Source: an uncultured Chloroflexales bacterium (GTDB taxonomy: Bacteria > Chloroflexota > Chloroflexia > Chloroflexales > Chloroflexaceae). Taken from it: a DNA stretch of 64,000 nucleotides. The DNA lies in assembly GCA_937967405.1 (NCBI GenBank), contig CALCJV010000022.1:42670-106669 (forward strand). Reading direction: 5' to 3'. The position numbers and the translations under genes are program-made. How positions within the stretch are numbered: the stretch's first letter is position 1; each line of letters opens with the position of its first letter. The notes under the pieces are model-generated. The model did no database searches. It saw only the letters and a program-made list of their open reading frames with translations, and had not been told where the DNA came from. Below are positions 1 through 64,000 of this stretch, one piece after another.

Positions 1-1158
1 GGCTGCTGCTGCCAGTCTTAAGCGGTCGCGAACATTTGCCGGATCAGTTGTGCCTGCCGTGTAGAGGCGCACAAACTCGGTATCTTTGATCAGCATATCA
101 TAGGCAACCTGTAGTTGCTCGCAATCGGTGATGCTGCCGCGCTCCAGCCGTTTCGCAATCCCGTACATCACGGCATCGTAGACGGGCGCATTGATGGCAC
201 GCTTCGGACGAAAGGGCCGCTCGCCTAGGCAGCGATGCACCGTGTCAATCGTATTCGTAAAAACCCGCACCAACTCGGTTTCTGACTGTTTCTCTAGTTC
301 GCGGTTATCGCGCATATACTTATTCAGAAACGTAAGTAACGGCTTTTCGTATTGCTCTAAATTATAGTACAATGCAAAGAAACGCAGAATCAGTTCTTGG
401 TCTTTCATCCGTTGATTGACCGGCCCAAAAATACTGCGCCAGTTGGTATACGTATTGAGGTCTTGCAAGAGCCTGAGCAGCTTGCCCTGATAGATACTGG
501 CCCGTATCTCCTGTGGCTGAAGCGATACACCGCCCGTATTGAGCCGTTCAAAGATGTAGTAGATGCTACTGCTGTCCTCTTCTTCAGGCTTATCCTGTTT
601 GATTACTGTAGCATGGATAATCGCATTGTCCAAGTCTCGCCGATCACGCGGTTCGAGATCGGCGTAGGCTTTACCCTCAAATTCGGGGTTGAGCGGTTTG
701 TTGCGCTCGCCTTTTAGGATAAATGGGACTGTGCCTTCACCTTTGGGGAACATCCCATCATAGAAATGGCGCAGGCTCCGCAGGCGTTGCTGGCCATCTA
801 TCACGAGCAGCTGGCGCGTCTTGGGATCAATCGCCAGAAAGATACCGGGCACTGGTAAACCCAACAGCAACGATTCGATGAAGCGGGAAGCCCGCGCTTG
901 GGTCCAGACATACTTGCGCTGAAATTCCGGTACAATGATGTCTTCATCACGAATACGTTGCACCAACCCACGCACATCATAATCAGCTCCATAGCTAGAG
1001 ATGGAGTAGGTAAAGGGCGTTTCTTTATCCTCAAGCGTGTCTTCGATGTCTTTGCGCTGTTCGACATCAGCGAGAACTTGCTGTTCATAGTCAAGGAGAT
1101 CGGTGTCAGATGGATCGGTTGGGGGGGCTGAAGTGCGTTCTAGGTCGTGCATACGCAT
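1..1158 (-). CDS. DUF262 domain protein (GmrSD-N-like), C-terminus cut by window edge
   Basis: Not in the ORF track because no stop lies in the window. I translated 386 open codons from the ATG at 1158 to base 1. An AAAGGAACG ribosome site sits just before the start. Residues ~72-85 read DEDIIVPEFQRKYVW, residues ~121-126 read DGQQRL, and further on comes IFERLNTGGV. These are hallmarks of DUF262, the ParB/Srx-fold nuclease-like N-terminal module of GmrSD-type restriction and other defence proteins. It lies 66 bp beyond the ABC permease gene on the same strand, so it could be read from that operon. Whether a DUF1524 HNH module follows cannot be seen. The family call is firm; a defence role is inference. 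Confidence 0.85.
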   Translation of the reverse strand, partial: MRMHDLERTSAPPTDPSDTDLLDYEQQVLADVEQRKDIEDTLEDKETPFTYSISSYGADYDVRGLVQRIRDEDIIVPEFQRKYVWTQARASRFIESLLLGLPVPGIFLAIDPKTRQLLVIDGQQRLRSLRHFYDGMFPKGEGTVPFILKGERNKPLNPEFEGKAYADLEPRDRRDLDNAIIHATVIKQDKPEEEDSSSIYYIFERLNTGGVSLQPQEIRASIYQGKLLRLLQDLNTYTNWRSIFGPVNQRMKDQELILRFFALYYNLEQYEKPLLTFLNKYMRDNRELEKQSETELVRVFTNTIDTVHRCLGERPFRPKRAINAPVYDAVMYGIAKRLERGSITDCEQLQVAYDMLIKDTEFVRLYTAGTTDPANVRDRLRLAAAA

Positions 1159-1224
1159 CGTTCCTTTCATTGGAAGAATCGCCTCAACAATATGGACAGT
1201 ATAGCATATCCCTAGCTTCCCCCC

Positions 1225-2217
1225 TCACGGGCGGCGGAAGGGCTGCCCTAGCGCGGCGGGTGCAGCCGTATTCAGCCGTGCAAGCACGTGTTGCACGGGC
1301 TGGCTGAGCGGTGCGGGCAGTTGCTCGATCCAGCGTTGCAGGGTCGGGTTGCTGCCTGCATTCACTAGCACGAGGATCAGGATCATCAGCGCAAACGGCG
1401 CAACTTGGAAAATCTGGGTGGGGACGTTCGGGATGAGACTCTGCGAGCGTGTGGCAAAGAGCTGCAATGCACCGAAGAGGTAGCAGCCAAAGGCCACGCG
1501 CCATGGGTTCCAGCCGCCAAAGATCACAATCGCCAGCGCAATCCAGCCTGTGCCTGCAATGTGGCGGTAGCTCCAGCCCTGCTTCAGATCGAGCGTGTAG
1601 GCCGCCCCCGCAATGCCCACCAACGCCCCACCCAGCAGCACATACAACAGCTGCAACGGCAACACTGGCACACCCCGCGCATAGGCCGTCGTGGGGCGTT
1701 CGCCCAGTGCGCGGAGCGTCAGCCCAGCGCGGGTGCGGAACAGAAACCACCATACCAGTGGCACGAGCAGGAAGCTCGCATAGATCAGCAGATTGTGTTG
1801 GAACAAGACCTGCCCCAAGATCGGTAGGTCTTGCAGCACGGGGATTGGCTGCGCGGGCACGGCTACGCCCGGGATCCGCACGTAGGGGTTGCCCAGAAAC
1901 GAAGATAGATCGGTGCAGAGCAGCGCAAGCACAAAGCCTACTGCCGTCTGCGAGAGGCGTAAGCCAAGACTGACAAAACACAGTACCAGTGCCACGAGCA
2001 TGCCCACGCCGGCCGCCGCCACAAAGCCGAGCAGCACATTCTGGGTATGCACCCCGACGGCAAAGCCCGTCATGGCAGCAAGCAGCATCTTGCCATCAAG
2101 GGAGAGGTTAACCACGCCGGACCGCTCGGTGATCGTCTCGCCCATCGTGGCAAAGATCAGCGGTGCGGCTCCCGCGAGGATCGCCGCAAGGTTAATCAAG
2201 ATTTGCTGGGTATCCAT
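1225..2217 (-). CDS. BMP-type ABC transporter permease, second subunit
   Basis: Inner-membrane permease of the BPD_transp_2 family (330 aa), mostly hydrophobic with about eight to nine membrane segments. The opening stretch LIFATMGETITERSGVVNLS and the following DGKML are typical of the smaller permease partnered with BMP/PnrA-type nucleoside-binding lipoproteins (YufQ/PnrE-like). It is the last gene of a four-gene operon: binding protein, ATPase, permease 1, permease 2. The gap to permease 1 is only 39 bp and contains an AACAGGTGTCAGGTGG repeat fragment. Substrate is inferred to be a nucleoside from family membership; other small solutes are possible. Confidence 0.88.
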   Translation of the reverse strand: MDTQQILINLAAILAGAAPLIFATMGETITERSGVVNLSLDGKMLLAAMTGFAVGVHTQNVLLGFVAAAGVGMLVALVLCFVSLGLRLSQTAVGFVLALLCTDLSSFLGNPYVRIPGVAVPAQPIPVLQDLPILGQVLFQHNLLIYASFLLVPLVWWFLFRTRAGLTLRALGERPTTAYARGVPVLPLQLLYVLLGGALVGIAGAAYTLDLKQGWSYRHIAGTGWIALAIVIFGGWNPWRVAFGCYLFGALQLFATRSQSLIPNVPTQIFQVAPFALMILILVLVNAGSNPTLQRWIEQLPAPLSQPVQHVLARLNTAAPAALGQPFRRP

Positions 2218-2256
2218 TGGCTTTCCTTTCGGTAACAGGTGTCAGGTGGCGGATAG

Positions 2257-3345
2257 TTATCGTCTGCGCTCCTGCACACCCTGCGCGATCAGGGCAAACA
2301 GTACCAGCGTGCCCTGCAACACACCGGCAATGCTGCTATCTATACCGAGCTGCAACGGGAGCTGGATGCTGCCGATGGAGAAGCTCGCAAACAGAATGGC
2401 GACGGGCCCGACCCAGACTGGATTGAAGCGCACCAGCAGGACCACTAACAGGGCGAGAAAGCCGATCCCACTTGAAATATTGGGGATCAGGGCACGATAC
2501 ACCGCAAGGATTTGCAAGGCTCCGGCTAGCCCCGCCAGTGCGCCACATCCTGCCAGCGATTGGACCAGTCGGGCGTGGGCGGGCACACCGAGCCGTTCGG
2601 CGGCGGCAAGGTTCAATCCGGTGGCGCGTAGTTCCAAGCCCCAGTGTGTGCGGGTCAGTGCAAACCAGACCACGCTGATGCCAACAAGGGCGATGATCGG
2701 GGCGAGGGGCACAAGCCGACTACCTTCAAGTGTTGGGAGCCACAGAGCTTCGGGGAGCGGTTCAGTACCGGACATGGAGGCTACGCCGGGCCGCTTCCAC
2801 GGCCCGAAGACGAGATACAGGGTGATGCCGATGGCGATGAAGTTTAGGCCTAAGCCGACGAAAATCTCACTGACGTTGGTATACAGGCGCAGCACGCCGA
2901 CGAGCAACGCCCACAGCATACCACCGCTTGCACCCGCACTGAGGGCGAGTAGCCACAGCACTGGCGGCGGCAGATCGGGCAGCAGCCGCAAGGGAACCAT
3001 GGCGAGCACCGCGCCGATCACGATCTGTCCCTCGATGCCAAGATTGTACAATCCAGCCGAGAAGGTCAACGTTAAGCCTGCTGAACAAAGCAGGAGCGGG
3101 GCGGTCAGCATAATCAGATCAGCGATAGTGCGCGGATTGCGAAACGCACCCGACAGGATCAGGCGATAGGCTTCAAGCGGGGCTGTCCCTGATGCCAACA
3201 GGACGAGTGTGGTGAACAGGAGCGTTCCACCAATGATGATCGCCGCCGATGTGAGCAGTTGTATGGCAGGCTGCATGCGTGTACGTGGGAGAGGCGGCGC
3301 GGGCAAGGCTTCGGGGGTGGTTTCGGTGGGAAGGTTATCCGTCAC
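2257..3345 (-). CDS. BMP-type ABC transporter permease, first subunit
   Basis: Larger permease of the same transporter (362 aa, BPD_transp_2 family, YufP/PnrD-like). A Pro-rich cytoplasmic N-terminus of about 25 residues precedes roughly ten hydrophobic segments. The motif LTFSAGLYNLGIEGQIVIGA is the usual permease signature in this family. Start is a GTG at 3345 that overlaps the end of the ATPase gene by 11 bp, indicating translational coupling. It forms the membrane channel with the product of 1225-2217. Confidence in family is high; solute identity is not shown by sequence. Confidence 0.88.
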   Translation of the reverse strand: MTDNLPTETTPEALPAPPLPRTRMQPAIQLLTSAAIIIGGTLLFTTLVLLASGTAPLEAYRLILSGAFRNPRTIADLIMLTAPLLLCSAGLTLTFSAGLYNLGIEGQIVIGAVLAMVPLRLLPDLPPPVLWLLALSAGASGGMLWALLVGVLRLYTNVSEIFVGLGLNFIAIGITLYLVFGPWKRPGVASMSGTEPLPEALWLPTLEGSRLVPLAPIIALVGISVVWFALTRTHWGLELRATGLNLAAAERLGVPAHARLVQSLAGCGALAGLAGALQILAVYRALIPNISSGIGFLALLVVLLVRFNPVWVGPVAILFASFSIGSIQLPLQLGIDSSIAGVLQGTLVLFALIAQGVQERRR

Positions 3346-4843
3346 GGGCGGCTACCTCAGCAAAGCCCACCCCGCCAATCAACTCGGCAAGGCGGGTGGC
3401 GGTCATTGTGGCGCACGGCAGCAGGTGCGACACCTGTCCGCCAAAGAAGACTAAGAGCAGATCGCTGTAGTCGAGTAGTTCATCGAAATCGGCAGAAGCA
3501 AACACAATCGCCGTGCCCTCTGTACGGCGGTGCAGCAGACGTTGCCAGATCGCTCGCGCCGAAACCACATCGAGGCCACGGGTCGGCTGATCGAACAGCA
3601 GTCCGGTGCATTCGGCCGACAAGAGGGCCAGCATCGCCCGTTGCTGATTGCCGCCCGAAAGCGATGCAAGCGGTGTATCGGGCGTGGCTTTGATGTTGTA
3701 AGCAGCAATGGCCGTTTCGGCTTGGGTGCAGGCATCCGCACGATTGATGATTAACCCGTGCGGCTTCCTCGTGAGGAGCAGATGCTCAGTCAGGGTCAGT
3801 GCGCCGATCACGCCATCGTGCATCCGGTCGGCGGGCAGATACTCTATGCCTGCTGCCCGAAATGCGCGGTACGGGGCGCGGGTCACATCTACACCATGGA
3901 GGAGGAGCTGCCCCCGTTCGGGGCGCAAGCGTCCCGCCAGCAGGCGCAGCAACACCTGCTGGCCACTGCCATCTAGCCCGCACAAGCCAACCACGCAGCC
4001 ACGCGGCAGGCTCAGGGTCAGGTTGGACACGGTCAGGGCCCCCTCACGCACAGTGATCTGATTGAGCTGCCAGACGGGGGTTGCCGACGCTGGGGTGGGT
4101 GGCGCGGTGGTGGGGCGGGGCGGAGCGGGTGCGCCCTCCTGTCCAAACATCAGCTTAATCAGTTCGGCTTGCGGCTGCGGCATTGCAAGCTGTGGGCCAA
4201 CTACGCGCCCATTGCGGAGGATGCTCACCGTTTGGCAGAGTTCGGCAACTTCGTCGAGCTTGTGCGAGACAAACAGCACCGTCTCGCCCTGTGCAGTGAG
4301 GCGACGCAGCGCAGCAAACAGAGCCGTTTTCTGGGCGGCAGTAATGCCGGTGGTTGGCTCATCGAGGATCAGCACCTTTACGCCGCACGCAAGCAGGCGC
4401 ATAATTTCGAGTTGCTGGCGTTGCCCAACCGTCAGGCGGGCAAGCGGCTGATCGGGTGCGACGGTGAAGCCGAGCTGCTGGTTGAGCTGGATGAGTCGCT
4501 GGCGGGCGACGGCAAGGCTGGGCAGGGCCCGACGGGGGCTAGCGCAGAAGAAGTTCTCAAGGGCACTGAAGGCAGGTATGTCCATGGGGTCTTGATGCAC
4601 CATGCCTACCCCAGCCGCCAGTGCTGCTGCTGGCGTGTGCAGGCGAGCGGGCTGCCCATCGAGCAGCACCTCGCCGCTGTCGCGCTGGAGAAAGCCCGCC
4701 AGCAGCTTCATCAGGGTGCTTTTGCCTGCGCCATTCTCGCCCAGAATGCCGTGAATGTTGCCCGCCGCAAAGCTCAGGCTGATCGCATCATTGGCTCGCA
4801 AGCTGCCAAACGTTTTCGTCAAATTGCGGATCTGAACATCCAT
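3335..4843 (-). CDS. BMP-type ABC transporter ATPase (double nucleotide-binding domain)
   Basis: Energy subunit with two fused ABC domains (~502 aa), like YufO/RbsA-class proteins. The first domain has Walker A GENGAGKST near residue 35, signature LTVGQRQQ and Walker B LILDEPTTG. The second has the naturally degenerate P-loop GLDGSGQQ, the signature SLSGGNQQR and FDQPTRGLD, as usual in this family. I chose the ATG at 4843 over the track's TTG at 4888 because homologues begin at MDVQIRNLTKTFG and the TTG falls inside a 12-bp-stem hairpin; no clear Shine-Dalgarno precedes either. It is followed by the overlapping permease gene. Confidence 0.9.
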   Translation of the reverse strand: MDVQIRNLTKTFGSLRANDAISLSFAAGNIHGILGENGAGKSTLMKLLAGFLQRDSGEVLLDGQPARLHTPAAALAAGVGMVHQDPMDIPAFSALENFFCASPRRALPSLAVARQRLIQLNQQLGFTVAPDQPLARLTVGQRQQLEIMRLLACGVKVLILDEPTTGITAAQKTALFAALRRLTAQGETVLFVSHKLDEVAELCQTVSILRNGRVVGPQLAMPQPQAELIKLMFGQEGAPAPPRPTTAPPTPASATPVWQLNQITVREGALTVSNLTLSLPRGCVVGLCGLDGSGQQVLLRLLAGRLRPERGQLLLHGVDVTRAPYRAFRAAGIEYLPADRMHDGVIGALTLTEHLLLTRKPHGLIINRADACTQAETAIAAYNIKATPDTPLASLSGGNQQRAMLALLSAECTGLLFDQPTRGLDVVSARAIWQRLLHRRTEGTAIVFASADFDELLDYSDLLLVFFGGQVSHLLPCATMTATRLAELIGGVGFAEVAARDG

Positions 4844-4881
4844 TGGGCGATACCGTGTTGGTGCGCTCGGTGTGGCGACAA

Positions 4882-4914
4882 GCGGCAAGCGGGAGCCGTA
4901 CCCCCGCTTGCCGC
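4882..4914 (-). promoter_or_regulatory. Intercistronic hairpin between binding protein and ATPase genes
   Basis: A perfect 12-bp inverted repeat, GCGGCAAGCGGG and CCCGCTTGCCGC, flanks a 9-base loop. It starts 17 bp after the binding-protein stop codon. No U-tract follows on the minus strand, so it looks more like an RNA-stabilising or attenuating element than a classical terminator. Such an element would favour binding protein over membrane subunits, a common need in ABC systems (inference). Confidence 0.6.
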
Positions 4915-4930
4915 CTATGCTAGATTATGG

Positions 4931-6193
4931 TTACTGGCTTCGTCCGGTAATTCCTTCGAGCAGTTGCGGCATATACCAGATCTGCTCATCGGTGGCAACT
5001 TCACCTTCGGCAAGGAAGACGGTACCGTCTTGAAATTTGAGCGGGCCGGTAAACAGGCTGATGCTGCCATCCGCTAGCCCCGCGATGAACTCATCCAGTT
5101 GGGCACTCGCTTCATCGCTCAAGCCTGCGCCCTTGATAAAGCCGATAGCACTGGTATCCTTGTTGTTGATGTCGGTCCAGTCAGGGTCGAGCCACTGCCA
5201 CGCAGGTTCCCATGTTCCTTGTTTGGCGGCAGTTAGGATTTGCAGATAGGCAGGGCCCCAGTGGAAGTAGGGTACACCCAGACACACGGCTTCGGCTTGG
5301 GCACATGCCCCCTCAAAGTCGTAGGGCAGAGCAAAGACGGGCGTGCCTGCTTGGGTGGCTTTGTTCGCTTCAATCAGGGCTTCCGTCGTGTCAATGCCAG
5401 AGATGATGACATCCGTGCCGGAGTTGATGAAGTCATTGGCGACTTGGGTCGGGTCGAGGGTCACGCCGGGAATGTTGAACCAGAAGCCGATCCACGTCAC
5501 TTCAAAGGAAAGATCGGCGGGATCGTTGCCGCGCAGTTCGGTCCAGCAATGGCGTGCGCCGAGAAAGGCGGAGTTGACGAGGCGGCGGGTTTCGTCGTTA
5601 ATCAGCGGGCCAAGGTAGCTGATACGTCCTGACTTCGTCGTGAGGGCGGCGGCACAGCCAGCAATCATTTTGCCATACTCCATCTTGCCCATAACGTTGC
5701 CGAGATTGGCAGGAGCCAGCCCAGTCAGGACATCATCGCCCGAAGCATGAATGAAGATCACGTCGGGGTGGGCTTTGGCGGCTTCGCGGGTTCCATCCTT
5801 GAAATCATCGGAGTTGGTGATAATCAGCTTTGCGCCCTGAGCCACCAGTTCATCTACCACCTGCACCACCTGTACATTCGGCTTGTCCGCCGGATTGACT
5901 TTGTCAATGTAGATGAACTTGCTGCCGGGGAGCCGCTCTTCGGCATACAGTGCACCCTCGTAGTGGGCTTGGCTCCAGCCGCCGTCGTTGATGGGCCCTA
6001 CCAGCACCATCCCGAACACAAACGGTTCATTGGATGGATCGGCGGCTGGGGTTTCGGTAGCAGCTGAGGCTTCGGTCGGGGCAGGGGCTTCGGTCGGAGT
6101 CGGTGCGGAGCCGCCACACGCACTGAGCAGGATGCTGCCAAGCATGAGCAGCACAATGATCAATTGTGCCCGCAAGAACATAGTCGGTTGCAT
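4931..6193 (-). CDS. BMP-family substrate-binding lipoprotein
   Basis: Exported solute receptor of a BMP/PnrA-type ABC transporter (420 aa). A hydrophobic signal peptide ends in the lipobox LLSAC with the lipidated Cys at residue 26, followed by a flexible Pro/Thr/Glu/Ala linker. The mature part starts with FVFGMVLVGPINDGGWSQ, the typical BMP beta-strand and ligand loop, and contains KLIITNSDDFKDG. First gene of the operon with ATPase and two permeases. A strong promoter lies about 220 bp upstream, leaving a roughly 210-nt leader. Family PF02608 proteins usually bind nucleosides; the exact ligand is not determinable here. Confidence 0.92.
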   Translation of the reverse strand: MQPTMFLRAQLIIVLLMLGSILLSACGGSAPTPTEAPAPTEASAATETPAADPSNEPFVFGMVLVGPINDGGWSQAHYEGALYAEERLPGSKFIYIDKVNPADKPNVQVVQVVDELVAQGAKLIITNSDDFKDGTREAAKAHPDVIFIHASGDDVLTGLAPANLGNVMGKMEYGKMIAGCAAALTTKSGRISYLGPLINDETRRLVNSAFLGARHCWTELRGNDPADLSFEVTWIGFWFNIPGVTLDPTQVANDFINSGTDVIISGIDTTEALIEANKATQAGTPVFALPYDFEGACAQAEAVCLGVPYFHWGPAYLQILTAAKQGTWEPAWQWLDPDWTDINNKDTSAIGFIKGAGLSDEASAQLDEFIAGLADGSISLFTGPLKFQDGTVFLAEGEVATDEQIWYMPQLLEGITGRSQ

Positions 6194-6412
6194 TCGGTTT
6201 CTCCCTCAAATCGGTATAACGAGAATCTATAACCCGGCTGCATCGCTGTGACCCAGATTGCCGCAGGGCCCGACGCAGGCTTCGGGACAACATCAACACC
6301 GCAGGGTGGTTCCTGTGATCAGGCACACGCCGGGCTACATTGCCGTTTGGGGATTGAACTCACGTTTTGAGTTGGGTGTTACGTTTGTCTCAGGCAAGTG
6401 AGGTTAACGAAA

Positions 6413-6441
6413 AGTATAGTAGAGGATGGGGCAACTGTCAA
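6413..6441 (-). promoter_or_regulatory. Sigma70-type promoter of the BMP transporter operon
   Basis: On the minus strand the -35 box is TTGACA (plus-strand TGTCAA at 6436-6441) and the -10 box is TATACT (plus-strand AGTATA at 6413-6418), with exactly 17 bp between. Predicted start is near 6405, giving a leader of about 210 nt before the lipoprotein ATG. Confidence 0.75.
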
Positions 6442-6557
6442 GGTTGCGAGAGCGACACCACCAGCCGCTTTGCTTGGGCGGCTCCTGCCATAGCGCGTAC
6501 CGCACCGGCATGGCCTCGTCATCCGTGCCACGTCCCCCAGCCCAAACATGTATCGCG

Positions 6558-6588
6558 TATAATGAGTGTATCGGCTGCCACAGCCGAT
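6558..6588 (+). promoter_or_regulatory. ruvB -10 box and start-site palindrome
   Basis: A TATAAT at 6558-6563 is followed at 6570-6588 by a perfect 8-bp inverted repeat, ATCGGCTG-CCA-CAGCCGAT, about where transcription would begin. No convincing -35 is seen. The palindrome could be an operator or the first hairpin of the leader. A second possible -10, TATACT, lies at 6622-6627. Confidence 0.4.
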
Positions 6589-6685
6589 CCGTGTTGCGCC
6601 TCACCCAGCGAGGAGCTGTGCTATACTTGTGCTACACCGCTCTGGTGCGGGCCAATCCGAAGCGCACCTCCACTAATCACGAGCA

Positions 6686-7744
6686 ATGCCCATGAACGAT
6701 GAAGAACGCCTGCTTAATCCGCATGTCCAAACCGAAGAAGCCCAAACTGAAAAGAGCCTGCGCCCGCGTATGCTTTCCGAGTTCATCGGGCAAGAGAAAG
6801 TGGTGCAGCAGCTCCGGATTGCCATTGCGGCGGCACGCGGGCGCAACGAGCCACTCGATCATACCCTGTTCTACGGGCCACCCGGCTTGGGCAAAACGTC
6901 GCTGGCGGGCGTGCTAGCCAATGAGATGGGGGTCAATCTCAAGATCACCAGTGGCCCGGCGATTGAGCGAGCGGGCGATCTGGCCGCGATCTTGACTAAT
7001 CTCCAGAAAGATGACCTGCTCTTTATTGATGAAGTCCATCGCCTCAATCGTGCGGTGGAAGAGGTGCTGTATCCGGCGATGGAGGATTTTGCGCTTGACT
7101 TGATTGTCGGCAAAGGCCCCGGCGCACGCAACCTGCGCCTGAAGCTGCCGCGCTTCACCGTCATCGGCGCAACCACCCGTGTTGCCTTGCTGACTTCGCC
7201 ACTGCGAGATCGCTTCGGCGCAATTCATCGCCTCGAATTCTACTCGGCTGAAGCTATGCGCGAGATTATCGAACGCTCTGCCCGCATCCTCAAAGTGGCG
7301 ATTGAGCCAGACGGTGCGTATGAAATCGGGCGACGCGCACGCGGCACACCCCGCATCGGCAACCGCCTGCTGCGCCGTGTGCGCGACTACGCACAGGTGG
7401 TGGCCGATGGAGTGATTACGCTGGAGGTTGCCCGCACGGCCCTGCACACGCTTGAAGTGGATGAACTGGGGCTGGATGAGAATGACCGCCGCCTGCTGCA
7501 TGCGATCATCACCCTCTTTGATGGCGGCCCCGTCGGGCTATCCACGCTGGCGGCGGCAACGGCGGAAGAAGTAGATGCGATTGAGGATGTGTATGAGCCG
7601 TTCCTGATCCAGCTCGGCTTTGTGCAGCGCACCCCGCGTGGGCGGATTGCCACCCAACGCGCCTATGTGCATCTCGGCATCCCCTACAGCGAGAGCCACG
7701 CTACCAAAGCGTTACCACCCGATGAGGATGCCGAACAAGCACGG

Positions 7745-7753
<9 letters not shown>
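6686..7753 (+). CDS. ruvB: Holliday junction branch-migration ATPase RuvB
   Basis: Hexameric AAA+ motor that drives branch migration with RuvA during recombination repair. The 355-aa length is normal. Visible are [10 protein letters not shown] near residue 30, Walker A GPPGLGKT at ~64-71, Walker B FIDEVHRL, the sensor/arginine region VIGATTR and SPLRDRFG, and the C-terminal winged helix ending in [12 protein letters not shown]. The start may be ATG 6686 or ATG 6692; neither has a strong Shine-Dalgarno. ruvA and ruvC are not adjacent. Its last 9 bp overlap the convergent ABC ATPase gene. Confidence 0.97.
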
Positions 7754-8755
<1,002 letters not shown>

Positions 8756-8767
8756 CGGTGGCGATCC

Positions 8768-10843
8768 TTATCGGGTGAGTCTATTTGGGTTGGGTACATC
8801 TAGTTGAATGATATACAGCGTGAGGACGCTGACTTGGGGCGATTGGCCTCGCAGCGTTGTGGGGAGAACGGGCTGTGCGCCCCAGCCCAGCACATACACC
8901 GCTTGCGGATCGAGCGTGGCTGGATCAAAAGGGGTGGGAACTGGTGCAGCAATGCCAAAATTGCGCCCGTTAAACAGCCGTTCGATGAGCACCTGCCGAT
9001 TGAACAGCCCATCCTTGCTTGCGTCGGTGAAGGTTCCGTTGGGCGGGAAGGTGAAGCCATTCGCATTGATGGTTACATCCTGCCCCGCCCCTGCCGCAAG
9101 ATCGCCAAGATAGGTGGCAGAACTACCATAGACGAGCACGGCTTCTTGCAGCGCGAGTGGGCCGGTATTTTCGATCCGCCCGCTCACCGTTTCGGCAACC
9201 TCCTCAACCGGACGCGGGCGCAGCAAGAGGCGTTCATCCACTCCGAGAGGATTGCCCCCAAGCGTTACCATCCCCTGTACTCCGGCATAGGCTGTTTGCG
9301 CGGCACTGCGTTGCAGCATACTCGCAAGACGCAGCTCTGGTACGATCATGTGCTCGGCTTGAAACAGACGCAGCGATGACACATCCACCAGCACATCTGT
9401 AAAGCGGCTATCGGCCGGAGTCCACAGCAGGGGCGTATCGCTCGTCGGTGGGCCAAAGTCTGAACGTTGCTCATGGGCCAGCGTTTGTACGGGCATGCTC
9501 AGCGTGAAGCTCTCGCGGCGGGGCGAGAAGATGGCGATATTGGCCGTGGTGGGGGCGTAGGTCTCGCCCTCGAACATCTGCACAATATTGATCTGGAGCA
9601 GCTGGGGGCGCACCCCCCGAATAAACAGGCCAGCGATATAGGTTCCTCCCACGAAGAGCATGATCGTGGCGGGAATGGTGAACCATGCCCAATCTGCCCG
9701 CCGCATGCGCCGCAGCAGCAGGAAGTTGAGCGGCCCTACGGCGAGAATATAGCCAAGAATATACACCAGCAAGATACCAATTGGCGGCAGGGCTAGTTCG
9801 GGCAATTGCAGTGTCGTGCGGATCAGGTTCTCATTATTCCAGCGCAGCAGCGCAGCGGGCATAAAGCGTGGCAGGATTGCCAGCAGTTCAGCCCACAGGG
9901 CAGGTTCACTGCTCCAGCCCCGCAAGGCGGCCAGATCGAAGGCGGCGAAGGTGACCAAGCCAGAGCCAACCCGCCACGTACTCAGCAACGCGCTTGCATC
10001 GAGCGTCCACGCATCTGGCTTCAGCGACACGGCAAAGGCACTGGTGCTAGCGAGTGGGAGCGGGACGGCTGCTGGCACGAGGTCGGCAAGGGCGGCGAGG
10101 GCCCGATTAGCCTGTAGCTCACCCACCTGCACCGGCAGCAGTGGCGCAAGCTGCCCCAAGCTCTGCACATCAGCCAGTGCGCCCCCACTCACGATCAACT
10201 GCCCGCCCGTGCGAAGCCAGACCGACAACGCCCGCAGGCGCGGCTCGGTCAGGTGCGCGGCAGGCACATCGTGCAGCACCAGCGCATCAATCCCATCCAG
10301 CACGCTCACCCGTTCCGGTAGCTGCTCAGGGCTGAAATGCAGGACACGCACATCGCTGACACTCGCATTGTTTGAGTCTACCGGCATGCTGGACAGGCTA
10401 TTCAGCAAGGTGTTGTCGCTGCCAACGACCCCCATCACAAAGGTATCGCTACTGATTGGTTCAAGCCGTAAGCGGGTGCGGGTGACAATCCGATCTGCTA
10501 CCAGCAGACGCACCTCTGCCGAGCGCGTAAAGCTATTCGAATAGCCATACAACTCGATCTGCTTGCGGGCCCCACGCGGCAAGTCGAGCACCTGTTGGTA
10601 GGGAGCCGAACTGCCACTGTGCTGCACTTCCAACACGCCTTGCAGATCAGGCCCATCGTTGCTAATCGTCACCCGCACGGGATACCAGACCCCCACCCGA
10701 AAGCTATCATCGAAGCCAGCCTGTGCCATAAGCGTAACCGGATCGGCGGCAGGCTCGGCCGCGGGCGGTTGTTGGGCATTGGCAACGAGCGGCACAAGCC
10801 ACAGGCACATTACCAGCACCACCCACCCCCAGCGGTGGCTCAT
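8768..10843 (-). CDS. Exported, membrane-anchored protein with class I GATase-like segment
   Basis: Function unknown (691 aa). A signal peptide ends near VANAQQ, then comes a beta-rich N-terminal region (FRVGVWYPVRVTISNDG) resembling an Ig-like domain. A segment around residue 185-225 (DALVLHDVPAAHL, LRTGGQLIVSGG) looks like the glutamine-amidotransferase-like fold seen in BatA/DUF4159-type proteins. Two membrane segments follow near residues 350-420, then a large C-terminal beta-rich region. The start overlaps the previous stop as ATGA, with a GGAGGTGA ribosome site. Operon position next to an ABC ATPase suggests an envelope complex; this is inference. Confidence 0.7.
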   Translation of the reverse strand: MSHRWGWVVLVMCLWLVPLVANAQQPPAAEPAADPVTLMAQAGFDDSFRVGVWYPVRVTISNDGPDLQGVLEVQHSGSSAPYQQVLDLPRGARKQIELYGYSNSFTRSAEVRLLVADRIVTRTRLRLEPISSDTFVMGVVGSDNTLLNSLSSMPVDSNNASVSDVRVLHFSPEQLPERVSVLDGIDALVLHDVPAAHLTEPRLRALSVWLRTGGQLIVSGGALADVQSLGQLAPLLPVQVGELQANRALAALADLVPAAVPLPLASTSAFAVSLKPDAWTLDASALLSTWRVGSGLVTFAAFDLAALRGWSSEPALWAELLAILPRFMPAALLRWNNENLIRTTLQLPELALPPIGILLVYILGYILAVGPLNFLLLRRMRRADWAWFTIPATIMLFVGGTYIAGLFIRGVRPQLLQINIVQMFEGETYAPTTANIAIFSPRRESFTLSMPVQTLAHEQRSDFGPPTSDTPLLWTPADSRFTDVLVDVSSLRLFQAEHMIVPELRLASMLQRSAAQTAYAGVQGMVTLGGNPLGVDERLLLRPRPVEEVAETVSGRIENTGPLALQEAVLVYGSSATYLGDLAAGAGQDVTINANGFTFPPNGTFTDASKDGLFNRQVLIERLFNGRNFGIAAPVPTPFDPATLDPQAVYVLGWGAQPVLPTTLRGQSPQVSVLTLYIIQLDVPNPNRLTR

Positions 10844-12966
10844 AGCTGGTCACCTCCATTGCTTGGGCGGGTACTCTTCACCGTGCCGGCCGTATCTGTA
10901 CCACACGCCGCGTCTGAAGTATCCTCGTAGCGAGGCAAATTGGGCCGACTCGGTGTCGCTGCGGGTGGATCGGTAGGGGGATCGCGTTTGAGCAGGCGGT
11001 TCAAGAAATCAGGATCGTTAGGCATCATGTCCGAACGCACGGTATAGACTGGCGTATCCTGATTGGGGTCATACACCGGCAGATTGACGGGAGTTGTGCT
11101 GCGAGGCGGCTCCGGCGCAACGGAATCGCCATCGGCAGGCAGAGGGTATAGCTCGGCATAGCGTGGGACTGGGCTAGGGTCGCTATAGCTGGGGACACCG
11201 CGTGGGGTGGGCGGTTTGTCTGGCGCAGGCACAGGGCGAGCATCCACATCCGGCGGCACTGGCTCACCCTCGATGACCGTCGGTAGCAGGGTGGTGATTG
11301 AGGCAGGCGACTCTGCGTCAGATAGCCCTGCCCCAAGTGTGCCGCCATTCCCGCTGTTGGGCAGGGGTAACTGTTCGCGCAGCTTGCCTAGCTCACGCTG
11401 TAGCTCCTGAATCTCGAAGCGTAGCTCCTGCATCCGCCCTTGTGCGGTTACCTCATTAGATTCGTGATAAAAGCGTAGCATCTTCAGCGCATCATCTAGT
11501 GATCGCGCCTTGTCACCGCGCTTGAACTCGTCGCGGTAGTTGTTGATCGTGGCGACGACATGGATCGGATCGGGCACGGCAAAGAAGGTGAATTGCCCAC
11601 TCGCACCAGCCGTTTCCAGAATCACATTCCCATAGCCAAGTATCCGGCTAATCAAGGTCGTCTTGCTATTCACATTCTGGATCGCGCCCAAGCTGGCATT
11701 GCGGCGATTGCTGGGCCCCCACGGTTTCTGCTCAATATCGGTGATGTTGGTCGGCGAGAGGATGTACATGTCATTGCGGTAGTCTTCGATCTCATAGGCA
11801 ATCCACGCCACGAAGAAGACGAGAATGGCCACAAACGCAACCCACCACACAAAGCCGGGGAGCAAGCTCAACTGCGTCACCAGAAACAGCCCCAGCAAGG
11901 CCACAAAAAAGAATCCAAACGGACGCAGCAGGGCATAGATCATAAACAGCCAGTGTCGCCGCCACGTGATCGTCCCCGTTTCCTCATTGATTTCTGGGTT
12001 CTCCGCGATCAGGCGGCGCAGCAGCGGCGGAGACGTTTGAGCGTGGACTTCTTTCGGGGGCGGCGGGTGGGGCACTTTCTTCTTGTACACCTTCTCATCT
12101 ATCATCTCGCGGAACTCACGCTCACTCGTTTCGCCGCGTTTGGCATTGACCTGCTCCATAATCTGCTTCTGCATCTCCTGCGCGTATTCCGCAGTTGGGA
12201 ACATCAGCGGCCCGCGCCGCGATTGGCTCGCGGATTGGATGCGGATCGTGCCGTAACCGAGCCAGTGGGCCAAATAGGTATCGGATTTGACCGACACATC
12301 TTGGATGCTCTCAATCGCAATCTCATCCGTCGAGTATCGCCCCATAATCGTGCGATCCGAGAGGATCACGCGGCGGTTGGTCAAGATCAAGTGATCGTTC
12401 TCGCACTCGACATAGATCAGGTAGATGATCGGGATCATCAACGCGGCAGTCGCCAGCAAGAAGAAGTTGGGCAGATCGAGAAAGGTTTGCAGGGAGGGTT
12501 GCGTCGTTGAGTCGAAGTAGACGACCCGCCCACCAAGAAAAAAGCGATAGGCAATTATCCCCACCACAATCAACGCCAGCGTCAACAGGAAGGCCCGCAA
12601 CGGTGCAGCAGTTTTGTTGGTGCCGGGCTTGGATTGCTTGTGGGTCGGAAAGATGAACGCCGCCAAAATCAGCATTGCCACGACTGCCACCAAAATCGCA
12701 TTGACTAGCCCAAACTCGGTGGCGGGGATGCCTGTAGTGACAAAAAACTGCAAGCCCAGCCCGCGTAGGATCGCTATCGTTGTAGCAACAATCAAGATCA
12801 CGCCGGGAATCAGCATATGCGAGAGAAACGAAATCCAATGATCAGAGGTGATCTTGATGATCTCTTCCCCGTCCATCCAGACGATATGATCAAGGTGGGT
12901 GCCGGGCACATCCAGCTGGGCCCGGATCACGGGGGCATTTTGGTTGGGAGTGGCTTTAGCTGGCAT
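10840..12966 (-). CDS. Membrane protein with two bacterial PH domains
   Basis: 708-aa integral membrane protein. About four hydrophobic helices in the first ~190 residues lead into a bacterial PH domain (~192-285) with LTNRRVILSDRTIMGR and the IESIQDVSVK strand. A second membrane pair (~345-400) leads into a second PH-like domain with YILSPTNITDIEQKPWG. A short coiled coil (~515-545, LRFEIQELQRELGKLREQ) and a long Pro/Asp-rich tail finish the protein. This is the YdbS/YdbT-type architecture, doubled. Role in envelope homeostasis is inferred from family. Stop overlaps the next gene (ATGA); cmk lies 17 bp upstream. Confidence 0.8.
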   Translation of the reverse strand: MPAKATPNQNAPVIRAQLDVPGTHLDHIVWMDGEEIIKITSDHWISFLSHMLIPGVILIVATTIAILRGLGLQFFVTTGIPATEFGLVNAILVAVVAMLILAAFIFPTHKQSKPGTNKTAAPLRAFLLTLALIVVGIIAYRFFLGGRVVYFDSTTQPSLQTFLDLPNFFLLATAALMIPIIYLIYVECENDHLILTNRRVILSDRTIMGRYSTDEIAIESIQDVSVKSDTYLAHWLGYGTIRIQSASQSRRGPLMFPTAEYAQEMQKQIMEQVNAKRGETSEREFREMIDEKVYKKKVPHPPPPKEVHAQTSPPLLRRLIAENPEINEETGTITWRRHWLFMIYALLRPFGFFFVALLGLFLVTQLSLLPGFVWWVAFVAILVFFVAWIAYEIEDYRNDMYILSPTNITDIEQKPWGPSNRRNASLGAIQNVNSKTTLISRILGYGNVILETAGASGQFTFFAVPDPIHVVATINNYRDEFKRGDKARSLDDALKMLRFYHESNEVTAQGRMQELRFEIQELQRELGKLREQLPLPNSGNGGTLGAGLSDAESPASITTLLPTVIEGEPVPPDVDARPVPAPDKPPTPRGVPSYSDPSPVPRYAELYPLPADGDSVAPEPPRSTTPVNLPVYDPNQDTPVYTVRSDMMPNDPDFLNRLLKRDPPTDPPAATPSRPNLPRYEDTSDAACGTDTAGTVKSTRPSNGGDQL

Positions 12967-12983
12967 TGCAGTCGCTCCTGTCG

Positions 12984-13706
12984 TTACTCAAGTGGATCGG
13001 GGTGGGCAGCGATGCCCATTGTCGGACAGGCGGCGGCGGTAGCGTGCTGCCGCCAGAGAGCCAGCACGTACTCCACCTCTTCTTCCGGCGAGAGGTGATC
13101 CGTATTGATCACAATCGCATCGCTGGCGGGTTGGAGCACGTGGGCATCAAGCTGATCGCGGCGGGCAAGCTCCACCACTACACGCTCAAGGGCATCACCA
13201 TGATGGTGAATGTATTGTGCGTGGCGGCGGCGGGCCCGCTCGTGCAACGAAGCCGAGAGATAGATTTTGAGCGGCGCATCTGGCATAACCACCGTGCCAA
13301 TATCCCGCCCCACCATCACCACCTGCCCGCGTGTGCCAATCGCCCGTTGCTGGCGCACCAGTTCGCTCCGCACAGCAGGCTGGAGGGCCACGAAGGAAAC
13401 GTGCTGATCAATCACCGGCTGGCGTAGCTCTAGCGTAATGTCTTGCCCATTGGCCCGCACGGTATATTGGCGGCCATCGGCAATCGTGGGGCGCAACACC
13501 TCGATCTGGGTGCGCTGGGCCAATGTGGCAAGCGCGGCCGCATCGTGCAGATCAAGCTGTTGTTGCAAGGCCACCACCGTAAGGGCGCGGTACATCACGC
13601 CCGTATCAAAGTAGATGTAGCCAAGCTGCCGCGCCAGCAATGCGCCCAACGTACTCTTGCCAGAACCAGCGGGGCCATCTATTGCGATCACTGCCGGAGG
13701 CTGCAT
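12984..13706 (-). CDS. cmk: Cytidylate kinase
   Basis: Phosphorylates CMP/dCMP to the diphosphate in the cytosol. At 240 aa it matches the family. The P-loop IDGPAGSGKST sits at residues ~9-19, followed by FDTGVMYRALT (CMP-binding) and the region VMVGRDIGTVVMPDA. An AAGGAAAA ribosome site precedes the ATG. It lies between gltX and the PH-domain gene on the same strand, so core metabolism and an envelope module share this transcript. Confident call. Confidence 0.96.
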   Translation of the reverse strand: MQPPAVIAIDGPAGSGKSTLGALLARQLGYIYFDTGVMYRALTVVALQQQLDLHDAAALATLAQRTQIEVLRPTIADGRQYTVRANGQDITLELRQPVIDQHVSFVALQPAVRSELVRQQRAIGTRGQVVMVGRDIGTVVMPDAPLKIYLSASLHERARRRHAQYIHHHGDALERVVVELARRDQLDAHVLQPASDAIVINTDHLSPEEEVEYVLALWRQHATAAACPTMGIAAHPDPLE

Positions 13707-13847
13707 GGATTTTCCTTGCTAGGCTATCGCTCCGCATACCCACTCAGGATGTTCAGCTCGTCACTATCGCTGGTATTGTAGCATAGCGATGCTCTACACG
13801 GCAACTAACGCAGGGTGCGTGCGCCGCTGTGCCCAGCCCATTTGCCC

Positions 13848-15368
13848 CTACTCAGGCAATTGGGCTAGGGCCCGCTGCAAGCGTTGCAGCACCCGCTCGC
13901 GCCCGATTGCCGCCAGCGTCTCAAATAGGGGCGGCGCAACACTGCTCCCAGTTGCCGCCACCCGCAGCGTACCAAAGAGTTGGCCCGGCTTCAGCCCTAG
14001 CTCCTCGGCCAGTGGGCGCAGGGTCGCTTCGAGCGTGGGCGTGTCCCACGCCTCGACATGGGTGAGGTGTTCGAGCGCGGAAGCAAGGGCCGTGCGCGTG
14101 CTGGCCGCATCCATCTTCTTTTGAATCAGCAGCTCAGCGGGCGGCGGGTCAATCTCCTGCAAGAAGCATGCTAGCAATGCGGGAGCTTCGCCCAGCTCCT
14201 TCAGCCGCTCGTGGATCAATGGCACAAGCTGGCGCACATACGCCTGCTGCGCGGCGGTAGGCGGCGTGTCAATCAAGCCCGCCGCACTCAGGAAGGGCAA
14301 CAGGCGGTGGGTCAGATCATCAGGATCAAGCGCACGGATGTAAATGCCATTCATATCAAGCAGCTTATCTGGGTTCCAGCGGGCCGGCGAAGCCTGTACC
14401 CGCTCCAACGTGAAGCGTTCGATCAACTCCGCTCGACTCATAATCTCGGTGTGGTCATCATAGCTCCAGCCTTGGAGCGCGAGGTAGTTCGTCAAGGCTT
14501 CGGGCAGGTAGCCGCGCTCCCAGAAGCGATTCGCACCAACGTCATCTTTGCGCTTGGAGAGCTTGCCGCGCCCATCTTGGCGCAGGATGTTGGGCACATG
14601 CGCGAACTGGGGGATGTCCCAACCGAAAGCTTTGTACAATAACACATGGTAGGGCGTACTGGGAACCCACTCTTCACCACGAATCACATGGGTGATACCC
14701 ATCAGGTGATCGTCAACCAAATGGGCGAAGTGGTACACCGGCATGCCCGTAGATTTGATCAGTACAATATCGTAGAGTTGGTTGTTCTCGATGCTAATCT
14801 CATCGCCGCCGCGAATCAAGTCGCTAAACTCCGTCGTCCCCGTCAGGGGTACTTTCAGGCGCACGGTGTAGGGCTTGCCACTCGCTTCAGCTGCCGCAAC
14901 TTGGGCAGCATCCCAATCGCGCTCGGCTCCACGATAACGAAAGCTCTTGAGGCCGCGAGCAAGGGCGGCCGCTTTCTGCTGTTCTAGCTCCTCTGCGGTG
15001 ACAAACGATTTGTACGCCAACCCACGCTCTAGCAGCGCATCGGCATAGCCTCGGTAGATGCCAAGTGCGTGGCGTTGCGATTGCACATAGGGCGCGTGTG
15101 GCCCGCCAATATCGGGGCCCTCATCCCAATCCAAGCCCATCCAGCGCAGGGCCGCCAGAATCTGGGCTTCGGCTCCTTCAACATAGCGGGTTTCGTCGGT
15201 ATCCTCAATGCGAAGCAGGAACTGCCCCCCGTGATGCCGCGCAAAGAGCCAGTTGAACAGGGCGGTGCGAACCCCGCCAATATGCAACGAACCTGTCGGA
15301 CTAGGCGCAAAGCGCACCCGTACAGGCGATGGTTCGGTTGTCACGCTTGTCATGGCTGTTTTTTTCAC
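13848..15368 (-). CDS. gltX: Glutamyl-tRNA synthetase
   Basis: Class I aminoacyl-tRNA synthetase charging tRNA-Glu. The HIGH-type motif FAPSPTGSLHIGG, the segment RIEDTDETRYVEG and the KMSKS-type motif GKLSKRKDD are all present, and the anticodon-binding region follows. The length of ~500 aa is normal. The track start is a GTG at 15368; an in-frame ATG at 15353 (five codons later) is equally plausible because neither has a well-spaced ribosome site. hisF ends 28 bp upstream on the same strand. Whether it is discriminating or not cannot be judged from sequence alone. Confidence 0.96.
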   Translation of the reverse strand: MKKTAMTSVTTEPSPVRVRFAPSPTGSLHIGGVRTALFNWLFARHHGGQFLLRIEDTDETRYVEGAEAQILAALRWMGLDWDEGPDIGGPHAPYVQSQRHALGIYRGYADALLERGLAYKSFVTAEELEQQKAAALARGLKSFRYRGAERDWDAAQVAAAEASGKPYTVRLKVPLTGTTEFSDLIRGGDEISIENNQLYDIVLIKSTGMPVYHFAHLVDDHLMGITHVIRGEEWVPSTPYHVLLYKAFGWDIPQFAHVPNILRQDGRGKLSKRKDDVGANRFWERGYLPEALTNYLALQGWSYDDHTEIMSRAELIERFTLERVQASPARWNPDKLLDMNGIYIRALDPDDLTHRLLPFLSAAGLIDTPPTAAQQAYVRQLVPLIHERLKELGEAPALLACFLQEIDPPPAELLIQKKMDAASTRTALASALEHLTHVEAWDTPTLEATLRPLAEELGLKPGQLFGTLRVAATGSSVAPPLFETLAAIGRERVLQRLQRALAQLPE

Positions 15369-15396
15369 TCCACATTCAAACTGCTCCCGCGCTGTA

Positions 15397-16227
15397 TTAT
15401 AGCGGGGATTGAGCCACCCCTCGCAGGAGATCGGGCGGGACGGGCTGGCGCACGGGCACGCCGCGCTCGCGTAGGTAATCCTTCACTGCGCCAATCGTAT
15501 ACGCCCCAAAGTGGAAGATCGAGGCGGCAAGCACCGCATCGGCGTTGCCCTCAACTAAGCCGCGATACATATCTTCAGGCGACCCAGCCCCCCCCGATGC
15601 GATCACAGGCACACGCACCGCCGCACTGATCGCCCGCAGCAACTCCAGATCGTAGCCAGTGCGCTGCCCATCGGCATCCATACTGTTAATCACAATCTCG
15701 CCCGCACCGAGTTCCACGCCGCGCCGTGCCCACGCCACCGCATCCAGTCCGGTATGGCGGGGCTGCCCGCCGGTGTGCGTGTAGACCAGCCACGTTGCGC
15801 CCGTTTCGGCCGCAGTAGCAGGATCGCTGCGGCGGGCATCTATCGAGAGGACGATGCACTGGCTGCCGAAGCGCACCGCGCCCGCTTCGATCAGGTCCGG
15901 ATTGATCACTGCCGCCGTGTTGATCGAAACCTTATCCGCCCCTGCTCGCAGCATCCGGTACATATCGGCGGTGGTGCGAATCCCGCCCCCCACCGTGAGC
16001 GGGATAAACACCTCCCGCGCCGTGCGCTCAACCACCTCCACCATAATTGCCCGCTCATCGCTACTGGCGGTAATATCGTAAAAGACCAATTCATCTGCGC
16101 CAGCTTCATTGTATGCCGCTGCCAGCGCAACGGGATCGCCCGCATCGCGGTGGTTCACAAACGACACGCCTTTGACGACCCGCCCCGCTTTGACATCAAG
16201 ACACGGGATAATTCGTCGCGTTAACAT
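15397..16227 (-). CDS. hisF: Imidazole glycerol phosphate synthase, cyclase subunit HisF
   Basis: Cyclase half of the HisFH complex in histidine synthesis; joins PRFAR with ammonia from HisH to give IGP and AICAR. A (beta/alpha)8 barrel of 276 aa. The catalytic aspartates lie in [14 protein letters not shown] and in LSIDARR, and phosphate-binding loops [10 protein letters not shown] and VGGGIRT are visible. No other his gene is in the window, so the pathway is dispersed. Co-directional with gltX downstream and the HAD gene upstream. Confidence 0.97.
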
Positions 16228-16271
16228 GCTCCACTCCTCTCTCAGAACAGGTGCAAGATGTCAGGACAGGC

Positions 16272-16955
16272 TTAGGGCAATTGGGCTGACACCGCGCACC
16301 TGATACCCGATACCTGTGTTAATTGGGTTAATTCGCTGATGATCGCGTGCGGCGCGGGCCCATCCGGCGGCAGTGGCGTAGCCTGCCGATTCAGCCACAC
16401 GAAATCTATGCCTGCGGCGGAGGCTCCACGCAGATCAAACTCCAGTGAGTCTCCGACATACACCGCCTGCTGCGGCGATACCCCAAGCTGCTGCAAGGCT
16501 AGCCCAAAGATTCGCGGATCGGGCTTGGCCACACCCACCTCGCTGGAGATGATACAGCACTGCATCCACTGTTCCAGCCCAAAGCAGGCGATCTTGGGGC
16601 GTTGGCTGTGGGCTGGCCCGTTGGTAATCAAGCCCAAGCGGTAGCACCGGTGCAGCCGCTCGAGCAACTCGGCTGCACCAGCGAACAGCTCCAACTGATC
16701 GTACCAATTGACCCGATAGCGAGCAACGGCTTGGGCCCGCACGGTAGCATCAGCGACCCCGCACGCCGCAAGGTACGCATCGAAATCCGCTGCATAGATG
16801 TGCCGCGCAATTGCGTGTTGGGCTATCTGACCCAGATCGAGAGCGGGGTAGGCGGCTTGCACCGCTGCTAGCGACCACATTAGCCGCGCCCGCCAGTAGG
16901 CGGTGTAGTCGTAGAGCGTATTATCAAGATCGAACAAGATCGCCGTGTAAGGCAT
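16272..16955 (-). CDS. HAD-superfamily hydrolase
   Basis: Soluble phosphatase-like enzyme of the HAD subfamily IA (227 aa). Motif I FDLDNTLYDY at residues ~8-17, motif II GLITNGP, motif III K in VGVAKPDPRIF and motif IV VGDSLEFDLRGA are intact; an alpha-helical cap lies between motifs I and II. Substrate unknown; similar proteins act on small phosphomonoesters. The last ~15 residues (QVSGIRCAVSAQLP) are encoded by an AGGTG/CACCT-type repeat fragment at 16295-16318, so the native C-terminus was probably extended by a repeat insertion. Confidence 0.87.
   Translation of the reverse strand: MPYTAILFDLDNTLYDYTAYWRARLMWSLAAVQAAYPALDLGQIAQHAIARHIYAADFDAYLAACGVADATVRAQAVARYRVNWYDQLELFAGAAELLERLHRCYRLGLITNGPAHSQRPKIACFGLEQWMQCCIISSEVGVAKPDPRIFGLALQQLGVSPQQAVYVGDSLEFDLRGASAAGIDFVWLNRQATPLPPDGPAPHAIISELTQLTQVSGIRCAVSAQLP
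16295..16318. repeat. CACCTGA-type repeat fragment in the HAD 3' end
   Basis: CGCACCTGATACCCGATACC resembles the words that build the palindromic islands at 27.5-29.1 kb. Here it encodes the tail of the HAD protein. Confidence 0.5.
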
Positions 16956-16971
16956 GGGCGCAATCCTCTGT

Positions 16972-18507
16972 TCAGGCGCAGTGACGGATCACCAATATCG
17001 TCTGGTCATCATCTTGGTCTTGTCCAACAGTAAATTGCTCAATTGCAGAGAGGAGTGCGGCCGCGATGTCAGGCGCAGTGTGGAATTGCTGACACATCTG
17101 CGTACAGAGTTCGAGCAGCCGCTCAAAGCCGAAAATATCACCATTTGGCGCACGCGCTTCACTCATGCCGTCTGTGGCGAGGATCAGCGTGTCGCCCACT
17201 TCAAATGGGATCTCCTCCGTTTGGTAGGGCATGCCCACCACCGGTACACCGATAGCGGGGCCCGTTGCATCAAGCAGCTGTGCGACGGCGTGATGCGGGC
17301 AATAGATCACGGGTGCGTGCCCAGCATTCACGTAGCAGATCTGCTGGGCAGTCCGATCAAACTGGCCCACTACAACGGTAGCGAAAGTATTCAGCTTGCG
17401 GAAATCGTCGCGCATATCCCGCATCGTGCGCTGAATAATCGTCAGTGGGGTGACATCCGGCGCGAACACGGCTTTGCTGCGAAGTGAGGTGCGGATCATC
17501 GTCATCAGCATCGCGGCCGCGAAGCCCTTGCCCGCCACATCCCCAATCGTAAACAGGAGACCACCTGAGTCGGGGGTATAGAAATCATAGAAATCACCGC
17601 TGACCTGAAACACAGGGCGGTTCTCGGCGTGTATATCTAGCTCGGCATGCTGCGGTGGGTGCTGCGGCAACAGCAGGCGTTGGGCTTGGCGAGCCAGCTC
17701 CATCTCCGTTTTCAGGCGCGTCTGCGCGATAGTTTGTTGATAGAGCAGCATGGTTTCGGCGTGCGTGCCGGCTTGCTCAGTGATGCCGCGAATGAGTTTG
17801 ATCTCTGGTGAATTGAAATTGGGTTCGTGCTTCAGTGCGCCAATCGCTACGCCCGTGTGCTCAAGAATGGTGATCAACTCAACGAGCATCCCTTGCACAC
17901 CCGTCGGCAGAGCCAGCAAAGGTGAGGTTGGTGCAAGGCGCAGCGTGGTCAAGCCAGCCTGCTGCATATGGCCCAGCAGATTGCTCAGGTCGGCATCCGG
18001 CAGGAGCGGCTCCGGATCCCATGCTATCTGCACCGTATTGCCCGCGATCAAAGCCGCAAAGCTGCTGCGAATATGGGTGAGTTCGCGGGTTTGGCGGGCA
18101 ACCGTCTGCATCAGTTGGTGCATATCAAAATGCCGCCGCGTCGAGCGGGTCAGTTCATAGAGGGCAAGCAGCTGATCTTGGGTCTCGACAAGTTCGGCCG
18201 TCATCGCTTCCAATTCGCCTTCTTGGTGCAGCAGGCGCGCGATGGTCATCGCATCGGCGGTGAGACGCACCGTCGAAACTTCGGGCGCGTCGTGCAGACG
18301 CAGTTCGCCGGAGACGGTGCCGTGATATTGGATCGGTGCGGAGCGGTAGATCGTGCTGAGTTCGACGTGCGGGGGATGCTGCCAGACCAAATCATGGTGT
18401 TGCCAAACACTTACGGCACTAGCACTTGCGGCAAGCCACGCATCAGCGAGGGCAGTGACCTGATCCTGACAGAGAGCCAATGCCGTTTTCAGCTGTTCGA
18501 GATCCAT
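16972..18507 (-). CDS. PP2C/SpoIIE-type phosphatase with GAF-like sensor region
   Basis: Metal-dependent Ser/Thr phosphatase (~511 aa). The N-terminal ~270 residues include a short coiled region and a GAF-like segment; the C-terminal domain shows the metal-binding acids in VSGDFYDFY, GDVAGKGFAAAMLM, LATDGMSEAR and DDDQTILVI. This is the RsbU/SpoIIE class that controls anti-sigma-antagonist phosphorylation. The ATG at 18507 is preferred over the track start because AGGGGAGG lies directly upstream. First gene of the long minus-strand run towards ruvB and divergent from the aldolase gene. No partner-switching genes are nearby. Confidence 0.9.
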   Translation of the reverse strand: MDLEQLKTALALCQDQVTALADAWLAASASAVSVWQHHDLVWQHPPHVELSTIYRSAPIQYHGTVSGELRLHDAPEVSTVRLTADAMTIARLLHQEGELEAMTAELVETQDQLLALYELTRSTRRHFDMHQLMQTVARQTRELTHIRSSFAALIAGNTVQIAWDPEPLLPDADLSNLLGHMQQAGLTTLRLAPTSPLLALPTGVQGMLVELITILEHTGVAIGALKHEPNFNSPEIKLIRGITEQAGTHAETMLLYQQTIAQTRLKTEMELARQAQRLLLPQHPPQHAELDIHAENRPVFQVSGDFYDFYTPDSGGLLFTIGDVAGKGFAAAMLMTMIRTSLRSKAVFAPDVTPLTIIQRTMRDMRDDFRKLNTFATVVVGQFDRTAQQICYVNAGHAPVIYCPHHAVAQLLDATGPAIGVPVVGMPYQTEEIPFEVGDTLILATDGMSEARAPNGDIFGFERLLELCTQMCQQFHTAPDIAAALLSAIEQFTVGQDQDDDQTILVIRHCA

Positions 18508-18674
18508 GCACCTCCCCTTTCGTATACGTTGTATAGTGTACCATGCAGTGTATATCCTGACTACCGCCGAATGGTACGGATTCCGATCTTGCTTGGCGCA
18601 CACCTGCTACAGTTTAGCCCGTTAGGTAGATATACTGCACAAACTAATCCTATTTACAATAAACGAGGTCTACC

Positions 18675-20654
18675 ATGCAAAGTCTCTGGAATGACACCGA
18701 AGCCGCCCAGTTTACGGATGATCTGGGGCAACGGGTGTATACCTCGCGGCTCCTCGGCAGCGATCCGGCACTGGTGATGCACGGCGGGGGCAACACCTCT
18801 GTCAAATCTACGCTGGTCAATATCTTCGGGGAAACTGAGGATGTGCTCTATGTGAAAGGGAGTGGCTGGGATTTGGCAACCATCGCAGCCGCCGGCTTTG
18901 CGCCGGTGCAGTTGCCCTACCTGCTGCGCCTCGCCCAGCTCGATCAGCTTAGCGATGCGGCGATGGCGCGTGAACTCCGCAAAGCAACGCTTGATCCGGC
19001 TGCCCCTGCGCCATCCGTCGAGGCCATCCTACACGCGCTGCTGCCCTACAAATTTGTAGACCACACTCACGCCGATGCAGTGGTGACGCTCACCAACACA
19101 CCGCACGGCTTCGAGTATGCCCGCGAGGTGTATGGCGATGCGGTGGTGTATATCCCCTACATTATGCCCGGCTTCGAGCTAGCCCGCTACTGCGCGGAGG
19201 TGTTCCCGCAACAGGCCAGCCACCAGACGATTGGCATGCTGCTGCTGAATCATGGCATGTTTAGCTTTGGCGATACGGCTCGCACCGCCTACGAGCGCAT
19301 GCTTGATCTGGTCAGTCGGGCAGAGGCGTTCTTGCAACAGCGCGGGGCGTGGCAGATCACATGGGGCGCAGCCGCCGATGCCGCGCCAGATCGCCCGCTC
19401 CGCACCGAGCTTGCCACGCTGCGCCGCGCTGTGGCCGAAGTGGCCGGTGTGCCCCTGCTGCTCCGGAGCCACCGCGATGCACAGGGCTTGGGCTTTGCTC
19501 GGCTAGCGGATGTCGCCATGCTCGCGGGGCAAGGCCCGCTCACCCCCGATCATATCATCCGCACCAAGCGTGTACCCATGATCGGGCGCGATGTGCACGC
19601 CTATGCGGAAGCCTACACGCGCTACTTTGAGACCCACGCTTCGCTTGTGGCCCAACCGCTCACCATGCTGGATGCTGCGCCACGGGTGGTGCTTGATCCC
19701 GAATTGGGGCTGTGTACGTTGGGGCGGCAGGCCAGCGAGGTAGCGATTGTCGCTGACATTTACCGCCATACGATAGACAGCATCATGCGGGCGACCCGCC
19801 TCGAACGCTGGCAAGCCCTCCCTCAAGCCGACCTATTCCGCGTCGAGTATTGGGATTTGGAGCAAGCCAAGCTGAAGCGGCAAGGCTCCCCGCCCCCGTT
19901 CGCGGGCGAGATTGCACTGGTGACCGGTGCGGCATCGGGCATTGGCAAGGCGTGTGCGGCTGCCCTGCTCGCGCAGGGCGCGGCGGTGGTGGGGCTAGAT
20001 AGAGACCCAGCGATTCAGACGTGCTTCAGCCAGCCCGATTGGTTGGGCATGGTGTGTGATGTGACTGATCCGGCGGCTATTGAGGCGGCACTGGAAACAG
20101 CCGGGCAGCACTTCGGGGGGCTGGATATGCTGATCCTGAATGCGGGCATTTTCCCGCCTAGCCAGCGCATCGCCGAGCTTGATCTGGCCACGTGGCATCG
20201 GGTGCAGCAGGTCAACCTTGATGCGAATGTGGTGCTGCTGCGTGAAGCCTACCCCCTGCTCAAGCTCGCCCTACGGGGCGGGCGGGTGGTGGTGATTGGC
20301 ACGCGCAATGTCCCTGCACCGGGCGTGGGTGCGGCGGCGTATTCGGCATCCAAAGCGGCTCTGACCCAGCTAGCACGGATCGCTGCGCTAGAGTGGGGGC
20401 GCGACAATATCCGCGTGAATATGCTACACCCAGATGCAGTCTTCGATACCGGCATTTGGAGTGCTGCCGTGCTGGAGTCGCGGGCGGCAAGCTACGGCAT
20501 GAGTGTGGAACAGTATAAACGCCGCAATGTGTTGCAGACCGAAGTGACCAGTGCCGAAGTTGGGGCATTGGCGGCGGCTCTGTGTAGCCCGGTGTTTGCC
20601 CGCACAACTGGCGCACAGATTCCAATAGACGGCGGCAACGAGCGGGTGATCTAA
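18675..20654 (+). CDS. Bifunctional class II aldolase / short-chain dehydrogenase
   Basis: 659-aa fusion. Residues ~1-400 form a class II (zinc) aldolase/epimerase domain with HGGGNTSVKS, the metal-binding FVDHTHADAVV and LNHGMFSFGD. Residues ~420-659 form an SDR domain with the Rossmann motif VTGAASGIG, LNAGIFPP and the catalytic AYSASKAALTQ. The organisation matches the known bifunctional aldolase/SDR family that handles deoxy-sugar phosphates (rhamnose/fucose-type catabolism); the actual sugar is not shown. GAGGT lies 9 bases before the ATG. Stands alone, divergent from the phosphatase gene. Confidence 0.9.
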   Translation: MQSLWNDTEAAQFTDDLGQRVYTSRLLGSDPALVMHGGGNTSVKSTLVNIFGETEDVLYVKGSGWDLATIAAAGFAPVQLPYLLRLAQLDQLSDAAMARELRKATLDPAAPAPSVEAILHALLPYKFVDHTHADAVVTLTNTPHGFEYAREVYGDAVVYIPYIMPGFELARYCAEVFPQQASHQTIGMLLLNHGMFSFGDTARTAYERMLDLVSRAEAFLQQRGAWQITWGAAADAAPDRPLRTELATLRRAVAEVAGVPLLLRSHRDAQGLGFARLADVAMLAGQGPLTPDHIIRTKRVPMIGRDVHAYAEAYTRYFETHASLVAQPLTMLDAAPRVVLDPELGLCTLGRQASEVAIVADIYRHTIDSIMRATRLERWQALPQADLFRVEYWDLEQAKLKRQGSPPPFAGEIALVTGAASGIGKACAAALLAQGAAVVGLDRDPAIQTCFSQPDWLGMVCDVTDPAAIEAALETAGQHFGGLDMLILNAGIFPPSQRIAELDLATWHRVQQVNLDANVVLLREAYPLLKLALRGGRVVVIGTRNVPAPGVGAAAYSASKAALTQLARIAALEWGRDNIRVNMLHPDAVFDTGIWSAAVLESRAASYGMSVEQYKRRNVLQTEVTSAEVGALAAALCSPVFARTTGAQIPIDGGNERVI

Positions 20655-20768
20655 GGCGAATTGCCGCCCATGCCTATGCGCGGGGAGCGCGGGTCCCACA
20701 TACCCCAGCACTAGCACGGCTCTCCTTCATGCATGAGCCATCATTCACCCAATCCGCACCACCGGCCC

Positions 20769-21728
20769 CTACCCGCGCCCGCCCTCGCTTGGCAGGGCGG
20801 CAACCTGCTGCGCGTAAGCCTGAAAGCCCGCCGCATCGAGCGGCTCGTTGCCGTACCACACGCGGTCAAAGGTCTGGATGATCGGCGTAATCTCGGCGCG
20901 GAGTTGCGGGTTGCCGCGCAGCTGCTCAAGGTACTCGGAGTTGGTCAAGGCGCGGTCGTAGCGCAGCAGATTGGCGGCATCGAGGCGGAGCAGCAGCGCA
21001 AGGTACATGTAGCGCACAGCGGTGCGGAAATCGCCGTCGCGGGCAAGGCTCTGGGCGTGGCTCACCGCTTCGGCGGGGGTCAAGCGAGCATCGGGATCAT
21101 CGGGATCGGGGGCGGTGCGGGCAACCGACACGGTGCTGCGGCGCAGGCTCCGCACCAGCACCACCAGCACCACCAGCAAGAGCAGTAGCGATACGCCGAT
21201 CACGATCACGTTAAATACGGGTGATGCCGCCTGCCCCACGTCGGTGGCGGGCTGGAACAGGGTTTCGAGCCACTCTAGCAGCGGGCGCAGCAGCTGATCG
21301 AGCCACGCCAAATCAATATCGGGGCGTTCCGGCTCGGCAAACGGCGGGCGGCTGAGTAGCTCTGCCAGTTGTTGCTGGGCATCGGCGGGAGCGGACGCAC
21401 TGGGCCGCGCCAGCGTATTGAGAATCGCTTGCAGCCGCGCCGCAATCGTTGCCGTATCAGGGGTAGGGGTGTCCATTGCCTCCGCCAGCCACCGATTATC
21501 CACAGGTACTGACGTGCCATTGGCAAGCTGCACCGCATCGGTCGCCGTCAGCCGATCTGCCGCACGCTCCAAGCCGAGCAGATCGCCCCGCTGGGCGGCA
21601 ATCAAGGCCTCACGGAGCCAAATTTCGTAGGTGCGCGGATCGGGCGGCGGCTGTTGCGCGGCCGCCGAGCGACCACCCAGCAACAACAGGCCCACCATCA
21701 GCCCCCACCCAAGCCTGCGCCACATCAT
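20769..21728 (-). CDS. DUF4129 domain membrane protein
   Basis: Function unknown. The ATG at 21728 follows GAGGTG and overlaps the previous gene's TGA; the track's earlier start is unlikely. A signal peptide (LMVGLLLLGGRSAAAQQ) is followed by a helical extracytoplasmic region, one membrane helix (FNVIVIGVSLLLLLVVLVVL) near residue 190, and a C-terminal DUF4129 domain (MYLALLLRLDAANLLRYDRALTN ... FDRVWYGNEPL). DUF4129 proteins typically sit with transglutaminase/DUF58/MoxR genes; here the partners are two paralogous membrane proteins. About 320 aa. Confidence 0.82.
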   Translation of the reverse strand: MMWRRLGWGLMVGLLLLGGRSAAAQQPPPDPRTYEIWLREALIAAQRGDLLGLERAADRLTATDAVQLANGTSVPVDNRWLAEAMDTPTPDTATIAARLQAILNTLARPSASAPADAQQQLAELLSRPPFAEPERPDIDLAWLDQLLRPLLEWLETLFQPATDVGQAASPVFNVIVIGVSLLLLLVVLVVLVRSLRRSTVSVARTAPDPDDPDARLTPAEAVSHAQSLARDGDFRTAVRYMYLALLLRLDAANLLRYDRALTNSEYLEQLRGNPQLRAEITPIIQTFDRVWYGNEPLDAAGFQAYAQQVAALPSEGGRG

Positions 21729-22306
21729 TGCTGCACCTCGCGGGCGGCATGCCGGGCCCACAGATTGCGATCCAACACAGGCGGCGCAACGCGCTGATCG
21801 GCAGGGTAAGGATTGGGATCGTCACTATCATTTGCAGATCGAAAGGCCACAAGCGTTGCTGTGGTTGCGGTGGACCAGATGCCTAGCCCCACGCTATCGC
21901 GCATAGTGGCGTGGAGCATGCCGACCAACAGTACCCCAAGCAGCACCGCAATGCCTATTAACAGCAGGCTACTGCCGATCAGACAGCCCCCTAGCAGGAG
22001 GGTTCCGGTCGCTTGTCGGCGGCCGCTTGTGCTATCGCCGAGCGACATCAAGCTCATGAATAGGCCCGTCTTGATAAGCCAGATGCTCACGGTGATTAGG
22101 GACACCATGAGGATAGCGATCAGGCTTGCGCCAAGCAGGTTGGGCATGCGTTGGAGGGCGGCACGATAAGCTGCCGTGAACGTGCGAGCAGAGCCACTGC
22201 CTACGCCAGCAATGAGCACAGCCCCTAGCAGCACACGGGGAAAGGCAACGGTGACAAGATTGGTTCCCGCTCGCCGATTGAGCAGGAGCAGCAGCCAATG
22301 CTTCAT
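21725..22306 (-). CDS. Short polytopic membrane protein, paralogue of the upstream gene
   Basis: Begins at the ATG at 22306 (MKHWLLLLLNRR), which overlaps the stop of the upstream gene as ATGA; the track's longer start runs into that gene. About 193 aa with four to five membrane segments. It shares TAAYRAALQRMPNLLGASL and SLGDSTSGRRQ with the upstream protein (TAAYRAALQRFPTLVGASL, SLGDSTSGKAQ), so the two arose by tandem duplication. It lacks the first ~125 residues of its paralogue. The role is unknown; tight coupling to the DUF4129 gene suggests one complex. Confidence 0.72.
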   Translation of the reverse strand: MKHWLLLLLNRRAGTNLVTVAFPRVLLGAVLIAGVGSGSARTFTAAYRAALQRMPNLLGASLIAILMVSLITVSIWLIKTGLFMSLMSLGDSTSGRRQATGTLLLGGCLIGSSLLLIGIAVLLGVLLVGMLHATMRDSVGLGIWSTATTATLVAFRSANDSDDPNPYPADQRVAPPVLDRNLWARHAAREVQQ

Positions 22307-23259
22307 CGCAGCTTTGCCCCCTCGTGGCGGGCCCGCAGATCGAAGTACAGCACTGTTGTCACCGCGAAATAGACTGGTAACAGGACAATCTCCATCAGAT
22401 ACCATACCCCGTTAGCAAGAACACCCTCCGCAAACCAGTTATTTGGCTCGGAGATAAGAATCTGCTTGAGGACGGTGTAGAGGGGGTGGAAGATGATCTG
22501 GATAAACCAGATGAATCCAGAGAGCAGCAGAAGAATTAACAGCACCTGCCTGAACGAGCCACGTGTAAGGCTGATGCTGCGCCCAATTGCAGCACCTAAA
22601 CCGCGCCCTTCGAGCATGATGACCTGTGGTAGAAGCAGGAGCAGGACATTTGACAGCACCGCGACGAGCAACACTATCGGGCTGCTGCCCAGCATACATA
22701 GCCCTAAAATGAGCGAGGGGGTTTCTTGGGCTTTGCCGCTCGTACTATCGCCAAGCGACCACACACTCCGAAAGAAGCCACCCATGATTAAGTAGCCGAC
22801 AGAGTTGAAGAGTTGACTTGTAAAGAATGTGAGCAGGCTCGCCCCCACTAGCGTTGGGAAGCGTTGCAAGGCGGCGCGATAGGCCGCCGTAAGCGTCAAT
22901 CGCTCTTGGCTCAGGTGGCTGCCGTAGGTCTGCACCACCGCCCCAGTGACGATTGGTCTAATAATCAGAACCGCCACCACCCATAAACACAGCAAGACCC
23001 CTCTGCCAAAAATTGTGCTCGGCTGCACAAGGTGCTCCACAAGGCGTGCCGGTTCTGCGAGCAGCGGTTGCAGCAGTTTCAAATCGGCAAATACACCACT
23101 GAGAGCAGTGCCAATGCTAATCTGGACGAACGATGCGGGGACGTGCAGCGATGCTATAATGGTAGAGACCCGCGCAACACAGGCGCGGTAGGTTTGGGCA
23201 GCAGTGCGTAACAATTCAGAGAATGGCATTGGTCGGTTTGCAGTTTGATCTGGTTGCAT
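22303..23259 (-). CDS. Polytopic membrane protein of unknown function
   Basis: 318 aa with about six hydrophobic segments, beginning FSELLRTAAQTYRACVARV, a cytoplasmic start resembling glycerophosphodiesterase-associated/DUF-type membrane proteins. GCGAGGAACCA precedes the ATG. A block of ~60 residues (AAYRAALQRFPTLVGASL onwards) is repeated in the next gene. Ends within the next gene's start codon. Minus-strand TATAAT at 23314-23319 could serve as its -10 box. Three-gene operon with the short paralogue and the DUF4129 protein; function not recognised. Confidence 0.72.
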   Translation of the reverse strand: MQPDQTANRPMPFSELLRTAAQTYRACVARVSTIIASLHVPASFVQISIGTALSGVFADLKLLQPLLAEPARLVEHLVQPSTIFGRGVLLCLWVVAVLIIRPIVTGAVVQTYGSHLSQERLTLTAAYRAALQRFPTLVGASLLTFFTSQLFNSVGYLIMGGFFRSVWSLGDSTSGKAQETPSLILGLCMLGSSPIVLLVAVLSNVLLLLLPQVIMLEGRGLGAAIGRSISLTRGSFRQVLLILLLLSGFIWFIQIIFHPLYTVLKQILISEPNNWFAEGVLANGVWYLMEIVLLPVYFAVTTVLYFDLRARHEGAKLR

Positions 23260-23336
23260 TGGTTCCTCGCACGCTTGTAAGTATAGCGAAGATCGAGACC
23301 CGTCTTCGTTGACATTATACCTGTTTACACCGATTC

Positions 23337-23365
23337 TTGACAGAGATTGCCGACACTTCTATAGG
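23337..23365 (+). promoter_or_regulatory. Promoter of the two-domain exported protein
   Basis: TTGACA at 23337-23342 and TATAGG at 23360-23365 are separated by 17 bp. The -10 box overlaps the AGGAG ribosome site, so the predicted start (~23372) would leave only a few leader bases before the ATG at 23378. Either a further-upstream promoter is also used (TTGACA at 23309-23314) or this message is nearly leaderless. Confidence 0.5.
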
Positions 23366-23377
23366 AGACGATCCGCC

Positions 23378-24076
23378 ATGCGCTACTTACCCATATTTGC
23401 GTGCTCTCTATTGCTAGTGCTGCTGATTGGGCTGCTGCCGCTCGGTGCAGCTCAGGCCCAATCGGCAACGCCCACCGATCAGTCCCAGATTGCGGTGGAG
23501 CCAAACGCCGCGCCGCCCGGCTCACGGTTCGCGTTTTTCGCGCTCGGCTTTAACCGCAACGAGCGCGTGGCGTATTGGTTCAACCAACCAGATGGGCTGA
23601 TCCTGAGCAACGATCAGGCGTATCGGGCGCGAGCCGCACGCAGCGGGCGCGTGGATTTTGCGTGGCTTGCGCCGCTCACAGCTCCAGCAGGTACGTGGCA
23701 GATTGTGGTCTATGGGCTAGAGAGTCGCGTGACGCATACGCTGGAGTTTACGCTCACACCCGCCGCTCATACCACCAACCCAGATGCACCGCCCGATGGT
23801 ACGGTGGGCGTGAGTCCGGCAGTGGTGGCTCCGCGTGAGACAGTGTATTTCTTTGCGACGGGCTTCAAGCGACGCGAGCGGGTCGCATTCTGGGCGGTGC
23901 GCCCGAATGGGAGTACCGTGCGCCAAGACCGCTCGGTGATTGCCAATAATGATGGGCGGGCCGATTGGTCGTGGACTGTGCCGCGCAATGCGGTGGCGGG
24001 TGAGTGGCAAATGGTGGCCCGCGGCGTAGATAGCGGCGTGATGCGGGTGATCGGCTTTGTGGTGGTGGTGGAGTAG
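23378..24076 (+). CDS. Exported protein with two tandem Ig-like repeats
   Basis: Function unknown, ~232 aa. The ATG at 23378 follows ATAGGAGACG; the track's earlier start has no ribosome site. A signal peptide (FACSLLLVLLIGLLPLGAAQAQ) is followed by two homologous ~80-residue modules. Module 1 has PNAAPPGSRFAFFALGFNRNERV and module 2 SPAVVAPRETVYFFATGFKRRERV. Each ends in a W-rich strand with AGTWQIVVYG or AGEWQMVARG. The pattern (start with a Pro-rich strand, a YWF/FWA strand, then a closing W) fits surface Ig-like domains. No anchoring motif is visible, so it is probably released or periplasm-like. Confidence 0.75.
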   Translation: MRYLPIFACSLLLVLLIGLLPLGAAQAQSATPTDQSQIAVEPNAAPPGSRFAFFALGFNRNERVAYWFNQPDGLILSNDQAYRARAARSGRVDFAWLAPLTAPAGTWQIVVYGLESRVTHTLEFTLTPAAHTTNPDAPPDGTVGVSPAVVAPRETVYFFATGFKRRERVAFWAVRPNGSTVRQDRSVIANNDGRADWSWTVPRNAVAGEWQMVARGVDSGVMRVIGFVVVVE

Positions 24077-24084
24077 GGGTGGTC

Positions 24085-24130
24085 GGGCGCAGGAGCTAGG
24101 TGGCAGGGAACGCAACCCACGAAGGGCACG
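24085..24130 (+). repeat. 46-bp direct repeat, left copy
   Basis: Begins GGGCGCAGGAGCTAGGTGGC and ends in CACGAAGGGCACG. It is identical over 46 bp to 25477-25522. The two copies bracket the Rpn/DUF4351 gene. The CACGAAGGGCACGAAG word also occurs in the palindromic island at 28.4-29.1 kb. Confidence 0.9.
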
Positions 24131-24336
24131 AAGGTATGCAAAGGAGATAGGAAATCGCGGATAGACGGATAGAAGAGAGAAAATCGGACACGCATCGGCA
24201 TGTCCGCTCCCTATCCCTGTCACTCTATCCCTGACTCCCTTCGTATTTTTCGCGTTATTCTCTCTCCACTTTGTGCGTCAGATTGTTCTCCGTATTTTCC
24301 CGCTACGCTGCATCAACGCGGCGGGATGTAAGCCCG

Positions 24337-25395
24337 CTACTCCGTGCCTGCCGCGTCGGTCGCGCTCGCGGGGGGATTGGCGGCTAGCCACGCCGTCAGG
24401 TCAGCGAAAGTGGTGAAGTCGAGCAGACTCTCGACCAGTGCCAGCAGCTGCTCGCTATCGAGCGCACGGATTTGCGCCGTCACCTCCTCTGGCAACGCTC
24501 CGAATTTGCGCGTCAGGAGGCGCAGGGTCACGGCTACACGTTCCTCCTTGCGCCCCTGCTGCAAGCCCTGCTGCAAGCCCTGCTGCAAGCCCTGCTCAAT
24601 GCCCTGCTGCAAGCCCTGCTCAATGCCCTTCCGCAGCCCCCGCCGTTCAAAGCTGGTGATGTACTCCATCGCTTCTCCTCCTAATTCGGTTGCGACATCC
24701 TCCCAAAACAGGTCATCCATCGCCTCTGGCAAGGTTAGGAACCAGTCCACGATGCTCAGCAAGCGGCGCACCTCATCCTTGCTGTACCCCCGCCGCAACA
24801 GGTCGCGGAAGAGCTCCAGCTTGGCCGCCTTGCGTCGCACTGCATCGTGGCGCAGCTCCAGCGTTGCTAAATGGGCCCGCACTAGCAATGCCATCGGGTT
24901 CGGGTCGGTACGGAGTTCATCCTCGCGCCCGCGATAATCGAGCAGCTTGACCATCGGGAACTGGATTTCGACGCGCATCCCTAAGGTGACATCCACATAG
25001 CGGTCGGGTCGCCAGTTGGGGTCGTCATCGCCGAGCACGGCGAGCGTCACCACCGAGTGGTTGTAGTGCAGGCGCAGGCGGAACTGATACACGGCTACGC
25101 GATACGGAAACATCTGGTCGGCTTGGCTCTGGATTTCGATGTGGATCAGCAGCCAATACTCACCGCCATCGCGCAGCCAGACGCGCACGAGCCAATCCAC
25201 CGAACGCTTGCCAATCAGACTGGTCGGGGCGATGCGCTGCAATTCGGTGGGCAGCGGTTCAGGCGGACGGCTCCAGTCAATGGCGTGAGCAACGGCGGGG
25301 AAGAAGAAGAACAGGAAGGGCTGGAAATAGGCTTCCAAGATGGCTTTCCACGGCGCATCGAAGCTATCAGGCGGAGTGGAGATTGATTGGTCCAT
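24337..25395 (-). CDS. Rpn-family PD-(D/E)XK nuclease / transposase-like protein with DUF4351 tail
   Basis: About 352 aa from the ATG at 25395 (AAAGGAT just upstream). The N-terminal region contains WLLIHIEIQSQAD, the Glu-x-Gln segment of Rpn-type PD-(D/E)XK nucleases, and KLLDYRGRED. A linker of GLQQGIEQ-type repeats (~270-295) leads to a C-terminal DUF4351 helical domain (LLTRKFGALPEEVTAQIRAL). Rpn proteins promote recombination in E. coli; many copies are found in genomes of cyanobacteria and Chloroflexota. It is bracketed by 46-bp direct repeats, supporting a mobile origin. Confidence 0.88.
   Translation of the reverse strand: MDQSISTPPDSFDAPWKAILEAYFQPFLFFFFPAVAHAIDWSRPPEPLPTELQRIAPTSLIGKRSVDWLVRVWLRDGGEYWLLIHIEIQSQADQMFPYRVAVYQFRLRLHYNHSVVTLAVLGDDDPNWRPDRYVDVTLGMRVEIQFPMVKLLDYRGREDELRTDPNPMALLVRAHLATLELRHDAVRRKAAKLELFRDLLRRGYSKDEVRRLLSIVDWFLTLPEAMDDLFWEDVATELGGEAMEYITSFERRGLRKGIEQGLQQGIEQGLQQGLQQGLQQGRKEERVAVTLRLLTRKFGALPEEVTAQIRALDSEQLLALVESLLDFTTFADLTAWLAANPPASATDAAGTE
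24551..24645 (-). repeat. In-gene CAAGCCCTGCTG repeat coding for QQGL/EQGL units
   Basis: Tandem 12-bp units, with some 'CTCAATGCC' variants, encode the GLQQGIEQGLQQ linker of the Rpn protein. Such slippage-prone linkers are typical of this family and vary in copy number. Confidence 0.85.
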
Positions 25396-25476
25396 CGGCT
25401 GATCCTTTCGGCATAGGCTTCTTCGCACAAGGATACGACATCATTGGGGGCGTTGTCAAGCGGGCACGGGGCGGTA

Positions 25477-25522
25477 GGGCGCAGGAGCTAGGTGGCAGGG
25501 AACGCAACCCACGAAGGGCACG
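25477..25522 (+). repeat. 46-bp direct repeat, right copy
   Basis: Identical to 24085-24130 and in the same orientation. It lies upstream of the Rpn gene start, so the whole gene plus ~250 bp of 3' flank sits between the copies. Confidence 0.9.
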
Positions 25523-25662
25523 CAGAGGGGCAAAGGGGGGACGGGCAGGAAGTCCCGCCACTCGCCCCCTAGCACCTGACCGCGCTCATGCCCTGCGTAT
25601 TTTTCGTGGTCTGTCTGGCGTATCTTCTCTACCCCCACGCCATCCGCCATCTTAATCGCCCG

Positions 25663-27441
25663 CTAGCTAGGGCGGGTACGGAGCGACAGGAACAGCTCGC
25701 GGAGCTGGCGTTCTTCCACTGGCGAGGGCGCACCCGTCATCAGGTCGGCGGCTTGCTGCGTCTTGGGGAAGGCCATCACCTCACGAATCGAGCTTTCGTC
25801 GGCAAGGATCATCACGATCCGGTCAATCCCAAAGGCCACCCCGCCATGCGGTGGTGCGCCATACTCAAAGGCTTCGAGCATATGCCCAAACTGGGACTGC
25901 GCCTGATCAGGGCTAATGCCAAGCAGCTCGAACAGCTGCTGCTGCACTTCGCGCCGGTGGATGCGGATGCTGCCGCCACCCGCCTCATAGCCATTCATCA
26001 CGAGGTCATAGGCTTTGGCCCGCACCGTTGCGGGGGCATCCTTCAGCTTGGGCAGGTCATCGTCGTGGGGCGCGGTGAAGGGGTGGTGTACGGCATCCCA
26101 CCGCCGCTCGTCGGGGTTCCATTCGAGCAGCGGGAAATCGGTAATCCACGCAAACTGCACCACGTTGGGATCAGCCAAATTTAGCCGTTGGGCAAATTCG
26201 CGGCGCAACTTATCCAGCACCGCCGCAACCGTCGCCGCACTATCGGCAACCACCAGCAGCAGATCGCCCGCCTGCGCCTGCGTGCGGCTGAGGATCGCCT
26301 GTAGCTCATCCTCACGCAAGAACTTGCTGAACGACGAACGGATCGCTGCATCCGACTGATCCGGCACAGCCGCCCACGCCAAGCCCTTGGCCCCGCCGGC
26401 CTTCGCCAATTCGACCAACTCATCAAGTTGCTTGCGGCTGTAGCCCCCGCAGCCGGGCACCCGCAACGCCTTGACTTGCCCGCCGTAGGCGATGGCCCCG
26501 CGAAAGACCTGAAACTCGGTTTCGGCGAGCAGATCGGAGAGGTCAATCAGCTTCAGTTCGTAGCGCAAGTCAGGCTTATCGCTGCCGTAGTCGCGCAGGG
26601 CTTGGGCATATGTCAGGCGCGGGAAGGGCGTAACCACCTGCTTGTGCGGTGCAACGGCATGCACCAACGCGGTGAAGAGCCGCTCGATCAGCTGGAGCAC
26701 GTCCTCCTGCTCGACAAAGCTCAATTCCATATCCAGCTGGGTAAATTCGGGCTGGCGGTCAGCTCGCAGGTCCTCATCGCGGAAGCAGCGGGCAATCTGG
26801 AAGTAACGATCCATGCCAGCTACCATCAGCAGTTGCTTGAGCTGCTGCGGGCTTTGCGGCAAGGCATAGAACATGCCCGGATGGACACGACTGGGCACAA
26901 GGTAATCGCGTGCGCCTTCGGGTGTAGACTTGAACAGGATCGGCGTTTCGACTTCGATGAAACCTTCCTGATCGAGATAATCGCGGATGAACTTGACCAC
27001 CTGATGGCGCAAGATCAGGTTGCGCTGCATGCGTTCGCGACGCAGATCGAGGTAACGATACTTGAGCCGCAAGGCCTCATCTTCGTTGCCCTCTTTGGCA
27101 ATATACAGAGGCGGCGTGCGGGCGGCATTGAGGATCGTCACCGTCTGCGCGTGCACCTCAATCGTGCCAGTCGGCAACTCTGGGTTGACCGCTTCGGGCG
27201 CACGCTGCACCACCACGCCCTGCACCTGCACCACATACTCGCCGCGCACCTGTGCCGCGATGGCGTGCGCTTCGGGTTGCTTGGCAACATCTATCACCAC
27301 TTGCGTAATCCCGTAGCGATCTCGTATATCGAGAAAGATCAGCGAACCATGATCACGGCGGCTATGCACCCACCCCGCAAGGGTGGCGGGCTGCCCCGCG
27401 TCAGCTTCGCGCAGTGCGCCACAGGTAACAGTTCGATACAT
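25663..27441 (-). CDS. aspS: Aspartyl-tRNA synthetase
   Basis: Class II aminoacyl-tRNA synthetase, 592 aa, the usual bacterial length with the inserted GAD domain. The N-terminal OB-fold anticodon domain starts with [21 protein letters not shown]. Motif 2 is [19 protein letters not shown] and motif 3 is [14 protein letters not shown] near the C-terminus. A single gene with the Rpn cassette downstream. If the organism lacks AsnRS the enzyme could be non-discriminating, which sequence alone does not settle. Confidence 0.97.
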
Positions 27442-27528
27442 GAATTTGCGTTCTCCTCCCTCTACCCCATCTGATGGATGTCAGACCTTGTGTAACCTCA
27501 TGGTATTATAGCGCAAGAAGTCACCCTG

Positions 27529-27648
27529 CTAGGTATCAGGTGCTAGGTGTTAGGTGTGAGAACGATACAACATTGCCTTCTTTGGAGGGCATGCTGCTTA
27601 CGCCCTGCCACCTGAAACCTGTCACCTGTCACCCGAAACGTGTCACCT
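27529..27648. repeat. Small AGGTG/CACCT palindromic island upstream of wecG-like gene
   Basis: The left part (27529-27560) is TAGGTATCAGGTGCTAGGTG-type sequence; the right part (27608-27648) is CCACCTGAAACCTGTCACCT-type, i.e. the opposite polarity. About 45 bp of unrelated DNA separate them. The right part runs directly into the ATG of the glycosyltransferase gene, replacing any normal ribosome site. Confidence 0.7.
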
Positions 27649-28398
27649 ATGCACCATATCCACATCTTAGGCATACGCATTGATGACGTGACCCAAGCCG
27701 AAGCCTTGACGCACGCCGCTACGTTGATCGAGGACGGCATCGCGCACGGATGCGGGCATCAGGTCGTCACCGTCAACCCCGAATTCGTGATGGAGGCGCA
27801 GCACAACCTTGCCTTTCGGGAGGTGCTGTGCGCCGCTGATCTGGCTACGCCGGATGGCTTCGGGCTGCTGCTCGCGGCTCGCTGGCAGGGCACGCCCCTG
27901 CGCGGGCGGGCAACCGGCGTGGCACTGGTGCAGCAGCTGGCAGCCCTAGCAGCCGAGCGCGGCTACCGTATCTTTCTGCTGGGGGCTGCACCCGGTGTAG
28001 CCGAGCAAGCTGCTGCCGTGTTACAGCGTCACCACCCCACGCTCGTGATTGCGGGCTGCTTTGCTGGCTCACCGCACGCACGCTATGCCCCTTTCATTCA
28101 GCAGATCATCGCCGCCGCCCAGCCCCACATCCTGCTTGTTGCCTATGGCCACCCAGCCCAAGACCTGTGGATTGCCCGCCACCAACCCGTGCTAAAGATT
28201 CCGCTTGCGATGGGCGTGGGCGGCGTGTTCGACTACCTCGCTGGGCGTGTACCGCTTGCGCCTCGCTGGATGCGCCAGCTAGGGCTGGAGTGGCTGTTCC
28301 GCCTGATGGTACAGCCGCATCGCTGGCGACGGATCATCACCGCCGTGCCGCTCTTTTCGTGGGCGGTGTTGCGGGCGGGCAAGCGTGGTGACAGGTGA
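27649..28398 (+). CDS. WecG/TagA/CpsF family glycosyltransferase
   Basis: Transfers N-acetylmannosamine-type sugars to undecaprenyl-PP-GlcNAc in wall polymer or polysaccharide synthesis (family function). 249 aa from the ATG at 27649. Family landmarks: VTVNPEFVMEAQ, ATPDGFGLLLAARW with the catalytic Asp, and GHPAQDLWIARHQ. The start is embedded in CACCT repeats and has no Shine-Dalgarno. The stop (GGTGACAGGTGA) is formed by the next repeat island, so the terminal GDR residues are repeat-encoded. The gene is an isolated single-gene unit rather than part of a polysaccharide cluster. Confidence 0.9.
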   Translation: MHHIHILGIRIDDVTQAEALTHAATLIEDGIAHGCGHQVVTVNPEFVMEAQHNLAFREVLCAADLATPDGFGLLLAARWQGTPLRGRATGVALVQQLAALAAERGYRIFLLGAAPGVAEQAAAVLQRHHPTLVIAGCFAGSPHARYAPFIQQIIAAAQPHILLVAYGHPAQDLWIARHQPVLKIPLAMGVGGVFDYLAGRVPLAPRWMRQLGLEWLFRLMVQPHRWRRIITAVPLFSWAVLRAGKRGDR

Positions 28399-29085
28399 CA
28401 GGTTTCAGGGGTTAGGGTTCAGGTGACAGGTGCTAAGGGGCAGGTACTAGGTGATAGGTGTTGGGTGTTAGGTACTAGGTGCTAGGGGTCAGGTAGTTGG
28501 GGCTAGGGGCAGGGCCAGAAGGCAGACCACGAAGAGCACGAAGAGCACGAAGAGCACGAAGGAAGGTCAGGTGCTAGGGGTCAGGTATTAGGTGCTAGGT
28601 GCTAAGGGGCAGGTACTAGGTGACAGGTGATAGGTGTCGGGTGTTAGGTGCTAGGGGCTAGGGGTCAGGTAGTTGGGGCTAGGGGGCAGGGCCAGAAGGC
28701 AGACCACGAAGAGCACGAAGGGCACGAAGAACACGAAGGGGGGCAGGGGCGGGTGTCAGGGGTCAGGTGTCGGGTGATAGGGGTCAGGGGATAGGGTGAT
28801 CTAACGTTGTGTTTTTATCGGGTATGTTTCCTAGCCCCAACTACCTGACCCCTAGCACCTAGTACCTAACACCCAACACCTATCACCTAGTACCTGCCCC
28901 TTAGCACCTAGCACCTAATACCCGACCCCTAGCACCTGACCTTCCTTCGTGCTCTTCGTGCTCTTCGTGCTCTTCGTGGTCTGCCTTCTGGCCCTTACAC
29001 CCGACACCTATCTCCTGATCCCTGACCCCTGACCCCTAGCACCGAGCACCTAGCACCTGACCCCTAGCACCTGACACATCCCAGT
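28399..29085. repeat. 0.7-kb palindromic repeat island
   Basis: No gene. The left half is built of AGGTG-type words, the right half of CACCT-type words. 28433-28506 and 28831-28904 are perfect 74-bp inverted copies. In the left half a module with GGGCCAGAAGGCAGACCACG and CACGAAGAG triplets recurs with a 177-bp period (28512, 28689). The same module is inverted at 28831-28993 with few differences. About 30 bp of AT-richer spacer (28801-28830) forms the centre. The transcript could fold into a very long hairpin. It may act as a terminator for the upstream gene. Confidence 0.9.
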
Positions 29086-29097
29086 CTGCGGTATAAT
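29071..29097 (+). promoter_or_regulatory. Promoter at the right end of the repeat island; leaderless start likely
   Basis: CTGACA at 29071-29076, supplied by the last CACCTGACAC repeat, lies 15 bp before TATAAT at 29092-29097. Transcription would begin around 29104-29107, which coincides with an in-frame ATG at 29107. The track ATG at 29098 abuts the -10 box and would be untranscribed. Confidence 0.6.
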
Positions 29098-29106
29098 ATG
29101 CCTATT

Positions 29107-30072
29107 ATGACACTAACCCAGATCACCGAACACACCTACTACATGCCCGGCGCAAACAATCTCGGCGTGATTGCCACCGGCGATGGCGGCGCAATTGCGA
29201 TTGACACCGGCTTGGATAAGGACATTGCCCGCCGCTTCCGCAAAGCGATAGACGAAGCTGGGCTGACGCTCCGTGCGATCATCAGCACGCACCACCACGC
29301 CGACCATATTGGCGGCAACGATTACCTGCTCCGCAACGTGCCCGATGTGCGCCTGCATGCGCCGCCGCTCGAAGCCACCTTCATCGAATACCCCTTGCTC
29401 GAACCAACCTACTTAAACTACGGCGCAAGCCCCATCAAGCCCTTGCAAACCCGTTGGCTGATGGCCAAAGGTACACCCGTCAATCACCTCATTGGCGAGA
29501 CCGAAGCAATCATCGCCGGGCAGAGCTTTGCCTATGAGATCGAAGGCGTGACGCTCGAAATCATTGGGCTGCCGGGCCACAGCCGCGTCCAGATTGGCGT
29601 AGTCTACGAGGGAGTCTGTTTTGCGGCCGATGGCTTCTTCAGTGAGAGCATTATCAGAAAGCACGGCATCCTCTATGCCCACGATATTGCTTTGCAACTC
29701 GCCACGTTTGATCGCTTGATGCAGCGCAGCGAGGCGTGGTATCTGCCCGGCCACGGCGACCTCACCCCCGCCAGTGTGATACAGGCCGTCCTCGCCGCCA
29801 ATCGAGCTGCAACTGAACACGCCACCGCATTGGTGCTAGCGGCAGTTGCCCAGCCCGGCGATACAACGGCAATCACGGCGCGGGTGCTGCAAGCCTTCGA
29901 GCAGGAGATCGCCGCTACCGAAACGATCCCGCCCGCACAGACCATTCCGCAGTACGCGATCTTTGCGGGTGCAGTTGTGGCGCACCTCAGCTATCTTGAA
30001 CAGCAAGGCGTGGTCGAAGTGGTGCTCGCCGAACGGCAACTGCTCTGGCAACGCAAAGGAGCCACTGGATGA
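29107..30072 (+). CDS. Metallo-beta-lactamase-fold hydrolase
   Basis: Zinc hydrolase of the MBL superfamily (~321 aa). The metal motif THHHADHIGG, then GLPGHSRVQIG, a later Asp in FAADGFFSE and YLPGHGD provide the usual ligands. A C-terminal helical extension of ~90 residues follows. I prefer ATG 29107 to 29098 because the -10 box ends at 29097; the message would be leaderless. It overlaps the FAD oxidoreductase gene by ATGA, so the two act together, perhaps in turnover of one metabolite. Substrate unknown. Confidence 0.87.
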   Translation: MTLTQITEHTYYMPGANNLGVIATGDGGAIAIDTGLDKDIARRFRKAIDEAGLTLRAIISTHHHADHIGGNDYLLRNVPDVRLHAPPLEATFIEYPLLEPTYLNYGASPIKPLQTRWLMAKGTPVNHLIGETEAIIAGQSFAYEIEGVTLEIIGLPGHSRVQIGVVYEGVCFAADGFFSESIIRKHGILYAHDIALQLATFDRLMQRSEAWYLPGHGDLTPASVIQAVLAANRAATEHATALVLAAVAQPGDTTAITARVLQAFEQEIAATETIPPAQTIPQYAIFAGAVVAHLSYLEQQGVVEVVLAERQLLWQRKGATG

Positions 30073-31463
30073 GTGCTATCCCCACCCACGCTGATGTGGT
30101 GATTGCAGGGGCAGGCATCGCGGGCATTGCCACCGCCTACTATCTGACCCGCGTGCATGGCGTGCGCGATGTTGTGCTGATTGAACCGGGCCCACCCATG
30201 ATGCTGACCAGTGCCAAACCAGTCGAGGGCTACCGCAATTGGTGGGGCGATGGAGCAATGGTGCAGTTTATGAATCGCAGCCTCGACTTGCTTGAACAGC
30301 TTGCCGATGCCACCAACAACATCCCGCGAATGTCGCGGCGCGGCTACCTGTTTGCCAGTGCCCAGCCAGAGAGCTACGCCTTCTTTGAGCGCGTGTCCGC
30401 CGAGTTTGCGGCGTTGGGCGTAGGCGCGATCCGCCACCACACTGGCAACAGCCCAACGCCCGCGTATACTCCGCCACCTGCCGATGATCGCTATGCTCCA
30501 TCGCTTAGCGGCGCAGACCTGATTAGCAACCCGACCCTGATCCGCACCCAGTTTGGCTACTTACCGGATACCACTCGCGTCCTGCTGCATGCGCGGCGGT
30601 GTGGCTGGTTTAGTGCCAGCAGCACCGGCGGCTATCTGCTCGCCCAAGCCCAAGCATACGGCGCACGCCTAATTGCAGGCAGCGTGAGCGGGGTGCAGGT
30701 GGCAAGCGGGCGCATTGGTGGCGTGCAGGTGACGACGGCTGATGGTAGCCCGCACCTGATCCAAACGCGCACCTTCGTGAATGCGGCGGGGCCCTTCCTA
30801 AACCACATCGCCGCCATGATGGGGTTATCATTGCCAATGTACACCGAGCCACACTACAAAATCTCGTTCCGCGATGTCAAGCGCATCGTACCGCGTGATG
30901 CTCCGCTCGTGATCTGGTTTGACCCGATCCGACTGGTGTGGCGCGACGACGAGCGGGCTGCCCTCGAAGCCGACCCCGCCCAGCATTGGCTGCTCGATGA
31001 GCTACCTGCTGAGATGCACTGGCGGCCAGCTGGACGCGACATCTGGCAGGATGATACGGTGATTGTGGCGTGGACATACCGCACCGCACCCGAACCGCCG
31101 ACCTTCCCGTTGGCGATTGAGCCACGTTACCCTGAACTCGTGCTACGCGGCTTAGCCAGCATCCTGCCCGAAGCCGCAAGCTACATCGGCAATGTGGTTG
31201 GGCTGGAGTATGACGGCGGCTACTACAACCGCACCCAAGAAAACCGCCCCTTGATTGGGCGGCTCCCTATTGAAGGCGCGTATGTGTTGGGTGCGCTATC
31301 TGGCTTCGGCTTGATGGGCTGCTTGGGCGCAGGCGAACTGCTCACCGCGCACATCACGGGCGGCACACGGCCTAGCTACGCCGATGCCTTTGCACCACAA
31401 CGTTACGCCGATCCTGCGTACCAGCAGCAGTTGCAGAACTGGCCGGCGGCGTGGCAGCTGTAA
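30069..31463 (+). CDS. FAD-dependent oxidoreductase (DAO family)
   Basis: 464-aa flavoprotein. The Rossmann FAD-binding motif VVIAGAGIAGIATAYYL begins near residue 9; AAGPFLNHIAA and the C-terminal RPLIGRLPIEGAYVLGALSGFGLM are typical of the glycine/D-amino-acid/sarcosine oxidase (DAO) fold. The start ATG overlaps the metallo-hydrolase stop (ATGA), indicating translational coupling. Converges on trpF with a 6-bp gap. The substrate, probably a secondary or D-amine, is not determinable. Confidence 0.88.
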   Translation: MSAIPTHADVVIAGAGIAGIATAYYLTRVHGVRDVVLIEPGPPMMLTSAKPVEGYRNWWGDGAMVQFMNRSLDLLEQLADATNNIPRMSRRGYLFASAQPESYAFFERVSAEFAALGVGAIRHHTGNSPTPAYTPPPADDRYAPSLSGADLISNPTLIRTQFGYLPDTTRVLLHARRCGWFSASSTGGYLLAQAQAYGARLIAGSVSGVQVASGRIGGVQVTTADGSPHLIQTRTFVNAAGPFLNHIAAMMGLSLPMYTEPHYKISFRDVKRIVPRDAPLVIWFDPIRLVWRDDERAALEADPAQHWLLDELPAEMHWRPAGRDIWQDDTVIVAWTYRTAPEPPTFPLAIEPRYPELVLRGLASILPEAASYIGNVVGLEYDGGYYNRTQENRPLIGRLPIEGAYVLGALSGFGLMGCLGAGELLTAHITGGTRPSYADAFAPQRYADPAYQQQLQNWPAAWQL

Positions 31464-31469
31464 CAAGAA

Positions 31470-32159
31470 CTATCCGGCTTGGTGGGCGGCGTGGACAAAT
31501 GCCGCAATACGTTGCGGGTCTTTCACGCCATCCCGTTCTACCCCACTGCTCACGTCTACGCCCCACGGGCGCACGCGCTGAATGGCCGCCGCGACATTCT
31601 CTGGCGTAAGCCCGCCCGCCAGCACAATTGGCACTTGCTGGGCGAGGCTCGCGGCCTGCTCCCAATCGGCAAGCGTGCCTGTGCCGCCATACTGTCCAGC
31701 GACGTGGGCATCTACTAGCAGGCGAAACACGACTGGGCGCAGATCGGTGGGGAGCGTATTGGGGAGTAGGCTGGGGCTAGCACACTGGCGTAGCGTATGG
31801 GCAAGCCACGCCTGATCGTGCGGGCTAGCCGGGCTAGCATTGAGGCGCACAGCCTTGAGGATCGGGAGCTGAATAGAGGCAACCTGTGCGGGCAACTCAT
31901 CCCCACTGAGCTGCACATAATCGAGATCACACTGCGTGGCCAGCGTGTTGATCATTGCTGGATCGGCATTGACAAACAGCCCAACAATGCGGATGCGGCG
32001 CGGATGCTGGCGTAGCGCAGCAACAATCGGCATAGCTTGGGCCGGGGTGATCTGGCGGCGGCTCGGCGCAAACACCAAGCCCACCAAATCCGCCCCAGCT
32101 GTAGCGGCAGCTAGGGCGGCTTCAGCGGTCATTACTCCACAAATCTTGACGGCCGTCAT
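31470..32159 (-). CDS. trpF: Phosphoribosylanthranilate isomerase
   Basis: Third step of tryptophan synthesis, Amadori rearrangement of PRA to CdRP. A 229-aa (beta/alpha)8 barrel. The catalytic Cys is in VKICGVMT and the general-acid Asp in GVDVSSGVERDG; GLVFAPSRRQI and LAGGLTPENV are also family landmarks. Its ATG overlaps the upstream NYN gene's stop. No other trp gene is present, so the pathway is scattered in this genome. Confidence 0.96.
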   Translation of the reverse strand: MTAVKICGVMTAEAALAAATAGADLVGLVFAPSRRQITPAQAMPIVAALRQHPRRIRIVGLFVNADPAMINTLATQCDLDYVQLSGDELPAQVASIQLPILKAVRLNASPASPHDQAWLAHTLRQCASPSLLPNTLPTDLRPVVFRLLVDAHVAGQYGGTGTLADWEQAASLAQQVPIVLAGGLTPENVAAAIQRVRPWGVDVSSGVERDGVKDPQRIAAFVHAAHQAG

Positions 32160-34231
32160 ACCGTTGCGGGGTATTCCTCTGGCGTTTCGGCAGTGTCCAC
32201 CGCCGGAGCAGAACCATCGTGCTCCCCGCTAACGGGCAGATCGGCTTCGGCACTCACAGCAACTGCCCCTTCCGCCACAGCACTGGCGGCCGCGTCCGCG
32301 TTGGCAGGCATCTCAGCATTGGTCAGTGCATCGGCAGGCACATCAGCGTCCGCGTTGGCTTCCCCATTCACCGGTGCAACAGCTTCCGCGTCGGCCCCTA
32401 CAACGCCTGCGGTTTCTTCCTCAACCTTAAGTTGGTAGTACGTATGCCGCCCGCGCCCCGTCTTCTCCAGTATGCCCCCATTGATTGCCTGCTTCGCAAA
32501 CGTTCGCATCTGCTCGTTGGTATAGTTGATGATTTGCTGATTTCGCAGCTCACGCAACCCATCAATGATCTGGGTGAAGGAGACTGGCCGACCAAAAGCC
32601 CTTATCATGTTCCGGAATGCCTGCCATTCCGCATCGCTGAAGCGCACTTCGGCTTCAACCGGCGTAGGCGCAATGCCTTCCGCCGCACCTGTTTCCGCAA
32701 AGCGCACTTCGGCTTCAACCGGCGTAGGCGCAATGTCTTCCGCCGCACCTGTTTCCGGAGGTGCGGCTAGGAATGTATCCGTTGCAACAGCATGGGATAT
32801 ACTCGGCACCTCAAGCTCATCAATCAAAGCTGCCAATGTCGGGGAGATGGCAGGGGCTGCGCTAGATGTATCACTTGCCAAATCGGCCCACACCGCTTCA
32901 AGGAGTGCAGTAGCATCTGCGGTAAGCTGCTGGCTGGTTTCAAATGGATTGGGCGGATCAGTGCGGTCAGCATCGGGGGCAATCGCAAGCAAGTCATCCT
33001 CGCTCAAATCAGGCAGTTCTGGCTCGGCAAAGGGCACAACGGCATCCACTTCACCAGCTAGCAAGGCCAATTCCTCAAGCCCCAGCGCAGTTGGGCTATC
33101 GGCTTCGCTAGCATCATCGGTATCATCGAGGGCCTCGACCGACATAGTGGCGGTAGGGGCACTCACCCCCGTGCGCTCGCTTGCGGGCTTGCGGCGGCGA
33201 CGGCGACGGCTACGGTTCGCGGAGCTACCCGCCGTTGCCGCTTCGGGGGCCGGGCTAGTTCCTTTGGCCTGCCCGTTGTTGCTGACGGGTAGCTCTACGT
33301 CCGGAGCTTCGCCAAGTGGGACTTCCTCACGCAGATCGCCGACAAACTGCGAGAGCTTGAGCGGGTCTTCACCGGGCAAGAAGACTTCGTTGACCGTGCC
33401 ACTCGTGAAGATCTGGACGTGTCCGCGGCGTTCGGCATCCTGCACGAAATCCTTGAATTTGGTAAAGGCTCGCCCATTCATATCCTTGTAGCGATTCTCT
33501 TTAAAATCGCCCCCCATCAGCTCTTTCATCACCAGCTTGATCGAGCCAAGCGTGGAGACATAGCCGCGTTCACGGACGAGACGCACCGCAGCCACGAGCG
33601 TATCGTAGATGTCGGGGGCTTTGGGTGCAGGCGGCGTTGGCTCAATTGTCGGCGACAGGGCGACAGCCGCCGCTGCCGCCGGTAGTTCCGGCTCCAAGCG
33701 TTGCTTGGGCAACGCAGCGGGAGCAGGCTTGCCATGCAACTGTTCGTAAAACAGAAACTCATCGGCACTCTGGGCAAGATGGGTTGAGGCTGCCCCGCCA
33801 ATGCCAATAATGATGACTTCTTTGCCTTGTTGGCGGATACTGTGCACCAACGGAATGAAGTCACGGTCGCCAGTCACGAGGACGAATTTCTCGACGTTCT
33901 GATGCATAAACAGCGTTTTCATCGCATCTATACAGATGTTCATGTCAACGCTGTTTTTGATCGCTCGCCCAGTGCGCCCCACGTCCTTATCATAATAGTA
34001 GGTCGGCACGTACATCGGCTCAATACTATTCGCATATAAGGCACTGGTGATACGCGGGTAGCGATACCAATCTGCATAAGCACGCGCAATAATGACCCGC
34101 CCTAGATCGTGGCAGCGGTCCATAATCGTTTCGAAATTCGGGTTTTCGTCCAGCTTATCGCGGACACTGACATACACGTTTTCGAAATCAATAAAGACCG
34201 CTACATCAGGTCTTCGGTGTTCGTAAAGCAT
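32156..34231 (-). CDS. NYN-domain RNase-like protein with OST-HTH/LOTUS domain
   Basis: 691 aa. The N-terminal ~170 residues are a NYN/PIN-like (LabA/DUF88) nuclease fold with the acidic active-site residues in AVFIDFENVYVSV, KNSVDMNICIDAM and LVTGDRDFIPLV. Residues ~215-300 (LVAAVRLVRERGYVSTLGSIKLVMKEL) form an OST-HTH/LOTUS RNA-binding domain. A basic RRRRRRK patch near 350 and a long acidic/Ala-rich linker follow. A second winged-helix-like domain sits near 550-615 (FGRPVSFTQIIDGLRELRNQ), then an Ala-rich tail. Predicted RNA-processing enzyme. The linker contains a 60-bp in-frame duplication. Stop overlaps trpF. Confidence 0.88.
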   Translation of the reverse strand: MLYEHRRPDVAVFIDFENVYVSVRDKLDENPNFETIMDRCHDLGRVIIARAYADWYRYPRITSALYANSIEPMYVPTYYYDKDVGRTGRAIKNSVDMNICIDAMKTLFMHQNVEKFVLVTGDRDFIPLVHSIRQQGKEVIIIGIGGAASTHLAQSADEFLFYEQLHGKPAPAALPKQRLEPELPAAAAAVALSPTIEPTPPAPKAPDIYDTLVAAVRLVRERGYVSTLGSIKLVMKELMGGDFKENRYKDMNGRAFTKFKDFVQDAERRGHVQIFTSGTVNEVFLPGEDPLKLSQFVGDLREEVPLGEAPDVELPVSNNGQAKGTSPAPEAATAGSSANRSRRRRRRKPASERTGVSAPTATMSVEALDDTDDASEADSPTALGLEELALLAGEVDAVVPFAEPELPDLSEDDLLAIAPDADRTDPPNPFETSQQLTADATALLEAVWADLASDTSSAAPAISPTLAALIDELEVPSISHAVATDTFLAAPPETGAAEDIAPTPVEAEVRFAETGAAEGIAPTPVEAEVRFSDAEWQAFRNMIRAFGRPVSFTQIIDGLRELRNQQIINYTNEQMRTFAKQAINGGILEKTGRGRHTYYQLKVEEETAGVVGADAEAVAPVNGEANADADVPADALTNAEMPANADAAASAVAEGAVAVSAEADLPVSGEHDGSAPAVDTAETPEEYPATV
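32641..32760 (-). repeat. 60-bp tandem duplication within the NYN/LOTUS gene
   Basis: 32641-32700 and 32701-32760 are nearly identical (one internal mismatch and a few differences at the 3' end). Being a multiple of three, it adds a second 20-residue EVRFAETGAAEGIAPTPVEA-like unit to the disordered linker without breaking the frame. The low divergence points to a recent event. Confidence 0.95.
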
Positions 34232-34399
34232 CGTGCGTGTGTATAGCTCCTATCGTTGGGAGGTACAACTTCTTTCAATAAAAACGGATGAAAACCGACT
34301 CTTATGCCGCTCCATGCCAGTAGGATTTCATACCGTTTGTACTATAGCATTAGCTTGCGCTTCGTGCAACTGTGCACCGAAGGATCAAGCACCCAGCTC

Positions 34400-34428
34400 T
34401 TGACAGAAGGCTCCCGTTCTGGTATTTT
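34400..34428 (+). promoter_or_regulatory. Promoter of the TetR-family regulator
   Basis: TTGACA at 34400-34405 and TATTTT at 34423-34428 with 17 bp between. Transcription would start near 34435, inside or next to the candidate operator at 34437-34455. Confidence 0.6.
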
Positions 34429-34436
34429 GAATCACA

Positions 34437-34455
34437 AAGTAAACGATGTTCACTT
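34437..34455. promoter_or_regulatory. Candidate TetR operator palindrome
   Basis: AAGTAAAC-GAT-GTTCACTT is an imperfect palindrome (8-bp arms, one mismatch) between the -10 box and the start codon of the TetR gene. Position and shape fit autorepression. Confidence 0.45.
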
Positions 34456-34462
34456 GAGGTAC

Positions 34463-35143
34463 ATGCTTATGACCATAACTGCATCCCTTACCCCACGAGG
34501 TGAACGCATGCGCGAGACCCTCCTGAATACGGCCCTCACCCTGTTTGCCACCCACGGCTACCACGAAACCACGATGCGGGATATAGCGGCCGCCGCCGGA
34601 TGCTCGCCGGGCCTAACCTATCGCTACTTCAATAGTAAAGAAGACCTTGTCCTCGCCCTCTATGAACGGCTTGCGGCCGAATTTGAAGCCCATGTTGCTG
34701 CCCTGCCGCACGCGCCGCTTGCCGAACGCTTTCAGCGCATTATGCTGCTGCGCTTCCAGCAAGTCGAACCGTACCGCAAAATCTACCAAGCTATTCTCGG
34801 TTCAGCCCTTTCACCCCAAAACGAACTAGGCATCCTCGGCGAACAGACCCAAGCCTTGCGGGCGGCGGCGCAGCATCTTTTTGTACAGGTGGCGCAAGGC
34901 GCAAGCGACGCGCCTGATGCGGCACAAGTGCTTGAGGTGGGGCAGGTACTGTATGCCACACATATGTGTCTAGTGCTCTTCTGGCTCTACGATGAAACGC
35001 CCGGCCACCACGCCACCTACGAGCTGCTAGAGTTGGCCTACGATGGGCTACGGATCGGTCGCCCATTGCTGCGCGTGCCTCCTGTTGCCCATGCCCTCTC
35101 ACGCCTGAGCCGTGCGCTTACGCCGGTCTTTGGCCGGATTTAG
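34463..35143 (+). CDS. TetR/AcrR family transcriptional regulator
   Basis: About 226 aa. The N-terminal HTH reads LFATHGYHETTMRDIAAAAG then PGLTYRYFNSKEDLV, the standard TetR recognition helix. The C-terminal ligand domain is helical. The start is ATG 34463 or 34469; GAGGT at 34456-34460 is better spaced for 34469. The track's 34304 start would put the promoter inside the gene. No efflux or enzyme gene follows in the same direction within 120 bp, so its targets are unknown apart from probable autoregulation. Confidence 0.9.
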   Translation: MLMTITASLTPRGERMRETLLNTALTLFATHGYHETTMRDIAAAAGCSPGLTYRYFNSKEDLVLALYERLAAEFEAHVAALPHAPLAERFQRIMLLRFQQVEPYRKIYQAILGSALSPQNELGILGEQTQALRAAAQHLFVQVAQGASDAPDAAQVLEVGQVLYATHMCLVLFWLYDETPGHHATYELLELAYDGLRIGRPLLRVPPVAHALSRLSRALTPVFGRI

Positions 35144-35269
35144 TCGGCGTGCAGTAGAACCAAAAAACACAAACGTACTGATGATCGGGATACATGGTAC
35201 AATACGATGTGAATGGTATGTCTTCCATTCCGATCACTGGATCGCCATCACGCGAAAGGAGCGAACCCA

Positions 35270-36067
35270 ATGACAACCCCGCGCACCACCCAAGAGTTGC
35301 TCGCCCGCGCATCAACGGAGGTGCTGGCCAATGAAGCCGCGGAAGTGGAGCCACTGGTTCCCTATACCCCGCTCGCCGAATTGCTGGCCCTCGAACCTGT
35401 GGACGGCGAACTCGACTATCCAGAGCGTGATGGTAACTTGATGGCTGAGAATACCGAACAGTTTGCGTGGATTGTCCTGATCAAGGAAACCCTTGAGATT
35501 TTGTTCCGTGACCACCCTGATGTGTTTGTCGCGGGGGATTTGTTGTGGTATCCGATCAAGGGCAACAACCGCCTGTGCTTTGCACCCAATGCAATGGTGG
35601 TCTTTGAGCGACCAAAAGGGCGGCGTGGCGCGTACCAGCAGTGGGCAGAGGCTGGGCTACCGCCGCAGGTGGTGTTCGAGATACGCTCGCTGGGCAACCG
35701 CGCCCAAGAGCTGGCCGACAAGCTCCAGTTTTACGATCTGTTCGGGGTGGAGGCGTACTACCTGTACGATCCCGATACCGACACATTGCAGGGGTGGCTC
35801 CGCGATGGGGCAAGTTTGCGCCCGCTCTCGATCCTGCACGAGTGGGTCAGCCCGCGCTTAGGCATCCGCTTCGATGAAGCCGAGACGTGGGCCACCCAAG
35901 CCGAAGCCCGCGCCGCCGCCAAACTCGCCGCCCGCGCCCAAGCCGAAGCCCGCGCCGCCGCTGAACAGCGTGTCACCGAAGAACTGGCCACGCGGGCTGC
36001 GCTCGAAGCCGAGTTAGCCCGTATGCGGGAACAACTACGCCAATTGGGGCGCGAGGAGGAGCTGTGA
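35270..36067 (+). CDS. Uma2/DUF820 family putative endonuclease
   Basis: About 265 aa from the ATG at 35270 (AAAGGAGCG upstream). Central PD-(D/E)XK-like core: DLLWYPIKGN, CFAPNAMVVFE, VVFEIRSLGNR with downstream Lys and Tyr in KLQFYDLFGVEAYYLYDPD. A C-terminal Ala/Glu/Arg coiled coil (~210-265) is typical of the longer Uma2 members. Function of the family is unproven; many copies occur per genome in Chloroflexota and cyanobacteria. Its stop overlaps the polA start by 4 bp, which is odd for a putative mobile-type gene. Confidence 0.88.
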   Translation: MTTPRTTQELLARASTEVLANEAAEVEPLVPYTPLAELLALEPVDGELDYPERDGNLMAENTEQFAWIVLIKETLEILFRDHPDVFVAGDLLWYPIKGNNRLCFAPNAMVVFERPKGRRGAYQQWAEAGLPPQVVFEIRSLGNRAQELADKLQFYDLFGVEAYYLYDPDTDTLQGWLRDGASLRPLSILHEWVSPRLGIRFDEAETWATQAEARAAAKLAARAQAEARAAAEQRVTEELATRAALEAELARMREQLRQLGREEEL

Positions 36068-38943
36068 ACGCCGAGCGGTTCATGGTGATTGATGGGCATG
36101 CCCTTGCCTTCCGTGCCTTCCATGCGCTGCGGGATGCCAACCTCCGCACAGCTGAGGGCGAAGCAACGTTTGCCGTCTTCGGCTTCTTTCGGATTCTGCT
36201 GGCGAGTATTCAAGAATATCGCCCACATTACGTTGCGGTTGCCTTCGATGTCGGGCGCACCTTCCGCGATGACTTGTATGCCGCGTATAAAGCGGGGCGA
36301 GCCGAAACACCGGCCGAGTTCCACAGCCAGCTGGCCCGCATCCAAGAGGTGCTGCGTGCGCTGAATATCCCGATCTACACGGCTGAGGGCTACGAAGCTG
36401 ATGATGTGATCGGCACGCTAGCTCGCCAAGCCACCGCCCAGCACGTCGAAACCCTGATCCTCACTGGGGATACCGACACGCTCCAGCTTGTCAATGAGCA
36501 GGTGCATGTGCTCCTCGCCAACCCCTACAGTCGCAGCGCGGGGATGACCCGCTACGATCCTGCGGCGGTACGCGAACGCTACCACGGGCTGCGCCCCGAT
36601 CAGCTAGCCGACTTGCGTGGGCTGAAAGGCGATGCATCGGATAATATCCCCGGCGTGAAGGGCATCGGCGAGAAGGGGGCCATCAGCCTGCTAAACGAAT
36701 TTGGCAGCATCGAACACATCTATCAGCAGCTTGAGGCCGTGCCGTTGCGCTATCGCAAGCATCTCGAAGGACAGCAAGCGCAAGCCGAGTTTAGCCGCCA
36801 ACTCGCAATGATTGTGTGTGATGCACCGGTTACGCTCGATCTGCCTGCTGCCCGCGTAGATGAGTATGACCGCACGGCGGTGATTGAGCTATTCCAGCAG
36901 CTCCAGTTTGGGAAAACCTTGCTCGATAAGTTGCCCACACCAATTGCCGACGCACCCTATGCTGCCCTGCCTCCAGCCCCAGCTGCCACAGGGCCAGTGC
37001 CACCCACGACAGGTGCTACGCAACAACTGGACATGTTTGCCCTGCAGGATGCCCCCGCCGTACCAATCCCACCGCCGCCGACCTCTGGCGACTATCGCAC
37101 CGTTAGCACGCCTGCCGATCTGGATGCGCTGCTGCACGCCCTGAACAGGGCCCCAGCATTTGCTTTTGATGTAGAAAGCACTGGACTTCATCCGCTCACC
37201 GATACGCTGGTCGGCATTGCCTTGTCCACCCAAGCGGGCACAGGTTGGTACATTCCGGTTAGCCACCGCACCGGTGAACAGTTGCCGCGCCACACGATTG
37301 TCGCTGCGCTGCGGCCCTACTTCGCCAATCCACAGCAGGCCAAGTATGCCCACAATGCCAAATTCGACATCGAGCTATTGCAGCAGGTCGGCATGCCGGT
37401 GCAGGGCCTTGCCTTCGATGTGCTGCTCGCTGCGCGCCTCTTGGGGCGGCCGCAAGCTGGGCTGAAAGACCTCGCCTCCTACGAATTGCGCCTGTCGGAG
37501 CCGATGCAGAAGATTGTGGCATTGATCGGCAAAGGCAGCCAGCAGATCAGCTTCGATCAGGTGGCGATTGAGCACGCCACGCCCTACGCCGCCGCCGATG
37601 CCGATATGACCCTGCGCCTGACAGCCCACTTCCGCGAGCAGCTTGCCGCGGAGCCATCGCTACAGGCGATCTTTGCCGAGATCGAATTGCCCTTGGTCAG
37701 CGTCCTTGTAGCGATGGAAACGGCGGGCATACTGGTCGATCAGGGCTATCTCCAGCAGCTCCACGAGCGGCTGAGTGCACGCCTGCACGAGTTGGAGCAG
37801 GAGATTTATGGGCACGCTGGGGGTGCATTCAACATCAACTCCGGCATACAACTGAATGAGGTTCTTTTTGACAAACTTGGGTTGCCGACAACGGGGCTGA
37901 AGAAGCTACGCGCATCTGACCGCTTCTCACTCACCGCCGATGTCCTCGAGACGATGGCCGATCTGCACCCGATTATTGCGGCGATCCTGAAGTATCGCCA
38001 GCTTGCCAAACTCAAATCTACCTATGTAGATGCGTTGCCCCAGCTTATCAACCCGCACACGGGACGCATCCATACCACCTACAACCAGATTGGCACGGCA
38101 ACTGGGCGCATCTCATCAAATAATCCCAACATGCAGAATATCCCCGTCCGCACGGACGAAGGCGGTGAGATTCGGCGAGCATTTGTCGCCCCTGCGGATC
38201 ACGTCCTGCTGGCCGCCGACTACTCGCAGATCGAGCTGCGCGTGCTCGCCCATATCACCCGCGATCCGGGCTTGGTGCAGGTCTTCCGCGAGGGGCGCGA
38301 TATTCACGCCGCCACCGCTGCCCAGCTGTTTGGGGTAGCGCAGGAGGACGTAACCAAGAACCAACGCCGGATTGCGAAGACGGTGGTGTTTGGGGTGATC
38401 TACGGGATCAGTGCGTTTGGCTTGGCCCAGCGCATCGGCGGGCTAGATCGCGGCAGCGCACAAGCGTTGATCAATGCGCTCTTCGCCAAATTCCCCAGCA
38501 TTCGCACCTACATTGATGAGACACTCGAACGTGGGCGACGCGACGGCTACGTGCAATCCCTGTTCGGGCGGCGACGCTGGATGCCCGAACTGAATAGCTC
38601 GGGCCCCCGCAAAGCCGCCGCCGAACGCGAGGCGATCAATGCGCCGATCCAAGCCACTGCCGCCGATCTGATGAAGCTGGCGATGCTCAAGGTTGCCGCC
38701 GCACTGCACGAACGCCAGCTTCAGAGCCGGATGCTGCTGCAAGTGCATGATGAACTGATCCTCGAAGTGCCGTACCCAGAGCTTGCAGAAGTTGGTACAA
38801 TGGTGCGTGAAGTGATGGAGTCTGCCTATCAACTCAGCGTGCCGTTGCAGGTGGGGGTTGAGGTGGGCCCCAATTGGGAAGCGATGCAACCCTTTGAACC
38901 GGAACGGGAAGCACATTCGCGTGAGCCAAACGAGGAACAGTAG
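36064..38943 (+). CDS. polA: DNA polymerase I
   Basis: Replication/repair polymerase that removes RNA primers; 959 aa, all three domains. The 5'-3' exonuclease is N-terminal ([45 protein letters not shown]). The 3'-5' proofreading domain (~360-545) keeps its acids in [19 protein letters not shown] and [12 protein letters not shown]. The polymerase domain has [13 protein letters not shown] (motif A), [16 protein letters not shown] (O-helix) and [12 protein letters not shown] (motif C). The track start is GTG 36064 overlapping the Uma2 stop; ATG 36082 is an alternative. Confidence 0.97.
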
Positions 38944-38945
38944 GT

Positions 38946-40028
38946 ATGACAACCCGTATAGCGCATGATGCTGAGCGACCCAACGCGCCCCCCACCGGTG
39001 ATCGATCTGTGCCGCCGGTGCCGCCGCCGAACTTGGCGCACAGCGCAGCGGCAACCAATCACCAAGCCGCTGTCGCCCCTGTCTTTTCGGTCGTTGCCCC
39101 AGTCTACAATGAAGAAGCCCTGTTGCCTGAATTCTATCGGCGCACCGTTGCAATGCTTGAGGCTCTCGGCGAGCCATTTGAGATTGTGCTGGTTAATGAT
39201 GGCAGTCGGGATCGTTCGCCACAGATCATGCGTGAGCTACATACCCATGATGAGCGCGTGAAGGTGCTCTTCTTTTCGCGCAACTTTGGGCATCAGCTAG
39301 CGATCACAGCGGGTACAGATTATGCGCGGGGGCAGGCCGTGGTCGTGATTGACTCTGATCTGCAAGACCCGCCTGAAGTCATCCCCGATCTGATTGCCAA
39401 GTGGCGCGAGGGCTACCACGTTGTCTACGCCGTGCGGGCCGAGCGGGAGGGCGAGACGTGGTTTAAGAAGACGACGGCGGCGATCTTCTACCGCATGATC
39501 ACCAAGATCACAAATGTCAACATTCCGGTAGATACAGGCGACTTTCGCTTGATGGATCGCAAGGTCGTCGAGGCATTGCGATCCATCCGCGAGCACAGCC
39601 GCTTCATGCGCGGGCTATCGGTGTGGGTTGGGTTCAATCAGGTGGGCGTGCCCTATCGCCGTGCCGCCCGCAGCGCAGGCAGCACCAACTATCCGCTCCG
39701 CAAGATGGTGCGCTTTGCCTTCGACGGCATTACCAGCTTCTCCTATCTGCCGCTCCAATTGGCAACGATTGTCGGCTTTAGCGTTGCTGGGATCAGCGTG
39801 ATCGGCATTATCCTTGCGATTGTGCTGCGCCTCAGCGGGAACAATGCCTTTGAAGGGCAAGCCACCACGCTCGTCAGTGTGCTCTTTCTGGGTGGGGTGC
39901 AGTTGATCTTTCTCGGCATCATTGGTGAGTATCTGGGACGCATCTACGATGAAGTCAAACGCCGCCCACTCTACATCGTCGCTGAGACGTTGGGCTTCGA
40001 GGATGAGCAGCCGCCCAGCAGCGGATAA
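38946..40028 (+). CDS. GT2 glycosyltransferase, polyprenyl-phosphate type (DPM1/GtrB-like)
   Basis: 360 aa. A ~50-residue Pro-rich start precedes a GT-A domain with [32 protein letters not shown] and the DXD-like [15 protein letters not shown], then [13 protein letters not shown]. Two membrane helices near 275-340 end the protein. This is the family that loads sugars (glucose, mannose, arabinose) on undecaprenyl phosphate at the membrane. Follows polA with a 2-bp gap. Sugar not determinable. Confidence 0.92.
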
Positions 40029-40029
40029 G

Positions 40030-40060
40030 GCGCAAGCCAGCTCATGGCTCCGGCTTGCGC
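40030..40060. terminator. Bidirectional terminator-like hairpin between GT2 and lepB
   Basis: A perfect 9-bp stem GCGCAAGCC / GGCTTGCGC encloses a 13-base loop. It sits in the 41-bp gap between convergent genes. There is no T-tract. Confidence 0.6.
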
Positions 40061-40069
40061 GGGCTGCGC

Positions 40070-40852
40070 TTAGGGGAGCGGCGCGGTATACTGTGGGCTA
40101 GGGATCAGGCCGAAATCGCTGAGCGGGAAATACAGCACCCACGCCTGCCCAATCACGCGATGCAGGGGCAAGGCATCCCACTCACGTGAGTCGCTGCTAT
40201 TCAAGCGATTGTCGCCCATCACAAAGATTGTATCGGGAGGTACCGTGACCGGCCCTACGCTGCATGCTGAACCGCTATTGCAAAAGGTGCTAGCTCCATG
40301 CAGGTACGGCTCATCCAGCAGCAGGTTATTCACATACACCCGCCCATCCCTGATCTCAATCGTCTCGCCGGGCAGGGCAATCACACGCTTGATGAAATCC
40401 TTCTGCACATTGAGCGGGTACTCAAACACGATAATATCGCCACGCTGGGGCATATGGAAGGGGTAAATCACACGCGGCTCAAGCTCTTGATTGCCGGGCA
40501 GTAGGCGGAGCGGCGCATTCAAATCGAAGTGAAAGTAGACAATTTTGTTGACCAGCACATATTGCCCGCTGTGCAGGGTTGGTTCCATACTGGCTCCTTC
40601 GATCTTGAAGTTCTGGACCATGCTCCGCACAATGATAAATACGAGGACAATATACATGATTGTTTCCAGCACCTCTTTGACGGCGGTGCGAACGGCATAG
40701 GGTACGGTGGGGGCCGGCGTGCTGTGCAGCATCTGAATCCATTCACTATGCGATGGCTCAGACCCGTTCGGTAGCTCAGGGGCGGTTGGCTCGGTATCGA
40801 ACGTGGGCGTTGCTGAAGGACGCAAAGGGGGGGGATTTCCTGATAGACTCAC
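40070..40852 (-). CDS. lepB: Signal peptidase I
   Basis: Membrane serine protease that cleaves signal peptides of exported proteins. I take the GTG at 40852, preceded by GGTGGAG, giving ~260 aa; the track's longer start adds an unlikely Leu-rich stretch. A ~70-residue Pro-rich cytosolic start is followed by one membrane helix (TIMYIVLVFIIVRSMV). The catalytic Ser is in IEGASMEPTLHSG and the Lys in KRVIALPGETI; MGDNRLNSSDSREW is box E. Divergent from the radical-SAM-like gene. Confidence 0.94.
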   Translation of the reverse strand: MSLSGNPPPLRPSATPTFDTEPTAPELPNGSEPSHSEWIQMLHSTPAPTVPYAVRTAVKEVLETIMYIVLVFIIVRSMVQNFKIEGASMEPTLHSGQYVLVNKIVYFHFDLNAPLRLLPGNQELEPRVIYPFHMPQRGDIIVFEYPLNVQKDFIKRVIALPGETIEIRDGRVYVNNLLLDEPYLHGASTFCNSGSACSVGPVTVPPDTIFVMGDNRLNSSDSREWDALPLHRVIGQAWVLYFPLSDFGLIPSPQYTAPLP

Positions 40853-41033
40853 AATCACTCCACCTATAGCAAGATTCGGCAAGCAGCATACACTGCGCTG
40901 CTGCACATCAATTCCAATCCAAGTAAGTAGAGAGTATGATATGATTACTAGGATGTACCATACCAAAAAGTACACTCCCTGCTATTATACTCGATAGACG
41001 CTTGAATGGCTAGACGAGGAGCCTGAGAATTCC

Positions 41034-42041
41034 ATGCACACTGCCCACTTTGTGACCCCTACTGATGATGGCCGCGTGCGCTGTGAGGCGTGTTTGTGGC
41101 GGTGCGAGCTGCATCCTGAGCAAACTGGCCGCTGTCACATGCGCGTTGCCCGGAATAATCACACGCTGGAGCTGCTCAATTATGGCTTGATTAGTGGGGC
41201 GAATGTCAGCTCAATTGAAGAGCATCGCCTGTGGCATTTCTTCCCCGATACGCTGGTGTTGGGAATCGGCAGCTGGGGCTATGCGTTCCCCGTCGATCAG
41301 GAGCGCGGCCCTTACACGACGATTCCCACTGATCCTACCAAACACCGCAGCCTGCCCGCCGAGAAAGCTGCCGCGTTTGCGCTGAAGCGGCTCTGTCGCG
41401 GCGTAGTTTGGGCTTACGGCGATCCGGCAGTCTCCGCCGAGTATACCCTCGAAATTCTGCGAGCGAGCCGCGCTGCGAGCCGCTACACGGCATTGGTAAC
41501 AACGGGCTACATGACGAGTGAAGCCTTCGAGCAGTTTGGGCCCTATTTGGATGGGATTGCGCTGGATATGCGCGGCTTCGGCGACAGTGCCTACCAACGC
41601 CTCGCCGGTGCGCCACACTGGGATGCGATCCTCGAAAGTGTCGCATGGGTCAAGCATCGCTGGCAAGTGCATATCGAAGTTACCACCCGCATGCATCACG
41701 GGGTCAATGATGATCCGCAGGAGCTACGCGCCCTGACGGCGTGGATCCGGCGGGCACTGGGGGAGCAAACCCCATGGCATATTCTGCCTGGCGATGCGGG
41801 CGTAGAGACCGCCGCTGCCGTGTTTCGCGCTCGGCGCATTGGGCTTGATGCCGGCTTGCACTATATTTACGGCATCGAGCCGGAGCAGAATACCCACTGC
41901 CCGCGCTGTGGCAATACCCTGATTGCACGCTCCAAAGGCGTATCGCGGGTGGTGGGCATCAGTGATGGGCAGTGCAATCGCTGTGGCTTTCAGCCCTACC
42001 TGCGGACCTCGATCTTCAAGCCACGCCGCCCCCAAGAGTAG
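41034..42041 (+). CDS. Radical-SAM-fold protein lacking the CxxxCxxC cluster motif
   Basis: 335 aa. Aligns along its length with the AmmeMemoRadiSam/PflA-like radical SAM enzymes. The N-terminal Cys block CEACLWRCELHPEQTGRC, then EEHRLWHFFPDTLVLGIGSWG, YGDPAVSAEYTLEILR and YLDGIALDMRGF match family blocks in order, and it ends in a CPRC...CNRC zinc ribbon. Where the family has GCNFRCxFCQNW, this protein reads GYAFPVDQERG with no cysteine. It should therefore not bind the canonical [4Fe-4S]-SAM cluster. The frame is open throughout and lengths on both sides are conserved, so this is substitution, not a frameshift. Function unknown. Confidence 0.8.
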   Translation: MHTAHFVTPTDDGRVRCEACLWRCELHPEQTGRCHMRVARNNHTLELLNYGLISGANVSSIEEHRLWHFFPDTLVLGIGSWGYAFPVDQERGPYTTIPTDPTKHRSLPAEKAAAFALKRLCRGVVWAYGDPAVSAEYTLEILRASRAASRYTALVTTGYMTSEAFEQFGPYLDGIALDMRGFGDSAYQRLAGAPHWDAILESVAWVKHRWQVHIEVTTRMHHGVNDDPQELRALTAWIRRALGEQTPWHILPGDAGVETAAAVFRARRIGLDAGLHYIYGIEPEQNTHCPRCGNTLIARSKGVSRVVGISDGQCNRCGFQPYLRTSIFKPRRPQE

Positions 42042-42162
42042 TGGCCCTGCGCCCCGACAGGCCGGCCCCGCCCAGTGCGGGCTAGGAGGACGGCTTACGC
42101 CCCCTGCGCTCCTCTGACTATTAAAACATCCTTTCATTAAAATAATCGTCCCAAACTGCCCC

Positions 42163-42190
42163 TCGACAATTTCAGAAATTGTGCTATACT
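42163..42190 (+). promoter_or_regulatory. Promoter of the HTH gene leader
   Basis: TCGACA at 42163-42168 and TATACT at 42185-42190 with a 16-bp spacer that includes the palindrome AATTTCAGAAATT. Transcription would start around 42197, just before the folded leader. Confidence 0.6.
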
Positions 42191-42211
42191 TGTACATCCA
42201 TCGAGTAATCC

Positions 42212-42296
42212 GGTGCTGAAAAACTTACGAGAGTTTCTGTGGTTTCCAGCCAGAGAGCTGAGGCAGTGTCCCCACAAGGTGGGGTGTTTCAGCCAC
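42212..42296 (+). ncRNA. Candidate structured leader RNA
   Basis: An outer pairing GCTGAAA (42215-42221) with TTTCAGC (42287-42293) encloses three hairpins. They are AAACT/AGTTT (42221-42236), CAGC/GCTG (42247-42260) and CCCCAC-AAG-GTGGGG (42270-42284). The cloverleaf-like plan lies right after a promoter and ~50 bases before the HTH start. I do not recognise a known riboswitch or ribozyme consensus. Pairings were found by eye. Confidence 0.4.
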
Positions 42297-42342
42297 TTTA
42301 TTGTCTCTCAAAACATTATTACACAGGGATGAGGAACAACCT

Positions 42343-42678
42343 ATGCCACAACGACAGATTACGCTGAGTAAAGCTGAACGCCAAGAGCTGATCCGCCTCC
42401 GCGACACCGCCGATAAGCCGTATCTGCGCGAACGGGCCGCCGCGATTCTCAAAGTCGCCGATGGCACTCCGGCAGCTGTGGTGGCTCGACAGGGGCTGTT
42501 GCGGCAGCGTAAGCCGGACACGATTTACGATTGGCTAAATCGCTTTCACGCTGAGGGTATCGAGGGCTTGTGTATTCGCCCCGGACGCGGGCGTAAGCCA
42601 TCGGCAGCGACGAATGGCACGCACCCCGAAGGTGAGCCAAGCAAGCCTAAGGCACACCAAGCGACTGCCCGATCATAA
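42343..42678 (+). CDS. Solo helix-turn-helix protein (IS630-type N-terminal HTH)
   Basis: 111 aa from the ATG at 42343 (GATGAGGAAC upstream). LSKAERQELIRLRD, YLRERAAAILKVADGTPA and TIYDWLNRFHAEGIEGL match the HTH half of IS630-type transposases. The protein stops where the DDE catalytic half would begin, after RPGRGRKPS. No transposase half lies downstream; aroQ follows in the opposite direction. Either a remnant of a two-ORF insertion sequence or a domesticated DNA-binding protein; the intact promoter and leader favour expression. Confidence 0.75.
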   Translation: MPQRQITLSKAERQELIRLRDTADKPYLRERAAAILKVADGTPAAVVARQGLLRQRKPDTIYDWLNRFHAEGIEGLCIRPGRGRKPSAATNGTHPEGEPSKPKAHQATARS

Positions 42679-42680
42679 AA

Positions 42681-42712
42681 GTTGCGCCGGACTTCGCTCA
42701 GTCCGGCACAAC
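42681..42712. terminator. Terminator-like hairpin between HTH and aroQ genes
   Basis: GTTGCGCCGGACT and AGTCCGGCACAAC pair over 13 positions with one C/A mismatch around a 6-base loop. It begins 2 bp after the HTH stop and separates two convergent genes. Confidence 0.65.
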
Positions 42713-42751
42713 TCTGCTTGCCTGCGTTGGTCAGCGCACATATACCCACCA

Positions 42752-43198
42752 TCATTGCGGCAATGTTGGTGCAGCATACTGCATGAGCCAATCGAGTGCG
42801 AGGAGATAGCCCTGCCAACCTAGCCCCGAAATTTGCCCCGTTACCACAGGTGCAACTACCGACGTATGCCGGAACGGTTCGCGCCGATAGACATTGGAGA
42901 TATGCACTTCGATGATCGGCACGCTCAGATTGGCAAGCGCATCGCGCAGTGATAGCCCATAGTGCGTTAGTGCGCCCGGATTGATGATCACGCCGCTCAC
43001 TAGCGGTGCGTGTTCCTGTATCCAGTCAATCAATACCCCTTCGTGGTTGGATTGAAAGCACTGCACCTGTGCGCCGTGTGCCACTGCCCGTGCGTGCAAC
43101 GCAGCATTGATTTGGGCGAGAGTTGTTGCCCCATAGATGTGCGGCTCGCGCTGTCCTAGCAGATTCAGGTTCGGCCCATGCAGTACCAGCACATTCAT
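42752..43198 (-). CDS. aroQ: Type II 3-dehydroquinate dehydratase
   Basis: Third step of the shikimate pathway, dodecameric cytosolic enzyme. 148 aa from the ATG at 43198 with AAAGGAGCAAG upstream. Landmarks: VLHGPNLNLLGQREPHIYG (active-site Arg/Tyr loop), FQSNHEGVLIDWI, IINPGALTHYGLSLRDAL and EVHISNVYRREPFRHTS. No neighbouring aro genes. It abuts the SLC13-type transporter on the same strand, ~100 bp away. Confidence 0.97.
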   Translation of the reverse strand: MNVLVLHGPNLNLLGQREPHIYGATTLAQINAALHARAVAHGAQVQCFQSNHEGVLIDWIQEHAPLVSGVIINPGALTHYGLSLRDALANLSVPIIEVHISNVYRREPFRHTSVVAPVVTGQISGLGWQGYLLALDWLMQYAAPTLPQ

Positions 43199-43296
43199 GA
43201 TCTTGCTCCTTTGTTTTGATTGGTGAATATGCGCTGCTTGCACCAAACGTAGGATTTACAAGCGCGTGGCTCCGCGCAGGCAAAGTCCCCGCTTGG

Positions 43297-45150
43297 CTAC
43301 AGTGGGAAGAGCAACGGCAGCACCAGCACCGTCGCCACCAGAATGATGAGCTGGAGCGGCACTCCCACCCGCGCAAAGTCGGTGAAGCGGAAGCCGCCGG
43401 GGCCAGTTACCAGCACATTCACTGGCGAGCCAGTCGGGGTGGCAAAGGCGACGGAGGTGGCGACGGCGATGGTCATCAGGAAGGTTGCCGGATTCACGCC
43501 CAAGCCGACCGCCGCTTTGAATGCGACCGGAGCCATCAGGATTGTAATCGCGGTGTTGGAGGCGAATTGGCTCAGCACCACCGTTACGAGAAAGACTCCC
43601 GTCATAATCGCCGCCGGCCCATAGGGGCCAAGGTTTCGCACGATGGACTCGGAGAGGAGCTGGATCGCGCCGGTATTTTCCAGTGCAGTAGCTAGGGGGA
43701 TCATGCCCGCGATCACAAAGATGCTTTCCCAGCTCATAGCGCGGTAGGCATCCTCGATGGTGAGGCAATTGGTGAGCAGCATCGCCAGCGCACCAAACAG
43801 CACCGCCGTGACAATCGGCACAATGCCCGTAATCATCATCGCCACCATCGCCACCAAAATGGCCACCGCCGTCCAGCCTTTCCCCGTCAACTTGTCGCTG
43901 GCAACGTTGGGATCACTGAGATACGTCTTCGCAACCACTACCACGTCGCGCTGCTCGTTGCGGAGTAGCGCGACCTTTTCCCAGCTCCCTTCAGCCAACA
44001 GGGTATCGCCGAAGCGCAACGGCGTATGCACAATGTTGGGAAGCGGCTTGCCCAGCCGCAAAATACGCAGGACATTCAGCCCATAGCGTTCGCGGAAGCG
44101 GACTTGGGCAAGGCTGCGCCCAATCAAATTGGAGCGCGGGGTAAGCAGAATCTCAACCACGCCGATGTGGTCACTAATCTGTTCGAGGTCATCCTCGTGC
44201 AACGGGCGCAGCCGCAATCCCTGTTCAGCGGCCAGCTGCTCAACTGAAGCCCGTTCTCCCCACGCATATAGCACCGTATTCGCTGGGATGATCGTGTCGG
44301 GCGTAATCGGCTCGACCCGTGCGGGCCGATTGAGTTCACCGCCTTGCACCTGCATGCCCAGCACATCCACATTGTAGCGTTCGCGGATATTGGCTGAGCG
44401 CGGCGAGTGCCCACTCAGCAGCGCAGACGAACTGACATACAGCGCAAAGGCCCGATCCTGCACCGCATAGGGCTGGATCAAATCCGCAAAGCTCAGCGTC
44501 GTATCTTCCACAGGCACGACATGGGCACCCGGCGGCACGCGCTCTGGGGTAAGCCACCGCCCTACCGTGAGCATGTACCCGACGGCAATCACCCAAACAA
44601 TAATCCCCATCGGCGTAAAGGCAAAGAAGCCGAATGGCTCATAACCTTGATCGGCGAGAAAATCACTTACGACGATATTGGGCGGCGTGCCAATCAGGGT
44701 CATCATGCCCCCAATCAGTGCGCCATAGGCCAGCGGCAGCATCAGCTTGGAAGGGCTGAGGTTGGCTCCGATGGCAAGCGACACTACCACCGGCAACAAG
44801 ATCGCGGTTGCGCCGGTGGAACTCATAAATGCCGAAATCAACGTAATCACCCCCATCACCAGCAACGTCATGCGGATTTCGTCAGTTCCGGCGATCCGTC
44901 CTAGCCGCACACCCAGCGCACGCGCCACACCGGTCTGAGCGATCCCTGCCCCCACCACAAACATGCCCCCAACAATAAACACGGCCGAGTTGGACAATCC
45001 AGCAAGGGCTTCGTTGGGCGTAATCAAGTTGGTAATGAGCAGCGCAAAGACGGACAGGAACGCCACCACAGAGAGAGGCAACCGATCCCATACGAATAAG
45101 CCAACCGTGACGAGCAGGATCAGCACGGTTATCCCGATGTCAACAGTCAC
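43297..45150 (-). CDS. SLC13/DASS-type transporter with two RCK-C (TrkA-C) domains
   Basis: 617-aa inner-membrane permease. Membrane segments 1-5 (VDIGITVLILLVTVGLFVW onwards) and a second block from residue ~400 flank a cytosolic region (~200-385) with two TrkA-C-like domains (LNVLRILRLGKPLP, DTLLAEGSWEKVALL). Signature STGATAILLPVVVSLA and SNTAITILMAPVAF loops fit the divalent-anion/sulfate-citrate symporters. Its start overlaps the upstream histidine kinase stop by 4 bp, suggesting regulation of or by that kinase. The transported anion is unknown. Confidence 0.88.
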   Translation of the reverse strand: MTVDIGITVLILLVTVGLFVWDRLPLSVVAFLSVFALLITNLITPNEALAGLSNSAVFIVGGMFVVGAGIAQTGVARALGVRLGRIAGTDEIRMTLLVMGVITLISAFMSSTGATAILLPVVVSLAIGANLSPSKLMLPLAYGALIGGMMTLIGTPPNIVVSDFLADQGYEPFGFFAFTPMGIIVWVIAVGYMLTVGRWLTPERVPPGAHVVPVEDTTLSFADLIQPYAVQDRAFALYVSSSALLSGHSPRSANIRERYNVDVLGMQVQGGELNRPARVEPITPDTIIPANTVLYAWGERASVEQLAAEQGLRLRPLHEDDLEQISDHIGVVEILLTPRSNLIGRSLAQVRFRERYGLNVLRILRLGKPLPNIVHTPLRFGDTLLAEGSWEKVALLRNEQRDVVVVAKTYLSDPNVASDKLTGKGWTAVAILVAMVAMMITGIVPIVTAVLFGALAMLLTNCLTIEDAYRAMSWESIFVIAGMIPLATALENTGAIQLLSESIVRNLGPYGPAAIMTGVFLVTVVLSQFASNTAITILMAPVAFKAAVGLGVNPATFLMTIAVATSVAFATPTGSPVNVLVTGPGGFRFTDFARVGVPLQLIILVATVLVLPLLFPL

Positions 45151-46754
45151 ACCGTTTCTCCTGTAATCTGGCGCCGGGCAAGCGGCAAGGTAAAGATGAA
45201 GCGCGAGCCGCGCCCGACTTGACTTTCCACGTAGATTTTCCCGCCATGCGCTTCAATGATCGCCCGGCTGAGATACAAGCCTAGCCCTGCGCCTTGCGTT
45301 GTCCGGCGCAGACGGTTATCTATGCGGTAGAACCGCTCGAAGATGCGTTCCTGTTCCTCCGGAGGAATCCCCTCGCCCTGATCGGCAACATAGCCTAGAG
45401 CCTGATTCAGTTCGGGCAGGGGATGCCCACCAATACGGATACGCCCCCCGTGCGGGCTGTACTTGATCGCATTCGAGATCAAATTGGTGAGCACCATCCG
45501 GATACGTTCGTAATCGGCGTGGACGGGCGGCAGATCGTCCGTGAAGCGCAGTTCGAAGGTGAAGCGGTCTTGCGTTTGAGCGGCAAAGGCTTGCACCACA
45601 CTGGCGGCCAATTCGGGGAGTGACCAGTCGCTCAGTTCAAGGCGCATGCCACTCGCCTGCAAGCGCGAGACATCGAGCAAATCTTGGATTTGACGGGCCA
45701 AGCGATCCGCCTCCGCCTCAATCACACGGAAGCCTTCGCGCATGGCAGCCAAAGTCCATGCGGCATCCTCGCGTTGGAAGGTGCTGGCATAGCCTTTGAT
45801 GATACTGACGGGGGTCTTCAGTTCGTGTGAGATCACCGAGATGAAGGTATTTTGGAGTTGCTCATCGCGCTTCTGCTCGGTAATGTCGCGCACATTCGCA
45901 ATCGCCCCCAGAAATGCGCCGGTGCTACTGCGCTGAGCCGCATAGCGGCTCTGGATGTAGCGTTCGCGCCCGTCGCGGCTTGTCAGCCAGCCCTCGACAA
46001 TCGGGTTGTTCAGCGGCGGGCGGCGTTGCAACGGACAATCTACAAGGCAGATGTTGGCTCCTTGTGCATCGCGCACGCCAAGAACCTCGGCACACGGTCG
46101 CCCAATCGCTTCAGTGCGGTTCCAGCCGGTCAGTTGTTCCATCGCTTTATTGAAGGTGGTGATGCGCCAACGGGCATCAATAATCATCACCCCATCGGCA
46201 CTCTGCTCAATCATCGCATCAAGGCGTTGCTTCTCGCGCAGCACGCTCTGGTAAAGGCGCGCATTGCTCACGGCAATGGCGGCTTGGTCGGCGAAGGCTT
46301 GTAACAGGCGAGCTTCATCCACATTGAAGCTGACATTTAAGGCGGCGCGAAAGACGTAGATCGTACCGACCGGTGCAGCTGCTACAGTCAAGGGCAGGGC
46401 AATGACTTGGCGCAGGGGTAGCCCCGTCTCACCGGCAATCTCGCGCAGCACTGCGCTGGCGTTGGGCTTGCCTAACGTCTCGATGGGCAGCGCAAGCAGC
46501 CGCCGAAAGGCCGGTAGGGCAGCCGACGGAATTCCTGCCGCTGCGTAGATCTGCTGGGGCGGGGTTGGCTCCGTGCCCAGTTCATCGTCCGATAGGGCGA
46601 TCAGTCCAGCGTTGCCCGCAAGCATCTCTACGGCCACCGTGATCACCAGATCAAGCACACTCGTCAGATCGAGTTGGGCCGTGATCGCCCGGCTGATCTT
46701 AAGCAGGTATTCGCGCTGGCGTAGGCGTTGATCGGGGAGTTCCATCGCCATCAT
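45147..46754 (-). CDS. Sensor histidine kinase with GAF and PAS domains
   Basis: Cytosolic sensor, 535 aa, no membrane helix. GAF domain (~25-165, VLDLVITVAVEMLAGNAGLIAL), PAS (~185-300, IIDARWRITTFNKAMEQLTGW with a PAC strand), HisKA with the phospho-His in ISVISHELKTPVSIIKGY (~310), and HATPase with LTNLISNAIKYSPHGG, YVADQGEGIPPEEQ and TQGAGLGLYLSRAI. Start ambiguous among MMAM codons. No response regulator is adjacent, so an orphan. Coupled by overlap to the SLC13-type transporter. Confidence 0.93.
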   Translation of the reverse strand: MMAMELPDQRLRQREYLLKISRAITAQLDLTSVLDLVITVAVEMLAGNAGLIALSDDELGTEPTPPQQIYAAAGIPSAALPAFRRLLALPIETLGKPNASAVLREIAGETGLPLRQVIALPLTVAAAPVGTIYVFRAALNVSFNVDEARLLQAFADQAAIAVSNARLYQSVLREKQRLDAMIEQSADGVMIIDARWRITTFNKAMEQLTGWNRTEAIGRPCAEVLGVRDAQGANICLVDCPLQRRPPLNNPIVEGWLTSRDGRERYIQSRYAAQRSSTGAFLGAIANVRDITEQKRDEQLQNTFISVISHELKTPVSIIKGYASTFQREDAAWTLAAMREGFRVIEAEADRLARQIQDLLDVSRLQASGMRLELSDWSLPELAASVVQAFAAQTQDRFTFELRFTDDLPPVHADYERIRMVLTNLISNAIKYSPHGGRIRIGGHPLPELNQALGYVADQGEGIPPEEQERIFERFYRIDNRLRRTTQGAGLGLYLSRAIIEAHGGKIYVESQVGRGSRFIFTLPLARRQITGETV

Positions 46755-46763
46755 CCGCTCCGG

Positions 46764-47438
46764 CTATTCGGTGCTACTCAGCGGCACAAGCGGGATCAGC
46801 GAGATGTGCGTAATCCGCGGCTGGGCTAGGGCGGGCGGCAGATCGCAGGCTGGCAGGGGTTCGAACAGGAGCAGGGCCCGCCAGCAGCTCAGCTCCTGCC
46901 AATTGATCCCGCGCTGCTCCACAATCGTCACTTCACGCGGGAAGGATTGTACCGGATCATAGACGACACTGGCTTGCAAGGCCGAGGTGCACGTGCACAG
47001 ATTGGTGGGCAAGAACGCCTCTGTGCGCTGCCCATCCAGAGCGGCAATGCGCTGGAAAAGGGTCGTCACCGTGAGCGACTCGATTGGGCAGGTGTTTTCG
47101 ATTACCTGTGTAATCTGCTCGTGATACACCTCAACATCCTGCTGGCACCAGATTTGCGGGCGTTCGATTACCAGCCGGTAGTGCGGCACGGGCTGCGCCT
47201 GCCACGCGCTACGGGCCCGGTTGAACTCAGCGGCAGGGGAAACATACCAACCCACAGAGCCAAGCAAGCCCAAAAGCATGGCTAGCCCACTGCCCAAAAG
47301 CAGGGCCCGACCCATATGCCATTGGAAGAAATGTGGCTGCACAGGTTTTGCTCCTGTGGTCTGAACTGCTTCAGCACATGGCTCGACCGATTGACTGACG
47401 GGGCACACCCGTGATCGAGGCCTGATCAAGGTTTTCAT
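46764..47438 (-). CDS. Single-pass membrane protein resembling DUF6174
   Basis: 224 aa, function unknown. A ~40-residue cytosolic N-terminus, one membrane helix (ALLLGSGLAMLLGLLGSVGWYV, ~50-72) and a ~150-residue extracellular part. The latter contains HYRLVIERPQIWCQQDVEVY, ITQVIENTCPI and CTCTSALQASVVYDP. The YR...C...TCP pattern, with paired cysteines, is like the DUF6174 envelope domain. It lies directly upstream of the histidine kinase (9-bp gap) and may deliver an envelope signal to it. Family call tentative. Confidence 0.6.
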   Translation of the reverse strand: MKTLIRPRSRVCPVSQSVEPCAEAVQTTGAKPVQPHFFQWHMGRALLLGSGLAMLLGLLGSVGWYVSPAAEFNRARSAWQAQPVPHYRLVIERPQIWCQQDVEVYHEQITQVIENTCPIESLTVTTLFQRIAALDGQRTEAFLPTNLCTCTSALQASVVYDPVQSFPREVTIVEQRGINWQELSCWRALLLFEPLPACDLPPALAQPRITHISLIPLVPLSSTE

Positions 47439-47564
47439 AGGGATTGTACCACGAAACGCCCCGCGTCTCTGGTACGAGTTATGCTATACTCCAAATAGCG
47501 TTGCGATTCGCAACGGAGATACAGCGTTAACCCCTCCAGCCGCACAGGAAAGGAGCGATTGTTT

Positions 47565-48278
47565 ATGACCATCGAGCCGGTGCAACCACTGCACTTCGCA
47601 GACACCCTCTGCGTCAACAGTGCCTTCCCGCTACCCGCGCATCGCGCCCGTGCGCTCCTGCCCAGCCCGCCGCCGCTCAATTTGGTCGAGGTCTTTCCGG
47701 GGCGAGCGGTGCTGGTTGTGTCATTCTCGCTCTACCGCGAGAGTCCCTTTGGCCGCTATGCTGAGGCGGTCGTTGCCCTGATGGCTACCCATGAACGCGC
47801 CACCCCAACCATGACATTGGCTCGCTTGACACAGGAGAGTCGCTATCCTGCGTATGTGCTGCACATGTTTGTGAATAATGCTGCCGCCAGCCAATCGGGG
47901 ACGGCGTGGGGCTTACCGCGCCAATTGGCTACGGTGCAGATCGAGGAGCACCCCACCCTCACCACCTGCCGCGTAGAGCTAGAGCAACAGCTGGTGATGC
48001 AGATCGCCGTTGAACGCCCTGCCACCGACCGCCAACGCACGATGCAGATCGAAACCTATAGCCTACACGAGGGCACACTGATGCACGCAACCATGCACTG
48101 CGCGGCCGCAGCCTATGGGCGGCAACAGGGTGGCGGGGCAACCTTGACATGGGGCACCCACCCCTTAGTCCACGCGCTGCTTGAAGCGAAAGTCTCCCCA
48201 CAGCCCTTGATGGTACGCTACTACGATCAGATGCAAGCCGACCTGACTGCACCTGAGCCAGCGCAGGTGGAACGCTAG
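47565..48278 (+). CDS. Acetoacetate-decarboxylase-fold protein without the Schiff-base lysine
   Basis: 237 aa from the ATG at 47565 (AGGAGCG upstream; the track's TTG start is too close to it). The fold is recognised from FADTLCVNSAFPLPAHRARALLP, EVFPGRAVLVVSFSLYRESP and YPAYVLHMFVNNAAASQSG. Classical acetoacetate decarboxylase carries adjacent Lys residues in a GYPKK-type loop; here the loop reads GTAWGLPRQLA, so decarboxylation by Schiff base is unlikely. Members of this superfamily without the Lys have other or unknown roles. Pairs with the cyclase-like lipoprotein gene 120 bp downstream. Confidence 0.78.
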   Translation: MTIEPVQPLHFADTLCVNSAFPLPAHRARALLPSPPPLNLVEVFPGRAVLVVSFSLYRESPFGRYAEAVVALMATHERATPTMTLARLTQESRYPAYVLHMFVNNAAASQSGTAWGLPRQLATVQIEEHPTLTTCRVELEQQLVMQIAVERPATDRQRTMQIETYSLHEGTLMHATMHCAAAAYGRQQGGGATLTWGTHPLVHALLEAKVSPQPLMVRYYDQMQADLTAPEPAQVER

Positions 48279-48401
48279 CGGGCGGGTGGCGGCTCCTCGG
48301 TGGGCAAGGGGTCGCTGGGCATCCCTACAGCCAGTCGCCCCTGCAAGCCTAACTGGCGTGGGCCTTCGCATCCTGCTGGAGTCCCCCCGCATGGTGTAGG
48401 C

Positions 48402-49151
48402 ATGGTCATGTGGGTTGTGGTGTTGATGACCTTGGGTATGGTGTTGCTCGGCGCATGTGCCGCGCCCAGCCCGTCCCTGCATCTGCGCTATGTAGACCTG
48501 AGCCACACGCTCACGCAAGATATGCCGCACCTGCCCAATACCACCGCCACCCACATTGAGCGCACCCGCGACGGCACACCCCACACGCTGACCCTTGCCC
48601 TGAACAATGGCACAACGCTGCATCTGCTCGCTGCCCCCGATCCGGTAACGGGGGCAGTGGATCGGGGTTGGACTGTAGAACGGCTCTCGCCGCGAGATTT
48701 AACGCTACCAGCGGTGGTCCTTGATCTGCGGGAGCAGGCCCAAGACCCACCGGCCTACCCAATCACGGCCGCCGATGTGCAAGCGTGGGAGCAACAACAT
48801 GGACAAATTCCTGCCGATGCACTCGTCCTGTTCCTAACCGGCTGGGATGTGCACTGGGGTGATCCAGCCGCCTACTTGAACCTTGCGCCGGAACAACAGC
48901 TCGGCGTGCCGCACCTGCACCCCACAACACTTGACCTGCTGCGGAGGCGCAAAGTGCGCGGCATCGGCATTGATTCGCCGCTGATCAGCCACGAGCCGCC
49001 CCGTGCCCCCCCTAATGGCTGGCTGCTGCTGACCAACCTCACGCGCCTCGAGCAGCTCCCCGCGACTGGGACAACAGTCTGGATTGGTGTGCTCAAGCTA
49101 CAGGGTAGCCCCGCTAGCCCCGCAATGGTACGGGCCGTGCGCCCAGAATAA
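48402..49151 (+). CDS. Cyclase (kynurenine-formamidase-like) lipoprotein with degenerate metal site
   Basis: 249 aa. I take the ATG at 48402, which gives a signal peptide ending in the lipobox LLGACAA. The mature part starts YVDLSHTLTQDMPHLPN and shows VVLDLREQAQ, ALVLFLTGWDVHWGD, GIGIDSPLI and the C-terminal LLLTNLTRLEQLPATG of cyclase/formamidase proteins (PF04199). The metal motif HxGTHxDxP is replaced by NNGTTLHLLAAP, losing the first His, the second His and the Asp; the ENL Glu is also absent. A surface-exposed non-hydrolytic relative is likely. Confidence 0.75.
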   Translation: MVMWVVVLMTLGMVLLGACAAPSPSLHLRYVDLSHTLTQDMPHLPNTTATHIERTRDGTPHTLTLALNNGTTLHLLAAPDPVTGAVDRGWTVERLSPRDLTLPAVVLDLREQAQDPPAYPITAADVQAWEQQHGQIPADALVLFLTGWDVHWGDPAAYLNLAPEQQLGVPHLHPTTLDLLRRRKVRGIGIDSPLISHEPPRAPPNGWLLLTNLTRLEQLPATGTTVWIGVLKLQGSPASPAMVRAVRPE

Positions 49152-49595
49152 CAACCGGCGGCACAACCTACCTCCCCCATGCTCGTCCCCCCCCGTTGTC
49201 GCGGGTGTGGTTCACGTGGATGAGGTTGATTGATTTGACAGGTCTTTTGAGCACAGGTATAGTGTGTAGCAACACGGAATACCTAACCACACCCAGTATG
49301 GGTAGTTTACGCATCCGGTCAAACGCAGCCAATGACACGCAAAGGTGTATGGCAGTGTTGGCAATCCTCCTCTACCAAGCGATTGATCGTAGAGAGGCGC
49401 GAGCATATACAGACGTATGCCTAACTGAATGACTGCACCTCCGCCTGCGATGGCAATGTCGGCCACCCATTGGCCACGTTGTTGTGTACCCATTGGGATA
49501 GATAAGGGTAGTATCCGCTACTGGCAGCGTCTGTCCAGAGATTTGGGCGACGCGATGTGCACCGATTCTCTAGTTGTGACAAGGAGTAACAAAAC
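49152..49595 (+). other. Intergenic region with promoter and long leader of the peptide ABC operon
   Basis: About 440 bp with no credible gene; the 78-aa track ORF lacks a ribosome site and homology. It holds a strong promoter (49235-49263) and a ~325-nt leader with a hairpin CTCTAC...GTAGAG near 49370-49397. An AAGGAG site lies 9 bases before the binding-protein ATG. Confidence 0.6.
49235..49263 (+). promoter_or_regulatory. Consensus promoter of the peptide ABC operon
   Basis: TTGACA at 49235-49240 and TATAGT at 49258-49263 with a 17-bp spacer. Predicted start ~49270, giving an unusually long leader before ATG 49596. Confidence 0.75.
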
Positions 49596-51587
49596 ATGTC
49601 ACCGAAGCTCAAATTCCCCCTGAGCGGTGTCCTGCTACTGGTGTTGCTGGTGCCAATTCTAGCAGCCTGCGGCGGCGGTACGGCGAGTGCACCCGTTGTC
49701 GAAACTGTCGTGGTGACGGCCGAACCGGAAGTGGTGGTGGTCACGGCTACGCCCAGCGAAGCTACAGACAGCACCACCACCCCACCCACCGATGAACCGG
49801 TTGGGCAGTGGCGCACCCCCCACCCCATTCTCAGCAAGCTCGAAGTGCGCCAAGCAATTGCCCACTGTACGGATCGGCGGGCCCTGATCGAGTCGGTCTA
49901 CCCCTTCCTTGAAGACGACCAGAAGGATGCCCTGCTGATGAACACCTTCCTGCCGCAGGGTCACTGGGCCCTTGCCCCCGATGACAAGATCACGATCTAC
50001 GAATTTGATCCAGAAAAGGGCAAGGCCTTGCTCGAAGAAGCGGGCTGGAAGCAGGAAGAAGGTAGTAGTGTGCGGACAAACGAAGCCGGTGAGCCACTCA
50101 CCCTGAAATTCACCACTACCAATGCCGCCTTCCGCCAGACGTGGGCGGCCGTGCTCGAACAGCAACTGCTCGAAAACTGTGGCATCCAGATCATCCGCAC
50201 CCACGCGCCCGGCTCGTGGTGGTTTGGCAGCACCACTGGGCTACAACGGCGCGACTTCGAACTCGGCGCGTTCGCGTGGGTGGGGCAAGCCGATCCGGGC
50301 GGTACGACGCTCTACGCCTGCAACCAGATTCCGTTGCCCGACAACAACTGGGAAGGGCAGAACTATATGGGCTGGTGCAACGAAACCGCTAGCCGGGCCG
50401 TGATCGCTGCGAACAACACGCTTGAGCGCGAGAAGCGCATTGAGCAGTACCACATCCTTCAGCGCGAGTTCACTGCGGATATGGTCAGCCTGCCGCTGTT
50501 CAACCGCTTTGAGGCCGCTGCCGCCAGCAACGACCTCGTCAACTTCCGTCCCAATCCGACCACCGACTCGATTCTCGTGAATGTGGATGAGTGGGAGCTA
50601 GCCGATGGCGGCGATACCGTTGTGTTAGGCTTTACGCAGGAACCGGCTTCGCTGTGGCTGGTCGTCGAAGATGCTGCTGTCGCCAATTCCGCATCCGGCT
50701 TGCTTAAGGTGCGGGCAGTCACATCCTTCGATTACGATTACCAACCCGCTGCCCTCAAAGAGCTGCCCACCATCGAGAATGGCGGAACCGTGCTCACGCT
50801 CGTCGAAGTCTCGGCCGGCGATACCGTCTGGTCGGTAGATGGCGAAGCAGTTGAGCTGGCAGAGGGCGTAGAGGTGATCAATGCCGATGGCGAAATTGTC
50901 GCCTACGATGGCTCGCCGATCACGCTCAACCAACTCGCTGTGACATTTGAGTTCCCGCCCATGAAATGGGAGGACGGCGAGCCACTCAAAGCCGCCGATT
51001 ACGAACTGGCCTACAACATTGACTGCAACGAGGAGTCGGGTGCAATCTCGCTCACCGTCTGCAAGTCTATCGCGGATGTGGAGTTCCGCGACAATGGCTA
51101 CACGATCACCTACCTGCCCGGTGCCCAGTGGGCCGAATACTTCGCCTATACGCTAGGAACCTACAGCAACCTGTTCACCGTCGGAGCCTATCCCTCGCAT
51201 CAGGTACTCGCCGATGGGCGCAAGCTCGCCGACGTGCCGGCGAGCGAGTGGTCTACCTTGCCCGAAATAGCCGAGCGACCGCTCAGCTATGGGCCCTATC
51301 GCCTTGTTGAGTGGCAAAAGGGCCAGCGCATGGTCTTTGAAGCCAACCCCAACTACTACAAGGGCGAAGTAGCGATCAAGACGCTGATAATCGAGTTCTT
51401 CGATGATACCAACCAAGCCGTCGCGCAGCTCCTCACCGGCAATGTAGATGTGCTCGGCTCGGAGACGCTCGGCGCAGGGCCTGAACTGGAGACCGTCCTT
51501 GCAGCAGCTGAAGCAGGCCAAATCCAAGCCTTCCCGCTGGCCAGCCCAACGTGGGAGCATATGGATATGAACCTATTCATTCGTTAA
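49596..51587 (+). CDS. Family 5 (peptide-type) substrate-binding lipoprotein, circularly permuted
   Basis: 663-aa receptor of an Opp/Dpp-type ABC transporter. Signal peptide and lipobox ILAAC (Cys25) precede a Val/Thr-rich linker. Residues ~74-336 then show the part that is normally C-terminal in SBP_bac_5: HPILSKLEVRQAIAHCTDRRAL, GKALLEEAGW, YACNQIP, VSLPLFNRFE. Residues ~338-663 are the normally N-terminal lobe: DTVVLGFTQEPASLW, KWEDGEPLKAADYELAYN, SYGPYRLVEWQKG, FEANPNYYKGE, LLTGNVDVLG, ending MDMNLFIR. The lobe order is swapped yet total length is normal. The downstream permeases and ATPases are intact. An assembly error must be excluded. Confidence 0.88.
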   Translation: MSPKLKFPLSGVLLLVLLVPILAACGGGTASAPVVETVVVTAEPEVVVVTATPSEATDSTTTPPTDEPVGQWRTPHPILSKLEVRQAIAHCTDRRALIESVYPFLEDDQKDALLMNTFLPQGHWALAPDDKITIYEFDPEKGKALLEEAGWKQEEGSSVRTNEAGEPLTLKFTTTNAAFRQTWAAVLEQQLLENCGIQIIRTHAPGSWWFGSTTGLQRRDFELGAFAWVGQADPGGTTLYACNQIPLPDNNWEGQNYMGWCNETASRAVIAANNTLEREKRIEQYHILQREFTADMVSLPLFNRFEAAAASNDLVNFRPNPTTDSILVNVDEWELADGGDTVVLGFTQEPASLWLVVEDAAVANSASGLLKVRAVTSFDYDYQPAALKELPTIENGGTVLTLVEVSAGDTVWSVDGEAVELAEGVEVINADGEIVAYDGSPITLNQLAVTFEFPPMKWEDGEPLKAADYELAYNIDCNEESGAISLTVCKSIADVEFRDNGYTITYLPGAQWAEYFAYTLGTYSNLFTVGAYPSHQVLADGRKLADVPASEWSTLPEIAERPLSYGPYRLVEWQKGQRMVFEANPNYYKGEVAIKTLIIEFFDDTNQAVAQLLTGNVDVLGSETLGAGPELETVLAAAEAGQIQAFPLASPTWEHMDMNLFIR

Positions 51588-51608
51588 GCCTATTGCAGCT
51601 ACCCAATA

Positions 51609-51639
51609 GGGTGGGAAGGCCCGCACAGTCTTCCCACCC
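51609..51639 (+). promoter_or_regulatory. Hairpin between binding-protein and permease genes
   Basis: A perfect 10-bp stem GGGTGGGAAG / CTTCCCACCC with an 11-base loop, 21 bp after the binding-protein stop and 32 bp before the permease start. No T-tract. Probably an attenuator or stabiliser that raises binding protein relative to the membrane subunits, as at 4882-4914 in the other ABC operon. Confidence 0.6.
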
Positions 51640-51671
51640 CGCGCCTACGCGGCTGGAAATGGAATCCGCCC

Positions 51672-52880
51672 ATGACCAACTTTCTCATTCGTCGCCTGTT
51701 TCAGATGTTCATTGTCGTTGTGCTGGCCTCAATCGTGTCGTATGCCTTGCTCTATATTGCGCCCGGTGGGCCGCTGCTCGGCTTGCAGCAGCAGCAGCAG
51801 GGCGGAGCCAACCGCATCACCGAAGCCGATATCGCTCGGATCAAAGCCCGCTTCGAGCTTGACCTGTATATGCCCGTGCGCTTTACGCGCTGGTTTGTGG
51901 GCTTCCCCAAAGAGCCGATTAAAATCGGCGACCAAGTGTACTTCGCTGATCTGCAAGTTGGCTGCGCCACCACCCAAACGGTGCGTCTACGCTACCCCGA
52001 TGGGCGCGTCGAGTTCGCCGAAATCTGCGCTACGCCCGTCACCCTAGCAGACCTAGCGGGGCGGCGCAGCAGCAACGGCATCCTGTTTGGCGATTTCGGG
52101 CTGTCGCAGGTCATCCTGCGAGATCGTCCGATCAGCACCTTGATCTGGAGCCGCCTGCCCTACACCATCGCCCTCATGGGCATCTCCACCTTGATTACGC
52201 TGATGGTTGCCATCCCACTAGGGGTCTACTCGGCAGTGCGCCAGTATTCGCCCTTTGATACCGCGGCAACAACGGTATCGTTCATTGGCACATCGCTCCC
52301 GACCTTCTTCTTCGGCTTGATGCTCATCCTCGTATTTGCCGTGCTGGCCAAAAATGCAGGGCTACCCTATCTGCCGCCCGGTGGCGCAACCGCCAACCGT
52401 GACTACACGATCCCCTTCTTTGGGCTATTTGAGCTGACCGTCAAAGCGAGATCGTTCCTTGATATGGTGCTCCACTTCATTATGCCCTGCCTCGTGCTTA
52501 CCTTCGTGAGTGTTGCCTCGTGGAGCCGCTTTATCCGTTCGAGTATGCTCGAAGTGCTGCGCCAAGATTACGTCCGCACGGCCCGCGCCAAAGGCCTGCG
52601 GGAGCGACTAGTGATCCTAAAGCACGCCTTCCGCAACGCTCTGATCCCATTCATTACGCTCGTGGCCGGCATTCTGCCCGCCCTCGTCGCTGGTGCCGCC
52701 ATCACCGAAAGCGTATTCAACTGGCCCGGGTTGGGGCGGCTCCTCGTAGATGCCCTCAACCGCAGCGACTACACTGTCGCACTGGCGTTACTGTATGTCA
52801 CGCTCGTTCTCCAGCTCGTGGGCTACCTGATCTCGGATATTCTTTATACCGTTGCGGATCCCCGCATCCGGCTCTCGTAA
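51672..52880 (+). CDS. Peptide ABC transporter permease (DppB/OppB-like)
   Basis: 402-aa inner-membrane subunit. Starts NFLIRRLFQMFIVVVLASIVSYALLYIAPGGP, typical of the B-type permease. A ~110-residue extracytoplasmic insertion follows the first helix (GGANRITEADIARIK ... LSQVILRDRPIS), longer than in E. coli DppB. Then come five membrane helices and the EAA-type loop VRTARAKGLRERLVILKHAFRNALIP. Next gene begins 12 bp later after TAAGGAGG. Heterodimerises with the C-type permease. Confidence 0.93.
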   Translation: MTNFLIRRLFQMFIVVVLASIVSYALLYIAPGGPLLGLQQQQQGGANRITEADIARIKARFELDLYMPVRFTRWFVGFPKEPIKIGDQVYFADLQVGCATTQTVRLRYPDGRVEFAEICATPVTLADLAGRRSSNGILFGDFGLSQVILRDRPISTLIWSRLPYTIALMGISTLITLMVAIPLGVYSAVRQYSPFDTAATTVSFIGTSLPTFFFGLMLILVFAVLAKNAGLPYLPPGGATANRDYTIPFFGLFELTVKARSFLDMVLHFIMPCLVLTFVSVASWSRFIRSSMLEVLRQDYVRTARAKGLRERLVILKHAFRNALIPFITLVAGILPALVAGAAITESVFNWPGLGRLLVDALNRSDYTVALALLYVTLVLQLVGYLISDILYTVADPRIRLS

Positions 52881-52892
52881 GGAGGTAAACGC

Positions 52893-53894
52893 ATGGCCAC
52901 CACTCTTCCCTCCGCAAGCCTGCCGCTGGAAGAGACCACCATCCAAGCCGAGAGCCAATGGGCGACCGTGCTACGCCGCTTTATGCGCCACCGCATGGCG
53001 ATGATTAGCGCGGTGGTGCTGGTGGTAATCTTCATCGCCTCGTTCCTTGCCCCCTTCATCGCTCCCTTCGGGCGCGACTCGATTGACTTGGGCAACCGCT
53101 TCGTGCTGCCCTTTACGCCCAATTCCGCAACAGGCCAGATACACTGGCTCGGCACTGATCATCTGGGGCGCGATTACTTCACCCGTCTGCTCTATGCTGG
53201 GCGCATCTCGCTCACGGTTGCACTTGTATCTACCCTCTTATCCACCATCATCGGCTTAGTGCTAGGTGTGCTAGCGGGCTATTTCGGTGGCTGGGTAGAT
53301 ATGCTGATTACGCGCACGCTCGAATTTGTGGCAACCTTCCCGCTCTTCATCATCCTGCTCATTCTTGTCACCGTGCTGCTCGAAGACGCGAACCTGATCC
53401 CTATTCCGGGCTTCATCCTCAGTACCGTTATGTGGGTCACCGCTGTCACCCGCGAACGTGAGGCACAGGTGATTGTGCTGGTGACGGTTGTGATTGCACT
53501 CCTGTTCTGGACCGGCACAGCTCGGCTGATGCGAGGCATGGTGCTATCGGTGCGGGAGCAGCCCTACATTGAATCCTCCCGTGCACTGGGCGGCTCGCAC
53601 ATGCGCGTGATGACGCGCCACGTCTTTCCGAATGCCTTCCCGCCGATCATCGTCGATTTCACCCTCGGCCTCAATGGCATCCTCGTGCTCGAGTCGTCCT
53701 TGAGCTTTCTGGGCTTCGGTATCCAAGACCCGATCCCAACGTGGGGCAATATGCTCGCCTTTGCCCAAAGCTACATGTTCCAGCACCCATGGATGACCGT
53801 CGTGGCCGGCTTGCCGATCCTGTTTACCTCATTGGCCATCAACTACATGGGCGATGGGCTGCGCGACGCGCTCGACCCGCGCATGAAGCTGTAG
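52893..53894 (+). CDS. Peptide ABC transporter permease (DppC/OppC-like)
   Basis: 333-aa partner permease. An N-terminal cytosolic stretch (TVLRRFMRHRMAMISAVVLVV) is followed by the loop GTDHLGRDYFTRLLYAGRISL, the C-permease hallmark, and the EAA loop ESSRALGGSHMRVMTRHVFPNAFP. About six membrane helices; one 30-residue stretch around VTREREAQVIVLVTVVIALLFW is an insertion relative to short homologues. Ends ...DALDPRMKL as usual. 12 bp before the first ATPase gene. Confidence 0.94.
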   Translation: MATTLPSASLPLEETTIQAESQWATVLRRFMRHRMAMISAVVLVVIFIASFLAPFIAPFGRDSIDLGNRFVLPFTPNSATGQIHWLGTDHLGRDYFTRLLYAGRISLTVALVSTLLSTIIGLVLGVLAGYFGGWVDMLITRTLEFVATFPLFIILLILVTVLLEDANLIPIPGFILSTVMWVTAVTREREAQVIVLVTVVIALLFWTGTARLMRGMVLSVREQPYIESSRALGGSHMRVMTRHVFPNAFPPIIVDFTLGLNGILVLESSLSFLGFGIQDPIPTWGNMLAFAQSYMFQHPWMTVVAGLPILFTSLAINYMGDGLRDALDPRMKL

Positions 53895-53906
53895 AAGGAT
53901 ACTGCG

Positions 53907-55019
53907 TTGATCAAACCTACCCCTCCCCCAAGCCTGACCCCCGCGCATCAACCGGAGCCTGCGCCCACCCCGCCCGCCCCGCCACGTGAGGTCTTCTTGC
54001 AGGTGCGTGGCTTAAAGACGCACTTCTTTACCGAACGTGGGGTGGTGCACGCCGTAGATGGGGTTGACCTAGAGCTACGACGCGGCGAAACGCTCGGGAT
54101 TGTCGGTGAGAGTGGCAGCGGCAAAAGTGTCACCTCCCTCTCGATTATGCGCCTGATCGAATCACCCGGCGAGATTGTCGCGGGTGAAATTTTGTTGGAT
54201 GGCGTAGACCTGCTCAAGCTGAATGAGGAGGAGATGCGTAGCATTCGCGGCAATCGGATTGCGATGGTTTTTCAGCAGCCCACCACCTACCTCAATCCGG
54301 TCTTCAAAGCGGGCGATCAGATTGCCGAGTCGCTCAAAATCCACCGCAACCTGAACGATAGCGAAGCCCACGAACAGGCGATCCGCCTGCTTGAGCAAGT
54401 GGGCTTGCCCGATCCGGCCCGCCGCGCCCGCCAATATCCGCACGAACTCTCCGGTGGGCAGTGCCAGCGTGTAATGATTGCCATGGCCTTGGCGTGCAAC
54501 CCAGAGCTACTGATTGCCGACGAGCCAACCACCGCCCTCGATGTGACGATCCAAGCCCAGATTCTCGACTTGATGCGGGCATTGCGAACAGGCATAGATA
54601 CTTCAATCATCTTGATAACCCACGATATGGGCGTGATCGCCGAAATGGCCGACCGCGTCGCGGTGATGTATGCGGGCCAGATCGTCGAGTACGCCGATGT
54701 CTACAGCCTGTTTGAGTCACCCAAACACCCCTATACCCAAGGCTTGCTCGGCTCGATGCCGCAGCTAGGCGAGGTGCGCGAGAAGCTACAGGTGATTCGA
54801 GGTGTCGTGCCCAGCCTGATTAACCCACCCACCGGCTGCCGCTTTGCGGATCGCTGCGACTACCGCTTCGAGCGGTGCGAGCAGCCCCCGCCGCTGATCC
54901 AGCTTAGTGATCAGCGCGAGGTACGCTGCTGGCTCTACGCCGATCAGCACACTCTGCCCGCCACAGCTCCGGACTCCACCGCCGCCAGTGTCGCCCTAGA
55001 AACAGGAGCCAGCGCATGA
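53907..55019 (+). CDS. Peptide ABC transporter ATPase (DppD/OppD-like)
   Basis: 370 aa. TTG start at 53907, well spaced from AAGGA. A Pro-rich 30-residue lead precedes the ABC domain: Walker [17 protein letters not shown]-loop [12 protein letters not shown], signature [11 protein letters not shown], Walker [14 protein letters not shown]-loop [11 protein letters not shown]-like ILITHDMGV. The C-terminal oligopeptide-transporter extension has the Cys cluster [19 protein letters not shown], which binds an Fe-S cluster in some homologues. Overlaps the next ATPase gene by ATGA. Confidence 0.95.
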
Positions 55020-56092
55020 GCGATGTTGAACAGATACCCACGAGGGTGGCCCCTACCCAGCCCGCAGCTGGGCCTATGGCTGCTACGCAGAGCAAACCGC
55101 CAGACCCGATTCTTGATGTCCGCAACCTGAAGAAACACTTCCCCGTCAAGGGTGGGCTGTTGCGGCGTACCGTTGCCCACGTTAAAGCCGTAGATGGGGT
55201 CAGCTTTACCATGCAGCGCGGCGAAACGCTCGGCTTGGTGGGCGAAAGCGGCTGTGGCAAAACCACTGTCGGGCGCACGATTCTGCGCCTCGAAAAAGCG
55301 ACCGCAGGCGAGGTCTGGTTTGAGGGGCGCGATATTCTCAAGCTCTCTATCTGGCATCTTAAGGCTCTGCGACGCGACATGCAGATTATCTTTCAAGACC
55401 CGTACTCTTCGCTCGATCCACGTATCCCCGTTGGTGAGAGCATCGCCGAAGGGCTGCTTATTCACGGCATCGGCACTAAGCAAGAGCGCGAGGAAAAAGT
55501 CCGCGAGGCCCTGCTGCGGGTCGGCTTGCACCCCTCCAGTATGCAACGCTTCCCGCACCAGTTTTCGGGCGGGCAACGCCAGCGCATCGGCATTGCGCGG
55601 GCCCTTGTAATGGAACCGAAGCTGATTATCGCCGATGAGCCAGTCTCCGCTCTGGACGTGAGCGTGCAGTCGCAGGTGCTGAACCTGATGCGCGAATTGC
55701 AGCAGGAGTTCGGGCTAACGTACCTGTTTATCGCCCACAATTTGAGCGTGGTGGAACACATCAGTGATCGCGTGGCGGTGATGTATCTGGGCAAAATTGT
55801 TGAGCTAGCGGATCGCAAGCAGCTGTTCAGTGTCTCGCGCCACCCCTACTCAAAGGCATTGATCTCGGCGATTCCAGTTGCCAACCCCAAAATCCGCCGC
55901 CAGCGCATCATCCTTGAAGGCGATGTGCCTAGCCCGCTCAATCCACCTTCGGGCTGCCGCTTCCACCCACGCTGCTGGATGGCACAGGAGATTTGTCGCA
56001 CCGTCGAGCCGCCGCTTGAAGAGAAGGTGCCGGGGCACTGGGCCGCGTGCCACTTCGCCAACGATGTTGCCGCGAGCCTGCCGCACAAGTAG
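55016..56092 (+). CDS. Peptide ABC transporter ATPase (DppF/OppF-like)
   Basis: 358 aa, second ATPase of the heterodimer. Walker [17 protein letters not shown]-loop [13 protein letters not shown], signature [17 protein letters not shown], Walker [16 protein letters not shown]-loop [14 protein letters not shown]. The C-terminal tail carries [21 protein letters not shown], again a Cys cluster. Start codon overlaps DppD stop. Last transporter gene; alanine racemase follows after 85 bp that include AGGTG/CACCT repeat words. Confidence 0.95.
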
Positions 56093-56096
56093 GAGC

Positions 56097-56162
56097 TAGT
56101 GTCAGGTGCTAGGTTTTAGGGAGCAGGATGAGTCACCGCACATCCGGCACCTGCATCCTAGA
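56097..56162. repeat. AGGTG/CACCT repeat words between dppF-like gene and alr
   Basis: TGTCAGGTGCTAGGTTTTAGG lies on the left and GGCACCTGCATCCTAG on the right, the same polarity as the islands at 27.5-29.1 kb. AGGATG and CATCCT can pair. A minimal member of the dispersed family. Confidence 0.5.
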
Positions 56163-56177
56163 CGGCAAGGAGCAGCC

Positions 56178-57335
56178 ATGCCCAACACCCGCCCGACGTG
56201 GATCGAACTTGACCTTGCCGCCGCCGCACACAACATACGCCGCCTGCGCCAGATCGCCGGGGTTGCCGTGATGGCCGTCGTCAAAGCCAATGCGTATGGG
56301 CACGATGCCCCCCTGCTCGCCCGCACCTTCCTTGAGCATGGCGCAGCACAACTCGCAGTAGCGACGGTGGGCGAGGCGCACAGCCTGCGCGAGGCGGGCA
56401 TCACTGCGCCGATCATGATCCTCGGCTATATACCGGCGTGGCAAGCGGCAGAGGCCGTAGCTCTGCGCCTGACGTGTGCCGTATATGATTGGGAGATCGC
56501 CCGCGCCCTTGCCCGCGCCGCCAGCGATCAGGATTGGCGCGTGCCGGTCCATATCAAGGTGGATACGGGCATGAGCCGCTTGGGGCTGTATCACGCCGAT
56601 CCGGCGATGCTGGCAGCCGATGTGGTCGCGTTTATCCGCGCTCTGCACGCGCTACCCACGCTGCACGTCGAGGGGCTGTTTACCCACTTTGCCACTGCCG
56701 ACGAAGCCGACTTGAGCTATGCTGAAGGGCAGCTGGCCCGCTTCGCACCGGTGCTCGCGGCAGTCACGGCGGCGGGCGTGCGCCCACCCGTGATCCACGC
56801 CGCGAATAGTGCCGCCACCCTGCGCCTGCCCGCCGCTCGCTTCGATCTGGTGCGGCCCGGCATTGCTTGCTACGGCTTGCACCCCTCTGGCGATACGCTG
56901 CTCCCACCCGATTTCCAGCCTGTCCTCACGCTGGCCAGCGAGATCGCCCACGTCAAGCTAGTTGCAGCGGGCACGCCTGCGTCGTATGGCTGTACGTGGG
57001 TTGCAGCACGCCCATCATTGCTGGTGACGCTGCCGCTCGGCTATGCCGATGGGCTGCGCCGCACCCCAGCATGGCGCGAGGTTCTCATCTGCGGGCAGCG
57101 TGCACCGATTGTCGGGCGCGTGTGTATGGATTATGTGCTTGTGGATGCAACCGATGTTGTCAGCCCGCAACCGTTGCGCTGTGGCGATCCGGTGGTGCTG
57201 ATCGGCGGACAATACGATCCCCACACCGGCACACTGAAACGGATCACTGCCGAAGAGGTAGCAGGCTGGCTTGGCACCATCAATTACGAAGTCACCTCAA
57301 TGCTGATGGCTCGCATTCCGCGTGTAGTCAGCTAG
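56178..57335 (+). CDS. alr: Alanine racemase
   Basis: PLP enzyme supplying D-Ala for peptidoglycan. 385 aa from ATG 56178 (AAGGAGCAGCC upstream). The PLP Lys is in AVVKANAYGHD (~40); VKVDTGMSRLG-like HIKVDTGMSRLG, FTHFATADE, VRPGIACYGLHPS, and the catalytic Tyr in LPLGYADGLRR are present, as is GRVCMDYVLVD. Placement after a peptide importer may link peptide salvage to D-amino-acid metabolism (inference). Confidence 0.96.
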   Translation: MPNTRPTWIELDLAAAAHNIRRLRQIAGVAVMAVVKANAYGHDAPLLARTFLEHGAAQLAVATVGEAHSLREAGITAPIMILGYIPAWQAAEAVALRLTCAVYDWEIARALARAASDQDWRVPVHIKVDTGMSRLGLYHADPAMLAADVVAFIRALHALPTLHVEGLFTHFATADEADLSYAEGQLARFAPVLAAVTAAGVRPPVIHAANSAATLRLPAARFDLVRPGIACYGLHPSGDTLLPPDFQPVLTLASEIAHVKLVAAGTPASYGCTWVAARPSLLVTLPLGYADGLRRTPAWREVLICGQRAPIVGRVCMDYVLVDATDVVSPQPLRCGDPVVLIGGQYDPHTGTLKRITAEEVAGWLGTINYEVTSMLMARIPRVVS

Positions 57336-57390
57336 ACAATGAGCGTTTGAAGTAGACCGTCGCCACACACAGAAAGGACGCTTTCATTCC

Positions 57391-58500
57391 ATGCAGACAC
57401 CGACTCATCCTTGGCGCACAGTGCTTATGGTGTTCGTGCTGATTGTGGGCACACTCGCTAGTGCGGGCTGTGCGGGTCTCGCCTCACCACTAGCAGGTTC
57501 TGGGGGCAATGCGCCGCTAGCAGCAGGCAGTGCCGCGAACGCACCGGACGTGCCCGACGTACCGGACGTGAATGATCCGCGCCTCACGATTACCAAAGCT
57601 GATCTGGTCAATCCAACTACGCTCAGCATTGTCGCGCAGGCCCAAGCTATTCCCGATGGCACAGAACTGCGCCTCGATCTGCTCGCCGCCGATCAGCCTA
57701 CGGCATGGCTCGCCGAAGATGCAACCACCGTGCACGTGGCCGATGGGCGCATCAACGTGCGAGCCACACGCCGCGCTGATGCCGCCGCCCTCGATTGCAG
57801 CCAGCCGCTTGCGATACGCTTGAGCGGACAAGTCAACGGTACAACCCTTGAGCCAACCTACGCCCTCACGATCCCCGCGATCTACCAAGCGGAGGTATGC
57901 CTGCCGCCGCAAGCGATCCGCATCGCGGTTGGCAATGGCGGCAATGTGCGCGACGCGCCATCAGGTGCAGCCCCAATCATCGGGCAGATCACCTTGGGGC
58001 AAGAGGTGGCCGTGCTAGGGCGATTGGCAGATGGGGACTGGTATCTGCTCCGCACCAGCGATGGAAGAGAAGGCTGGGCGGCCCACGCCGCACTTAGCCC
58101 GCCCGAAGCACAGGTAGCGGAGCTACCCGTGTTAGCTCCCCGCAACCGCACGGCTACCAGCCGTTCCACACCACCGCCCCCCGCACCGGCTGCGCCAGCC
58201 CCGATCCCCGCCGAGATTGACGGCATACCTACGATTGCGGCCGCTGAGCTACCCCCCGAAGCGCGGGAGACCATGCGCCTGATCGCCCGCGGGGGGCCCT
58301 TTCCCTACAGCAAAGATGGCACAATCTTCCAGAATCGGGAACGCCTGCTCCCCCTCCGGCCCGCAGGCTACTACCGCGAATACACCGTTCCCACACCCGG
58401 CGCATCGAACCGCGGGGCCCGCCGCATCGTTAGTGGCAATTCCGGCGAACTGTACTACACCGCCGATCACTACGCCAGTTTTCGGCGCATTGTCGAGTGA
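57391..58500 (+). CDS. Secreted guanyl-specific RNase lipoprotein (RNase Sa/barnase type) with SH3 domain
   Basis: 369 aa. Signal peptide and lipobox LASAGC (Cys27), then a linker with PDVPDVPDV repeats and a beta-rich domain. A bacterial SH3 domain (~175-245, GGNVRDAPSGAAPIIGQITLG, WYLLRTSDGREGWAA) and a Pro-rich spacer follow. The last ~90 residues are an RNase N1/T1-superfamily domain: IARGGPFPYSKDGTIFQNRE with the catalytic Glu, GYYREYTVPTPGASNRGARRIVSG with the Arg, and YTADHYASFRRI with the His. All three catalytic positions look intact. The next gene is a barstar-type inhibitor. Confidence 0.9.
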   Translation: MQTPTHPWRTVLMVFVLIVGTLASAGCAGLASPLAGSGGNAPLAAGSAANAPDVPDVPDVNDPRLTITKADLVNPTTLSIVAQAQAIPDGTELRLDLLAADQPTAWLAEDATTVHVADGRINVRATRRADAAALDCSQPLAIRLSGQVNGTTLEPTYALTIPAIYQAEVCLPPQAIRIAVGNGGNVRDAPSGAAPIIGQITLGQEVAVLGRLADGDWYLLRTSDGREGWAAHAALSPPEAQVAELPVLAPRNRTATSRSTPPPPAPAAPAPIPAEIDGIPTIAAAELPPEARETMRLIARGGPFPYSKDGTIFQNRERLLPLRPAGYYREYTVPTPGASNRGARRIVSGNSGELYYTADHYASFRRIVE

Positions 58501-58515
58501 GTAAAGGATAGGGAC

Positions 58516-59061
58516 GTGCAAGAACATACCGATGAATCCATGAACAATCTCGAAGAACTTTTCTATAGCGGTTACGAATCAGGGGTATACGTCCCTAGAT
58601 ATACCCTCAACTTGGACGAGCTACGCGCACAGGCACTGCCTGAGCATGTGTTTGTTGCCCATGTGGATGGGGTTGAGTTGCACACCAAAGCCGATTTTTT
58701 GGCGGCAATGGCCCGCGAATTCCAGTTTCCCGATTATTTTGGCATGAACTGGGATGCGCTCGAAGAATGCCTCACCGATCTAGAATGGCTCCCAGCATCC
58801 GGCTATGTGCTGCTCTATGACAACTGCGATCAGTTTGGGGAGCGTGACGAAGACGCTTGGCGGACTTCACTCACCATCTTGCATGCTGCCGCTGATTATT
58901 GGGAAACAGCCGGACGGCGTTTCTTCGTGCTGCTGCGCTACACTCGTTTCGGCGATACAGACGAGCTAGAAGCGGAGCAGTTGCAAGCCGGGCCCGAAGA
59001 ACAAGAACACAAACAGGCTACACAGCAGCAGCAACAGCACAAACAAGACGACACTGGCTAG
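58516..59061 (+). CDS. Barstar-family RNase inhibitor with Gln-rich tail
   Basis: 181 aa from GTG 58516 (AAAGGATAGGGAC upstream) or ~173 from ATG 58540. The fold is given by VFVAHVDGVELHTKADFLAAMA, FQFPDYFGMNWDALEECLTDLEWL (the RNase-binding helix and loop) and YVLLYDNCDQF. It lies 15 bp after the RNase gene, making a toxin/inhibitor pair that protects the producer cytosol. The C-terminal ~35 residues (EEQEHKQATQQQQQHKQ) are unlike other barstars; they overlap the antisense pseudokinase gene by 96 bp. Confidence 0.92.
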   Translation: MQEHTDESMNNLEELFYSGYESGVYVPRYTLNLDELRAQALPEHVFVAHVDGVELHTKADFLAAMAREFQFPDYFGMNWDALEECLTDLEWLPASGYVLLYDNCDQFGERDEDAWRTSLTILHAAADYWETAGRRFFVLLRYTRFGDTDELEAEQLQAGPEEQEHKQATQQQQQHKQDDTG

Positions 59062-60144
59062 CACCAGACAGGTGCTGTTGGCAGCGGGCGCGGTGGCATC
59101 GCTGCTGGCGGGGACAGGCGCACCAAACGGCGCATACGGAGCAGGCGGTGGCGGCGATACCAGCCGTGCGGATGCTGTGCTGTTTGGGGCCTCAAGCGCA
59201 GGTACGGGAGGTGTGGCCATGCGGATCGTTTCCGGTGCAGGTGCGGTATCTGTGAGCGGCACACGTGCGGGCGGCGGATCCAGCGCGGCTGGGCTAGTGG
59301 CAGGGCTAGCTACGGCTTCGCGTTGCTCGGTTGGCCCAAGCAGGCGCACGATCTGCAATGCCCGCAGCAACTCGCTGGGGCTGTTGTAGCGCGTGTATGG
59401 GGCCATGGACAGCGCACGTTCTAGCACGCGGTCGTGCAGGGGCGACAGCAACGGATTGAGGCTGCTCGGCGGATTGAGCTGCATGCCTGCCTCACGCTGG
59501 GCCGCAGAGAGCGGGAGCCAGCCCGTAAGCAGGTAGTACAGCACCCCCCCAAGCGCATACATATCGCTGGCACGGGTCGGGGTAGTATCGGGCTGGGCTA
59601 GCTCTGGAGCGCGATAGGGCGTATCGGTAGCAGCAAGCGGGCGGATCAGGGCGAAGGGCGCAAGGCGCGGCTGCTGATCAGCCGCAATCCAGATGTCCGA
59701 GCTGTGCACCTCGCCCACAAGCAGTGCAGTCGGCTGGCTGTGTAGCTGCCCGAACAGGTGCAGCAGGGCTTCGATGCGCGGCATGCCGACATCAAGCTCG
59801 CCGCCCAAGCCGGGCAACAGCTCCCGCGCCGTCGTATGCATATCGCTGCCACCGAGATCACCCACCACCATATACACCGTCTGCCCCGCACTGAAGGTAT
59901 CGAGCAGCGGGAGCAGCGCAGGCGATTGCACTGCTTGCAGCGCGGCGGCAATCTGGAGCGTGTGCTGCTGGGTTACTTGGTCAGGTTGCTCGCAGGCCGC
60001 GATCAAGAGCGGCGTTTCAGTGCTATCCGGCTGTGCTTGATCGGCCACCCGATAGGCACGGTAGATCAGACAGCCGGGCTGGTCTTCCAGCACATAGCCG
60101 ATGCGGTAGCGATCCGCAAGGATGTTGTTCAGGTCAAGTGTCAC
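58966..60144 (-). CDS. Protein-kinase-like pseudokinase with C-terminal membrane anchor
   Basis: 392 aa. The kinase fold is seen in DRYRIGYVLEDQPGCLIYRAYR (degenerate glycine loop), TPYRAPELAQ (APE motif) and ASDMYALGGVLYYLLTGWLPL (helix F). The HRDLKPxN catalytic loop is replaced by GEVHSSDIWIA and DFG by LAPFAL, and the VAIK-type Lys is not evident, so phosphotransfer is unlikely. A Pro/Ala-rich linker leads to a membrane helix CLVLASVVLFVLLLLLCSLFVFLFF at the C-terminus. Convergent with the barstar gene; the helix is encoded on the strand opposite the Gln-rich tail. 4 bp from the desaturase gene. Confidence 0.78.
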   Translation of the reverse strand: MTLDLNNILADRYRIGYVLEDQPGCLIYRAYRVADQAQPDSTETPLLIAACEQPDQVTQQHTLQIAAALQAVQSPALLPLLDTFSAGQTVYMVVGDLGGSDMHTTARELLPGLGGELDVGMPRIEALLHLFGQLHSQPTALLVGEVHSSDIWIAADQQPRLAPFALIRPLAATDTPYRAPELAQPDTTPTRASDMYALGGVLYYLLTGWLPLSAAQREAGMQLNPPSSLNPLLSPLHDRVLERALSMAPYTRYNSPSELLRALQIVRLLGPTEQREAVASPATSPAALDPPPARVPLTDTAPAPETIRMATPPVPALEAPNSTASARLVSPPPPAPYAPFGAPVPASSDATAPAANSTCLVLASVVLFVLLLLLCSLFVFLFFGPGLQLLRF

Positions 60145-60148
60145 AGCA

Positions 60149-61537
60149 TTAGCTCAACGCAGGCGCACAGACTGCACCAGCATGCTGCACGTGCTGCACA
60201 TAGCGTTCGACCCGATCTACGCAGCGTAAGCCACTCCGCACCGCGCCTTCAATCGAGGCGAGGAACTCCTGCTGGGTGTAATCGCCTGCGAGGAAGAAGT
60301 TGGGCACAGGCGTGGCCTGATCGGGGCGATACTGATCTACACCGGGTCGTGCTTGGTAGACCGAATTGGGGATCCGCACAATGGTGTACTTCTTGAGCTT
60401 GGCTTCGGCCGCAATCGGGTGCAGGCGCACAAAATCAGCCATCACGTGCTGGACAATCGCTTCATCATCCAGCTTGATCAGCGTATCGGCGGGCGCAACC
60501 ACAAACTGCACGATGCTTGGCCCGCCTGTGCTGTAATCAGGAGCGACATTAGCCATATCCGCATACACGCTAATATCGGTGTGCGAGCTAAACAGCAGGT
60601 GGTTCACGCCCGTCACTTGGCGGTCAAAGAAGAACTGCAAGGTAATCACTGGGCGACCCTTGAGGTGGCGCAGGTCAGCGAAGTAGTCCATCTCGCGCAG
60701 GGCCTCAGGCAAGACCTTCCGCAGGCTATGCACGGGCATGGCCGAGATGTACACATCGCCGCGCACGATGCTGCCATCATCGAGCACAAAACCATCCACG
60801 TTGTTGGAGATCGGCTCATAGATTATATCCACCACTTTGCGGTTCAGCTCCACTCTACCGCCGCGTGCCTCTAGCTTGGCGATCAGTGGCTCCCAGATGC
60901 GCGTGTGCGGCGAGCCTTTGACGAGGGCCATTTTGGATGCGTCGGTCTCTTGGGCAAAACGCATCAGCGCAGTGAGCATTAGCTTAGCCGACACATCTTC
61001 AGTGCGGGCAAAGTTCAGCGCAAGGGCCATCGTGTCCATCACATCGCGCAATGCCCGCTCACCCATGCCGTGCCGCAAATGCCACGAGGCGTAGCTTTCG
61101 TAATCTTGCCGATCAATGTAGGCTTGGTCACCGAAGATGGGCTGGAGCAGGCCCACAGCCACGCGCAGCTTATCTTTGAGCGGAAGTAGCTTGCTGATTG
61201 CCACACCGGCCAGCCCATTGAGCGGCGCGGGCAAGCCGGGCACAAATTTGATTGGAGCTAACCCGTGTTCGGGCGAGGCGAAAATCATCTCAGCCGTGCG
61301 CCAGTCAAACGTATCGTTAAGGTCATTTTGATCGAGAAACTTGAGCAGATTATGGTAGGCTCCAAAAAAGACGTGTAAGCCACTTTCAACCCAGTCGCCA
61401 TCGGCATCTTTCCACGCCGACACCTTGCCGCCGGGAACGTGCCGCTTCTCCAATACGATGATTTCATGCCCTTGCCGCGCCAGTTGGGTAGCGGCAACCA
61501 TTCCGGCGGGGCCTGCTCCTGCAATGATAATACGCAT
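60149..61537 (-). CDS. Plant-type phytoene desaturase-like FAD oxidoreductase
   Basis: About 462 aa from ATG 61537; the track's longer start is unsupported. FAD-binding MRIIIAGAGPAGMVAATQLARQG and EKRHVPGGKVSAWKDADGDWVESGLHVFFGAYHNLL open the protein. FFLAGDYTQQEFLASIEGAVRSG closes it. These match the CrtP/PDS and zeta-carotene desaturase class (cyanobacteria/plants) more than bacterial CrtI. A role in carotenoid dehydrogenation is probable; isoprenoid relatives are possible. No other crt gene is in the window. Confidence 0.85.
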   Translation of the reverse strand: MRIIIAGAGPAGMVAATQLARQGHEIIVLEKRHVPGGKVSAWKDADGDWVESGLHVFFGAYHNLLKFLDQNDLNDTFDWRTAEMIFASPEHGLAPIKFVPGLPAPLNGLAGVAISKLLPLKDKLRVAVGLLQPIFGDQAYIDRQDYESYASWHLRHGMGERALRDVMDTMALALNFARTEDVSAKLMLTALMRFAQETDASKMALVKGSPHTRIWEPLIAKLEARGGRVELNRKVVDIIYEPISNNVDGFVLDDGSIVRGDVYISAMPVHSLRKVLPEALREMDYFADLRHLKGRPVITLQFFFDRQVTGVNHLLFSSHTDISVYADMANVAPDYSTGGPSIVQFVVAPADTLIKLDDEAIVQHVMADFVRLHPIAAEAKLKKYTIVRIPNSVYQARPGVDQYRPDQATPVPNFFLAGDYTQQEFLASIEGAVRSGLRCVDRVERYVQHVQHAGAVCAPALS

Positions 61538-61657
61538 CTCGGTTATTCTTTCCAGACTAAGGCGAATTGTTTCAATCTGTTCTTGCCTCACGCACTCTCT
61601 TGCTTTATAGCACGATTACGCATGCCGCGCAAGCCCAGCATCCCTGCCATCCACCCC

Positions 61658-64000
61658 CTACTCCGACGGCTCCTTGCGGCGGCGGGCGCGTTGCTTGGCG
61701 GCCAGCAGACTCGCAAGGGCTTCCTCCGAATTGGCGGGCTTGGGGGCGGGCGGCGCGGCGGGCTTGGGGGCAGGCGGCGCGGCGGGCTTGGGGGCAGGCG
61801 GCACAACCGGTGCTGCTTGGGGCGCAGGTTCGGCAGGCGCAACCGATGCAGGCGGCGCGGCGGCGGGCGGCGCGGGGCGCGAGGTACGCTCGGTGCTGCG
61901 GCGCACCCGCTCGCGGGCCGTTTGCAGGTGGGCAACCGTCGCCTCGCTCGGTGTGGTTGGGGCGGGGGGGCCAAACGGGTGGCGCAAGCGCAAGCGGAGC
62001 GACGCGAGAGCTAGGTGTAGATCGTTCTGGCGCACCAGCAGGCGACGCATAGCAATATCGAGCGGCAACAGCAGCAACGCGAGCCACAGCAGCGGGATGG
62101 CCATATCTTGCACCACCCCCACCGGCTGCTGAAGCGGCGTAAATATCGTGTCCGGTGCTGGTGCTTCCCGGCCACTCGTCAAGGCGGCTAGCTCACCCAG
62201 CAGGGGCGACACATCGCCCACCGCTACCCCGCGCTCTGGACGGTATTCGGGTGAGTAGGTCACCGCAATCCCGCGTGACACTGTGCCGAGTAGCTCACCT
62301 GCCCCATCCAGCACCGACACCTGTGCCAGATATACGCCCGGCGTATCGGTTGTGGCGGTGGCGCGGTAGCGACCTACGCCGATCTGGGCGAAGGCGAGCG
62401 GCACACCAACATCGTCCGGGTTGAGCAGACGTGACTCGATCTGGGCATCATTCAATACGAGCGGTCGCCCCTCACTATCCCGCACGGTCAGGTCAAGCGT
62501 CGTCTGCGTGCCAGTAGTGGTGGCATCCAATGCCAGCCCAGTGATCTGTTCAGGCGGCAGCAGCAGATCAAGGATGCCCGCTACAAAACGCGGGAACTCA
62601 GCGGAAACGACCCACTCGCGGGCCCACTGGGCTTTCAGGTCGCTGGTCCATGCCACACCGCGCCCTAACCCATACTGCCACTGGGCGAGGATCGGCTTGT
62701 TCTCCGGGCCAATGAGAATGGTACGGGCGGTGCTGCGGCTCTCGGTCACATTGTAGCCAAAGAGCGGTGGCAGTGCGCCTAGCCCGCGCACCACCGGTGC
62801 AGGCAGGGCGATGGCCGGCGTAAACTGCTCCTCGATAATGTCGCGCCCCGCCACCAAAATCGTCTCGCTGAGGAAGATACTCGGTACATCATTCGCGGAC
62901 AGTACCCGGTAGAACCGCCCGCCCCCCAGCTCAGCAATCTGCTCCAGAATCGGGTAGGCTTCGCTGCCAATCGAGACAACCGAGATCGTTGTGCCGTTGC
63001 TTCGCATCGCGGCAATCAAGTCGCCATAGGTGCTGTTGTCAATCCCATCGGTGAGCAGCAGCACATGCTTCACCCGCGCATCCACACGCTCTAGCGCATC
63101 GGCGGCAAGCTGCACGCCAGCGCGGATATTCGTGCCGCCATAGGCACTCACGCGGCTGAGAGCTTGCTCAATGTCAGCTAGTTCGGGCAAGGGCTGCACG
63201 GGCAGGGTCCACTCGGCCGTCGTATCAAACGCCACCACGCCAATCTGATCGTTGCGCTCCAAGCCCAAGCTCGCTTGATAGACCGCCTCTTTGGCCAGAT
63301 CAAGCAGCGTCAGCCCGCGCCCAGCACTCTCCGACATACTGCCGCTGCGGTCAATTACCAGCACCAAGCCAACATCGGGGCGTTCCTGCGTATCTCGGCG
63401 ATCCAGCGCAACCGGCAAGGCTTCCGCCACTGGGCTGCGCCGCCAGCCGCCCGCCCCAAACGATTCGCGCCCACCGATCATGGCTAAGCCGCCGCCCTGA
63501 TCACGCACATAGACAGGCAGCGCAGCCTGCACTGCACGCGGCAACTCGCGGGCGGCAACATCCACCAGAAAGATCGCTGCGTAGCGTTGCAACTGCTCAG
63601 CATTCGCGGGCACTTGCTCTGGGCTAACCAGATCCACCCGCGCACTTGCGGCGATCAACCCCCGCTCCAGCGCAACTGCTCGCTCAGCATCGCTAGCGAT
63701 CAGCAGCACACGCGGGGGGCCTTGCACTGTGGTGAATGCCACCGCCCGATTGTTGATTGGCTGCGTATCGCCCTCTGCATCCAGCCGCACCTCATAGCGG
63801 TTGAAACCCGTCTCGCCACCGGCCACCGTAATCGGCACGCTGCTATTGCCCACCGGAATATCAACCTCCAACACCTCAATCAGTTCGCCATCGGCAAAGA
63901 CTTGGAGCCGTCCGGTTGTGGCAAAGCTGCTGGTCAGGTTGGCTTGCAGGGCAATATCTTGCCCCTCGCGGGCGGTATCGGGGGCAACCAGTGCCGTCAC
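61658..64000 (-). CDS. VWA-domain membrane protein, N-terminus cut by window edge
   Basis: At least 780 aa; the start lies beyond base 64000. Visible order: beta-rich Ig-like segment, a class I glutamine-amidotransferase-like stretch (YAAIFLVDVAA, GGGLAMIGGRESFGAGGW), a von Willebrand A domain with the MIDAS motif LVIDRSGSMSES and LLLTDGIDNS, a second beta region, and one membrane helix (AIPLLWLALLLLPLDIAM). It ends in a cytosolic tail with PPAPKPAA repeats. This is the BatA-like/DUF architecture of envelope proteins in Chloroflexota. Function unknown; metal-dependent protein binding is inferred from MIDAS. Confidence 0.88.
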   Translation of the reverse strand: MTALVAPDTAREGQDIALQANLTSSFATTGRLQVFADGELIEVLEVDIPVGNSSVPITVAGGETGFNRYEVRLDAEGDTQPINNRAVAFTTVQGPPRVLLIASDAERAVALERGLIAASARVDLVSPEQVPANAEQLQRYAAIFLVDVAARELPRAVQAALPVYVRDQGGGLAMIGGRESFGAGGWRRSPVAEALPVALDRRDTQERPDVGLVLVIDRSGSMSESAGRGLTLLDLAKEAVYQASLGLERNDQIGVVAFDTTAEWTLPVQPLPELADIEQALSRVSAYGGTNIRAGVQLAADALERVDARVKHVLLLTDGIDNSTYGDLIAAMRSNGTTISVVSIGSEAYPILEQIAELGGGRFYRVLSANDVPSIFLSETILVAGRDIIEEQFTPAIALPAPVVRGLGALPPLFGYNVTESRSTARTILIGPENKPILAQWQYGLGRGVAWTSDLKAQWAREWVVSAEFPRFVAGILDLLLPPEQITGLALDATTTGTQTTLDLTVRDSEGRPLVLNDAQIESRLLNPDDVGVPLAFAQIGVGRYRATATTDTPGVYLAQVSVLDGAGELLGTVSRGIAVTYSPEYRPERGVAVGDVSPLLGELAALTSGREAPAPDTIFTPLQQPVGVVQDMAIPLLWLALLLLPLDIAMRRLLVRQNDLHLALASLRLRLRHPFGPPAPTTPSEATVAHLQTARERVRRSTERTSRPAPPAAAPPASVAPAEPAPQAAPVVPPAPKPAAPPAPKPAAPPAPKPANSEEALASLLAAKQRARRRKEPSE
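61738..61812 (-). repeat. 24-bp tandem repeat coding for PAPKPAAP
   Basis: About three copies of a GC-rich 24-bp unit (CGGCGCGGCGGGCTTGGGGG core) encode the Pro/Ala/Lys tail of the VWA protein, in frame. Confidence 0.85.

Follow-up and report, generated by a model that had tools for sequence, protein, structure and literature searches.

The window, a stretch of 64,000 nucleotides from an uncultured Chloroflexales bacterium, carries on its forward strand a gene for a radical-SAM homologue without cluster cysteines, transcribed divergently from a type I signal peptidase gene (Table 1). Just downstream of the radical-SAM homologue, a 125-aa ORF (42301-42678, + strand) gave helix-turn-helix matches (PF13551, 36 bits) and resembles in sequence the N-terminal region of an IS630-type transposase, of which it may be a fragment. 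Farther along (43297-46754, - strand), a CitMHS-type transporter that includes a TrkA_C domain has a PAS/GAF histidine kinase as its neighbor, an ordinary arrangement. The closest family of the 335-aa protein was TIGR04337 (AmmeMemoSam_rS; 179.6 bits, E 7.6e-53). The match was near full-length (query 5-320, profile 2-328) and did not reach the curated cut-off of 220 bits; complete Cys-less orthologues scored about 112-179 bits against the same profile. The Pfam Radical_SAM profile (PF04055) was passed with 30.5 bits (cut-off 29.5) in an alignment that starts at profile position 26 and leaves the earlier profile positions unmatched in the window protein. By contrast with their cut-offs of 174 and 232 bits, the profiles for glycyl-radical enzyme activases (TIGR02494) and PFL activases (TIGR02493) gave only 37.4 and 23.3 bits. 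The protein has nine cysteines (17, 20, 24, 34, 121, 289, 292, 314 and 317), C121 being the sole one in residues 35-288, and no CxxxCxxC anywhere in its 335 residues.

Table 1. Features of the Cys-less gene, its protein and its divergent neighbor, in window coordinates.
Feature	Coordinates	Strand	Basis
Type I signal peptidase (lepB, PF10502), divergent neighbor	40070..40975	-	Gene pair recurs through the order and beside L140 and L143
Cys-less (pseudo) radical-SAM protein, AmmeMemoRadiSam rSAM family	41034..42041	+	ORF, 335 aa, ATG start
N-terminal Cys quartet C17-x2-C20-x3-C24-x9-C34, putative metal (zinc) site	41082..41135	+	44/44 Cys-less, 37/37 Cys-bearing
EKKP-motif position of Cys-bearing relatives; E62-E63-H64-R65 in the window, KKP lost	41217..41228	+	Alignment
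Partial TIM barrel (residues 72-282); model residues 50-280 align to PFL-activating enzyme 3c8f	41247..41879	+	Z 19.4, rmsd 2.7 over 216
Former cluster loop, residues 79-93 (GSWGYAFPVDQERGP); C83/C87/C90 to Y/V/E; residues 86-91 predicted helix	41268..41312	+	Alignment, AlphaFold2
R105	41346..41348	+	44/44 Cys-less vs 13/37 Cys-bearing
R122	41397..41399	+	44/44 Cys-less vs 8/37 Cys-bearing
YGDP (128-131), equivalent of YNEP and PflA GGE; acid retained 44/44	41415..41426	+	PflA alignment and row counts
D178-M-R180, at the DxK position (D129/K131 in PflA); 44/44 Cys-less rows without the K	41565..41573	+	PflA alignment and row counts
C-terminal zinc-ribbon-like C289-x2-C292 ... C314-x2-C317	41898..41984	+	44/44 Cys-less
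Clade-specific C-terminal tail S326-I-F328 (S/T-x-F/W)	42009..42017	+	Sequence of the Cys-less clade

Alignment with Cys-bearing relatives placed Y83, V87 and E90, within GYAFPVDQERG, in the three cluster cysteine columns at the exact spacing of CxxxCxxC. The GCNFHCxxCQNW of the relatives lies flush with G82-Y83-A-F-P-V87-D-Q-E90-R in the joint alignment, and the window protein is shorter by about 7-10 columns just after the loop. The sequence-only reading had described a radical-SAM homologue of the AmmeMemoRadiSam/PflA type that had exchanged its cluster loop for this peptide at conserved spacing. The profile matches and the alignment bear this out, the spacing being exact in the cysteine columns and shortened beyond them. 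The same reading had named a shifted register and a sequencing error as ways in which it could fail, and neither was found. A shift in register is ruled out, as the protein has no second CxxxCxxC, and a sequencing error is ruled out by a 94%-identical copy in another genome of the same genus and by every orthologue examined in the order, all of which show the same loss of cysteines. The dN/dS ratio was 0.03-0.12 in eight of nine Cys-less pairs (the ninth was saturated) and similar in two Cys-bearing pairs (0.08 and 0.10), some values being rough where dS exceeded 1.5. Such strong purifying selection indicates that the Cys-less gene is functional rather than the product of an error and, together with the orthologues, rules out a decaying pseudogene.

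The AlphaFold2 model of the window protein (73 sequences) had a mean pLDDT of 96.4 and a pTM of 0.93. Judged from predicted secondary structure (AlphaFold2 does not model metals), the pocket has a short helix at residues 86-91, at the former cluster loop, with block pLDDT values of 95-97. The matching stretch in the model of a Cys-bearing sister has a short helix at residues 95-98 and block pLDDT values of 76-89; such lower confidence may be expected where the model omits the cluster that a loop normally holds. The PFL-activating enzyme was the best solved structure retrieved with the window model by Foldseek (E 4.8e-9) and also the best solved match of the sister model (Z 23.1 over 225 residues). 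The models support with high confidence the proposal, made from the letters of the gene, that the fold was retained, and they show it as a PflA-like barrel.

We compared the residues of 44 Cys-less and 37 Cys-bearing rows. The three cluster cysteines are present in 0, 1 and 0 of the Cys-less rows, whereas every Cys-bearing row has them all. As read from these rows, the loss is a concerted one, in which the KKP, QNW, DxK lysine and RFxP..T residues went together with the cluster cysteines. The KKP residues are found in 0, 1 and 1 of the 44 Cys-less rows (against 35, 37 and 37 of the 37 Cys-bearing ones) and the QNW residues after the loop in 3, 2 and 0 (against 37, 37 and 34). The DxK lysine is absent throughout the Cys-less rows and universal in the others (0/44 vs 37/37), and the RFxP..T residues follow suit: F253 (0/44 vs 34/37), P255 (4/44 vs 35/37) and T258 (0/44 vs 37/37). 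All eight zinc-type cysteines, on the other side of the ledger, were kept in 44/44 Cys-less rows, as anticipated for the N-terminal quartet and the C-terminal ribbon, and the two Cys4 sites that they form are, by pattern and invariance, most likely structural zinc sites. Equally invariant in the Cys-less rows are H68, H213, E215 and N225 and the acid at position 130 (E or D), which is followed by P131 in 43 rows; the GGE motif of PflA matches residues 128-130. H249 was retained in 39/44 rows, D178 in 29/44, and Asn157 occurs in 10/44. Several arginines are enriched, among them a newly fixed R37 (44/44 vs 25/37), R146 (40/44 vs 7/37) and R150 (38/44 vs 0/37), besides the two listed in Table 1. 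Within the Cys-less clade the loop has a mean top-residue frequency of 0.55 against 0.62 for the rest of the protein, whereas in the Cys-bearing group the loop value is 0.65 against 0.59.

Orthologues were drawn from 61 related genomes, named genomes, and class and phylum samples; phyla outside Chloroflexota were covered by one scan with clade-specific patterns. The Cys-less gene was present in 53 of the 61 related genomes. The Cys-less copy is the sole one in the window genome and in its congener, and 16 of the 53 also have a copy above the TIGR04337 cut-off, the aligned ones carrying the Cys motif. Because the two kinds coexist in these 16 genomes, they are probably not interchangeable. The 44 aligned Cys-less members belong to seven families of one class, Chloroflexia (f1-f4 within the order; f6, f8 and f9 elsewhere in the class), and named members include Chloroflexus, Oscillochloris, Chloroploca, Viridilinea, Roseiflexus and Herpetosiphon. 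Every row that scored >400 bits against the clade profile lacked the motif, as is partly expected of a profile built from the clade. The tree is the real test of the clade, because the profile scores derive from a profile built on the clade itself. Computed from all 81 rows with the loop columns left out and no outgroup root, it separated the 44 Cys-less rows from all the others at a single branch of support 100/99. Only one change of state is needed, which rules out several independent losses. The motif sits in the same column in 37/37 Cys-bearing tree rows and in each of the 40 copies added from Chloroflexota beyond the class, among which we found no Cys-less copy. The Cys-less clade that the sequence-only reading had proposed to look for across Chloroflexota is thus real and fully supported, but in this sample it spans one class, and members outside it keep the cysteines. 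Six more distant rows from other families of the class (L140-L143, L164 and L165; 282-321 bits against the clade profile) also lack the motif; two of their loops, NNLACRH and GGNAHSIH (one copy each), look like remnants of the cluster loop and are possible intermediates. The [4Fe-4S] cluster is the ancestral state of the radical-SAM superfamily, so we read the change in this tree without outgroup as loss rather than gain of the motif. On the sequence evidence, the iron-sulfur site is lost in one ancient event within the class Chloroflexia, with vertical inheritance.

The only common neighbors of the gene in Chloroflexaceae and Roseiflexus loci are the divergent signal peptidase gene and an upstream glycosyltransferase. 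Most Cys-bearing sister loci have the gene followed by Memo and AMMECR1, often fused. At L141 (f8), Memo comes after the Cys-less gene, and genes for a Ser/Thr kinase (PQQ-type propeller) and a PP2C phosphatase come after Memo. In Herpetosiphonaceae loci the next gene is AMMECR1, and in most of them lipoate-protein ligase, gcvT, gcvH and gcvP lie beyond it. Kinase (PQQ-type beta-propeller), PP2C and VWA protein genes lie downstream of the Cys-less gene, without Memo, at L140, L142, L143, L164 and L165; the VWA gene was not seen at L141, and the trio recurs in class members outside the Chloroflexales. An operon-like order of Cys-less rSAM, (AMMECR1), lipoate-protein ligase, gcvT, gcvH and gcvP was noted at L088, L091, L092, L096 and L169. 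AMMECR1 is missing from the last of these (f4, with lplA, gcvT, gcvH and gcvP), while gcvT and gcvP lie near the Cys-less gene at L170 (f4) and lplA at L093 (f2). Three of the order's four families show the lipoate ligase-glycine cleavage adjacency. To judge from these gene orders, the Cys-less gene early in the order probably shared an operon with AMMECR1, the lipoate ligase-glycine cleavage cluster or both, and lipoylation or one-carbon metabolism is therefore the most useful partner lead. It is only a lead, as adjacency alone is no demonstration of function.

Genome-wide, AMMECR1 was detected in 10 of the 61 relatives, nine of them from f3, and Memo in 9 of 61. Memo adjoins the Cys-bearing paralogue in G002, G009 and G051; in G042 and G054 the two are about 20 kb apart. 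Neither AMMECR1 (PF01871) nor Memo (PF01875) had a match in the window genome (G000, 88% complete) or in its congener (G001, 97% complete). The picture suggested by these gene contents is that the partner genes were lost lineage by lineage while the Cys-less protein stayed. In two Herpetosiphonaceae (L088/L176 and L090/L177), the LRGCxG motif of AMMECR1 reads LRGSVG, so that a conserved Cys of the partner is also gone in some genomes with the Cys-less rSAM gene.

Because the cluster ligands and most of the conserved residues nearby went together, once and long ago, radical-SAM chemistry has very probably been lost in the Cys-less clade. A [4Fe-4S] cluster at the old place and the 5'-deoxyadenosyl radical would no longer be possible, and the short helix 86-91 would take over the place of the cluster loop. 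On balance, and with fair confidence, we favor a pseudo-radical-SAM protein whose site was lost once and which strong selection has since preserved as a barrel that works without SAM and binds metal, most likely at two structural zinc sites. It probably does a different job now from its radical-SAM relatives. The protein would work by ligand or partner binding rather than by radical chemistry, and we lean slightly towards a scaffold or regulator over a new enzyme. Some ligand may still bind at the top of the barrel, because the acid at position 130 is kept throughout, H249 in most rows (39/44) and D178 in many (29/44). The putative SAM-independent or regulatory role first suggested for this gene fits the concerted loss at the SAM site and the strong purifying selection elsewhere in the protein.

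A less probable reading, though one of some weight, is that the barrel was rebuilt as an enzyme for a non-radical, SAM-independent reaction, with D/E130, H213, E215, R105 and R122 as the candidate site. R105, R122, H213 and E215 are invariant in the Cys-less clade, the first three more constant there than in the Cys-bearing relatives, and a new active site would explain the fixed arginines equally well; the low dN/dS and the very high model confidence through the rebuilt loop are also in line with a new enzyme. H213 and E215 are, however, common or universal in the Cys-bearing relatives too and may be structural. Furthermore, conservation is lower in the replacement loop than elsewhere in the protein, and no fixed catalytic set occupies the position of the old site. 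We consider it somewhat more doubtful that such an enzyme, with its new site at R105, R122, D/E130, H213 and E215, was also tied ancestrally, in the Chloroflexales, to lipoylation or glycine cleavage.

Adjacency to Memo in L141 and to AMMECR1 in the Herpetosiphonaceae loci examined would also suit a reduced Memo/AMMECR1 system in which the dead rSAM protein, as subunit or regulator, still binds the partners it once worked with. We regard this as improbable, because Chloroflexaceae and Roseiflexaceae, the window genome included, keep the Cys-less gene with AMMECR1 in only one of them, and because their Memo genes adjoin the Cys-bearing paralogue or lie about 20 kb from it. The cysteine of LRGCxG is, moreover, a serine in two Herpetosiphonaceae. 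The invariant quartet C17, C20, C24 and C34 could in principle bind an Fe-S cluster, so that radical-SAM chemistry would have been kept with a relocated cluster. Yet the quartet stands beside a normal cluster motif in all 37 Cys-bearing rows and so already had another role, and most of the conserved SAM-site residues were lost together with the cysteines, which makes a relocation highly unlikely. We give practically no weight to an artefact, be it a sequencing error, a wrong register or a decaying pseudogene; no point was found to support one, and the orthologues in 53/61 genomes, their single clade, the low dN/dS (0.03-0.12) and the lack of any other CxxxCxxC all argue against it.

It is the cluster that defines a radical-SAM protein, and pipelines for annotation deduce the chemistry from the fold. 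The label 'radical SAM protein' in Chloroflexus, Roseiflexus and Herpetosiphon is thus likely misleading as to chemistry, as most members of one bacterial order and other families of the class keep a protein whose catalytic site has been dismantled in concert. The clade offers a single-origin case of reuse of the radical-SAM scaffold in which the fold and both Cys4 sites did not change, and the role of the conserved quartet and ribbon once the cluster is gone becomes testable in it. If the protein were a SAM-independent enzyme with a new site, it would be a clear-cut example from nature of a radical-SAM enzyme that gave up radical chemistry. We found no description of a Cys-less clade of the AmmeMemoRadiSam rSAM family in the literature searched. 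Burroughs and colleagues reportedly devoted a paper of 2019 (doi 10.1074/jbc.RA119.007595) to Memo-AMMECR1 systems. A passage in the article PMC7159879 mentions radical-SAM domains related to these systems (citing Burroughs et al., 2019).

By fold and ancestry, the window protein belongs to the radical-SAM superfamily; functionally, it lacks the three-Cys cluster motif. It shares with the TIGR04337 AmmeMemoRadiSam rSAM family near full-length homology, the N-terminal Cys quartet, the barrel and the C-terminal Cys ribbon, but is without CxxxCxxC, KKP, QNW, DxK and RFxP..T and scores below the family cut-off. The AmmeMemoRadiSam partner genes accompany the Cys-less gene in part, as AMMECR1 in Herpetosiphonaceae and as Memo in L141, whereas both are missing from the matches in the window genome. 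The likeness to PflA (3c8f, 3cb8) lies in the barrel fold (Z 19.4, rmsd 2.7 A over 216 residues, 16% identity) and in the acid at the GGE position. Unlike PflA, the window protein has no cluster cysteines, has an Arg as the equivalent of Lys131, and carries the additional N-terminal Cys quartet and C-terminal ribbon. The Cys-bearing sisters from other Chloroflexota (e.g., L135 and L137), the top-scoring Cys-bearing rows against the clade profile, have about 34-38% identity to it and the same architecture; these sisters differ in having the complete GCNFHCxxCQNW and in adjoining Memo-AMMECR1 genes, which are often fused.

Follow-up and report, generated by a model that had tools for sequence, protein, structure and literature searches.

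A naturally circularly permuted SBP_bac_5 substrate-binding lipoprotein of Chloroflexota and an accompanying insertion in its partner permease

In substrate-binding proteins (SBPs) of cluster C the canonical order places the N-lobe before the C-lobe, and a single gene from an uncultured member of the Chloroflexales raises the question of whether this order can be inverted in nature. The gene lies at 49596-51587 of the window, by which we mean the whole stretch of 64,000 nucleotides that was analysed, and this gene and the transporter genes that follow it are on its plus strand. An earlier note, made from the DNA sequence, had read the gene as a natural circular permutation with the C-terminal lobe of SBP_bac_5 first and the N-terminal lobe last, and had suggested searching the two halves separately, comparing a predicted structure with solved family members and looking for orthologues of the same order. 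The reading frame is unbroken over 663 codons from an ATG at 49596, and the 663 aa product scores 137.5 bits against PF00496, where the cut-off is 32.4, with most of the profile (positions 27-175 and 208-359) covered in two stretches of inverted order. Together with the AlphaFold model, this confirms an SBP_bac_5 protein of cluster C, DppA/OppA type, with its C-lobe half ahead of its N-lobe half; as the order is inverted, we regard the protein as derived from the family by permutation and not as a canonical member.

The protein opens with a signal peptide (residues 1-24, 49596-49667) recognizable from the lipobox, LLLVPILAA followed by Cys, and the cysteine of its AAC motif, Cys25 (49668-49670), is the predicted lipid anchor. 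A24 and C25 are conserved in at least 90% of 46 permuted relatives, and a lipobox occupies the corresponding place in most permuted relatives as well as in canonical ones. Behind it comes an acidic, low-complexity linker rich in Val, Thr and Pro (residues 26-73, 49671-49814), with pLDDT below 50 over residues 20-68. The canonical C-terminal part, comprising the C-lobe and the last strand of domain I, now comes first (residues 74-333, 49815-50594; placed by Pfam and VIA), and the canonical N-terminal part, the N-lobe, comes last (residues 339-663, 50610-51584; placed by Pfam, by folding it alone and by VIA). Between them lies the joint of the old C-terminus to the old N-terminus, W333-ELADGG-D340 (50592-50615).

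The inverted order is found by profile, by PDB sequence and by predicted structure. Searched alone, residues 74-241 match PF00496 profile positions 208-359 (E 4.5e-18), while the second half (50568-51587) matches positions 27-176 (E 9.4e-21). A sequence search of the PDB pairs residues 72-336 with 271-519 of Bacillus subtilis AppA (1xoc) and residues 533-619 with AppA 160-239; for Thermus thermophilus 2d5w, residues 83-318 pair with 326-564 and residues 454-661 with 89-311. AlphaFold folds the whole chain with a mean pLDDT of 86.4 and a pTM of 0.81, leaving the linker disordered, and VIA-align lays model residues 75-337 on AppA 274-520 (Z 25.0, rmsd 3.0, 244 aligned). The N-lobe folded alone reaches a pLDDT of 92.5 and lies on AppA 21-324 (Z 21.0, rmsd 2.6, 253 aligned), so that both halves of AppA are accounted for, in the opposite order. 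Each half is predicted to keep the canonical cluster C fold. The separate profile search and the comparison with a solved relative both bear out, far beyond chance, the order that the earlier note had described.

The junctions had also been placed correctly, with new termini at HPILSKLEV and MDMNLFIR and the old ends fused as VDEWELADGGDTVVLG. The new termini are, however, not strictly adjacent in the canonical chain: in the canonical sisters some ten further residues separate the two blocks (in the sister at locus L085, RTDDLTQP lies between HMDFNFN and SLLADLVIRQ), which places a loop between them. Mid-chain, the sisters read WEHMDFNFN-RTDDLTQP-SLLADLVIRQAIAY (L085) and LRLNLNDPNDAELKAPHPFLSDVRVRKAIA (L092), and the canonical chain ends are NIADWEAPPRDN and DTVIIGMSQEPD. 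The ordered part of the permuted proteins starts with TPHPILSD..VRQAI and usually ends in WEHIDMNLFxK, the cut being in the loop ahead of HPILSD..VRQA, and about six residues bridge the old C-terminus and the old N-terminus in a joint of the form NxxxWEL-xDGG-DTxVxGFTQEP, which is short from W to D in nearly all members inspected. Signal peptide and lipobox are alike on both sides of the change, with VPILAACGG in L085 and in the window protein, so the export signal kept its place when the lobe order changed. No intermediate for the proposed route of duplication and trimming was seen in this analysis.

When the window protein was compared with 84,980 species genomes, in a scan that depends on short exact peptide matches and could miss distant cases, 47 loci were found, nearly all in Chloroflexota and including cultured strains. 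The fetched loci yielded 73 distinct permuted and 41 canonical sequences, with permuted loci in Chloroflexaceae, Roseiflexus, Caldilineaceae and Anaerolineae; another permuted copy, with 61% identity, is present in the window's own genome. Among 400 Chloroflexota genomes surveyed, 43 carry the permuted protein, and these carriers belong to the window's own family, to one other family of its order and to several families outside its class, which by the named loci include Caldilineaceae, Caldilineales and Anaerolineae. An assembly misjoin or a collapsed tandem array, for which the window's origin in a 159-contig draft genome might speak, is refuted by the recurrence of the order in 73 distinct homologues from independent genomes, among them single-contig genomes (for example G029, G033, G042, G065 and G366) and cultured isolates such as Chloroflexus islandicus, and its probability is negligible. 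Relatives encoded at the equivalent place of the operon are likewise permuted, so that neither refuting condition named in the earlier note holds, and the orthologues of shared order that the earlier note had thought worth seeking do exist. Outside Chloroflexota, the scan of the 84,980 genomes gave one contig of a 'Gracilibacteria' MAG (L081, 66%), which is probably misbinned, and one low-identity match (27%) to the C-lobe part in Fretibacterium. Plasmid candidates were set aside, as the two widest matches, both from Deinococcus, were in two pieces at about 23% identity and did not extend far enough to accommodate a permuted arrangement.

The origin of the permuted form was traced in a concatenated tree of 81 sequences, whose halves had first been put into a common order, and in trees of each half. 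In the concatenated tree, which like the other SBP trees is a quick tree with no bootstrap and a few long-branched rows, the 43 permuted sequences form one clade (SH-aLRT 100), corresponding to one change, and the canonical L085_6604, from a genome of the window's order, adjoins it. The N-half and C-half trees each recover the permuted clade (99 in both) beside L085_6604, with L092_4440 close; one clade with the same canonical neighbour in whole and half trees argues for one event in which both halves came from one parent. The two halves might instead stem from separate SBP genes that were joined into a chimera, and the raw material for such shuffling exists, since canonical SBP genes share operons with the permuted gene at L126, L128, L130 and L132. 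These operon-end canonical SBPs, however, group elsewhere in the tree, and the finding of the same sister for each half favours permutation of one gene over the joining of two, leaving a chimera highly improbable. Cys477 and Cys489 are common to the permuted proteins, L085 and L092 and otherwise occur in one canonical protein, a pattern that supports the sister relation with these two. A permutation-specific disulfide between Cys91 and Cys195 was considered and rejected: the pair is present in 43 of 43 permuted proteins but both cysteines also occur in 4 of 38 canonical ones. With the inverted order seen by profile, PDB and model, 73 distinct permuted homologues, and a single clade with one canonical sister, the reading of a natural circular permutation is supported. 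On these trees the permutation arose once, probably ahead of the split between the carrier families of Chloroflexia and Anaerolineae, or else ahead of a transfer from one to another.

The permuted gene occupies the operon place of its canonical sister, and directly downstream of it lies a DppB/OppB-type permease gene (51672-52880, 402 aa; PF00528 and PF19300, with a match to DppB 8z1v over residues 136-400). It is followed by a DppC/OppC-type permease (53894 being the end of its gene, which starts at 52893; PF00528 and PF12911) and by ATPases of DppD/OppD type (53907-55019) and DppF/OppF type (55016-56092), both with PF00005 and an oligo_HPY tail (PF08352). The order SBP-B-C-D-F recurs in most permuted loci with enough flank. 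At the four Anaerolineae loci named above, where the permuted-SBP operon carries or adjoins a canonical SBP gene, both proteins may share one translocator. Right behind the transporter operon of the window stands an alanine racemase gene (56106-57335), which follows the operon elsewhere only in close relatives (L038, L076). The product of a gene at 57391-58500 combines a signal peptide with an SH3_3 domain and a barnase-type ribonuclease domain (PF00545).

It could be asked whether the permuted protein is an SBP derivative in decay or without a role in transport. Permuted copies at L089, L090, L097 and L125 stand without adjacent permeases, the N-lobe is lost in L087 and two copies are frameshifted; most copies, however, come first in a complete operon, and 49 columns are invariant across 46 permuted sequences with identities down to 38%, so decay or loss of transport is very unlikely. 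The two frameshift-split copies, at L138 (G276, a single contig, 5303-7343) and L076 (5773-7874), lie upstream of intact B-C-D-F genes; they could be pseudogenes, or the frameshifts could stem from sequencing errors. The L087 protein (G042:C1:452949-453644, minus strand; 415 aa) keeps the permuted C-lobe, which runs straight into WEHIDFNL, and ends in an extra domain like the one that extends the permuted SBP of L090 (822 aa) at its C-terminus; Pfam gave no match for the L090 extension. Other binding proteins occur near orphan copies. A 954-aa fusion of a phosphonate-type binding domain (PF12974) with a canonical SBP_bac_5 domain (L125:6616-9480) has as neighbours a DsbA-like protein and a permuted SBP that is an orphan. 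Near the orphan permuted paralogue of G000:C3 is a protein of 743 aa (L097:3802-6033, minus strand) in which two stretches are Bmp/PnrA-like binding domains and the signal-linker region is similar to the one in the permuted SBP.

Comparison of the operons reveals a further difference that the earlier note had not described, an insertion with two invariant cysteines in the periplasmic region between TM1 and TM2 of the DppB-type permease (residues 78-135, 51903-52076). From the RWxxG helix to the GDFG motif these permeases have 51-63 residues in permuted operons as against 0-17 in canonical relatives, and the insertion is present in 64 of 64 permuted-operon permeases and 0 of 14 canonical-operon ones. 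All 64 insertions contain at least two cysteines, and two are invariant across 35 diverse insertions. When a profile of the insertion was searched in the same 400 Chloroflexota genomes as in the survey of permuted SBPs, it was found in 44, always in a single permease. These are the 43 carriers of the permuted protein and G035, in which the contig ends some 100 bases upstream of the insertion-bearing permease. It was found in 0 of 20 genomes with canonical matches only (E 1e-30). Against Escherichia coli DppB, permease residues 136-400 align with 72-336 and residues 1-39, weakly, with 1-39, and DppB 40-71, with the scoop motif and a short helix, corresponds to residues 40-135; this alignment puts the insertion in the TM1-TM2 periplasmic region, right behind the scoop motif. 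In DppB the two helices of this motif touch the C-lobe and the N-lobe of DppA (PMC12136057).

A permease tree calculated without the insertion columns again gives one clade (99) beside the L085 and L092 loci and repeats the SBP topology, so permutation and insertion fall on one branch and their strict association amounts to a single evolutionary event. From this sample of one, the insertion could quite evenly be unrelated to the permutation, the two sharing ancestry alone. An insertion in the DppC-type permease was rejected as a permutation-specific change, since the canonical sister has it too, and such insertions evidently arise without permutation. Against mere shared ancestry, neither change has been lost without the other in the sampled genomes, and the DppB-type insertion is placed directly behind the motif that contacts both lobes of DppA (PMC12136057). 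We tentatively suggest that the insertion may provide an extra contact for docking, adapted to the permuted SBP; a functional link between the permutation and the change in the partner permease is a possibility of similar, somewhat less than even, standing.

Permuted SBPs are already known from another cluster. TpMglB-2 (Tp0684) is a circularly permuted glucose-binding protein assigned to 'Cluster Bc', with a type I/cluster B fold in which three N-lobe strands now sit at the C-terminus and the lobes have acquired a fourth crossover (PMC4990184). Like the window protein it is a natural, lipidated, permuted SBP that is widespread in its own clade (PMC4990184), but the window protein differs in fold and ligand class, about half of its chain has moved and a crossover has apparently been cut; since its halves match cluster C by sequence and fold, we do not propose filing it under Cluster Bc. 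With E. coli DppABCDF (PMC12136057) it shares the operon layout, and the window permease is homologous to DppB; the E. coli system has a canonical DppA and a DppB with some 60 fewer residues in the periplasmic region between TM1 and TM2, without the two-Cys insertion. HMM and predicted fold assign both halves to the family of DppA, OppA and AppA (PF00496), and the window protein is like them a lipoprotein and the first gene product of a Dpp/Opp-type operon; it differs from them in its inverted order, in having its ends in the loop that leads from the domain I crossover strand to the C-lobe, and in the fusion of the old ends. Among open-licence papers, with subscription journals outside the search, no permuted oligopeptide or family 5/cluster C SBP was found, in agreement with the earlier note, which knew of none in this family. 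Naturally permuted SBPs are thus known in cluster B, in TpMglB-2 and relatives, and the cluster C case is new within the open-licence literature.

We consider it very probable that the window encodes a functional, membrane-tethered SBP of a Dpp/Opp-type importer, whose chain was permuted once before the carrier families diverged or before it was transferred between them. The chain passes from signal peptide, lipobox and linker straight into the C-lobe, continues from the old C-terminus through the six or so residues of the joint into the old N-terminus, and stops at the strand that crosses into the C-lobe in canonical proteins. Ligand would be captured between the lobes, the permuted SBP presumably closing like other cluster C proteins, and the loaded protein would dock on BC and release its ligand for ATP-driven import by the adjacent DppBCDF-like translocator. 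DppA-type proteins have two crossovers between their lobes, the first of which we take to be the site of the cut, so that a single covalent crossover should remain, while the lipid tether would now pull on the C-lobe. The permuted SBP and a matched permease may have co-evolved, the cut crossover and the moved tether altering docking or opening and the insertion compensating for this; the two invariant cysteines of the insertion possibly form a disulfide.

To our knowledge, natural circular permutations seldom come with a close canonical sister, a kept operon position and a candidate change in a partner. The roles of hinge and tether in SBP closure and docking have so far been probed mainly with engineered permutants, and the presence of all three features here makes the contributions of the hinge strands and the lipid tether to closure and docking testable. 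Annotation by profile score alone hides the inverted domain order, the permuted genes scoring as ordinary SBP_bac_5 members. If the co-evolution of binding protein and permease holds true, these operons would represent a variant importer architecture across Chloroflexia and Anaerolineae.
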